33,546 nucleotides of DNA from a virus, in IMG/VR virus record IMGVR_UViG_3300012008_000023, positions 1 to 33,546 of that record; one strand, 5' to 3'. Below are positions 1-33,546 of the stretch, one piece after another. Within the stretch, counting starts at the first letter, position 1; every line of letters begins with the position of its first letter. Position numbers and translations under genes: made by a program. The notes under the pieces were generated by a model, which saw nothing but the letters and a program-made list of their open reading frames with translations, searched no databases and was not told the DNA's origin.

Positions 1-62
1 CCCAGGCGGCAGCGGCGGACGTGACGTTCGATGTGCGCTGGCGCGAGTGCGTAGACAGCCAT
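1..62 (-). CDS. Partial 5' end of a head-region gene running off the window
   Basis: An ATG at 62 overlaps the TGA of the capsid-fibre-like gene (TGATG) and opens a frame that leaves the window at base 1, giving about 20 residues (MAVYALAPAHIERHV...). It has no recognisable domain. If the sequence is circular, this frame continues without a stop into the connector ORF at 33546-32700, and the joined length is exactly 303 codons. The next frame (RTSNVTSAAAAW) looks equally protein-like, so a base error near the end cannot be excluded. The start is supported by the translational-coupling overlap common in this genome; the product is inferred. Confidence 0.4.
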   Translation of the reverse strand, partial: MAVYALAPAHIERHVRRCRL

Positions 63-454
63 CAGGCCGCGACCGGCGCCAGTGCGACCGTGATCTGCCC
101 GGCGAGGATGGTGAAGTTGTTGCCGATGATGACCGGCTGCGGCACCGCGAGGTCGTCGGAGCCGAGGAAGTTACCGGCCGCCACGGCATCCCAGAACGAC
201 ACATGCGAATACGTCTCCGCGTTTGGCACGTTCGTCCACACGCAATCCGCGGACGTGGTAAGCGACCCTGCGGACGCGGCGCCGAACGTGCAGAGCTTCC
301 GGGTCGTGTTCGCAGCCGCCGCCGTCGCCCCCGAAGCTCCGGGGTCGGCGGTGTGGAGCTTCACATAGAACGCCACCGGGATCGTCCACGCCGCATTCCG
401 GCACAGCGCGTTCAGGATCGAGTTGGCGATCCCGCTTGCTAGGCCGACAGTCAT
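62..454 (-). CDS. Capsid-fibre / phage tail-fibre-like structural protein
   Basis: This 130-residue protein starts at an ATG preceded by GAGGGAGACGAC, a good ribosome site; the longer in-frame ORF upstream lies mostly inside the glycosyltransferase gene and was rejected. Its pattern (N-terminal helix MTVGLASGIANSILNAL, then VKLHTADPG, NTTRK, ETYSHVSFWD, GNFLGS and a beta-rich C-terminus) is typical of small actinophage proteins annotated as capsid fibre, head fibre or tail-fibre proteins, and I recognise it from that pattern. It lies 20 bases downstream of a glycosyltransferase in the capsid operon, which suggests a virion surface protein, possibly the glycosylated one. The exact virion location is not visible from the sequence. 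Confidence 0.7.
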   Translation of the reverse strand: MTVGLASGIANSILNALCRNAAWTIPVAFYVKLHTADPGASGATAAAANTTRKLCTFGAASAGSLTTSADCVWTNVPNAETYSHVSFWDAVAAGNFLGSDDLAVPQPVIIGNNFTILAGQITVALAPVAA

Positions 455-473
455 GTCGTCTCCCTCGGTCTGC

Positions 474-1706
474 TCATGCCGATACTTTCGCCTTCGCGCG
501 CCGCTGCGCCCGATTGCCATTCGCGGAAACCAGTGGGCCCACCTCGCGCGGCCGCTCCAGCTCCTCCAACGCAGGAACCCAGTAGTCGGACATCACGCGG
601 TCGACGTCGTAGGCCAACGCGAACTCCCGGGCGCGGACCCGCAACTCCTGATCGTCCCGTGCCAGGTACGCCTTCTCGAACGCCTCGACGATCTCGCTCA
701 CAGCCGGGCACATGAAGAACGAGCCGTGATGCGGATCGAACCACGGATCTCCCTCGACGAGCCAGCCGGCACCGCAGAGCTCCGGCATCGCCGTCCAGTT
801 CGTCACCACGACCGGGACGCCGCACGCCTGTGCCTCGATGATCGGGATTCCGAACCCCTCGCCATACGACGGGGACGCGAGAACATCGAACGTCGAGTAG
901 ACGTAGCTCATCGCTTCCGCCGGCAGGCCGAGGTGCAGGAGCAGCTGGTCGGAGCATCCGTACGCCGACGGCGGGATTCCGCACAGGTCGGCGAGGTGCT
1001 TCAGCTTCAATCCCTGGTTGACTCCGTGCACGTCGGAGTGGAGATACAGAAACGCGTCCGGGTGGTCGTGCTGGAAAACCTTGAACGCCTGGAAGACCTG
1101 CGGGAACGCCTTCCGTGGCGGACTGTTGCCTTGGTTGTTCGCGACCATGCCGATCACGAACGCATCCTTCGGGATGCCCATCCCTTCCCGGATGTCGTCA
1201 CGGCCGGTCTGCGGCTTGAACATCTCCGTCGAGACGCCGTGCGGCACATAGAGCGGGTTGAGGCCGACCTCGCGGAGTTTCGCCTCACCGAACCTTGACA
1301 TCGCGATCGGTTTCGCGCCGGTGTGCGCGAAGAACTGTGCGACCGCCGGCGGGACAGGGTCATGGTCGACGGGCACCCAGGAGGCGATCCGCAACGGGGC
1401 GAGCTTGTCGACATGGTCGTTCAGCGCCCACACGTCCATCAGCGTGATCACCAGGACGTCGCGCGGGTCAACCTCACCGTTGGCGTGGTGGCCGACGTAG
1501 TAGGGGAGCATCGCCTTACCGAACCGGGTGTGGTCGGTCGGGTAGACGGTCATGCCGTTCCATTCGATCGTCGCGCCTTCCAACCCGTAGAACGCGCTGA
1601 TCGCGACGTCATGGCCGAGCGCTTTGATCCGCGGTGCGAAGTACGCCGTCTGGGCCCCGTAGCCCGTCGGGGCGAACGGCGCGTTCGAGTGCCAGAGGAT
1701 CTTCAC
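474..1706 (-). CDS. GT4-family glycosyltransferase (GT-B fold)
   Basis: This 410-residue protein matches retaining GT-B glycosyltransferases of the GT4/RfaB type. The N-terminal Rossmann half begins MKILWHSNAPFAPTGYG, with the acceptor-site Gly-rich turn. The C-terminal half carries the EX7E-type nucleotide-sugar signature GEGFGIPIIEAQACGVPVV near residues 285-305. The likely reaction is transfer of a sugar from an activated donor to a protein or glycan. The gene lies between the capsid block and the capsid-fibre-like gene and overlaps the preceding small gene (1703-1706). Position argues for virion glycosylation rather than DNA modification, since no nucleotide-modifying genes are nearby. 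The basic tail (RAQRRAKAKVSA) is unusual. Donor and acceptor are unknown. Confidence 0.88.
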   Translation of the reverse strand: MKILWHSNAPFAPTGYGAQTAYFAPRIKALGHDVAISAFYGLEGATIEWNGMTVYPTDHTRFGKAMLPYYVGHHANGEVDPRDVLVITLMDVWALNDHVDKLAPLRIASWVPVDHDPVPPAVAQFFAHTGAKPIAMSRFGEAKLREVGLNPLYVPHGVSTEMFKPQTGRDDIREGMGIPKDAFVIGMVANNQGNSPPRKAFPQVFQAFKVFQHDHPDAFLYLHSDVHGVNQGLKLKHLADLCGIPPSAYGCSDQLLLHLGLPAEAMSYVYSTFDVLASPSYGEGFGIPIIEAQACGVPVVVTNWTAMPELCGAGWLVEGDPWFDPHHGSFFMCPAVSEIVEAFEKAYLARDDQELRVRAREFALAYDVDRVMSDYWVPALEELERPREVGPLVSANGNRAQRRAKAKVSA

Positions 1707-1918
1707 GCGCCGCGCTTCTCCCCCGGCGAGCTTGTCGCCTGCTCGACCTCGTAGTCGACCGCTTGCGGCTCGAAAAGATGCTCGCGACCCGCGAGCAGCG
1801 GATGCCCCTCACGAACCCGTGTGCGGCCCTTCTGCACCGTGACCTCGTCGCCGTCGAGCACCGTCGAGAACGACTCCTTCGCCACATAGATCGTCCTGCC
1901 TGTCGGTGTCTTCGCCAT
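1703..1918 (-). CDS. Small conserved head-region protein, function unknown
   Basis: This 71-residue protein starts at an ATG with GAGGAGAAACACC upstream and ends in an ATGA overlap with the glycosyltransferase. The segment GRTRVREGHPLLAGREHLFEP resembles short proteins often found just after the capsid gene in actinophages, but I cannot assign a function. There are no membrane segments or cysteines. It is the first gene after the strong hairpin at 1950-1987, so its expression depends on read-through or a separate promoter. Confidence 0.75.
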   Translation of the reverse strand: MAKTPTGRTIYVAKESFSTVLDGDEVTVQKGRTRVREGHPLLAGREHLFEPQAVDYEVEQATSSPGEKRGA

Positions 1919-1949
1919 CAGGTGTTTCTCCTCTGCCGGGAGCCGGAAG

Positions 1950-1987
1950 AGTCGGGGTGGCCCGCCCGGCAGCGGGCCACCCCGACT
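1950..1987 (-). terminator. Perfect 16-bp hairpin after the major capsid gene
   Basis: Bases 1950-1965 and 1972-1987 are exact reverse complements (arm AGTCGGGGTGGCCCGC), separated by a 6-base loop. The hairpin lies 17 bases beyond the major capsid stop and ahead of the next gene. There is no clear U tract, which is common for high-GC hosts. It probably attenuates transcription, or protects the capsid mRNA 3' end, so that capsid is made in excess over downstream products. Confidence 0.8.
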
Positions 1988-2003
1988 ATTCGCCGTCGAC
2001 CCC

Positions 2004-3429
2004 TTACAGGATCTTCAGCGTCTTGAACGCGAACTGCGTCAGCACCTTCGACGTGTTCCGCCAGTAGGCGTACAGCCCACGCTGCCCGTTCGGGAAGTTG
2101 TTCCCCGTCGCGAACATGTGCGGGACGAGCTCGACGCTCATCCCGACACGGTCGATGATCAGGAACTCGTTGAAGTCGCCGATCGTCATGATCGACGCCC
2201 CCGACGTTCCGACCGCCGACATGTTGCTGTACTGGTACGACGGGTAGTCGAGGAGCCGGCTCGGGGTGCCGTCACCGAGCTGCACCCAGAGGTTCGCGCC
2301 GCCTGCGGTGTCGAACTGGCGGACCTTGTTGAACTGCCGCTTGCTCGCCAGGATCGACGCCCTGGCCTGCCAGCGCGGGCCGAGCGCCTCCTCGAGCGCG
2401 TAGACGTCCGCGACTGCGAACGTCGCCGTCGCAGCCGTCGACACGATGGCCGTGGCGGCCGACGAGGAGCCCCTCCGGGACATGCGAGGTGTGACCGAGC
2501 CCGGTCAGGAACTTGTCGGACTCGAGGACGTCCTTCGCATCCTGGAACAGACGTGCCATCTCGGACTGGAACGATCCCCAGTCCTCTCCGATCTCGATCG
2601 AGAACGGAACGAACGCCTGAGCCTTCTCGACGTTCGCGGTCGGCTGTGCCAGCGTCGGCGTGTTGTCGGACGCCTCGACCGCCTCGTCGGAGTAGGCGGC
2701 CGTGATGCCGGTCGACGAGACGCCCCTCCACTCGTTGCCGGTGATCGTCTCGATCCGGGCGATCGCCCGCAACGGGTTCACGACCCCGCTCGAGGTGAGG
2801 ATCACCGTCGGGTCGAGCGTGTACGGGACAGCGAAGCCGCCCGCCGTCGTCGTCAGCGACGCGGCACGCTCGAGCGACGCGTTCTCTTCGCCGGTGAGCG
2901 GACGGCCCATCAGCTTCTTCCCGAACGCCCGCTTGTACGTCTCGCTGCCGGTCACGAGGATCCGCTCCGCCAGCTCGCCGCTGTCGCCCTCGAGCAGCTT
3001 GTCGATGTGCTCCTGCTGCTCGGCACGCTTGGCCCGCTCATGCGGGAACGACGCCGTCTCGAGATGGACCCGTGCTCCCTGCCGCATCAGCGACCGCTCG
3101 TCCTCGGGGCTCGTTGCCCGGCTCCGGTAGCCGCTCATGTCGTGGATGTCGTCGGGGAGACGGCTGCCGCCGTTGCGGCCACGCTTCACCGGCTCCTCTT
3201 CCCGCTCGGCGTTGGAGGTGCCGGCCAGCGCCGCGACCCGTGCGGTGCGGGAGCGCAGCTCGTCGATGATCTCGGCGTTGCTGTCGAGCTCCTCGTTGAG
3301 GGCGTTCCATTCCGTGCGGGCATCGCCGGACAAAGGCTGCCCGGCGTACTCGGTGTCGAGCTCGGCGACGCGCGACCGGATCTCGGTCTGCCGCGCCTCG
3401 AACTCCTCGATCGTCCTTACAGCCGCCAT
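2004..3429 (-). CDS. HK97-type major capsid protein (split by an apparent frameshift)
   Basis: The N-terminal frame (start 3429) has the coiled delta/scaffold region MAAVRTIEEFEARQTEIR, then the HK97 coat core (SLTTTAGGFAVPYTLDP, NPLRAIARIETITGNEW) up to HTSHVPEGLL near base 2480. The coat continues in the +1 frame as SAATAIVST, ALEEALGPRWQARAS, LWVQLGDGTPSRLLDYP and ends QFAFKTLKIL at 2004. Removing one base restores 475 codons, a normal length for a coat with its delta domain. The start is ATG, 13 bases inside the protease gene. Most likely this is an intact gene with one inserted base in the sequence; a true mutation would be lethal. Confidence 0.9.
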
Positions 3430-4403
3430 GATTGGGGCTCCTTCCTCGTTCCGTAGAGAGACTCGGGTGCGCCCGAGGGGCTCCCGGGGGGGGGGGCCGG
3501 GACGTCACCTGAGGTGCGGCTGGTTGCGGCGTCGGTCGTGGTGCGGCCCGCGTTCATTCCTTCGTCGGCGGGCTCCGTGCCTTCGTCTTCGGCGACCTCG
3601 TACGGCACGAGTGCCGCAAGGCCGGCCAGGATCGCCTCCATCTTCGGGACGTTCACCTGGTCGCCTGGGTCGTCCTGCTCGTCGATGTAGCAAGCGCCCA
3701 TGTGGATCATTTGGGCGAGCGTCGACAAGTCTTCGCTGTCCATCCGCACGACCGCTGCGGCACGCATCAATTCGCGTGCGCGTTCAGGGTCGCGCTCGAG
3801 CGCGTCGAAGAGGAACCTGTCGGTGAGGGACCGTACGCCGGCGGTCGCGTCGTCGTAGGCCGGGAACGTGACGGGGCCGAACTCCATCACCTGTGCTTCC
3901 TTGATCGTGCGCTCCGGGATCCCGTTGGGGTTCTGTTCGGACACGCCGGGCTCTTCGACGATCTCCTCGCGCATCACCTTGAACCGAAACGACGCCCCGT
4001 AGAGGCCCGCCTCGAGGCCGGGCACGAGTTCGCGCACGTAGGCGGTGTCGAGCAGTTGAACCTCGTAGGCGGCGCCGGTCGCGTCCTCCGAGAGCGACTC
4101 CATCGTCCCGAGCGGCTTGTCGCCGATCTGGGGATCCTGGCCGTGCTGGAACAGCACCTTCGGCGTCTTCTCGCGGAACGTCTTCTTGAACGCGCCCCTG
4201 GCGATCTGCTCCATGAAATGCCCCTCGAACCACGAGTCGATCTCCGTAAAACGGTTGAAGACCGCGAAGTGGCCGAACAGGGTGGGCATCCCGCCAGCGT
4301 CGGCGGCGCGAAGACCGACACCCGGACGGTAGGCCCGAATGATGTTCTCCTTGGGCATGACTGATCCCACCTCGCCGGAGGCGTTGGCTGTGCCGACTGA
4401 CAT
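3417..4403 (-). CDS. HK97-family prohead protease
   Basis: This 328-residue protein cleaves the coat delta domain during head maturation (family S78/U35). Diagnostic segments are LFGHFAVFNRFTEI, the histidine in VLFQHGQDPQIG, and the nucleophile region GLYGASFRF followed by EFGPVTFPAY. The ATG at 4403 has AGGAGG about 8 bases upstream and is preferred over the internal Met at residue 16. The C-terminal tail is acidic and Pro-rich, then SLYGTRKEPQSWRL. It passes through a G homopolymer near 3486-3496, yet the tail still looks authentic, so that tract length is probably right modulo three. It overlaps the capsid start by 13 bases. Confidence 0.92.
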   Translation of the reverse strand: MSVGTANASGEVGSVMPKENIIRAYRPGVGLRAADAGGMPTLFGHFAVFNRFTEIDSWFEGHFMEQIARGAFKKTFREKTPKVLFQHGQDPQIGDKPLGTMESLSEDATGAAYEVQLLDTAYVRELVPGLEAGLYGASFRFKVMREEIVEEPGVSEQNPNGIPERTIKEAQVMEFGPVTFPAYDDATAGVRSLTDRFLFDALERDPERARELMRAAAVVRMDSEDLSTLAQMIHMGACYIDEQDDPGDQVNVPKMEAILAGLAALVPYEVAEDEGTEPADEGMNAGRTTTDAATSRTSGDVPAPPPGSPSGAPESLYGTRKEPQSWRL

Positions 4404-4406
4404 TGG

Positions 4407-5810
4407 TTAGTCCTCCTGGCTGATGAGGTGCGCGGCGAGCAACTCGGCCGCACGCAGAGAGTTCGATCCGTTCGTCGCCGGGCTCGCTGAAATATCGGAT
4501 TGCCCGGCCGGCAGAAGCTGCACCGACGTCAGGCCGGTGTGCTTGAGACGGTCGAAGTCTCCTGACGTCACAGCGTCCACGACGGAGTCGGCATCGAAAC
4601 CGGCGTCGATCAGAAGCCGGATCGTGGACGCCTGCGCCAACTGCCGCTCGCCGGCCTTCTTCATGTCCTCCCGCAACGCAGGAATGTCACGGTCGTCGTA
4701 CCAGAGCTCCGCACCGGAAGGAACCGTGACGATCTGGGCGAGCGACCCGGCCATGTTCCGCCACAGCGGCCGCATCGTCAGATCCGTGAAGCGGCGCATC
4801 GCCAGCTCGTAGTTCGAGTACGTCGCCGACGCCAGCCCCTCCGACAGACCGACGATCACCGCAGGCACACCTGAGGCTGCGGCAATGCGTGTTTCTCCCG
4901 CACCCTGAGTTACCTTGAACTCGAGCTGCTGCATGTTCGCGCCGACCACGGTTGCGTCCGCGCCGGCGCCGAGGAACAGCGTCTTGTACGCGTTGTCGGC
5001 GCCCTCGTGCTGCTCCTTGAACTTCTCGATCCAGCCGGAGAACTTCTCCAGGTCGGACACGTCGATCTTCACGACCATGTTCGGGGTGGCGGCGTGCTCG
5101 AAGAACTCCAGCTTGTGTGCGGTCGCGGCCTTGTCGGCCATCACCTCACGCACGATCGGAGTCACCCACGACATGCCGCGGAACATCGCCTCCGGGTCCG
5201 GGATCGGCGCGAAATGCGCGACCTCTCCGGCCAGGAACACCTCCTTGGGACGGCCCGCGTGGCGGCCGCCGGGGTAGTAGACGTAGCCGATCGCCTCTGC
5301 GTCAACGTCCCAGGCGCCAACCGTTTCGTCGCTGGGGGAGCCGATGATGATGTCGACCCAGTCAGGGCGGAGCATCGTGACGCCGCCGCGGCGGCGCGCG
5401 ATGAACGCGTTCCCGGCGATGTCTGAGTACTGGAGCGACCGTGAGAGCAGATCACCGGTTGTGCCGCCCGGCCAGGGCGTCTCGATCAGCGCGAGGTCAG
5501 GGCTGCCGAACAGATTGCCCGGCCGTCCTTTGACACGCTGGCGGAACTGGAACCGTGCCTCGCTGAAGAGCAGCATCCGAACCAGCATGCAGGCGAACAC
5601 GACGCCGTTGCTTTTGTAGGCGGTGCGGACGAGACCCTGGAAGTCAGCGCCGATCTCCTCCTGTTTCTCACCGGGAAGGGTGTAGCGGTGCCCTGCGAAA
5701 CCGAAGCTCGAGAGGAGTTGCATGTAGCCGTCCATCGACAAGGCCGGATCGGAACGCTGCTCGAGCTCTCTTCCGCCACGGACGGCACGCATCAGGGTGT
5801 CAGCGATCAT
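4407..5810 (-). CDS. Portal protein (HK97 family)
   Basis: This 467-residue portal forms the dodecameric DNA channel at the head vertex. The ATG at 5810 has GGAGGAGCAC immediately upstream, so the 42 codons of open frame before it are not coding. Characteristic parts are TAYKSNGVVFACMLVRMLLFSEARFQF, the core YSDIAGNAFIARR, the DEVAHF-like segment GEVAHFAPIPDPE, RGMSWVTPIVREV, and the long helix region LGLSEG-type GLSEGLASATYSNYELAMRRF. It lies between a small membrane protein gene (ATGA overlap at 5807-5810) and the protease, the standard head-module order. Confidence 0.93.
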   Translation of the reverse strand: MIADTLMRAVRGGRELEQRSDPALSMDGYMQLLSSFGFAGHRYTLPGEKQEEIGADFQGLVRTAYKSNGVVFACMLVRMLLFSEARFQFRQRVKGRPGNLFGSPDLALIETPWPGGTTGDLLSRSLQYSDIAGNAFIARRRGGVTMLRPDWVDIIIGSPSDETVGAWDVDAEAIGYVYYPGGRHAGRPKEVFLAGEVAHFAPIPDPEAMFRGMSWVTPIVREVMADKAATAHKLEFFEHAATPNMVVKIDVSDLEKFSGWIEKFKEQHEGADNAYKTLFLGAGADATVVGANMQQLEFKVTQGAGETRIAAASGVPAVIVGLSEGLASATYSNYELAMRRFTDLTMRPLWRNMAGSLAQIVTVPSGAELWYDDRDIPALREDMKKAGERQLAQASTIRLLIDAGFDADSVVDAVTSGDFDRLKHTGLTSVQLLPAGQSDISASPATNGSNSLRAAELLAAHLISQED

Positions 5811-5980
5811 GTGCTCCTCCGTTCCGCGAGGCCGAACGAGAACAGGATCAGGTAGGCACCCGCGACCATGAACGCGGCAGGACGGTAGACGTCCGCCACA
5901 CCCAGGACGACCAGAGCGACACCGGCGATCTGGCAAACATCCGCGAGCACAACACCGGCATGAAACGCCTCGAACCTCAT
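5807..5980 (-). CDS. Small membrane protein between terminase and portal
   Basis: This 57-residue ORF begins at an ATG overlapping the terminase stop (ATGA, 5977-5980) and ends overlapping the portal start (ATGA, 5807-5810). That coupling at both ends strongly supports real translation. It encodes MRFEAFHAGVVLADVCQIAG..., with two hydrophobic segments (about residues 9-29 and 35-52), a probable two-pass membrane protein with a basic C-terminus (AERRST). Tiny membrane proteins at this position occur in other actinophages without a known role. A link to packaging or membrane-associated assembly is speculative. Confidence 0.75.
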   Translation of the reverse strand: MRFEAFHAGVVLADVCQIAGVALVVLGVADVYRPAAFMVAGAYLILFSFGLAERRST

Positions 5981-7602
5981 GCGTACATCACGATCGGCTC
6001 GTACTCCTCCGCGTCGAGATCAGCGGCCGCCGACGTGTGCACCATCGCCGCCGCGATCAACGCGTCAATCACCCGGCGCCGCTGCAACTCGTCACGAACC
6101 GTCCGGGACTCCTTTGGCCGCTCGAACTTCGTGTCCCCCTGCGGCAGAAGCCGTGCCGCCGCGTTCAACGCGTGGGTAGTCAAACCGGGATCGCCGGTAT
6201 GCCACAACCAGCCCTCGCGCAAAGCCTCCATGAAACGGGCGTAGTCGAGCGCCGCCAGCGCGTTCCCTTGCGTCCGATCGACCACCTTCGCACCCAGTTC
6301 CTCCTGAATCCACTGGGACAGCTGCTCGCCGTTCGTCATGTCCATCACGACCGTGTGGACGGGAGTCCGCTGATGGATGTCGCGGAGAGCCGCCTCGACG
6401 AGATGCGCGTCGAGCTGGTCACCATTCCGCGGCGGCTCAAGAATCGTCGCCGGCCCGAACAGCCGAAACTCCCGGTCACGGATCCACAACGGCACCATCG
6501 CCGTCGTGTCGTACTTCCACCCAAGGTCAAGGCCCAACCAGATCGGCTCACCCTCGGGGATCCGCTCATCCGTCCGGGCCGCAAACCACTCGCGCTCCGT
6601 GATCGCCGACGCCGCCGTCTTCGTCGGCATGTTGCACGTCAACCGCTGCCAATGCCTAAGCGACCACGACGGCCGGGCGCGCTTCGCCGCCAGCGTCTCC
6701 ACCGTGATCCGAGACGACGGATTCGCTGCCTTCACCAACTCCAGATCCTCCACATCGCCTTTCGCCGGCACCGCGTACTCATGCAGGATCGAGGCTGCTC
6801 CGACGTAGCGGCCGAAGCAACCATCCACCTCAACCTCGGTCGCACCCGTCCGCATATCCTCACGCACGTCCTCGAACTCCGACCCGGGCTCACCCGCCGT
6901 CGAGATCACGACCAGCGTCGCGTCCTCCTTGTCGAGCTTCCCCGCCCACGTCCGGTACAGCTCGAGCGTCTTGTGCCGGTGGAGCTCGTCGATCACCTCG
7001 AGCGGGAACGGAATGATCCCGTCACCCGTCCCGGCATCGGAAGCGAAAATCTTGGCGAGTGACACCTTGTCGAACACGATCTCGCGCAACCCCGGCTTGC
7101 AGACGAACCGGCCCGCCATCCCGGCCGTGCGCCTCACAAAGCCTGTCGCCTGCGTGTTGATGATGTTCGCCTGATCGCGCGACGACGCAGCGACCGGAAT
7201 CGACGCCTCCCGCGCGAACTCGACGCAGTAGAGGATCAGCACCGCGACCAGCGTCGACTTCCCGTTCCCCTCCGGGACGATCAGCCACGCCTCCTTCAAC
7301 CAGCCGGCGGCCATCCCCGCGAAAAGATCCGCGACGAACGCAACCTCGAACTCGTCCAGCTCGAAAAACTCGCCGCTGACGAGCGTCAGCCCCGAAGACC
7401 ACGACCGAAAGTGCTCGACCGTGAACGGCACCCCCTCGACCTGAGAACGCGACGCCGACACAACCGCCAAACCACGCTTCGCCTTCAACGGCGAACACGT
7501 CTCGCAATACGTCCGCGGCGACGTCCGCGACCGATCCACGAACTCCTTATCGCAGGACGGACAGACCCGCGACGTGCCCGCGGGCACAACCGCAGTAGCC
7601 AT
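5977..7602 (-). CDS. Terminase large subunit
   Basis: This 541-residue DNA-packaging motor has an N-terminal ATPase and a C-terminal RNase H-like nuclease. The variant Walker A is VPEGNGKSTL (about residues 108-117), Walker B is LEVIDELHR, and the coupling motif is VVISTAG. Nuclease acidic residues are visible in GLDLGWKYD, VVMDMTNGEQ and RRVIDALIAAAM. The N-terminus carries a CxxC...CxxC zinc-ribbon-like stretch (CPSCDKEF...YCETC), not present in every terminase. The start overlaps the HNH stop (TGATG). No convincing small terminase precedes it. Confidence 0.95.
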   Translation of the reverse strand: MATAVVPAGTSRVCPSCDKEFVDRSRTSPRTYCETCSPLKAKRGLAVVSASRSQVEGVPFTVEHFRSWSSGLTLVSGEFFELDEFEVAFVADLFAGMAAGWLKEAWLIVPEGNGKSTLVAVLILYCVEFAREASIPVAASSRDQANIINTQATGFVRRTAGMAGRFVCKPGLREIVFDKVSLAKIFASDAGTGDGIIPFPLEVIDELHRHKTLELYRTWAGKLDKEDATLVVISTAGEPGSEFEDVREDMRTGATEVEVDGCFGRYVGAASILHEYAVPAKGDVEDLELVKAANPSSRITVETLAAKRARPSWSLRHWQRLTCNMPTKTAASAITEREWFAARTDERIPEGEPIWLGLDLGWKYDTTAMVPLWIRDREFRLFGPATILEPPRNGDQLDAHLVEAALRDIHQRTPVHTVVMDMTNGEQLSQWIQEELGAKVVDRTQGNALAALDYARFMEALREGWLWHTGDPGLTTHALNAAARLLPQGDTKFERPKESRTVRDELQRRRVIDALIAAAMVHTSAAADLDAEEYEPIVMYA

Positions 7603-8000
7603 CAGAGACTGCCAGCCGCCCGCGAAAACTTAGCGGGGTAAGCGTCAGCGCCGACCGAACCCGCGGTCCGAACCCGCCCCCCCTTGCGTGTGCTTGTCGC
7701 TTCGTATCCGTTTGCGCGTGGTGCGTCTTCGATGCCGTGACATGTGCGGCATGCGCTGCGGGTGTTGTCGATGGTGGCGAGGAGGTGGTTGCCATTGGCT
7801 TCGGGTGCGAGGTGGACGGTGGTTGCGACGATGGTGCAGCCTGGGTAGCGGTAGGTGCAGCGGTTGCCGTCGTGGTCGAGTCGTGCGGTGCGGATGGTTT
7901 GCCAGTGTGTGCTTGCGTAGTGCTTGGGGCGGGGGTGGCGGTTGCAGCGGTTGCCGGTGGTGGGGCGGCCGCATTCGAGGCAGGCGCGTAGTTGGGTCAC
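7602..8000 (-). CDS. HNH endonuclease next to terminase
   Basis: This 132-residue protein starts at GTG with AGGAGAACC upstream. It has an N-terminal zinc-binding group (CLECGRPTTGNRCNRH), the helix YASTHWQTIRTARLDHDGNRC, then the HNH core with TTVHLAPEANGNHL and RSACRTCHG. HNH nucleases encoded beside terminase are known to assist cleavage or packaging at phage genome ends (HK97 gp74-like and Geobacillus phage relatives). The position and Cys/His pattern fit that role better than a selfish homing enzyme. Its open frame ends at the terminase start. Confidence 0.88.
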   Translation of the reverse strand: MTQLRACLECGRPTTGNRCNRHPRPKHYASTHWQTIRTARLDHDGNRCTYRYPGCTIVATTVHLAPEANGNHLLATIDNTRSACRTCHGIEDAPRANGYEATSTRKGGRVRTAGSVGADAYPAKFSRAAGSL

Positions 8001-8022
8001 TGTGGGGTTCTCCTGTCGTGCG

Positions 8023-8205
8023 TCACTTCGCGCTCGTGCATCCTTGCGGCCAGACGCCTTGCTCGCGCAGCGCTGTGATCAGGAACGCTTTCGCTTGCAG
8101 CGCGAGCGGTTCGAGTGTTGTGCCTGCGAGCAGCACGTTGACGCGTTCGGTGCGTTTCGCACGGTCGACGAGACGGACGGCGTTCACGGCTTCGTCGGTT
8201 GTCAT
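8023..8205 (-). CDS. Small hypothetical protein
   Basis: This 60-residue protein (MTTDEAVNAVRLVDRAKRTE...) starts at the ATG at 8205, which overlaps the upstream TGA (TGATG); a GTG three bases earlier is an alternative. It is helical and charged with no recognisable motif, and it sits in the run of small genes before the HNH nuclease. Its C-terminus (REQGVWPQGCTSAK) is unremarkable. Support is codon usage and tight coupling only. Confidence 0.6.
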   Translation of the reverse strand: MTTDEAVNAVRLVDRAKRTERVNVLLAGTTLEPLALQAKAFLITALREQGVWPQGCTSAK

Positions 8206-8387
8206 CACGCGGCGAGCTCGGCAACGGGAACGAAGTAGACCTTGTCTGATGGTGAGAGTGCGGCGGCGAGGAGGCTGATGCGCTCGTCGCTGTCGGCTGC
8301 TTCACGGCACAGGATGCGTGCGGCGCGCATGCGCTGGTTGAGTGGGATCTCGGTGAGTCTGACCGGGGTGAGCGGAATGCGTTTCAT
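8205..8387 (-). CDS. Small hypothetical protein
   Basis: This 60-residue protein begins MKRIPLTPVRLTEIPL at an ATG with a strong site (GGAGGACACC) and ends in a TGATG overlap with the next gene. It is mostly helical (RMRAARILCREAADSDERI) with a beta-like end (KVYFVPVAEL). I do not recognise the family. Its upstream neighbour overlaps it by ATGA, so it belongs to the same transcript. Confidence 0.65.
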   Translation of the reverse strand: MKRIPLTPVRLTEIPLNQRMRAARILCREAADSDERISLLAAALSPSDKVYFVPVAELAA

Positions 8388-8548
8388 GGTGTCCTCCACT
8401 GCACTGGACACGAAGGCCACGACTGAGCCGGCACGAGGATCGGACCCGGCGCGGTGTTGCCCCACGGCATCGACGGGCACGAATGGCGGTCATAGAACTG
8501 GCCACCGCACGAAGCGCACGTAAACGGCGTGCGGATCACGACGCTCAT
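8384..8548 (-). CDS. Tiny CxxC zinc-binding protein
   Basis: This 54-residue ORF begins MSVVIRTPFTCASCGGQF with ATGA overlaps to its neighbours at both ends (8545-8548 and 8384-8387). Cysteines at CASC, HSC and PSC suggest one structural zinc site. The Pro/Trp-rich remainder has no known motif. It resembles the many other short zinc-ribbon proteins in this early region. Coding is inferred from the two overlaps and the cysteine pattern. Confidence 0.55.
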   Translation of the reverse strand: MSVVIRTPFTCASCGGQFYDRHSCPSMPWGNTAPGPILVPAQSWPSCPVQWRTP

Positions 8549-8745
8549 GCTGCGACGCCTTCACGGATCGCCTGGACGATGTCGGTGAACGACGATTCGG
8601 TGACGATGTCGAGGGCACGCCAGGGGTTCAGGCCGGCGGTCTTCGCGGCGGTTTTCGCGTCGTGTCCTTCGGCGATCAGGCAGAGGAACCGGGATGCTTG
8701 CGCTTGCACTTGGACCGCTGTCGGGCGGCCGCGCTGATCAGCCAT
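8545..8745 (-). CDS. Small helix-turn-helix protein; weak small-terminase candidate
   Basis: This 66-residue protein starts MADQRGRPTAVQVQAQ at an ATG with AAGGCGG upstream. Residues 22-50 (RFLCLIAEGHDAKTAAKTAGLNPWRALDIV) look like a helix-turn-helix of the kind found in small terminase DNA-binding domains and phage regulators. It is the best-placed HTH gene upstream of HNH and the large terminase, but at 66 residues it lacks the oligomerisation part of normal small terminases. A DNA-binding regulator is equally possible. The palindrome at 8799-8823 lies just upstream. Confidence 0.6.
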   Translation of the reverse strand: MADQRGRPTAVQVQAQASRFLCLIAEGHDAKTAAKTAGLNPWRALDIVTESSFTDIVQAIREGVAA

Positions 8746-8798
8746 GGGAACCGCCTTAGACGGGGTCAGAGCGCACAGGTTCAAGAGGGGTGGCTCTC

Positions 8799-8823
8799 GT
8801 CGCCGTAAATACATTTACCGACG
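8799..8823. promoter_or_regulatory. AT-rich palindrome in a short intergenic gap
   Basis: The 112-base gap between the HTH gene and its upstream neighbour contains GTAAAT-2 bases-ATTTAC (8805-8818), flanked by CGTCG on the left and CGACG on the right. It is the most AT-rich and most palindromic spot in an otherwise overlapping gene chain. This suggests an operator and a new transcription start for the packaging genes. A weak TTGAAC followed at 17 bases by GTCTAA lies between it and the ATG on the minus strand. Confidence 0.4.
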
Positions 8824-8857
8824 ACAGCGGTGAGTTTAGCAAGCGCTCGGACGGACA

Positions 8858-9583
8858 TCACGCGGCGGCTCTCGAGGTGCGGTTGATGATCTCCCGGATC
8901 TGGCGGTCGGACAGCTCGACTTCGTGGGCGATCCACTGGTAGGGCTTCCCTTCGCGGGCCCAGGTGCGGATCTGGGTGTCGCGGGCTTTCCTTGCTTTCG
9001 GGTCGACCCAGCGGCCTTTCGCGCCGTTGAGGGCCGGCTTCGCTTCGGCCGGCGCCCTGATCGGGGTTGGCATTCTCGCGTCGATGAACATCATCGCGAG
9101 CGGTGTGTGCGGGGAGATGCCGGGATGCGTTTGGGCGAGCTGCTCGAGCGCCCGGTCGAGCGCCTGGTAGTCGTACTGGGCGTACATGCGGCGGCGGACG
9201 ATCTCCCACTGCTCGGGGTGCTTGTCGGCGTCGGCGATCGCGTCGGCTTCGCTTGTCCAGGGCGGCCGTGTCTGGTCGGCGAGCCGGGCGATCTGGGCGT
9301 CGCGCGCACGGGTGTGCTCGTGGCGGGCGGCGTCGAGTCCGAACGGCTGGACCTTGTCGACGGCGTAGGGGTCGCGGTCGCGCCAAACTTCGATGTAGCC
9401 GCGCCCTCCGCAGCTCGCGCAGCCGAACATGGTTCGGTCGTTGGCGGCGCAGTCGGGGCAGTCTTCACGGTGGGGGATGTGGTGGACGAAGCCGGCGGTT
9501 GTGTGGGTGCGGCGGATGGTTTCGGGCAGCCCGTCGTGGCGGGTGTCGATCAGGCGGGCGATCTGGGCGTGGCGGTCGGTCAC
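8858..9583 (-). CDS. Zinc-ribbon and HTH protein of the replication module
   Basis: This 241-residue protein overlaps the replication initiator by ATGA. Around residues 40-65 it has a DnaJ-like zinc arrangement (CPDCAANDRTMFGCASCGGRGY). The middle is helical and charged (WEIVRRRMYAQYDYQALDRAL), and the C-terminus is a resolvase-like HTH (AREGKPYQWIAHEVELSDRQIREI). Similar proteins follow replication genes in actinophages and remain uncharacterised. A replisome accessory or helicase-loading role is an inference from position. Confidence 0.75.
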   Translation of the reverse strand: MTDRHAQIARLIDTRHDGLPETIRRTHTTAGFVHHIPHREDCPDCAANDRTMFGCASCGGRGYIEVWRDRDPYAVDKVQPFGLDAARHEHTRARDAQIARLADQTRPPWTSEADAIADADKHPEQWEIVRRRMYAQYDYQALDRALEQLAQTHPGISPHTPLAMMFIDARMPTPIRAPAEAKPALNGAKGRWVDPKARKARDTQIRTWAREGKPYQWIAHEVELSDRQIREIINRTSRAAA

Positions 9584-10668
9584 GCCGCTCCCGAGGTGCG
9601 GAGCTCGTAGGCGTGCGCGATGTGCCCGACGATCTCTTCGGCTGTGACGCCGTGCTCGGCGAGGTTGAACTCGAGCTCGTCGTCGGGGAGCCGGTAGCTC
9701 GCGGCGATGTAGCGCTCCGGCCAGGTCGCCGGGTCGGCGCCGTTGCCGGCGCGCTCGGGCTCTCCGTCGTTGGGCGAGGTGAGCACGCCTTCCCGCTCGA
9801 TGCGTTGCAGGATCCGCACCGCCTTGCCGGAGCCGCCGCCGCTGCGGGCGATCTCGTCGCGGGTGTAGTCGAACGCCGCTTCCGGCACTTTGTCGACGAA
9901 CGACCGGAGTACGCGCTCGGTCGCGTGGTCGCGGTTTCCGAGCACGAGCAGCAGGCGCACGACGGGGTCGCTCTTGTCGGGCATCGAGTCGTCTTCGTCA
10001 AGGGCAGCAGCAGGCTCGTTCGTGGTCTCGCGCGCGCTGGTCTCTGCTGCTGCCTTTGAAGCTAGGTGGGGAAGGCCAAGGGGAAGGCCAAGGCCATCCT
10101 GCGCGTGCGCGCGCAGGGGTGATACCCCTTCGGAAAGGGGTTTCTCAGACGTGTTTTCCCCAGGTTTTGCGAGAGGGGTTTCCGAAGGGGTATCGAGAGG
10201 GGTTTCCGAAGGGGTCTCGCGACGCGGTTTGCGGTTCTCGTGCTTCGCGATCTTCTCGGGCGACCAGCCGTCCTCGACGAGCCACGGATGCCGGTCGGCG
10301 AGGTGATCGGCGATCGTCTGCGACTCGAGCTCGCGGTAGAGCCGCCGGGCGTTCGTGACGAGCCGCGGCTGTTTCCAGACGGCGTCGTGGCGGATGAACG
10401 TCCGCACGAGGAGCTCGCCCGTGTCGGTGTCGGTGATCGTGTAGCGGTCGTGCTCGAGCGCGGCGAGCGCCTGGTCGAGACGCTCCCGGTCGAGGTCTTC
10501 GGCGAGGCGCGCCCATTTCTCCGGGACGTAGGGGAGGATGCCGAGGTTGTTGATCTGCGGCTGTGAGATCAGCATCGTGTACGCCCACTGGCCGTCGATG
10601 CCGAGCCGGCGGAAGTCGGAGCGCGGCTCCCACACCTCGACTTTGATCACACCGTGCGAGCGCGCCAT
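9580..10668 (-). CDS. Putative replication initiator (winged-helix, O/DnaD-like role)
   Basis: This 362-residue protein starts MARSHGVIKVEVWEPRSDFRRL, followed by a winged-helix-like region (QWAYTMLISQPQINNLGILPYVPEKWARLAEDLDR is characteristic of actinophage replication proteins). A low-complexity Pro/Thr/Glu linker (about residues 145-200) is encoded by direct repeats. A C-terminal helical domain follows (VVRLLLVLGNRDHATERVLRSFV, WPERYIAASYRL). The phage carries no polymerase or replicative helicase, so it presumably recruits host machinery, as lambda O does. The repeats in the linker DNA are good candidate initiator sites. Confidence 0.75.
   Translation of the reverse strand: MARSHGVIKVEVWEPRSDFRRLGIDGQWAYTMLISQPQINNLGILPYVPEKWARLAEDLDRERLDQALAALEHDRYTITDTDTGELLVRTFIRHDAVWKQPRLVTNARRLYRELESQTIADHLADRHPWLVEDGWSPEKIAKHENRKPRRETPSETPLDTPSETPLAKPGENTSEKPLSEGVSPLRAHAQDGLGLPLGLPHLASKAAAETSARETTNEPAAALDEDDSMPDKSDPVVRLLLVLGNRDHATERVLRSFVDKVPEAAFDYTRDEIARSGGGSGKAVRILQRIEREGVLTSPNDGEPERAGNGADPATWPERYIAASYRLPDDELEFNLAEHGVTAEEIVGHIAHAYELRTSGAA
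10068..10215. other. Iteron-like repeat cluster inside the initiator gene (candidate origin)
   Basis: Two tandem 12-mers GGGGAAGGCCAA lie at 10068-10079 and 10080-10091. A 21-base unit (GAGAGGGGTTTCCGAAGGGGT without its last base fits 20) occurs at 10171-10191 and again at 10195-10215, a 24-base period. A partial inverted copy (ACCCCTTCGGAAA) lies near 10124-10136. Initiator genes of lambdoid and many other phages contain their own origin iterons in the linker-coding part, as here. The function is inferred from repeat geometry and location. Confidence 0.6.
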
Positions 10669-10671
10669 CGG

Positions 10672-11148
10672 TTAGGCGGACGGTGAAGCGTCGGGCGCGT
10701 CGGCCGTTTCGAGGTACTGCGGGTGCTGCGATGAGATGTGCGCTGCGAGCTGCTTGAACGTGCGGTTACAGCAGGGGCAGACTCCGTTTGCGACGCGGGC
10801 GATCAGCCGGGCCTTGTCGTTGCGTGCGCGCGTCGTGAGGCCCTTCTGGGTGCGCAGCTTCGACTGCAGCTGGTCGCGTTCAGCGACGACGCGGCCTGAG
10901 CGGGCGCGTTCATTGTCGAGTTGGCGGCGAAGCTTCGACTCTTTGGACTCGCCGGGTGTCCAACTGAACGCGTGCCCGTTCGGGCAGGAGAAGGACTCCC
11001 CGGTTTCCCTGGCCGCGAGGAGAACTGTCCGTGCGATGCCGAACGTGATGTTGCAGGTCAGGCAGACATGGCACTCAAGCGAGCAGCAGGCAACACTGAC
11101 GTGCTCGACGCCGAGATACTTCGTCGCAGCCTTCGTACTGACACTCAT
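10672..11148 (-). CDS. Zinc-finger protein with central coiled coil
   Basis: This 158-residue protein starts at an ATG with GGAAGGAGCC upstream. The N-terminal half has scattered Cys pairs (ECHVCLTC, SCPNGHAF), then a basic coiled coil (SKLRRQLDNERARSGRVVAERDQLQSKL is the core). It ends with a C2H2-like finger (CPCCNRTFKQLAAHISSQHP). Proteins of this plan are frequent in actinophage early regions, are called zinc-finger proteins, and probably bind nucleic acid. It directly precedes the replication initiator. Confidence 0.78.
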   Translation of the reverse strand: MSVSTKAATKYLGVEHVSVACCSLECHVCLTCNITFGIARTVLLAARETGESFSCPNGHAFSWTPGESKESKLRRQLDNERARSGRVVAERDQLQSKLRTQKGLTTRARNDKARLIARVANGVCPCCNRTFKQLAAHISSQHPQYLETADAPDASPSA

Positions 11149-11172
11149 CGGTGGCTCCTTCCGGTTGCGGTG

Positions 11173-11538
11173 CTAGGTCAGTTCGGCGCGCGTGACGGCG
11201 TCGAGTTCGTCGGTCTGCTGCCAGCGGGCGCCGAGCACGGCGGCGAGCGCCTCCAGGTGCCGCGGCCGCGCGACGTAAGCCTGCGCGCCGGCGGCACGGA
11301 GCGCACGCAACCAGTCGCGCTGCTCGTCGGTCAGCTTCGTCTTCTCGCGCTTCAGCTCGAGATACAAAACGCGGTCGCGAATCAAGACGAGGTCTGGAAA
11401 CCCATGCGTGGAGCGGCGCGAGTCGAAAGTATGGAAAACATGCGTCCAGCCGAGTTGCTTTGCGAGCTGCACGACCTGGCGCTGCCAGTCCTTTTCGAGC
11501 ACGTCCTCGAGCGGATGGGCGACGACGGCGACGCTCAT
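11173..11538 (-). CDS. VRR-NUC domain nuclease
   Basis: This 121-residue protein matches the stand-alone VRR-NUC branch of PD-(D/E)XK nucleases. It has WQRQVVQLAKQLGW, the catalytic stretch GFPDLVLIRDRVLYLELKRE with the D and ExK residues, and a C-terminal REKTKLTDEQRDWLRALRAAG helix pair. Such phage enzymes are considered structure-specific nucleases, possibly resolving Holliday junctions or replication intermediates. It overlaps the upstream zinc-ribbon gene (TGATG) and lies in the replication block. Confidence 0.88.
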   Translation of the reverse strand: MSVAVVAHPLEDVLEKDWQRQVVQLAKQLGWTHVFHTFDSRRSTHGFPDLVLIRDRVLYLELKREKTKLTDEQRDWLRALRAAGAQAYVARPRHLEALAAVLGARWQQTDELDAVTRAELT

Positions 11539-11762
11539 CAGAAAGGGATCCCGTCGTGTTTGGCGACCTGGGCGGCCTGCGCGGCCCGTGCGACCGTGAT
11601 CCGGTCCGCGAGCTCGCCCGCCTCGGCAGGGTTCTGCACGAGCGGGCGGCAGCCGAGACAGGTGAAGAGACGAGGATCCAGATCGGCTATATAGGCTCCG
11701 ACGATCACGGTTTGGTCGCAGACCCGGCAGACGAGGAGACGTTCATGCTGCACGTCGATCAC
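11538..11762 (-). CDS. Small two-CxxC zinc-ribbon protein
   Basis: This 74-residue protein has two cysteine pairs (LVCRVCDQ and FTCLGCRP) 20-odd residues apart, typical of a rubredoxin-like zinc ribbon, followed by an Ala-rich helix. It overlaps the upstream gene (ATGA, 11759-11762) and the nuclease downstream. No family is recognised. Its translational coupling to the VRR-NUC gene suggests a shared process. Confidence 0.7.
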   Translation of the reverse strand: MIDVQHERLLVCRVCDQTVIVGAYIADLDPRLFTCLGCRPLVQNPAEAGELADRITVARAAQAAQVAKHDGIPF

Positions 11763-12640
11763 GCGGCGATCGCCTCCGATGCGAGTGCGGCACGGATGCG
11801 CTGGGCGCGTCCACGGTCGACCTGCGCCTGATCGTCGTGCGCGACGTGGGAGAGCCAGTGCTCGGGGATACCTGTGTTGGCGGCGAGGGCACGCCAGGTG
11901 CCGCCTGCGGAGTGGTAGTCGCGGAGCGACTGCGCGAGCGGTGCGGCCGCCTCGAGCCGTGCGGGATCATGGAGTGGCGAGCGGGCGCGCATCCTGGCGG
12001 TCATCTCGGCGCGCTGCCCGGCGCGCGCGGGGTCGTGGGAGAAGCAGAAGTCCGCGCCATGCTGCGCCGGACGCGTGCAGCGTGCACAGCGCGGCTGCCG
12101 CTCCTTGCCCTTCTGCGTCAGCCCGGCGGCGGCACGGACGGCCTTCCGCTGCTTCCAGTCGCGCGCCGAGAGGCCGTTCTTCGTCGACGCGGCGACGGTC
12201 ATCTCGATCCGGTCGTGCGTCTGCCAGCCGAACTTGCGGAAGTGATGCGAGATCGCGTTCCCACACGCCTGCGCGCTCTTGTAACCGAACCGCTGCCAGT
12301 AGCGACGGCCAAGCTCGTTGATCGGGACGCGCTGCTCCCAGTGCAGATGGTGGAGCGCGCGCAACTGCGGCTCGGTGATCTTGCACGGGAGACCGCGACG
12401 CTTCGCCCCCGGCTTCCGTGGCCTTTTGAGGAGTCCCTTCGGCGCCCGGGCCTGACACACCTGGCAGCAACGACGGGTGCGGGTGATCGTCCCGGCGACA
12501 TAGACCGGGCCCCTGAGGCCGCACAGCGTCCGACGGTCGAGCGACTCCTCACCCTCGCGAGGGAGATGCCAGAGCGCATCGACACCGGCGACGAGGACGA
12601 TCTCGGTGCCGTCCGGAACAGTGACCTGGACGCGGATCAT
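11759..12640 (-). CDS. Zinc- and HTH-containing DNA-binding-like protein
   Basis: This 293-residue protein starts MIRVQVTVPDGTEIVLVAG at an ATG that overlaps the upstream stop (ATGA); the longer open frame before it is a shadow. It has Cys pairs TLCGL...CCQVCQ, a helix-rich segment around INELGRRYWQRFGYKSAQAC like an HTH, a second zinc group CARCTRPAQHGADFCFSHD, and a C-terminal resolvase-like HTH (GTWRALAANTGIPEHWLSHV). The mixture suggests a nucleic-acid-binding protein, but I do not recognise the family. Confidence 0.7.
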   Translation of the reverse strand: MIRVQVTVPDGTEIVLVAGVDALWHLPREGEESLDRRTLCGLRGPVYVAGTITRTRRCCQVCQARAPKGLLKRPRKPGAKRRGLPCKITEPQLRALHHLHWEQRVPINELGRRYWQRFGYKSAQACGNAISHHFRKFGWQTHDRIEMTVAASTKNGLSARDWKQRKAVRAAAGLTQKGKERQPRCARCTRPAQHGADFCFSHDPARAGQRAEMTARMRARSPLHDPARLEAAAPLAQSLRDYHSAGGTWRALAANTGIPEHWLSHVAHDDQAQVDRGRAQRIRAALASEAIAA

Positions 12641-12879
12641 GCGGCCCTCCGCTCCTGCAGCACAGCAAGCGTCCGGTGCGCCCGCAGCTCGACCGCGAAC
12701 GACGGTGTGAACAAGCCACCGCGGCGGCGTGCACACTCGACGGTCTTCAACGCCACATAGGCCGCGTGTTCTGCGGGCCGCTGCTCTTTCCGGCGCTGGT
12801 AGAGGTCGCGGTGTTTGCAGGCGTCGCAGCCGGGGCGTCGGCCGTCGGCGGGGATGAAACAGGACGCGCAGAACTTCAC
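12637..12879 (-). CDS. Small zinc-finger protein
   Basis: This 80-residue protein starts at GTG (MKFCASCFIPADGRRPGCDACKHRD) overlapping the previous stop (GTGA), and ends by ATGA with the next gene. FCASC and GCDACKH form an obvious four-cysteine zinc site like those of recombination endonuclease VII-type or HNH N-termini, but no nuclease core follows. The rest is a basic helix. The upstream extension of the frame was rejected because the overlap and the MKFC start fit better. Confidence 0.65.
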   Translation of the reverse strand: MKFCASCFIPADGRRPGCDACKHRDLYQRRKEQRPAEHAAYVALKTVECARRRGGLFTPSFAVELRAHRTLAVLQERRAA

Positions 12880-13049
12880 GCGCGCGCCATGCCTTCGACG
12901 AACTGCTCCTTCGAGAGCCAAGCGGTCGTCGCTTCACGGCACGCGGCGCGGTCGGCGCAGACCTTCCGGCCCTTCTGCAACTCGGCAGGCTGCACTCGGC
13001 GCTTGCACGTCGCACAGACCACCTTCCCGTCAGGCTTCACGGACTTCAC
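12876..13049 (-). CDS. Tiny zinc-binding protein
   Basis: This 57-residue ORF starts with a GTG at 13049, five bases after the lysozyme-like gene, with GAGG about 8 bases upstream, and ends in a GTGA overlap with the next gene. It encodes MKSVKPDGKVVCATCKRRV..., with CATC plus two further cysteines (KVCADRAAC), one probable zinc site. It ends EQFVEGMARA. Its coupling to the next CxxC gene makes coding likely. Confidence 0.6.
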   Translation of the reverse strand: MKSVKPDGKVVCATCKRRVQPAELQKGRKVCADRAACREATTAWLSKEQFVEGMARA

Positions 13050-13053
13050 GCCG

Positions 13054-13464
13054 CTACCTCAACCCACACGCCCGCGACGTGTTCGGCCACGCACCCCAGC
13101 CCTGCCGGAGCCAGCCGCGATAGGCGACGAGGATCTGCACCGCGACAGGCCAGCGGCCGGCGGGCCCGTAGCGTGCGAGGAACTCGGCGCCGTAGTGCGC
13201 CTGGAAGGAGTAGTCCATCTGGAGACCCCCTCCGTAGGGCGGGTTCGCTGCGTCCCACGCGCCCTCGCCGTTCCCGTAGGTTTTCCAGGTGCGCCAGTAG
13301 CCGCCCCCCCAGAGCACGTACTCGGGCCGCTGGCCGCGCTGACGGTGCGCTGTGTAGTGGCTGCCGGAGTGGACGCACAACGCGCCCTCGACGAACGAGC
13401 GAGTCGGACGGTTGATAGGTGCGCTGCGTGCTGTCTGTGTGAGGGTGGCGCACACGAGCGCCAC
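13054..13464 (-). CDS. Secreted Rpf/lysozyme-like transglycosylase protein
   Basis: At least 136 residues. The C-terminal half has the actinobacterial Rpf/transglycosylase pattern: GNGEGAWDAANPPYGGGLQMD, where the Glu is the probable catalytic residue, then YGAEFLARYGPAGRWPVAVQ and the closing GWGAWPNTSRACGLR. A hydrophobic stretch (RVATFIAVALVCATLTQTARSA), partly upstream of the assigned GTG, looks like a signal peptide. No good start was found for the longer form, because the best ribosome site serves a GTG in another frame. A start-region base error is possible. It lies next to attP and probably cleaves peptidoglycan outside the cell. Confidence 0.75.
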   Translation of the reverse strand: MALVCATLTQTARSAPINRPTRSFVEGALCVHSGSHYTAHRQRGQRPEYVLWGGGYWRTWKTYGNGEGAWDAANPPYGGGLQMDYSFQAHYGAEFLARYGPAGRWPVAVQILVAYRGWLRQGWGAWPNTSRACGLR

Positions 13465-13701
13465 CGCGATGAAAGTCGCGACACGGATTCTGTGATCTCC
13501 TACTCGGGGACATGTCCTCGCGAGTCGTCGAGCTCGCGGCGTTCAGGTCGAGCGCGTTCACGGAGCGGGGCGCATAGGCTTCACAGCCGCAATCGGCGGC
13601 CTCGCGTCCCCTTGCGGGTGCGTTCTGCTTACCGCCCCGCTCCGTCAGCGCGCTCCGGTGCGTCGCCGTCACTGGCAACGCCTCGGGGTCAGGCTGCGGC
13701 T

Positions 13702-13722
13702 CTTGTCCTTCTGGTGTCCATC
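13702..13722 (+). repeat. Arm-type direct repeat, left copy
   Basis: The 21 bases CTTGTCCTTCTGGTGTCCAT plus a final C match 13913-13933 at 18 of 21 positions. The two copies flank the tRNA-like core in direct orientation. Repeats in this position are typical binding sites for the N-terminal arm-binding domain of tyrosine integrases; the role is inferred. Confidence 0.5.
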
Positions 13723-13833
13723 GGAGCAGTCCGCAGGTGCCGTCGAGACTGCACGGTTACCAGTGTGCGCTTGCGGTGTTTGTCCTGCAATCCGCCGTGA
13801 AAGTGCCTGAGAGCTACCACCTGCGTTTTGGCG

Positions 13834-13863
13834 GTGCGCCTGGTTCGATCCCAGGTGCGCCCA
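13834..13863 (+). other. attP core: 3' half of a tRNA gene
   Basis: CCTGG-TTCGATC-CCAGG (13839-13855) is a perfect T-arm and loop, followed by TGCGCCC and A (13856-13863), the 3' acceptor strand. No matching 5' acceptor (GGGCGCA) or D-arm lies upstream, so it is not a complete tRNA. It lies 32 bases beyond the integrase stop. Phage integrases commonly use tRNA 3' ends, and the phage copy restores the host tRNA after insertion. The tRNA identity cannot be read from this part. Confidence 0.82.
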
Positions 13864-13894
13864 TGCTCTCAAACCCGCATGGACGCTAGGGAAC

Positions 13895-14956
13895 CTAAGA
13901 ACGGGCATCGTCTTTGTCCTTCCTGTGTCCATCAGCCGCGTCGCTAGCAGCCGACAACAGGCCATCGACGAGGGACACAGCCTTCGCCAACTCGGACGGG
14001 AAAAGATGCCGGTAGCGGCGATAGATCAGAGCACCCCCGTCAGAGTGACCGACCCGCTCCGCGATCACCTCGGGCGCCATCCCCGCCTGCGCCATCAGAG
14101 AGATCGCCGTGTGCCGCAGCCAGTGGAACTTGAACGACGGCAGCCCTGCCGCGATCCGTGCGGGCACCCAGACCGACCGGAACCCCGACTTCGTGTAGAC
14201 GGCACCCTTGACCGTCGGGAACACCACCGGGCCGGGCACGAGCGCGAACTGCTCCCTGAGCAACGCCACCTCGGACGCGGCGAGCGGGATGCGCTTCTGC
14301 CGGCGCGACTTGTTGAAGTCCCTCGGGATCAGAACAGTGCCGCCGTCGAGGTCGACCCACGAAGCCCTCATGTTCACGGCCTCGGTGAAGCGAAGCCCGA
14401 CAGTGCCGACGAACAAGATCATCCGCTTCACCCGTTCCGGATGCCACGCCGCCAGGGCGTTGAGCTCGTCGACGGTGAGCGCCTGACCCTCCGCCGTCTC
14501 ATGCGATACCGGGTCGATGTCGAAGATCGCCTTGTCGACCATCTGGCCGCGCGACTCGGCTACCTTCAGCGCCTGCTTCGCGACCTGCAACTCGTTGCGG
14601 GCAGCCACCGGGGCCGTCGCGGCGCGCTTGACGATGTGATCCTCAACCTGCTTGCGGCGCAGAGACGGCACGAGCACGTCACGCAACGGTGCCCACGGTG
14701 CCGTCGACGCCTCATACCACTCGATCGACCGGGGCCGCAGCTTCCCGCGCTTCCCGCCGACCGTGCGCTTCCGCTCGAGCAGCTCGTCGAGTACGACGCC
14801 GAAGCCGACAGGGTCGGCCATGTGCAGATGTCCGAGCGCCTTCCGGGTCTTCATGTCGATCTCGAGACGGTCAGCGTCGCGTTTCCGCGGCACCGTGACG
14901 GCCGTCATCCCCGGCACCCGCACCTGCCAGCCGTTCCCGTGCTTGCGGACACTCAC
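13895..14956 (-). CDS. int: Tyrosine-family site-specific integrase
   Basis: This 353-residue integrase carries out attP/attB recombination. The N-terminal arm-binding region (VRKHGNGWQVRVPGM) and core-binding helices are followed by the catalytic domain with the full set of active residues: Arg in GTVGLRFTEA, Lys near NKSRRQKRIPL, HxxR in HWLRHTAISLM, His in ERVGHSDGG and Tyr in LIYRRYRHLF. The start is GTG with only a weak ribosome site. The gene points toward the attP core. An excisionase-like gene lies about 800 bases upstream in the same operon. Confidence 0.95.
   Translation of the reverse strand: MSVRKHGNGWQVRVPGMTAVTVPRKRDADRLEIDMKTRKALGHLHMADPVGFGVVLDELLERKRTVGGKRGKLRPRSIEWYEASTAPWAPLRDVLVPSLRRKQVEDHIVKRAATAPVAARNELQVAKQALKVAESRGQMVDKAIFDIDPVSHETAEGQALTVDELNALAAWHPERVKRMILFVGTVGLRFTEAVNMRASWVDLDGGTVLIPRDFNKSRRQKRIPLAASEVALLREQFALVPGPVVFPTVKGAVYTKSGFRSVWVPARIAAGLPSFKFHWLRHTAISLMAQAGMAPEVIAERVGHSDGGALIYRRYRHLFPSELAKAVSLVDGLLSAASDAADGHRKDKDDARS
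13913..13933 (+). repeat. Arm-type direct repeat, right copy (inside int 3' end)
   Basis: This copy (TTTGTCCTTCCTGTGTCCAT plus C) lies within the last codons of the integrase gene, where it encodes DGHRKDKD on the minus strand. The left copy in non-coding DNA would encode the similar DGHQKDKS. The duplication therefore covers the integrase tail and may have arisen from it. Confidence 0.5.
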
Positions 14957-14989
14957 GAGCGACCCCGAAGCGTGATTCCCGTGCGTCCG

Positions 14990-15262
14990 TCAGTCATCCT
15001 CATCCACCCGATGCAGGCCACCCACGCGGAAGTGCGGGCACGGCTTATCCGCTCCGCAGGTCGCGTCGTTGCAGCCCGTCGCTTCGCACATCGCGTCAAA
15101 GAGGCGGTCGGCCTCGTCCATGTCGGCGGCCTGGAAGATGATGCTCACCTCGTAGTACGGACGAGCGTCCTCAACCGTCTGTTGTAGCCGCCAGCCACGA
15201 CGGAACCACCGGAGGCGCTGATGGGCGCTCATGGGCGTGGAGATAGTGCGCCCGTCACTCAT
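14990..15262 (-). CDS. Hypothetical protein with C-terminal cysteines
   Basis: This 90-residue protein starts at an ATG inside the end of the upstream gene (8-base overlap). The segment YYEVSIIFQAADMDEADRLFDAM looks like a beta-alpha unit, and the tail has four Cys/His (CNDATCGADKPCPHFRVGGLH). An internal Met at residue 11 (MSAHQRLRW) could also be the start. The family is not recognised. It is the last gene before the integrase. Confidence 0.62.
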   Translation of the reverse strand: MSDGRTISTPMSAHQRLRWFRRGWRLQQTVEDARPYYEVSIIFQAADMDEADRLFDAMCEATGCNDATCGADKPCPHFRVGGLHRVDEDD

Positions 15263-15569
15263 GGAACACCGACGAGACGACGTGAGCGGGATAGGAACGA
15301 AGCGGCCATGCTCCGCCGATTTGATCCCACCGCACGATCTTGACCCACCCGTCCTCGATCACAATCCCCTCTTCATCAGTGGGCGCGTCATCAGGGAACG
15401 TCTGCATCTGTCCGTCCGGCGCAGACCAAGGAAGGAACACAATGCGCGGCCGGGTTCTCGAGCAAGCCGTTTCCGGTCGGTGGCGTAGCCACCACATGTT
15501 CCGCTCCTCAATGCTGCCGAGGGGCGTTTCGCCACAGAAGGGACAGCGCTGTCGCTCTGCACGGTTCAA
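15255..15569 (-). CDS. Hypothetical protein with an N-terminal zinc knuckle
   Basis: This 104-residue protein is best read from a TTG at 15569 (MNRAERQRCPFCGETP), because the CPFC pair belongs to the conserved-looking start. The body is acidic and beta-rich (EEGIVIEDGWVKIVRWDQIGG). Cysteines CPFC plus C36 could hold zinc. The start is weakly supported: the only ribosome-site candidate is poor. The function is unknown. Confidence 0.6.
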   Translation of the reverse strand: MNRAERQRCPFCGETPLGSIEERNMWWLRHRPETACSRTRPRIVFLPWSAPDGQMQTFPDDAPTDEEGIVIEDGWVKIVRWDQIGGAWPLRSYPAHVVSSVFHE

Positions 15570-15570
15570 T

Positions 15571-15774
15571 TCAGTGCCTCGTCCTAACGTCGATGGCTCG
15601 CTTAATGCCGATGGTGATGTACGTGCAGTGTTCGCGCTCCTTTGCGCCGTGCGGGTTGAAGTCGGTTAGCTGCATCCGGGAGTAGTGCTCCAAGAGCGGC
15701 AGCCAATGAGGCTTCAAGAGCCACACGCCAAGCCGCAGACGTAGGCCCGTAAACAGCGAATCGCGGGCGCTCAT
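15571..15774 (-). CDS. Small hypothetical protein
   Basis: This 67-residue basic protein (MSARDSLFTGLRLRLGVWLL...) overlaps the excisionase-like gene by ATGA. It has one moderately hydrophobic amphipathic stretch (residues 8-30) and no known motif. It is part of the xis-to-int transcript. Confidence 0.55.
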   Translation of the reverse strand: MSARDSLFTGLRLRLGVWLLKPHWLPLLEHYSRMQLTDFNPHGAKEREHCTYITIGIKRAIDVRTRH

Positions 15775-15974
15775 GCGGCCCGCGTCTTCGCGCCGACGCT
15801 CTCAGGCTGCCGCTGCTCGTCGAGCCACCTCTGCACCTCCGGCTCCGGCCAGAGCAGATCACGGCCCAACCTGACCGGCCGCAACTCGCCACGCTGCGCA
15901 GCGCGGCGCAGCGTGTCCGCCGAGATGCCGAGCAGCTCCGCGAGCGGCTCCGTCTTCATGTGACGGTCGATCAT
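15771..15974 (-). CDS. Excisionase-like MerR-type HTH protein
   Basis: This 67-residue winged-helix protein of the helix_turn_helix_17/excisionase type reads LAELLGISADTLRRAAQRGELRPVRLGRDLLWPEPEVQRWL, with the helix-turn-helix, the wing and the closing W-L helix. It probably serves as the recombination directionality factor for the integrase in the same transcript, or as a small regulator. It overlaps both neighbours by ATGA. The tail (QPESVGAKTRAA) is basic. Confidence 0.85.
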   Translation of the reverse strand: MIDRHMKTEPLAELLGISADTLRRAAQRGELRPVRLGRDLLWPEPEVQRWLDEQRQPESVGAKTRAA

Positions 15975-16216
15975 CCCGCTGTCCCGTGTCTCGCGCAGTC
16001 CGGCTGATACCGGCCCTTGCTACAGGTGCATGGTTCGCCCATCCTGGGCCGGGTGAAGTCGATCGTCTCTGAGGTGCGCTCATGGCCCCACCGCCGTCTG
16101 TCCGCGGCCTCGAGCATCTCCATGCGGAACGTCAGCTCGGCGTGGATCGTCCAGCCGGCGAGGAACGCGACCGTGCAGGAGAGCCAGAGGACGACGATCC
16201 ACCAGAGCGTGCTCAT
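15971..16216 (-). CDS. Single-pass membrane protein with a CxC tail
   Basis: This 81-residue protein starts MSTLWWIVVLWLSCTVAFLAGW, an N-terminal transmembrane helix (about residues 4-24), then a charged helix and a Cys-rich C-terminus (GEPCTCSKGRYQPDCARH). The ATG at 16216 overlaps the upstream stop (ATGA); the longer frame above is a shadow. It may form a small membrane complex with its neighbour, which is also membrane-bound. The role is unknown. Confidence 0.68.
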   Translation of the reverse strand: MSTLWWIVVLWLSCTVAFLAGWTIHAELTFRMEMLEAADRRRWGHERTSETIDFTRPRMGEPCTCSKGRYQPDCARHGTAG

Positions 16217-16362
16217 GCGGCCAGACTCCGGTCGTCGTCGCGGTCGTGCCGAGTCTCTGCTTCGAGACTCCGCATCTCGTTCCATGACATCCATGCGAAC
16301 GCCACCGCGACGATCAGCGGAATCGTTCCGAGGCCAGCGAGGTAGGCGAACCATAGGCTCAT
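16213..16362 (-). CDS. Tiny single-pass membrane protein
   Basis: This 49-residue ORF starts MSLWFAYLAGLGTIPLIVAV, one transmembrane helix (about residues 3-24), followed by a charged tail (RSLEAETRHDRDDDRS). ATGA overlaps at both ends (16359-16362 and 16213-16216) support translation. With the next gene it forms a tandem of small membrane proteins upstream of the excisionase. Confidence 0.65.
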   Translation of the reverse strand: MSLWFAYLAGLGTIPLIVAVAFAWMSWNEMRSLEAETRHDRDDDRSLAA

Positions 16363-16742
16363 CCGGCTGTGTCCTCTGACGAGGGACGCGCAATCGTCAA
16401 GTCAACGAGCGCCCACAACGAAGCGCGAATCGCCTCTTCGTCGTAGTCGGGCGCGGCTGCTTGCGACTTCGCTGCCTTCGCCGCTTCGAGTAGTGCTGCG
16501 CGGTCAGCCTCAAGCCGGTCGATCTTCGCTTGTGCCCCGCGCGGGATGACGGGGATCTGTGACTCCTCACGGATACGGATTTCCTCTTTCGCGAGGGCGA
16601 TTTCCCGTTCGAGTGCTGCGCGGTCAGCAAGAAGCGCCAGCACGTCACGGGCCAGCTGCCGTTCGGCGAAGTAGTCATCGTCCAGAGGGCGGACTCGCTC
16701 GGCTCGTTCGCGGATCGCTTGAACGTCCACCGGCTCAGTCAT
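16359..16742 (-). CDS. Coiled-coil hypothetical protein
   Basis: This 127-residue acidic protein starts MTEPVDVQAIRERAERV and continues as a long coiled coil (ALEREIALAKEEIRIREES; KIDRLEADRAALLEAAKAAK). Overlaps by ATGA occur on both sides. Its opening (M-x-E-x-x-DVxAIR) resembles that of the gene just upstream, suggesting a shared N-terminal motif. No function is recognised. Confidence 0.65.
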   Translation of the reverse strand: MTEPVDVQAIRERAERVRPLDDDYFAERQLARDVLALLADRAALEREIALAKEEIRIREESQIPVIPRGAQAKIDRLEADRAALLEAAKAAKSQAAAPDYDEEAIRASLWALVDLTIARPSSEDTAG

Positions 16743-17029
16743 TCGTCGATTCCCTTCGGCTTCGCGAGGTAGTTGCGAAGTGCTGCGTCATCTTCATTCG
16801 CCAGCCGTCCTTCAAGATTCCCGGCTACGTCGTCTCCGTCGAGGACAATTAGCGGACGCAGAGCGTTGTGAATCGTCCAGATAGCCTCGCTCGCTTGCTC
16901 CTGCGTTACGCCCTTCAAGCCGAAGATGAAGTCATGCGCGACTGACGCCGCATGGTCGGCCTCTAGCAGCGAGAGGTACACGGCCTCGTCGTCCCGACGG
17001 ATCGCTTCCACGTCAGGACGCTCAGCCAC
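16739..17029 (-). CDS. Hypothetical helical protein
   Basis: This 96-residue protein starts at GTG (MAERPDVEAIRRDDEAVYLSLL) and is all-helical and acidic, with no motif I recognise (ASVAHDFIFGLKGVTQEQASEAIW). It ends by ATGA with the coiled-coil gene. In the 41 bases before it lies a 14-22 codon open frame containing VCGEC, too short to call. Confidence 0.6.
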   Translation of the reverse strand: MAERPDVEAIRRDDEAVYLSLLEADHAASVAHDFIFGLKGVTQEQASEAIWTIHNALRPLIVLDGDDVAGNLEGRLANEDDAALRNYLAKPKGIDE

Positions 17030-17070
17030 CGGACGCCTCCTCGGCGCACTCGCCGCAGACAGCCATCCCG

Positions 17071-17145
17071 TTAGGCGACGAGGCCAACACCGACCGCGAG
17101 CCCTACTGCGGCGACGACGGCTGCGACAACCAGTGTGGGCGGCAT
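17071..17145 (-). CDS. 24-residue hydrophobic peptide
   Basis: An ATG overlapping the stop of the repeat protein (TAATG) opens MPPTLVVAAVVAAVGLAVGV..., one transmembrane helix ending in TAA. Translational coupling is the only strong support. Very short membrane peptides are common in phage early regions. It could be a chance frame. Confidence 0.35.
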   Translation of the reverse strand: MPPTLVVAAVVAAVGLAVGVGLVA

Positions 17146-18371
17146 TACGTCTCCACCGCCGGCGCGTACTCCTCAGCGCTCATCCCGAAACTCCACGCAA
17201 CCGCTGCCGCACACGACGAGGTGTCGGGCGGCACCCTAAGCGTGTAGCTCTTGAAGTGGCCGTCAGGCTCGGCCGTCGAGTTCACGACCCTGACCATCAC
17301 GAGAGGCTCGTCGTCAGCAAGGTCGAGGCGCCACAGCTCCCTGGGCTGCCCGAACTGATCGACGTCCGCGTCGACCAGCGTCGCGTCTGCCTGCTCGAGC
17401 AGCTTGTCGAACCCGAATCTGTCCATCATCACGCGGCGAACCTCGGCGTTCTCCTCGGCCAGGATCTGCTCGACCGTGAGCGTCTCGGGCGCCTCGACGA
17501 CCTGCCGGGTCACGCGGACGCCGTGCACGCTGTAGACGCCCCAACCGTCGGGCCACACGACCGCAGGCCCGTCGTCGCTGTGCAGCCGGTGAGAGCCCCA
17601 GCCGCGCTCGACGTCGGGGTTCGCGAGCTCGCGATGGATCGCCGTCGGCCGCTCGCAGACCATCACGAAGCGACGGTGCGGCCACCACCAGCACGCGGAC
17701 TCCATCGTGCCCTCGTAGGCGCGCGCGCGATCCCACAGGTCACCCTGGAGCTCGAGCTCGCAGACCTCGCGGAAGAACGACGACCACGCGCCGCCCCAGT
17801 ACCAACCGCCGGCCCACAGCTGCCCACCCATGATCTGCGGCCAGCCGCGGCGGATGACGTCGTAGGTGGCCTTCCGAATCTCCGCGCCGCGAACCGCGCC
17901 GCGAACCGCGTCGTCAACCGCGCCGCGAACCGCGTCGTCAACCGCGTCGCCAACCGCGCCGCGAACCGCGTCGCCAACCGCGTCGCCAACCGCGTCGTCA
18001 ACCGCGTCGCCAACCGCGCCGCGAACCGCGTCGCGAACCGCGTCGTCAACCGCGCCGCCAACCGCGCCGTCAACCGCGTCGCGAACCGCGCCGCGGGACA
18101 CTTTCAGTGTCCCGCGGCGCTCTGCCTCGATCAGCTCGATGGCGAGCGCCGCAGCAGGTGCAGCGAACGCCAGCACGAGCGGTGAGGGGACCCAGACGAC
18201 GACGTCGGGGAAGTCGATGCCGGCGAAGCGGTAGCACTCCCGCACGGAGGCCTCGAAGCGATCGCGGTCGGCCGGCCCCGTCTTGAGGCCGACGTCGATC
18301 CACTTGTCGGCCCACTCGTTGAAGCGGGACCGTTCGACGTCGGACAGCTGGTCGATGCGCGTGACGCCCAT
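17145..18371 (-). CDS. DUF6745-like protein with 18 tetrapeptide repeats
   Basis: This 408-residue protein has the three-part plan of a widespread family of unknown function, which I believe is DUF6745. The N-terminus is RIDQLSDVERSRFNEWADKW with GPADRDRFEASVRECYRFAG. The centre is low complexity (residues 93-164), 18 units of [RDG][DG]AV where relatives often show SVRD-type repeats. The conserved C-terminus has WWWPHRRFVMVCERP, DGPAVVWPDGWGVYSVHGVRV, AEVRRVMMDRFG and EPDGHFKSYTLRVPP. The conserved Trp, His and Asp residues could be catalytic, but no activity is known. It follows a companion gene with the stop only 2 bases before its ATG. It is an accessory module within the phage early operon. 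Confidence 0.82.
   Translation of the reverse strand: MGVTRIDQLSDVERSRFNEWADKWIDVGLKTGPADRDRFEASVRECYRFAGIDFPDVVVWVPSPLVLAFAAPAAALAIELIEAERRGTLKVSRGAVRDAVDGAVGGAVDDAVRDAVRGAVGDAVDDAVGDAVGDAVRGAVGDAVDDAVRGAVDDAVRGAVRGAEIRKATYDVIRRGWPQIMGGQLWAGGWYWGGAWSSFFREVCELELQGDLWDRARAYEGTMESACWWWPHRRFVMVCERPTAIHRELANPDVERGWGSHRLHSDDGPAVVWPDGWGVYSVHGVRVTRQVVEAPETLTVEQILAEENAEVRRVMMDRFGFDKLLEQADATLVDADVDQFGQPRELWRLDLADDEPLVMVRVVNSTAEPDGHFKSYTLRVPPDTSSCAAAVAWSFGMSAEEYAPAVET
17880..18095 (-). repeat. 12-bp coding minisatellite, 18 units
   Basis: The tract is a run of 12-base units of the form AACCGCG-CC/TC-G/A (plus strand), each coding xxAV. Units vary mostly in the first two codons (RG, RD, GD, DD). The tract is in frame throughout, so length changes by slippage would preserve the protein. 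It abuts the perfect hairpin at 18088-18120. Confidence 0.92.
18088..18120. repeat. Perfect 15-bp hairpin at the edge of the minisatellite
   Basis: GCGCCGCGGGACACT (18088-18102) pairs exactly with AGTGTCCCGCGGCGC (18106-18120) across a 3-base TTC loop. It lies inside the coding sequence, encoding residues around ERRGTLKVSRG. So stable a stem within a gene is unusual. It could be a REP-like element, a translation or replication pause site, or a relic of the event that seeded the repeats. Confidence 0.88.
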
Positions 18372-18373
18372 CG

Positions 18374-18700
18374 TTAGTCGGCGACGTTGCGGATTGCTTC
18401 GGGGCTGTATTCGCGCTGCCGGCGGACTTCGTACACGCCTGGGGCGACGTCGATCGTGGCGTGCTCCTGGTGGGTCAGCGGCGCCGAAACGCCGTGCACC
18501 ATCAGGTAGAGCTGCTCGGCGCCTTCCTTCGTGACGAGCTCGACGTTTCGGACGTCGACGGCGAAGGCGTGGTGGTGGCCGGTGACTTCGCCGTGGGCGA
18601 GGATCAGCTTGCCGTGCTCGCGACGGACGGCCTCCGCGTTCGTCGGGATCTTGCCGATCGGGATCAGGAGGATGTCGCCCTGTCTGTAGTGGTCGTTCAT
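18374..18700 (-). CDS. Companion of the repeat protein (RQGD...GEVTGHHHA family)
   Basis: This 108-residue beta-rich protein starts MNDHYRQGDILLIPIGKIP with GAAGGAGCACACC upstream, the strongest ribosome site in this region. Key parts are LAHGEVTGHHHAF, with three consecutive His that look metal-binding, LTHQEHATIDVAPGVYEV and RQREYSPEAIRNVAD. From memory, proteins of this pattern are regularly encoded next to DUF6745 proteins in bacteria, so the pair is probably a functional unit. The cupin-like pattern of strands and His is suggestive only; the activity is unknown. Confidence 0.78.
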   Translation of the reverse strand: MNDHYRQGDILLIPIGKIPTNAEAVRREHGKLILAHGEVTGHHHAFAVDVRNVELVTKEGAEQLYLMVHGVSAPLTHQEHATIDVAPGVYEVRRQREYSPEAIRNVAD

Positions 18701-18792
18701 GGTGTGCTCCTTCGGTTGGTAATAGGGGGTGTGCTGTTGCTCACTGGCCGACCCCGGCGGGTGTCGGGTTCATCCGCAGGAACCGGGATCAC
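18697..18792 (-). CDS. Possible 31-residue linker ORF
   Basis: A GTG overlapping the upstream stop (GTGA) opens 31 codons (MIPVPADEPDTRRGRPV...) ending in an ATGA overlap with the companion gene. The peptide is Pro/Arg-rich and featureless. It may be only a coupling leader or a chance frame. Confidence 0.25.
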   Translation of the reverse strand: MIPVPADEPDTRRGRPVSNSTPPITNRRSTP

Positions 18793-18944
18793 GCGACCAT
18801 CTCCTTCTTGAAGTCCGGGCCGCTGATGTCCGAGCCGCGCCGTTCTTCCTCGTCCTCTTTCTGGTCGACGTAGTACGGATTCAGGTCGAGCGGCCAACGC
18901 TGACGGCACCGTGCACAGACGAAGTTAAAGTCGCACGCACACAT
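18789..18944 (-). CDS. Small zinc-finger protein
   Basis: This 51-residue protein starts MCACDFNFVCARCRQRWPLDL at an ATG that overlaps the previous stop (TGATG). Cysteines CAC and CARC would bind one zinc. The acidic C-terminal half (QKEDEEERRGSDIS) has no motif. A longer frame exists upstream, but the overlap start is preferred. Confidence 0.62.
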   Translation of the reverse strand: MCACDFNFVCARCRQRWPLDLNPYYVDQKEDEEERRGSDISGPDFKKEMVA

Positions 18945-19981
18945 CAGAAAGGAATGTCCTGCGAGCATTCGATTCTGTGTTTCCCATCCGGCTCGCCGCA
19001 CTCCCCGCAAAGCTCAGGAGGCGCAACGTAGGCTTCGACGGCGCCACACAACTCGTCGTACTTCGCGACCGGGATCTCCTTCGACGACGAAACCTCGGCG
19101 ATCGTCAGCACCATCGCTTTGAGTACGTCGTCGGGGCAGTTCACGCGGTGCTGGATCGCGCGCAGCCTTTTTCGTTGCGAGTCCGAGATCAGAGCGGGGG
19201 AAGCAGGCTCGCGGCGGGCCTCCTCAGAGGAGGCAGGAGCCGCTTCATGCGAGACGGACTGGTCAGTGGCCGCCTGTGGTTCCCTCGCCGAGCTTGAGAC
19301 GTCGTCGGGTTCAACGTCTTGCGTGAACAAGGCGGACGCGCCTGTGACGGCGAGTACCGCGCCAACCCGGGCGCGCTTCTCCGACATCTTCAGCACCGTG
19401 TTCCAAAGATCCGGCAGGTCGGGGTTCGGCACCTTCCCGGTTGTCTGTTTCTCGATCTGGTCGTCGCCGTCCGAAAACTTTGCGCCGCATCCGTCCTGCT
19501 TCTTGAAGCACAGCCAGCCGCCGCCGTACTCCTGCTTGCCCTTGATGATCGCCGCCGCCCCGCACTGAGGGCAGATGCGTTTCGCGACGCGCCACGCATA
19601 CTTCGCTTCACGCGTCGAGCACATCCCCTCACCGAACCCCAACCTCGACCCGGTCGGCGCATGGAAAACAGTTGCGCGCGAGTTGACCGTCAGATGGTCG
19701 CCATCCCACGCCTTCTCATTCGTGATCTGCACATCCAGCTGGAACAGCACGGACAGTTTCTCGGCGCCGGGCTTCAACAGGGCGGGCTTGTTCGTGCCTG
19801 GGATGACGCCGTAGTCGACGTCCTTCTTCATCGCGGTGTTCATCGCATCCCGGATCACGTCCAACCGCTTCACGAGCTCGCCGGCCTGAACCTGCGGCGT
19901 CACAGTCAGCGGGGCGCTGTGCCGCTCCGCGATATCGGTTGTGTGCTCGCCTACGACCTCACCTTCGAGCACTTCGCTCAT
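18944..19981 (-). CDS. RecT-neighbour phage protein with a zinc ribbon, role unknown
   Basis: This 345-residue protein (ATG at 19981, with a GTG one codon earlier as alternative) begins with an acidic stretch, then AMNTAMKKDVDYGVIPGTNKPALLKPGAEKL, a hallmark of a phage family found near recombination genes. A zinc ribbon follows (CPQCGAAAIIKG...GWLCFKKQDGCGAKF), then LWNTVLKMSEKRARVGAVLAVTGAS. A low-complexity acidic linker leads to a C-terminal helical domain and final cysteines (ELCGECGEPDGKHRIEC). The position downstream of RecT suggests a role in strand annealing or replication-coupled recombination. I could not place it in a named enzyme family. Confidence 0.72.
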   Translation of the reverse strand: MSEVLEGEVVGEHTTDIAERHSAPLTVTPQVQAGELVKRLDVIRDAMNTAMKKDVDYGVIPGTNKPALLKPGAEKLSVLFQLDVQITNEKAWDGDHLTVNSRATVFHAPTGSRLGFGEGMCSTREAKYAWRVAKRICPQCGAAAIIKGKQEYGGGWLCFKKQDGCGAKFSDGDDQIEKQTTGKVPNPDLPDLWNTVLKMSEKRARVGAVLAVTGASALFTQDVEPDDVSSSAREPQAATDQSVSHEAAPASSEEARREPASPALISDSQRKRLRAIQHRVNCPDDVLKAMVLTIAEVSSSKEIPVAKYDELCGAVEAYVAPPELCGECGEPDGKHRIECSQDIPF

Positions 19982-20193
19982 CACTTCAGCCGCCGATCGG
20001 CCAGTGTCTGTTCACGGGCAGCGTGCGCCCGATCGGCACCGCCGGTCACCTGACGGGCAACCCTGCGATCGCACTCACTGAACGAGCGGCAGTAATAGGA
20101 GCGGCTGTGTCCCGAGAAGATCAGGTCTTCGCGGCGCTGATTCTTTCCGCAGCGGTTGCAGGCGTGACGGGTCGCCGACTTGACGGCGCTCAT
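19981..20193 (-). CDS. Small zinc-binding protein
   Basis: This 70-residue protein starts MSAVKSATRHACNRCGKNQRR and has CNRC with YYCRSFSEC, a compact zinc-ribbon-like core, then a basic tail. ATGA overlaps the upstream gene, and TGATG or GTGA overlaps the downstream one. The pattern recalls small phage single-strand-binding or NinF-like zinc proteins, without certainty. Confidence 0.65.
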   Translation of the reverse strand: MSAVKSATRHACNRCGKNQRREDLIFSGHSRSYYCRSFSECDRRVARQVTGGADRAHAAREQTLADRRLK

Positions 20194-20408
20194 GCGCACA
20201 CGCTGCGCTCGAGCGCGTCGACGTCGACGTCGACCAGCATCCGATCGGACATCGCGCTCATCGCATCGACCGCCGTCTCGAGCGCGTCGAGGACGAGCGG
20301 CAACTGATCCTCCGGTGCCGCGAACAGTGCGAGCCCGACCTTGTCGCGCGTCTCGCGCGTCAGCCTGAGCATCTCCGCGCTGAGCGTGGCCTTCTCGAGA
20401 ACGTTCAT
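20190..20408 (-). CDS. Small helical hypothetical protein
   Basis: This 72-residue acidic all-helical protein (MNVLEKATLSAEMLRLTRETRDKV...) is coupled by ATGA overlaps to RecT upstream and the zinc protein downstream. No motif is recognised. Its place within the recombination cluster is the only hint of function. Confidence 0.62.
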   Translation of the reverse strand: MNVLEKATLSAEMLRLTRETRDKVGLALFAAPEDQLPLVLDALETAVDAMSAMSDRMLVDVDVDALERSVCA

Positions 20409-21454
20409 GCCGACGCCTCCGTAGCGCCCGGAGGAGCCACGAACGCGCTCGGCGGCTCACCGATGGCGGCGAGAATCTCGTCCACGGAAGCGGCCGGGAT
20501 CTTCTCCGACGTGACCTGTCCCGTCAGTGCATCGAAGATCGCCCGCAGCGCGACCTCGTCAACGCTGCACGCCTTCGCGCGCTGGAAGATCGCGACGCGC
20601 TGCTCATGGCTCGCGTACTCGACCTCAGGCTCAGGCTCCGGCTCGGGGCCAGGAGTCGACGGCGCAGCCTCAGGGGGAGTGGCCGCGCCGTCGACCTGCT
20701 GGCTCTCCGTGCTCGCCGGAGGGAGTGCCGGCGTCTCGGCACGCTCGGTGCCGTAGAAGGTTGCGGCCGCTTCGCCGGGCTCGTCCGGGATCTCGAGGAG
20801 CGTGATGATGCGCCGGTCGGACTCGGCGAGGCCGAGCTTCGCGAAGAGCCGCCTGACCGGGCTCTTCTCGGTCATGCGGTCCTCGAAGTCGAACCACGGC
20901 CCCTTCGTCGCGCGGGAGATTGCGCGGACGCGGGCGATCTGCGCGGGGTCCATCACTTCGATCTCGGGCGGCCTGCCGTCCCTGTGGACTGCCTTCGCCC
21001 ATGCGCCGATGATCTCGCCGCGGTTGACACCGGGCCGTGGCGGGCGATGCTTGAGCGTCGCCTCGACGGGGTCGTAGTCGAACTCGTCGTTCTCGTAGAT
21101 GACGGCCGAGCGGATCTGCCAGCCGTACTCGGCCGCGATCTGCCGGAAGCCGTACGCCATCGGGATCAGCTGCACGACGCCCTTGAACGGGACGAGCGCC
21201 GCCTCCTTGCCGTCCGGCAGGAGGCCGATCTGCGCGCACTGGATCAGCGAGCGGATGACCGTCTCGCGGAGCGCGGGCGCGGCAAGGTCAGGGTTCGCCA
21301 TCAGCGCGGTGACGGCGACCCGGTTGAACTTCGCCGCCGACACGTTCTCGGGGAGCGCGAGCTTGATCTGCTCCATGAAGTCGGCGCCGCGGACGATCGA
21401 GACAAGCTCCTGCGCCGGGGTGCGCTGTGCGATCTCGGTGCTCTGAGTGCTCAT
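20405..21454 (-). CDS. recT: RecT-family single-strand annealing protein
   Basis: This 349-residue protein starts MSTQSTEIAQRTPAQELVSIV at an ATG overlapping the upstream stop; the longer frame is a shadow. The RecT core is clear: FNRVAVTALMANPDL, CAQIGLLPDGKEAALVPFKG, VVQLIPMAYGFRQIAAEYG, KHRPPRPGVN and GPWFDFEDRMTEKSPVRRLF. A Pro/Glu-rich linker (PEPEPEPEVE) leads to a C-terminal helical extension. It anneals complementary strands during phage recombination. No RecE or YqaJ-type exonuclease partner is visible in the window. Confidence 0.93.
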   Translation of the reverse strand: MSTQSTEIAQRTPAQELVSIVRGADFMEQIKLALPENVSAAKFNRVAVTALMANPDLAAPALRETVIRSLIQCAQIGLLPDGKEAALVPFKGVVQLIPMAYGFRQIAAEYGWQIRSAVIYENDEFDYDPVEATLKHRPPRPGVNRGEIIGAWAKAVHRDGRPPEIEVMDPAQIARVRAISRATKGPWFDFEDRMTEKSPVRRLFAKLGLAESDRRIITLLEIPDEPGEAAATFYGTERAETPALPPASTESQQVDGAATPPEAAPSTPGPEPEPEPEVEYASHEQRVAIFQRAKACSVDEVALRAIFDALTGQVTSEKIPAASVDEILAAIGEPPSAFVAPPGATEASA

Positions 21455-21684
21455 GCCGACACCGCCTGCGGTGCGTCGCTCCACGTGCCTGGCCAGCGCG
21501 CGTCGAGCCGCTCGTTCAGTGCTGCCCACCAGGGTTCAGGATGCGCTCCGTGCACGGGACAGTCCTCGTCGGGGCGCCAGAAGTCTCCGTCGCTCTCGCA
21601 GCCTTCACAGTCGTTCTCGACGTGCGATGTGATGTAGGCGTCGCGATTGGCTTCGTCGTTCGGCGTGAAGGTGCGATAGGCCAT
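21451..21684 (-). CDS. Small Cys-containing hypothetical protein
   Basis: This 77-residue protein starts MAYRTFTPNDEANRDAYITSH, with a possible zinc cluster (CEGCESDG...DEDCPVHGAH) and an amphipathic C-terminal helix (WWAALNERLDARWP). The ATG overlaps the upstream stop (TGATG) and the stop overlaps the recT start (ATGA). The family is not recognised. Confidence 0.65.
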   Translation of the reverse strand: MAYRTFTPNDEANRDAYITSHVENDCEGCESDGDFWRPDEDCPVHGAHPEPWWAALNERLDARWPGTWSDAPQAVSA

Positions 21685-21947
21685 CAGACGGCCGCCCGCT
21701 CTGGGCGCTGCCCGTGCATCGCGGCCGCCCGTGCAGCGACCGACGCGATCGCAGCGGTGCCGGCGGCCTTGCTCAGGCCATCGAGGAAGCCCTCGCGCCG
21801 GGCACGGTCGGCGATCGTACGTGTGCTCTCGTCGAGCGCTTCCTCGGCCTTCCCGATCTCGGCCTGGATCGCCGCGACGATCGTGTCGACCGTCGTCGCG
21901 ACGGTGTCGTGGATGAGCAGGCGCTCCTGCTCGTTGCGGTCTGGCAT
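21684..21947 (-). CDS. Helical hypothetical protein upstream of recT
   Basis: This 87-residue protein starts MPDRNEQERLLIHDTVATTV with AAGGAGAATAGCT upstream, an excellent ribosome site that marks it as a main translation entry for the recT cluster. It is a predicted helical bundle (AAIQAEIGKAEEALDEST) with an Ala-rich C-terminus. The function is unknown. Confidence 0.68.
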   Translation of the reverse strand: MPDRNEQERLLIHDTVATTVDTIVAAIQAEIGKAEEALDESTRTIADRARREGFLDGLSKAAGTAAIASVAARAAAMHGQRPERAAV

Positions 21948-21949
21948 AG

Positions 21950-22204
21950 CTATTCTCCTTCGGTCGAGGCGACGAGCCGCGCACCACTCATTGAGGTGCG
22001 GTTCGTCGCCTTGCTTACGTGGGGGAAAAGCCGTTGCCCGCAGCCGCAGACGGTGGCCGTCCGGTGGGCGAGGTCGCCGCACGATGGGCAGCCGGGCAGC
22101 AGGTCGAAGGTGGCGAGGTCGGCTCCGCGCATCCGCCGGGCGCGCGTGTTCGAGCCGCGGACAGATGTGGGGCGGGCACCGTTGCGGGCGCGGGTGACGG
22201 TCAC
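21950..22204 (-). CDS. Small zinc-ribbon protein
   Basis: This 84-residue protein starts at GTG overlapping the previous stop (GTGA). A basic N-terminus (TRARNGARPTSVRGSNTRARR) leads to a zinc ribbon (GCPSCGDLAHRTATVCGCGQRL). The tail is Ser/Thr-rich. It probably binds nucleic acid; the specific role is unknown. Confidence 0.6.
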   Translation of the reverse strand: MTVTRARNGARPTSVRGSNTRARRMRGADLATFDLLPGCPSCGDLAHRTATVCGCGQRLFPHVSKATNRTSMSGARLVASTEGE

Positions 22205-22362
22205 GAGGAACGGCCCCTATCGACAACCGAGTCGTAGACAGTGAAGAGCACTCCAGCGATGGCGGCGCCGACCAAGACCCACAAGCCATGCCTAGCCGAG
22301 ACGGCGACGATGGCAATGATGAGTCCGACGACCACGTAAGAGGAAAGTGGCTTCGCGGTCAC
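22201..22362 (-). CDS. Small two-pass membrane protein
   Basis: This 53-residue ORF starts at GTG (MTAKPLSSYVVVGLIIAIVA...) with two hydrophobic helices (about residues 8-22 and 27-42) and a charged tail. It has GTGA overlaps with both neighbours. The gene immediately upstream also encodes a two-helix membrane protein, so the pair may act together. Confidence 0.65.
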   Translation of the reverse strand: MTAKPLSSYVVVGLIIAIVAVSARHGLWVLVGAAIAGVLFTVYDSVVDRGRSS

Positions 22363-22556
22363 CGTGCAGCCCTCCGCCGCTCACGACGCTCCCAGACGTC
22401 GAGCCGCCGCTGCTCACGCGAATCCGTGAACAGCAGAACCGCGGCGCAGAGAACGACGGCGACCGCGACCCACGGCGCAGCCTGCGTGCCGGCCGCCTGG
22501 TTCGCTGCCACGACCGCCACGAGGCCACCGATGCACGCGAGCGCGAGGCGGATCAT
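22359..22556 (-). CDS. Small two-pass membrane protein
   Basis: This 65-residue protein starts MIRLALACIGGLVAVVAANQ, has a second helix (WVAVAVVLCAAVLLF), then a strongly basic tail (EQRRLDVWERRERRRAAR). The ATG overlaps the upstream stop (ATGA). The positive-inside tail predicts a cytoplasmic C-terminus. The role is unknown; superinfection exclusion is a common job for such early membrane proteins, but nothing here proves it. Confidence 0.68.
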   Translation of the reverse strand: MIRLALACIGGLVAVVAANQAAGTQAAPWVAVAVVLCAAVLLFTDSREQRRLDVWERRERRRAAR

Positions 22557-22783
22557 TCGGACGCCCCGCCCAGGAGGTCTAGGTCCGAAAACGAAGCGTC
22601 CGGGGCGATGACGGCGCTGAGGGATCGCCGTCCGTCCTGCGCAGTCACCGCCCCCGAAGCTGCGAGCCCGGCCAGGGTGGCGGAGAGCGGGTAGGCGAGC
22701 ATCGTCAGCGCGAGCGGGTCGGCTGCGAAGTCGTCCAGACAGCAGGAGATGCAGAGGTTGCGGCCACCGCAGGTGCACTTCAT
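22553..22783 (-). CDS. Small Cys-rich protein
   Basis: This 76-residue protein starts MKCTCGGRNLCISCCLDDFA, a dense cysteine cluster (CTC, CISCC) fit for a zinc or Fe-S site. An Ala/Leu-rich helix and an acidic end follow. ATGA overlaps lie on both sides. The family is not recognised. Confidence 0.65.
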   Translation of the reverse strand: MKCTCGGRNLCISCCLDDFAADPLALTMLAYPLSATLAGLAASGAVTAQDGRRSLSAVIAPDASFSDLDLLGGASE

Positions 22784-23412
22784 GCGACGGCGCTCCGAAG
22801 ATCAACGCGGCCGAAGCCGGCAGCTTCACGAAGCTCGAGCACACCGCCGGGGAAGCGACGGTAGACGACCGAGAACCACGGCATTCCGTTCTTGCCATCG
22901 AACTCCACCTGCGAGGGAACCCGCCCGTGCGCGCCGTGGAAATCACGGACGGCCCCGATCAGCCTCTCGCGCGTCCAGACGATCCGATTGTCCGGTGCCT
23001 TCGGTAGATCGCTGGCGTACTTACTGACGTTCGCGACGGTGATGCCGAGCTCGTCCGCGATTGCCTGGTTCTGCCAGCCATCGAGACGAAGCTCCCGGAT
23101 CCGCTCGCGCTTCGGTAGAACAGTCGCGCCGCGGCCGACGCGCACGTTGTGCGCATGGGTGCAGGCTTCGAGGTTCGCCCGACGGTTGTCGAGCTTGTCG
23201 CGGTTGATGTGGTCGACGTCCTCAGAGTCGGGGAAGCCGAGCACTTCGCGGTGCATGAAAGTCGACTTGCCGCTGACCGCGCGGAAGGCGTATCCGCGTC
23301 CCGAGAGGTACCAGCGGTGGATGATCAGCCGCTCGTAGTCGACGAGATCAACGGTCGTCCAAGCGACGGGACTGCCGGACGGGCCGAGAGGGATACGAAT
23401 CGTCTCGGTCAC
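22780..23412 (-). CDS. HNH homing-type endonuclease with HTH domain
   Basis: This 210-residue protein has an N-terminal AP2/NUMOD-like and HNH_3 region (WYLSGRGYAFRAV, FMHREVLGF, DVDHINRDKLDNRRANL, HNVR), then an HTH (GWQNQAIADELGITVANVSKY) and a C-terminal repeat-like domain (WTRERLIGAVRDFHGAHGR). This is the layout of free-standing phage homing endonucleases. However, it is fully coupled into the operon by ATGA overlaps at both ends, so it may have been domesticated. It directly follows the first early gene. Confidence 0.85.
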   Translation of the reverse strand: MTETIRIPLGPSGSPVAWTTVDLVDYERLIIHRWYLSGRGYAFRAVSGKSTFMHREVLGFPDSEDVDHINRDKLDNRRANLEACTHAHNVRVGRGATVLPKRERIRELRLDGWQNQAIADELGITVANVSKYASDLPKAPDNRIVWTRERLIGAVRDFHGAHGRVPSQVEFDGKNGMPWFSVVYRRFPGGVLELREAAGFGRVDLRSAVA

Positions 23413-23774
23413 GCGCCGACCGCCTTCAACGCCCGCGTCAACCTGCGGCTCATCTCCGCCTGCTCGCGAACGAGAGCGTGCAAGGTCGATGACAAATCGG
23501 ACTCCTCGTCGTCGTCGTCTTCGGACGCGACCGACGGCCCGTCGTCACGCTCGAGCGCGTCAGCGATCCAGTCGCGCGTCGGCTGCGTCGGCGTCAAATC
23601 GCCCGCCAAAATCTTGTTGACCGTGCGACGGGCCGTCTCGATCGTGTCGAGGTTGACGCCCCTCGGATGCTTCGCGGCCATCCGCCGGGCGATCTCCCGC
23701 TTACTCAGACCCGATGTGGTGACGGCTCCGAAGAGCCAGTCACGGAACACGGGGGAGGACTTGACGGGGGCCAC
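23409..23774 (-). CDS. HTH regulator, first gene of the leftward early operon
   Basis: This 121-residue protein is read from the GTG at 23774 (MAPVKSSPVFRDWLFGAV), because upstream codons lie in the operator array. A helix-turn-helix is visible (TSGLSKREIARRMAAKHP) with a target-recognition helix near TARRTVNKILAG. An acidic linker (EDDDDEESD) leads to a C-terminal coiled coil. There is no ribosome site, and the -10-like TACGTT ends 7 bases before the GTG, so the message is probably leaderless. Position suggests a Cro-like or early regulator opposing the plus-strand gene. Confidence 0.75.
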   Translation of the reverse strand: MAPVKSSPVFRDWLFGAVTTSGLSKREIARRMAAKHPRGVNLDTIETARRTVNKILAGDLTPTQPTRDWIADALERDDGPSVASEDDDDEESDLSSTLHALVREQAEMSRRLTRALKAVGA

Positions 23775-23898
23775 GGATGACAACGTACGCCCCTGGGGCG
23801 GATAGTGCAAGCCCCATGGGGCGATTTTACAAAACCCTGGGGCAACCACTCCACGCCCCACTTACGCCCGGTCGCCCCTGGGGCGACTATGAGAAGCT
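23775..23898. promoter_or_regulatory. Divergent promoter region with a five-site operator array
   Basis: Palindromes based on GCCCC-N1-2-GGGGC recur at 23788-23800, 23811-23822, 23834-23843 (imperfect) and 23871-23887 (17 bases, GTCGCCCCTGGGGCGAC), with a half-site near 23854-23860. Centres are about 20-23 bases apart, two helical turns. The leftward promoter is TTGCAC-17-TACGTT with site 1 as spacer. On the right the 17-base palindrome directly precedes TATGAG, 5 bases before the GTG of the plus-strand gene. This is a classic immunity-switch layout. Confidence 0.75.
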
Positions 23899-24312
23899 GT
23901 GGCAGGTGAGGTCGACTACCCGACGCTTCTCCGTGCGGCGATCAAGGCAGCGGGCTCGAGCCGACGGAAACTCAGCTACGAGCTCGCGAAGAAAACCGGC
24001 AACCAGCAGGAGGACGAGTACCGCTCGCTCGGCAAGTACCTGTCGTCGGAGAAGCCGGAACTGCCGAGCCGTGAGCGGGCTGCGATTCTGGCGGTGCTAC
24101 TGGGCGAACCGCTCCTCGCGCTCGTCAACGATGCACGCGGACGCCGGAGCGACCGCCTTGCAAAAGTCGAAGCCGAACTGGCAGCTCTTCGCGAGCTGCG
24201 CGACGACGATCTGCGAGGAGTTCTTGCACGGCTGGCTGCTCTAGAAGAGGGCCAGGGGCATGGAGAGCAATCCGAAGCTCATCCATCGACACCGCAGGAC
24301 GATTCCCGATGA
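23899..24312 (+). CDS. Putative immunity repressor (plus-strand HTH protein)
   Basis: This 137-residue protein starts at GTG (MAGEVDYPTLLRAAIKAAG) with no ribosome site and a -10-like TATGAG 5 bases away, so it is probably leaderless. A Cro/CI-like HTH is likely in SSRRKLSYELAKKTG...LGKYLSSEKPELP, followed by a coiled coil (DRLAKVEAELAALRELRDDDL), possibly for dimerisation. It is transcribed against the rest of the genome and away from the operator array, as expected of a lysogenic repressor. No autocleavage domain is present. Whether it is repressor or antirepressor is inferred from layout. Confidence 0.72.
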   Translation: MAGEVDYPTLLRAAIKAAGSSRRKLSYELAKKTGNQQEDEYRSLGKYLSSEKPELPSRERAAILAVLLGEPLLALVNDARGRRSDRLAKVEAELAALRELRDDDLRGVLARLAALEEGQGHGEQSEAHPSTPQDDSR

Positions 24313-24504
24313 CGATTTCCGGCGCCCTAGTCGACTCCACGTTCCGCTCCCCTCGTCGCTGGAGCCGCAGCCCCGCCAGCCTCGCATACTTCAGTTGACA
24401 GCGCAAGCGCCGGAACGACAGAAGCCCCGTCCGCTTCTCTCTCGGGGGAGGAGGGAACGGACGGGGCAGGTAAAGGCGGGGCGCGCGGGGGCTTGCCGGA
24501 CGGA
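24313..24504. other. Convergent intergenic region
   Basis: The 192 bases between the plus-strand regulator and the end of the lysis cassette hold no gene I can support. The main element is the inverted repeat at 24424-24467, which would stop transcription from both sides. Confidence 0.6.
24424..24467. terminator. Bidirectional terminator-like hairpin
   Basis: GCCCCGTCCG (24424-24433) pairs with CGGACGGGGC (24458-24467) around a 24-base pyrimidine/purine loop that may extend the stem partially. It lies between converging genes, just where a bidirectional terminator is needed. There is no U tract. Confidence 0.72.
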
Positions 24505-24720
24505 CTACTTCTTCGCGGGCTTGCCGCTCTTGAAGATGCCGACGACCGCGTTCAACGGCGTGAACACCTCACAGAACGCGAGCCCCGCGCCGACAGCGAC
24601 GGCCTGCCATGCGATCTGGCCGCCGTTCGAGTTGTGGATCTGCGTCCCGACGACGATCAGGGCGGCGACGAGCGCACGGCCTGCGAGACGGACGGTCGGG
24701 TTCGCGAACAGCTTGGTCAT
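24505..24720 (-). CDS. Holin-like membrane protein
   Basis: This 71-residue protein starts MTKLFANPTVRLAGRALVAA with AAAAGGAGCACC upstream. It has two hydrophobic segments (about residues 14-27 and 38-52) and a basic C-terminus (KSGKPAKK), the usual plan of small class II-like holins. It is the last gene of the lysis cassette. Two other small membrane proteins precede it, so which one is the true holin cannot be settled from sequence. Confidence 0.68.
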   Translation of the reverse strand: MTKLFANPTVRLAGRALVAALIVVGTQIHNSNGGQIAWQAVAVGAGLAFCEVFTPLNAVVGIFKSGKPAKK

Positions 24721-24776
24721 GGTGCTCCTTTTCGGTGGGCCGCCCTCGTACCGTTTCGCGGCCGGGTTGGGATGCC

Positions 24777-24810
24777 TCAGAGGTGGCGGATGCATCAGAG
24801 GTGGCGGATG
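24777..24810. repeat. 16-base direct repeat at the end of a micro-gene
   Basis: TCAGAGGTGGCGGATG occurs at 24777-24792 and 24795-24810. The right copy contains the last codons and stop of the 31-residue membrane gene; the left copy is in the following spacer. It looks like a recent short duplication. Confidence 0.7.
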
Positions 24811-24890
24811 AGCCAGAAGGCGGCGAGGATGAGCACGGCGATCACGAGGATGGTGATCAGGTCGCTGGATACGGCGATGGTGGCGAGCAT
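24795..24890 (-). CDS. 31-residue single-pass membrane protein of the lysis cassette
   Basis: The ORF reads MLATIAVSSDLITILVIAVL..., one transmembrane helix ending in IRHL. The ribosome site (TAGAAGGAGCCGACC) is as good as any in the window, so it is very probably translated despite its size. Tiny membrane peptides next to holin and endolysin genes are frequent in actinophages. It may be a pinholin, antiholin or holin accessory. Confidence 0.68.
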   Translation of the reverse strand: MLATIAVSSDLITILVIAVLILAAFWLIRHL

Positions 24891-24902
24891 GGTCGGCTCC
24901 TT

Positions 24903-25391
24903 CTACGGGGCGGGGGTTGTGACGGTCGTCGTGTGGGCGGGCGCGAGCGTGATCCCGTGCCGCACGGCGAGGTAGGCGGAGATGATGAGGCCGATCGCGA
25001 CGACTATCGCGTTGGCGGACAGTCCGATTCCCTGCGTGCGGCCTCTCTGCCCCGCGACGAACGCGAGAACCGGCCCGAGCGCCGCTTCGATCTTCCCGAT
25101 GGCCGCAGCGAGGTCGGCCTGGGTCGCGTACTGGCCGCGCTCCATGTTCGTCCGCTCGGTCTGCTGGTACGCCTTGTCGTCCTTGTAATCCTGGATCTCG
25201 CGGGCCAATCCGAGCGCGGCGAGGTCGGCCGTCTCCTTGATCTTCAGGGCCTTCTCGCGTTCGAGCGCCACCTCCGCGTAGCGCCGATCTCGCTCCTCCT
25301 GGACCGCCTTGTCGGCCTGGCGGAGAGCGTCGGAGTGGATCGCATACGTGTCGCACGTCCAGCCGGGCGGGATCCCTGTGGCGGTGTCCAT
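24903..25391 (-). CDS. Coiled-coil, C-terminally anchored membrane protein of the lysis cassette
   Basis: This 162-residue protein begins six bases from the endolysin stop region (TAG then ATG). An N-terminal soluble part is followed by a long charged coiled coil (VQEERDRRYAEVALEREKAL; YKDDKAYQQTERTNMERGQY). A hydrophobic segment (LSANAIVVAIGLIISAYLAV) near residues 123-142 leads to a short Thr/Pro-rich end. It resembles actinophage membrane proteins encoded after endolysin, possible holin partners or spanin-like factors. The direction of insertion is unknown. Confidence 0.72.
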   Translation of the reverse strand: MDTATGIPPGWTCDTYAIHSDALRQADKAVQEERDRRYAEVALEREKALKIKETADLAALGLAREIQDYKDDKAYQQTERTNMERGQYATQADLAAAIGKIEAALGPVLAFVAGQRGRTQGIGLSANAIVVAIGLIISAYLAVRHGITLAPAHTTTVTTPAP

Positions 25392-26147
25392 CTACGCCAC
25401 ACCTGTCGGGAACCGCAGGTAGGTTTGCGGCTGACGTCCGTCCTGCGACACCCGGCAATACTGCGGGCCGCCCTCCTGCCCGTGACTGACCGTCAACGGA
25501 TCACTGCCGCCCTTCACAACCAGCGCGGTGTGCCAGCCCGTTCCGGGCCCGTACACAACGACGTCACCCGGCTTCACCTGCGCGAGAGGGACACGGGTGC
25601 CGTGCTTGAGCAGCGACCCGGTGAACGTCGCCTTCGTGCGGCCGTTGTCGTAGCCGTTGCCGTTCGGATCAGGCGCCCCGGCGTACTGGTAGGCCATCGT
25701 CACGAAGCCGCTGCAATCCGTCGTGAACGGCAGCGCCTCGAGCTGACCGGGCTTCACCTGCGGGATCGGCCGTGACTCGCGGTAGTGGATCTGCGGCTCA
25801 TGCGCGGCACCCCAGTAGGCGAACTTGACGATCCGGGCGCGCACGGACGGCCGCGGGTTCAGGTGCGAGATGATCACCCTGATGACCGGTTTCCGGGCCG
25901 GGACGATCGGCTTCGGCGGCGGCTTGTGCTGCTGCACGAACGGCGCCTCGTTCTTCGCCTCACCGTGCGGGACGGCAACCGGCTTCGGCTTCTTCGCGAC
26001 CGCCTTCTTCTTCGCCGGTGCGGGCTTCGCCCAATAGCCCTTCCCCTTCACGTACCCGACCGTCTGGCCGGGCTTCAACGGCACCGCACGCTTGCGGGTG
26101 TAGTAACGGATGGCAGGCTTACGCCCACCTGGCGGTGTCTTCGACAA
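25392..26147 (-). CDS. Endolysin with NlpC/P60-type peptidase domain
   Basis: This 251-residue protein starts at TTG with CGAGGAGCACACG upstream. The N-terminal third is basic and Pro/Lys-rich (AKPAPAKKKAVAKKPKP) with a possible wall-binding motif (KPGQTVGYVKGKGYW). The C-terminal domain has the catalytic Cys in TDCSGFVTMAYQYAG, a His in GWHTALVVKGG, and a further His in SHGQEGG. Family members cut peptide bonds in peptidoglycan, typically D-gamma-Glu to diamino acid. There is no signal peptide, so release depends on a holin. It lies first in the lysis cassette. Confidence 0.9.
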   Translation of the reverse strand: MSKTPPGGRKPAIRYYTRKRAVPLKPGQTVGYVKGKGYWAKPAPAKKKAVAKKPKPVAVPHGEAKNEAPFVQQHKPPPKPIVPARKPVIRVIISHLNPRPSVRARIVKFAYWGAAHEPQIHYRESRPIPQVKPGQLEALPFTTDCSGFVTMAYQYAGAPDPNGNGYDNGRTKATFTGSLLKHGTRVPLAQVKPGDVVVYGPGTGWHTALVVKGGSDPLTVSHGQEGGPQYCRVSQDGRQPQTYLRFPTGVA

Positions 26148-26294
26148 CGTGTGCTCCTCGGGTTAGGCGATGACTGAAAGGGGACGTCTGGCCGCTAGCA
26201 CCCCCATTCCCGCACCGGCGGCCAGACGTGACAGGGCCAGGCAAGCCCGGCCCCAGGCCGGAGGCGTTTCACACCCCCGACGAACCTGGGCCTA
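26148..26294. other. Intergenic gap between tail and lysis genes
   Basis: These 147 bases contain no gene. They hold the hairpin at 26184-26229 and, at the right end, the leader of the endolysin. A second GC-rich imperfect stem around 26234-26262 (CCGGCCCC/AGGCCGG) may also form. It probably separates tail and lysis transcripts. Confidence 0.6.
26184..26229. terminator. 12-bp perfect hairpin after the tail-collar gene
   Basis: ACGTCTGGCCGC (26184-26195) pairs exactly with GCGGCCAGACGT (26218-26229) across a 22-base loop. It lies about 65 bases beyond the tail-collar stop and before the endolysin, so it may end or attenuate the tail transcript. No U tract follows. Confidence 0.65.
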
Positions 26295-26885
26295 CTACAC
26301 GTCCATGGCCCGGATGATCTTGTTCAGCACGATGTAGGCGGGCGTGTCGACCGGAGCTGTGCCGCCAGGGCCGACGGTGCCGCCAGACGCCACTGGCGCA
26401 GACGCAGCCGCCGTTTCATTGAAGCTCTCGAGCCCTACCCCGGCAGCGCCCGCGAAGGTGCCCGATCCGTCGATGACAGATCCGACCTTTGCATTCACTG
26501 CGGGGGAGGGGGTGATCGTGATCGTCGGCGCGGAGATTGTCGGCTGAACGACCGTCGAGTTGTGCTTCGGCCGCCGGTTCGCCGCAGCCACCCCGTCGTT
26601 GTTGCCGAGCGTCGCGACATCCGTGTGGCCGCCACTCGCTGCGTATCCGACAGGGACGCGCCCTCGCGCATCAGGGACGTTGAAGTGTGTGCCGTCAGCC
26701 GACCCGTACGTCGTCCCGATCGCCGTGAACAAGGCTGCATAGTCGGTGCGCAGATAGGAAGCCCCGTCGCAGAGCAGCCAACCCGAGGGGGCAGCCGACC
26801 CGGCGTAGTCAATGCACGCACCGGCTGGACACCACTGGTTGATCTCGGCGGCGGTGCAGAGGTGCCCGGTCACGATCGTCGTCAT
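26295..26885 (-). CDS. Tail-collar domain protein (receptor-binding candidate)
   Basis: This 196-residue protein starts MTTIVTGHLCTAAEINQW with TATGGAGGCGTTGAG upstream. A phage tail-collar (microcystin-dependent-like) domain is clear in PSGWLLCDGASYLRTDYAALF, YGSADGTHFNVPDARGRVPVGY. The remainder is Gly/Ala/Thr-rich and repetitive, as in fibre tips, ending TPAYIVLNKIIRAMDV. It lies at the distal end of the tail operon. Adsorption to the host surface is the expected role, and the target is unknown. Confidence 0.9.
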   Translation of the reverse strand: MTTIVTGHLCTAAEINQWCPAGACIDYAGSAAPSGWLLCDGASYLRTDYAALFTAIGTTYGSADGTHFNVPDARGRVPVGYAASGGHTDVATLGNNDGVAAANRRPKHNSTVVQPTISAPTITITPSPAVNAKVGSVIDGSGTFAGAAGVGLESFNETAAASAPVASGGTVGPGGTAPVDTPAYIVLNKIIRAMDV

Positions 26886-26901
26886 CTCAACGCCTCCATA
26901 G

Positions 26902-28575
26902 CTAGTAGACCGCCACGGTGTCGATGCCCGCCAGCGAGACACCCGCGACCCAGCCCGCCTCGTCGATTGCGGGTGACAATTGCAGCGTCATCTGCCAGTC
27001 CGTCCCAGGGATGACCGTCTCCGCGATCTGCTCGATATAGGCGTCCTCGGACAGCGGTGTGGTGGCGGCACGCGTCCAGGTGACCCGGTTGCTGTTCCCA
27101 GCGGCCAACATCGCGGGCCACGCGCTCGTCCTCGACGCCATGATCGGCTCGATCGACGGGATACGCGGCGACGGATCCTTGTACCGTCCGAGCAGATAGT
27201 TCGCAGCATCGCCCGCGATCCCCGTGTCCGAGGTGAGGAGGTCCCGGTTGAGGCGTCGGTCCCAGTAGAGCGCCTTGGACGCGGCATCAGAAACCACCAC
27301 AGCGGACCCTCCCGCAGGCGTAACCGAAACGATGTTTGCGATCCGCTGGTCGTCGTCCTCGAGCGACACAGAATCCCGGTAGGGGATGTCGGTCGCTCCT
27401 TCCCCCAGGGTGGCGATCGGGGTGCCGCTGTTCAGCAGCCGCCAATGCCGCCCTTGGAAACTGAGTGTCCCGTCAGGTTCCGCGATCGCGAGTCCGTTCT
27501 CGGACTCCTCGATCGAGATCAGCATCGCGAGCGCATCCGATCCCTGAACAATCGGCGTAGCGATCGCGTCCGCGGCATCGGTGTCGGTGTCGATGCTTGA
27601 CGTCGTCACTCCGGCGAGAGCGGCGAGTGCAGCCACGCGTTGGTCGTTGCGTTGCGCCCCGAACGTCTCATCCGCGAGGTCGTACATCCGGAGCACCTTC
27701 AACACGTCGGCGGCGTGGATCTCAACGGTCGCGTCATGCCCGGCGCTGGGCCACTGCTTCGGGATCGTCTCGATGATCCCCTGCCAGCGCGGATACGTGA
27801 CACCCGCCCATAGGCCACGCACCCGGATCCACTGCGCCTTCTTAATCCCGAGCGCAGTAAGAACGTCGCCGCGGTTGTCGGCGAGCCCGGACAGCGTGCC
27901 AGGTGCGGTGCGCTGCAGCTCGTCGTTACGGCCGGACCGCGTGTAGGTGAGCTGCCTGATCTGCGGAGTGACGTCCGTCCAGACCCGCGATGGATTCGTC
28001 GGCACGTTCGTCACGTCGATCTCAACAGAGAGGTAGGGCAGGATGCCGTGGCCGCCGTCGATGACGTGGAAGCTGTAGATCGACGTGGATGCGTGCGGGG
28101 TGCCGGTCCAGTAGCAGCCGGGCTGGTCGCCGTCGCAGTAGGCGGTCGCGACGGAACCGAGTTCCAGTTGTACGCCGTCAAGGGCGACCGACCCGCCTAT
28201 GCCGTTGGCGTCGAATAGACGAATGAGCATCGTTGTGCTCCCACAGACCATGGTGACGATGATCCGCTGCCAAACGGTCGCCGAGAGCGTCACGTTGGCA
28301 CCGGCGGTCACCCCGATGCCGTCGTTGAGTCTGAGGTTGACGATCTTCCCTGCGTCGCCGCGCACCCACGCGGACGCGGTGTACGTGCTTCCATTCACAG
28401 CAGCGACCGGGCCGTACTCCGCGATGTGGTCTACCACTGCTGTCGTCCCGACGGAGCAATACGCGGACCCGAACTTGCTGGTCGGGTCTACCGCACGGAA
28501 AAGAGAGGCGGTGCCGTCGGCCACCCAGCCGGCAAGGTCAACCTCGAACGACGGGTTCGTGCAGAGGTTCATCAT
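26902..28575 (-). CDS. Minor tail protein with N-terminal carbohydrate-binding module
   Basis: This 557-residue protein starts MMNLCTNPSFEVDLAGW, a CBM_4_9-like jelly roll (about residues 1-150, with YTASAWVRGDAGKIVNL and LDGVQLELGS). A tail-tip region follows (LPYLSVEIDVTNVPTNPSRVWTD; APGTLSGLADNRGDVLTALG) and a C-terminal Tal-like beta-rich part. A sugar-binding lectin fused at the front of a baseplate-type protein suggests attachment to wall glycans. It directly follows the tape-measure gene; no separate distal-tail gene is visible. Confidence 0.85.
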   Translation of the reverse strand: MMNLCTNPSFEVDLAGWVADGTASLFRAVDPTSKFGSAYCSVGTTAVVDHIAEYGPVAAVNGSTYTASAWVRGDAGKIVNLRLNDGIGVTAGANVTLSATVWQRIIVTMVCGSTTMLIRLFDANGIGGSVALDGVQLELGSVATAYCDGDQPGCYWTGTPHASTSIYSFHVIDGGHGILPYLSVEIDVTNVPTNPSRVWTDVTPQIRQLTYTRSGRNDELQRTAPGTLSGLADNRGDVLTALGIKKAQWIRVRGLWAGVTYPRWQGIIETIPKQWPSAGHDATVEIHAADVLKVLRMYDLADETFGAQRNDQRVAALAALAGVTTSSIDTDTDAADAIATPIVQGSDALAMLISIEESENGLAIAEPDGTLSFQGRHWRLLNSGTPIATLGEGATDIPYRDSVSLEDDDQRIANIVSVTPAGGSAVVVSDAASKALYWDRRLNRDLLTSDTGIAGDAANYLLGRYKDPSPRIPSIEPIMASRTSAWPAMLAAGNSNRVTWTRAATTPLSEDAYIEQIAETVIPGTDWQMTLQLSPAIDEAGWVAGVSLAGIDTVAVY

Positions 28576-28610
28576 CGGTTAACCACGCCCGCCGAAGATG
28601 ACGTGGAAGC

Positions 28611-30714
28611 TCACGCGATCGCCACCGATACGCTGCCGCGACGGTTCGCCGCTGCCAGCGCCTTCACGATGATCTGCTCGAGTTCCTGCTTCGACCCGAC
28701 ATAGTTCGGGAAGCTGAAGTTGTTAACGACGCCACCGCCGCCGCGACCTGCGGGGATCACCCGCTCACCGCCATGCACGACCGCCAACCTTGGCCCGCTG
28801 CCCGGCACCACACCACCCGACGCGAACGACAGGCCCGACCAGTCGAGGCCCGGGCCGACGCCGCCGGTGGACGCGTTCGGGTTCGCCGCCAACGACGCCT
28901 GCACCGCCGAGTCAAGCCACGACTGCGACAACTGTCCGCCCGACCCGGACACACCGATCCCCGACGCCAACGCCAGCGAACGCTGGCTAGGCGCCTTCGC
29001 CGACTGACTCAACGTCGTGATCATCTCCTGCTCCCGGCTGATCGCGAGGCCGACACCCCGGTAGGCGTCCGCGGCAATCACATCGACGACACCCTGGAGA
29101 GATGCGCGGATCCGCGGGAGGCCATCCTTCATGCCCTGCTCGAACCCTTGGACGACACCGGCCGCGAGCGGCATCCCGACCGCGTGGATCGTGAACATGA
29201 ACTCGCCGGATCCCTTCAGGAGATTCCCTGCGAAGTGAATCGCGGACGAAATGTAGCCGTGGAGTTTCCCCGCGAGCTCACCCGGGAGACTCGTGATGCC
29301 GGCGAGGACACCTCTGACCAGAGCCTTCCCGATCCCGAGCGCCCACCCGTACGCCTCACCGGCGATGCTGATGATCGCCTTGCCGAGATTCTGGAGCACC
29401 TGCTCGACCTTGCCGAGCAGCGCGGAGAGTCCGGACACGATGCCGTGGACGACCGCCTTGCCGACCGCCGTCGCAGCCGTCACGAACACCGTGACGAATC
29501 CGCGCACAACCGTGACCGCGGCGTGCAGCACCGTCGAGACGATGTCGACGAGGTCATGCCAGGCTTTCCCCCAGTGGCCTTGGATGATCTGCAACACGAA
29601 ATCGACGGCGTCCTTCACGACGATCATCACGGCGCGCACGATCGTGAGGACGGAGCCGAGGAACGTGGTGGTGATCTTCGTGATAGCCCCGCCGAACCTG
29701 GCCCAGACCGCCTCGAGCACGGCGGCGACGTTCTCGAACGCGGGCCGGATCGTCGTGTTGTAGTAGTCGACGACCTTCTTCGCGGCGGCTTCGACCTGCG
29801 GCCAATGCTTCTGGATCGCCGCACCGACCGCCTCGACGATCGGCTGCAACGCCGCCCATGCACTCTTCAGTGCATCGACGGAGCCGCGCACCGCGTCATG
29901 GACGCCCTTCGACGTCTGCAAGAAACTAACGAAGTCCGCGAGCTTCGCCGCAACCGCCGCGACGGTCCGGCAGCAACCCTTGCCCGAGTGACACCTCGAG
30001 GTGTTCGACCTGGGCGTGGAACTGCGCCATCCCACCGGCGGCGGTGTCCGCGAACGCCTGCCCTTGCCCGTGAACCTTCTCGTTCACGGCGTCGATAACA
30101 GCCTGGCCGGTCGCCATCTTGTCGAGCAGCTTCGCGTGCGCCTCCGTGGCCTTTCCCGCAGCGGTCGTCAGATCAAGATGTGTGCGCTTCAACGCGTCGA
30201 GATGCGTCGTCAGCGGGATAACCGTGATGCCGAGCTGCTTCGCCGCACGCTGCGACCCCGTCATCGCCATCGTCATCATCTTCGTCGCGTCACCGAGCGC
30301 GACACCCTTGAAGCGCGCGAGGTCCTGCGCGACCGCCAGATCCTTCATCGACTTGCCGACATCGCCGGTCGCGGTGATCAGCGAGCCGAGCGCGGTACGG
30401 ACGTCGGTGTCGGTGAACCCCAGCTTGCGGCTTGCTGCTTCGGCCGCGTCGATCTGCCCGGCCGACGCTTTCGCTGACAGCCCGGCGTTCTTGAACGCCT
30501 GATCCAGCCGGGACTGAGACGTCTCGGCTGCCATCGCAGCCTTGATGCTTTGTTCGAGCACGACCGTGGCCGCGACTATCGCGGCGGCCGCGCCAGCCTT
30601 CGCAATCGTGCCGAGTTTGCTGGCGAACCCACTTGACGCCTTGCCTGCACGCCCCAGCGCATTCTCCAGGGACGATGCATCCCCGATGATGTCAACTTTT
30701 AGCTGGCGGGCCAC
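28611..30714 (-). CDS. Tape-measure protein (split by an apparent frameshift)
   Basis: The first frame starts at GTG 30714 (ARQLKVDIIGDASSLENALG) with GAGAGGAGCGCCT upstream. It continues through the helical repeat-rich N-terminus to VEHLEVSLGQGLLP near 29972. The protein resumes in the +1 frame as TVAAVAAKLADFVSFLQ and runs to 28611 with hydrophobic segments (TTFLGSVLTIVRAVMIVV; TVVRGFVTVFVTAATAVG) and the end SFPNYVGSKQELEQIIVKAL. Removing one base gives 701 codons, short for a tape measure. A real frameshift would abolish tails, so sequence error is likelier. The length implies a comparatively short tail. Confidence 0.88.
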
Positions 30715-30779
30715 AGGCGCTCCTCTCAAGCGGCAGGGCAGGTTTGCCGGTACAACAGACGCCTACCGAAGGAGCCGTG

Positions 30780-30914
30780 ATGTTCAGGCTAGGCCGCATC
30801 ATGTTGTGGATCGTGTTCTTCCCGCTCGGCATCTGGCGCTCAGTGCGACATGGGCAAAAGAAGAGCGAAAAGAGAATCCTCGACGAGATGCACCGACACA
30901 CCACTGACGTCTAG
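30780..30914 (+). CDS. Plus-strand 44-residue membrane protein inside the tail operon
   Basis: The only plus-strand gene apart from the regulator. ATG at 30780 with GAAGGAGCCGTG upstream (ideal site and spacing) opens MFRLGRIMLWIVFFPLGIWR, one transmembrane helix, then a highly charged amphipathic tail (HGQKKSEKRILDEMHRH). Its stop (30912-30914) overlaps the end of the chaperone extension on the other strand. It has its own gap of 65 bases upstream with a possible -10 (TACAAC, 30751-30756). Composition is visibly less GC-rich than its neighbours. This has the marks of a moron expressed from the prophage. Confidence 0.75.
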   Translation: MFRLGRIMLWIVFFPLGIWRSVRHGQKKSEKRILDEMHRHTTDV

Positions 30915-31455
30915 CCCTGGTTCAGCGCGTCCCGTTTCGCTTGCGCATACGCGAGCAGTGCGGTCAGTTCGGCCGGCGTGTAATCGTTGAGCTGGTACGG
31001 GTGGATGCCGAGCAGGTTCGGGTCGGCTAGGTCAGCGGTCCAGCAGTCTCGAGGGTCGAAGGCTCCGGGATCTTCTCGCCAGAGCCTTTGCCGTTCTGCT
31101 GCACGGATGCGTCGCTCGCCGACGCGTGTGCCGGGGGGTCCGCGGCAGCAACCTCGGGTGCTTCCTTCTCGACGGACTCGATGATCGCGACGATCGGTGT
31201 GTCACCGATCGCCTGTTCGAGCTGGCGTTCCGTCAAGGTCGGCTGGGTGCGGCGGATGCTGACATACATCCATGCGAACCATGCGTCCGGGTCTGCTTTC
31301 CCGAGCGCGACCTCCATGTCCACGAGCGGCATCCCGGAGATCCTTTTCGCTTCTTTCGTCTCCGGGAACGTCAGCTTCGACGTCTGAACCAGTTCGTACC
31401 TGGTCTCGTTCACGGTCACATAGACCCGTTCTGCGGGCCTCGGGTCATCGCTCAT
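30911..31455 (-). CDS. Tail assembly chaperone pair (G and G-T by -1 frameshift)
   Basis: The zero-frame product (31027-31455, 142 residues) starts MSDDPRPAERVYVTVNETRY with GAGGAGCACG upstream and has the usual chaperone look (ELVQTSKLTFPETKEAKRIS). In the -1 frame an open stretch overlaps its end and continues as FDPRDCWTADLADPNLLG, IHPYQLNDYTPAELTALLAY, ending at TAG 30911. This is the standard G/G-T arrangement between major tail and tape-measure genes. The exact slip site is not obvious; the likely window is 31030-31110. No start codon serves the second frame alone. Confidence 0.8.
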
Positions 31456-31472
31456 CGTGCTCCTCTCATCGG

Positions 31473-31850
31473 TTAGAACCCGTGCCCGACGCTGACCCGG
31501 TCGAGCATCAACGTGAGGCCGGCCAGGATCTCCGGCTCGGCTTCCTCGAGGGCGGGCTGCATCGCCTTGTCCATCAGCAGCCCCGCGAGGTTCGGCCGGG
31601 GTGAGCCGCCCTGCCGGTGGGATTTCGGCGCGACATACACGGTGTTCAGCGTCGTGCCGATCCTCATACGGCTCCAGCCTGGGCCGAGGTGCGATATCTC
31701 CTTCATCGCGAGCGACTCCGCCCCAACCCGCACAGGCTCCGCGACCTCCCTGAGTTCGGCTCGCAACGCCTTCTTCATTTCCGCCGAGGTTTCCGAGAAC
31801 GCGATCTGGAGCTCGCGCAGACCCTGAACCCGGATCTCGCCGACGGGCAT
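31473..31850 (-). CDS. HK97 gp10-like tail completion protein
   Basis: This 125-residue protein starts MPVGEIRVQGLRELQIAF at an ATG abutting the major tail stop. It has the gp10 family plan: a long helix (EMKKALRAELREVAEPVRVG), a loop with GPGWSRMRIG, a strand VYVAPKSHRQ, and a C-terminal helix (LEEAEPEILAGL). Such proteins join the tail to the head completion complex. It usually precedes the major tail gene; here it follows it, a small departure from the common order. Confidence 0.82.
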   Translation of the reverse strand: MPVGEIRVQGLRELQIAFSETSAEMKKALRAELREVAEPVRVGAESLAMKEISHLGPGWSRMRIGTTLNTVYVAPKSHRQGGSPRPNLAGLLMDKAMQPALEEAEPEILAGLTLMLDRVSVGHGF

Positions 31851-32265
31851 TTAGCTGGTGGCCCTCGAGATCGTCCCGTTGACCGGCATGTCGAGCTTCG
31901 TCAGGGATGCGTCTCCGACCTTGCCCGCGATCGGCTGGTAGGAGGTCAGGATTGCGGTCCCCGAGTAGCACGGGTTCGTCGCCGACGACGTGGAGCCGCT
32001 GGCCCACACCTGGACGAGGAACAGCGACCCGCCCGCGAAGAGCGGCTGCAGTGTCGCGTCGACTTTCGCGGCGGCGAAGTCGGAGAACATCGACAGCGTG
32101 AACTTGTCGTCACGGATGCCGAGGATCCTCTGATGGCCGCCTGCGCCCATCGCGCGTCACGTCGATGTCGGCTGCCGACATGTCGACCGTGACGTCACTC
32201 ACATGGTCGGACAGATCGACGTTGTTGATCTTGACCGACGCATTCGTCAGTACGAATACAGCCAT
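31851..32265 (-). CDS. Major tail protein (split by an apparent frameshift)
   Basis: The first frame starts MAVFVLTNASVKINNVDLSD with GAAAGGAGCACCACG upstream, to DMSAADIDVT near 32150. The second frame continues MGAGGHQRILGIRDDKFTLS and FAAAKVDATLQPLFAGGSLF and ends GTISRATS. The junction ACG-CGC-GATGGGC becomes the natural T-A-M-G if one base is removed, giving 138 codons in all. The tail-tube fold of actinophages has this size and pattern. An inserted base in the sequence is likelier than a broken gene. Confidence 0.87.
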
Positions 32266-32278
32266 CGTGGTGCTCCTT

Positions 32279-32695
32279 TCACGTTCCGGTTGCGTAGACC
32301 TCGACGGTCCAATCAACGCCGAGATACGGGGGTCGTCCTTCAGAGACGAACTGCCGGTAGCCGCTGCAGGAGGTGACGCTTGCGTCGGCGCAACTGCCGC
32401 CGAGGGTGGGGTCTGATTCGATCGCGGCCTTGACCGAGAGCGCACCCGAGGATGCGAGGTAACGGTCGAGGTTGACCTGTGAGCCGATGTCAGCCGAGAG
32501 CGCAACGAAGAGCTGCACGGTCAGTGTCCAGTGGTCCAGCCCGCGCGCCATCGCAAGGTCGTATTCGACGCCGGCGGGGAAGACGTGGACGCTCGGAGGT
32601 GTCGGGTTCGCGAGCATGTAGGCCGACGTGTTCTGGATTCCGAGGACGCCCAGGTTCGCCGCCAAACCGGCGCGGATGAGTGCGAGGTCAGCCAT
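32279..32695 (-). CDS. Tail terminator / minor head-tail joining protein
   Basis: This 138-residue protein starts MADLALIRAGLAANLGVLGI, a helix followed by beta-rich segments (SVHVFPAGVEYDLAMARGLD; HWTLTVQLFVALSADIGSQV), ending VDWTVEVYATGT. This is the pattern of tail-terminator (gpU/gp17-like) proteins that cap the tail tube. Its position directly before the major tail gene fits. The stop lies 13 bases before the major tail start. Confidence 0.75.
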   Translation of the reverse strand: MADLALIRAGLAANLGVLGIQNTSAYMLANPTPPSVHVFPAGVEYDLAMARGLDHWTLTVQLFVALSADIGSQVNLDRYLASSGALSVKAAIESDPTLGGSCADASVTSCSGYRQFVSEGRPPYLGVDWTVEVYATGT

Positions 32696-32699
32696 CGGT

Positions 32700-33546
32700 T
32701 TAGACGAACGGCCGGTGGAGGGTGTAGTGCGAGATCAGGTTCGCGACGTCAGGGTCGGTGCGGGCGATCCGCATCGCCGCACCCGCATCCAACCCGACGG
32801 TGACGATCCCGAACGGTGCCTCACGGACACGCTTCAAGAGTTTCGACGCCAGGATCTCGGTTGCGACCATCACGTCAGCCGGGACAGCCGGCCAGCCGAA
32901 CACCCCGGTCACCTTGACGCTCTTCTCGACCGCCCACTCGCCGCCGTAGCTTTGACCGTAAACAGGGAAGTATCGGCCGGAGATCCGGCGGGCCCTGATC
33001 TGCGTGTACGGATAGTTGATCGCAGGATTGTTGAACGGCTCGAGCACGAAGTCTGTTCCGTCCGCCCACGTCTCCGCGTACACGCCGGCGCCGCCACGGT
33101 CGACGCTCAACGACGTGAGCGTGACGAGGTCGTCGATCTCGAGGAGCCTCCACCCGTCGGGGGTGTAGTAGCGGGTCGACTCTGCTTCGAGGTAGAAGCG
33201 GCGTCCGGTCGCGCTGTCGATGCCGCGGCTGGCGGCGTTGATCGCGTTCGTGATGTCGTTGTCTGCGTAGGTTTGCCCGGTGAGGCTTAGGGCGTCTTTC
33301 AGGCCGGAGACGGTGGCGTACTCCGTCCCCGTGGCTGGCGCCGTGGACGTGACGGCAAGGTCCTCGCTCGCGATGTTGCCGAAGCTGTCGTCCCACACCA
33401 CCTCGTAGGCGCCGCTCGTGGCGGGCGCGGTGAGTGTCGCGGTGTAGGTGACGACGGTGGGGAAGTCCGGGTCGACGCCTTCGACGATGCCGGTGGTGTG
33501 GCGGGGGGGGGGCGGCGGGTTTGGTGGGGGGCGGGGGGGGGGGGCC
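32700..33546 (-). CDS. Head-tail connector with Ig-like N-terminus (partial at the window end)
   Basis: The C-terminal 150-odd residues match connector (gp6-like) proteins: SGLKDALSLTGQTYADNDIT, INAASRGIDSATGRRFYLE, LLEIDDLVTLTSLSVDRGG, VFGWPAVPADVMVATEILAS. The frame is open upstream of the GTG at 33401 to the window end. It encodes FPTVVTYTATLTAPATSGAYEVVWDD, a bacterial Ig-like strand pattern, so the true start lies outside or beyond the low-complexity tract. The last 45 bases would code a Pro-rich run, probably an artefact. If the molecule is circular, the start is the ATG at 62. Confidence 0.78.
   Translation of the reverse strand, partial: APPPRPPPNPPPPPRHTTGIVEGVDPDFPTVVTYTATLTAPATSGAYEVVWDDSFGNIASEDLAVTSTAPATGTEYATVSGLKDALSLTGQTYADNDITNAINAASRGIDSATGRRFYLEAESTRYYTPDGWRLLEIDDLVTLTSLSVDRGGAGVYAETWADGTDFVLEPFNNPAINYPYTQIRARRISGRYFPVYGQSYGGEWAVEKSVKVTGVFGWPAVPADVMVATEILASKLLKRVREAPFGIVTVGLDAGAAMRIARTDPDVANLISHYTLHRPFV
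33499..33546. repeat. G-homopolymer-rich window end
   Basis: The last bases are long G runs interrupted by single C, T or A (GGCGGCGGGTTTGGTGGGGG and similar). This is unlike normal coding sequence here, and the reads probably fail at this point. It marks where the assembly broke or was closed badly. Confidence 0.8.

Follow-up and report, generated by a model that had tools for sequence, protein, structure and literature searches.

An RQGD-DUF6745 gene pair of phages and bacteria with an exchangeable, rapidly changing arm

We describe a pair of adjacent genes, one encoding a small protein that we call RQGD/HHH (RQGD below) and the other a member of the DUF6745 family, and we regard it as secure that the pair is a working unit. 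The pair was analysed in a 33,546-nucleotide stretch of viral DNA (the window), which comprises positions 1 to 33,546 of IMG/VR record IMGVR_UViG_3300012008_000023 and covers most of that 36,096-base virus. On the minus strand of the window, RQGD comes first (18374-18700, 108 aa, defined by an ORF call and by phrog_27831) and is followed after 2 nt by the DUF6745 gene (17145-18371, 408 aa, defined by an ORF call and by Pfam PF20530). The Shine-Dalgarno sequence AAGGAG was read at 18707-18712 on the same strand, 6 nt ahead of the RQGD ATG. The DUF6745 gene has no good ribosome site of its own, which together with the 2-nt gap fits translational coupling. A sequence-only reading of this DNA had described two adjacent ORFs led by one strong ribosome site, and the exact coordinates bear out both points.

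The main genes of the window, namely those for terminase, portal, protease, capsid, integrase, replication initiator and RecT, all lie on the minus strand, and the phage is called temperate because an integrase gene is present. Searching the window for Rfam families and tRNAs gave no matches, and neither did a promoter and terminator scan. Also on the minus strand are a phage glycosyltransferase gene adjoining the structural genes (474-1706; phrog_2170, E=5e-41) and, between the integrase side and the replication initiator, a 418-aa ORF with no PHROG match (11759-13015).

The two families co-occur widely. With the RQGD protein alone as query, 84,980 bacterial and archaeal species genomes yielded 15 loci; DUF6745 lies within approximately 1 kb of RQGD in 14 of these, and the contig of the 15th ends there. 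In IMG/VR, DUF6745 adjoins RQGD in 54 of the 55 loci that have at least 1.5 kb of downstream sequence, the sole exception being a contig that starts 91 nt before RQGD. The gene order is reversed in more than a dozen IMG/VR loci. Named phages with the pair include Microcystis phage LMM01 (gp175/gp174), Mycobacterium prophage prophiGD102-1 (gp37/gp38) and phage MW202476, in which the RQGD gene is present but unannotated. The sequence-only reading had taken the pair to be widespread and undescribed; the counts agree with the former, and for the latter, we found no paper naming DUF6745 in the literature searched. Among 199 Planctomycetota genomes, five have DUF6745, four have RQGD and three have both, and a minority of DUF6745 genes have no adjacent RQGD (for example, loci L065, L085 and L093). 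At one locus (L061:4995-6973), the DUF6745 ORF continues in frame into the N-terminal segment of RQGD, and the remainder of RQGD follows after about 100 nt; this is a broken or rearranged pair.

Part of the pairing is concealed by sequence assembly. Another 25 IMG/VR contigs end less than 1.5 kb downstream of RQGD, and all 25 stop inside the tetrapeptide array of DUF6745 or where it begins (25 of the 80 RQGD contigs, L094-L173). These contigs lack DUF6745 because they end there: the 12-nt arrays break short-read assembly and conceal the second member of the pair. Other contigs (L059, L060 and L062-L064) begin inside the array.

The RQGD protein of the window matched no Pfam family. It matches phrog_27831, which has no assigned function and no Pfam model, over its whole length (E=5e-18), and it belongs to the RQGD family by a full-length profile match together with the GD, GHxH, HxEH and RQREY..P...R.V.D motifs. 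Across approximately 115 RQGD proteins, there is no variation at G8, D9, H44 or H77 and almost none at H80. In the RQGD alignment, H44 is kept in 114 of 114 sequences, H42 in 110 of 114, H77 in 116 of 116 and H80 in 115 of 116. The exact C-terminal residue is Asp in 120 of 121 unique sequences, the remaining one being a frame-broken copy, and it is constant although the preceding residue varies freely and the tail carries indels. The conserved Trp, His and Asp residues noticed from the letters alone are real, with G8, D9, H44, H77, H80 and the terminal Asp as the invariant or near-invariant positions of RQGD.

An AlphaFold2 model of RQGD is all-beta, with ten strands and a pLDDT of 88.7. Three near- or fully invariant histidines fall in an HxH/HxEH arrangement, and we predict from conservation and the model that H44, H77 and H80 likely form a three-histidine metal site, with the proposed ligands in the aligned motifs GEVTGHHH (aa 37-44; 18569-18592, minus strand) and HQEH (aa 77-80; 18461-18472, minus strand). 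Neither the Protein Data Bank (PDB) fold search nor Pfam returned a cupin. The C-terminal tail, QREYSPEAIRNVAD (aa 95-108; 18377-18418, minus strand), is near-invariant yet modelled with low confidence in the monomer, as expected for a segment that binds a partner. PDB fold searches with the RQGD and DUF6745 models found nothing better than E=0.4, and a PDB sequence search with RQGD gave no matches. Structural matches to the RQGD model in BFVD were an uncultured phage protein and a protein of Acidianus rod-shaped virus 2 (A0A0N9P6K3, second-best match, probability 1.00, TM 0.55); the latter suggests that RQGD may be part of a wider fold family. In one locus (L058:1445-1795), RQGD looks circularly permuted, with the N-terminal RQGDVLL strand directly before the C-terminal WEVIRQREYSPEAIRSVAD segment.

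The second protein of the window is a clear member of DUF6745, PF20530 matching aa 222-408 with E=1e-55 and 188.3 bits against a Pfam cut-off of 27. The family is defined by sequence, and we did not find its partner gene, exchangeable arms or array evolution described in the literature. DUF6745 proteins are modular, consisting of a constant core and an exchangeable N-terminal arm. In the window, the conserved core spans aa 195-408 (17148-17789, minus strand) and contains the motifs NAEVRRVMxxRxG and ..LRVPP..AVAWTF.., while the N-terminal domain (aa 1-90; 18102-18371, minus strand) is confidently folded and is the faster-evolving, exchangeable part; the AlphaFold2 model of the whole protein has a pLDDT of 79.5. 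Sequence matches in the PDB (eL29 and similar) involved only the low-complexity tract and were discarded. The last two residues of DUF6745 proteins are [EQR][TSA] in 97 of 106 cases. The core is under purifying selection (dN of approximately 0.27-0.31 versus dS of 0.8-1.4), and the phage copies are therefore not decayed; decay relative to bacterial copies was the outcome that the sequence-only reading had named as one that would speak against its proposal.

Several kinds of arm are joined to this core. In phages, the arm is a helical domain plus a tetrapeptide tract of 12-nt units. Leucine-rich-repeat (LRR) arms characterise a mainly bacterial clade of the DUF6745 tree (21 rows, support 100); the LRR matches to plant receptors and secreted effectors reflect generic LRR similarity. 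DUF6745 of Streptomyces has a compact form, and in Skermanella (L220:8340-9746) several apparent N-terminal membrane helices replace the repeats as the arm, with a Hen1 RNA-repair gene approximately 6 kb away. The phages L166 and L168 have cores that are 98% identical and N-terminal arms that are 44% identical, as expected of block exchange; their DNA is approximately 90% identical through RQGD, and their tract scaffolds differ ([RWG][AD]SV versus SAV[RYD]). When pairs whose cores are related are compared, the cores average 58% identity and the N-terminal domains 39%. On this architecture, the arm is probably the adaptable part of the module and the RQGD-DUF6745 core the acting part.

The impression of a repeat protein was right: the DUF6745 gene of the window contains an 18-copy tandem array of 12-nt units (17.8 copies; 17882-18094, minus strand) that encodes a tetrapeptide tract, [R/G/D][D/G]AV. 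The 17 full units have the form [CGC/GGC/GAC][GAC/GGC]GCG GTT, and their variation is confined to codon positions 1 and 2, with 17 nonsynonymous and 0 synonymous differences. In a tally restricted to in-frame tracts (43 tracts, 1179 units), unit differences were nonsynonymous in 1051 cases versus synonymous in 29, and 34 of the 43 tracts had no synonymous difference at all. The lack of synonymous variation could also be explained by the youth of the arrays; these loci contain three further genuine tandem arrays, and two of them (a pentapeptide array and a Gly-rich array) are likewise without synonymous differences. We tend not to favour diversification of the tract by a retroelement. No reverse transcriptase was found among the window ORFs scanned, and the variable sites are C, G or A at fixed positions.

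A similar array occurs in gp54 of mycobacteriophage Tweety, a counter-defence protein whose repeat-number mutants overcome the defences of the prophages Phrann or MichelleMyBell (PMC9262239, PMC8549241). Its substitution pattern was described in 2007 as 'consistent with selection for variation' (PMC2884959), and our tract script, applied to gp54, reproduces this description, with 24 nonsynonymous and 0 synonymous differences among 48 units. Like gp54, the window protein has a tetrapeptide array of 12-nt units that varies only at codon positions 1 and 2. In contrast, the regions flanking the gp54 array are not DUF6745, and no RQGD partner lies beside gp54. Homology of gp54 to DUF6745 was rejected, as an hmmsearch of gp54 and an hhalign of its N-terminal region found nothing. 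Because the N-terminal region of gp54 is not DUF6745 and its neighbours are not RQGD, the tract is the one element that ties the pair to counter-defence. From this parallel and the early location of the pair, we tentatively favour a role in phage counter-defence or conflict, with the arm as the tunable part, while judging its chances to be somewhat below even.

The carriage of the pair in an early region, suspected in the sequence-only reading, is evident in the window, where early recombination genes adjoin it: a gene for a RecT-like single-strand annealing protein lies upstream (20405-21529, minus strand), with a phrog_10048 protein of no assigned function between RecT and the pair (18944-19984, minus strand). 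Elsewhere, phage neighbours include the early DNA genes RecE/YqaJ, RecT, Mu Gam, Gp157, gp5.9, methylases and helicases. Early phage regions contain many non-conflict genes, which counts against counter-defence, and one could instead see in the pair an accessory of phage recombination or replication that works with RecT/RecE-type systems. The neighbouring RecE/YqaJ, RecT, Gam and helicase genes, counted without a background rate, would fit this role, as would the LMM01 copy, which sits in a replication gene block and has polymerase, exonuclease and uracil-DNA glycosylase genes next to it. However, the bacterial LRR-type pairs show no such link and no nucleic-acid-binding family or fold was recognised, and we consider a recombination role improbable.

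The exchangeable arms are open to a different interpretation, that the pair is an effector of defence or exclusion whose LRR or tetrapeptide arms serve bacteria and prophages as sensors against incoming phages, temperate phages carrying it as a moron. The sensor-like arms (LRR, tetrapeptide, membrane and compact) are interchangeable on one core, the distribution is patchy and accessory (5 of 199 genomes in Planctomycetota, 3 of 241 in Verrucomicrobiota), some copies are plasmid-borne, and the integrase marks the window phage as temperate. On the other hand, neither protein matched a PADLOC model at E<=0.001, no toxin-like enzymatic signature was recognised, and the pair also resides in the replication gene block of LMM01. 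A defence effector is a possibility to which we give roughly one chance in four. For conflict in general, at which the sequence-only reading had hinted, the outcome is mixed: the Tweety-like tract pattern and the exchange of the arm as a block speak for it, whereas the PADLOC result, the gp54 flanks and the bacterial copies, most of which are in an uncharacterised radical-SAM cluster and not in recognised defence islands, do not.

This cluster, STM4011-STM4015 (NCBIfam NF038073-NF038076 and NF006067), houses the pair at 13 bacterial loci (L008, L010, L012, L013, L015, L207, L214-L219 and L222) in Planctomycetota, Verrucomicrobiota, Deinococcota, Alphaproteobacteria and Actinomycetota. Its members are two radical SAM proteins, the sulfatase-like hydrolase STM4013, a protein that looks ATP-grasp-like from motif reading, and an LRR protein, and we found no paper explaining its function in the literature searched. 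A second bacterial context is a conserved VWA protein, 57-60% identical among three Hymenobacter loci and Deinococcus ficus; at these loci (L006, L007, L009 and L221), the VWA-domain protein comes after an LRR-type pair. Neither context has a defined anti-phage role, a further point against counter-defence. One could propose from the cluster that the pair belongs to a module for protein modification or small-metabolite synthesis, in which RQGD would be a carrier or substrate for the radical SAM proteins STM4011 and STM4012 and the ATP-grasp-like STM4014, and phage copies would exploit the same chemistry through host enzymes. The 13 loci represent two separate DUF6745 clades, and a terminal Asp in 120 of 121 RQGD sequences would suit such a substrate. 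Yet this Asp is conserved just as strictly in the absence of the enzymes; no STM4011-STM4015 gene was found in any of 80 phage loci (740 kb), nor any such product among the window ORFs scanned; most of the sampled Planctomycetota clusters are without the pair, three of four Planctomycetota genomes with STM4011 lacking DUF6745; and the ATP-grasp assignment of STM4014 comes from motif reading, searches of STM4014 and STM4013 against PDB sequences having given no matches. We therefore think a modification module unlikely.

Returning to counter-defence, we propose that the two genes are coupled in translation and make up a single early module of the phage, with products that work jointly and probably form a complex. 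RQGD would be a small beta protein with a predicted metal site at H44, H77 and H80, and its conserved tail, with a free C-terminal Asp, may dock on a partner, most simply the DUF6745 core; both metal binding and docking are suggested by conservation and structure prediction. The DUF6745 protein would join the core to an exchangeable arm, which in phages is the helical domain with its tetrapeptide tract, quickly changing in length and composition. The arm would aim the module at, or tune it against, a factor encoded by the host or by a prophage, as in counter-defence of the Tweety gp54 kind, and the RQGD-DUF6745 core would be the part that acts. More speculatively, and with odds that we put well below even, the pair might represent a new class of phage-bacterial conflict module with a metal-dependent core and a plug-in recognition arm. 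The tetrapeptide repeat, with two scaffold and two variable residues per 12 nt, would then be a rapidly rewritable code of specificity or length, and bacteria would use the same core with LRR arms in STM4011-STM4015 systems.

With these results, DUF6745, a Pfam family with no assigned function, gains an evolutionary signature as well as a partner gene and a domain architecture. It is linked to the sole phage protein with a similar array for which genetics has demonstrated tunability, and also to a radical-SAM cluster that is uncharacterised and occurs in at least five bacterial phyla. The prediction that follows for the family is that specificity would be set by the length and composition of the arm.
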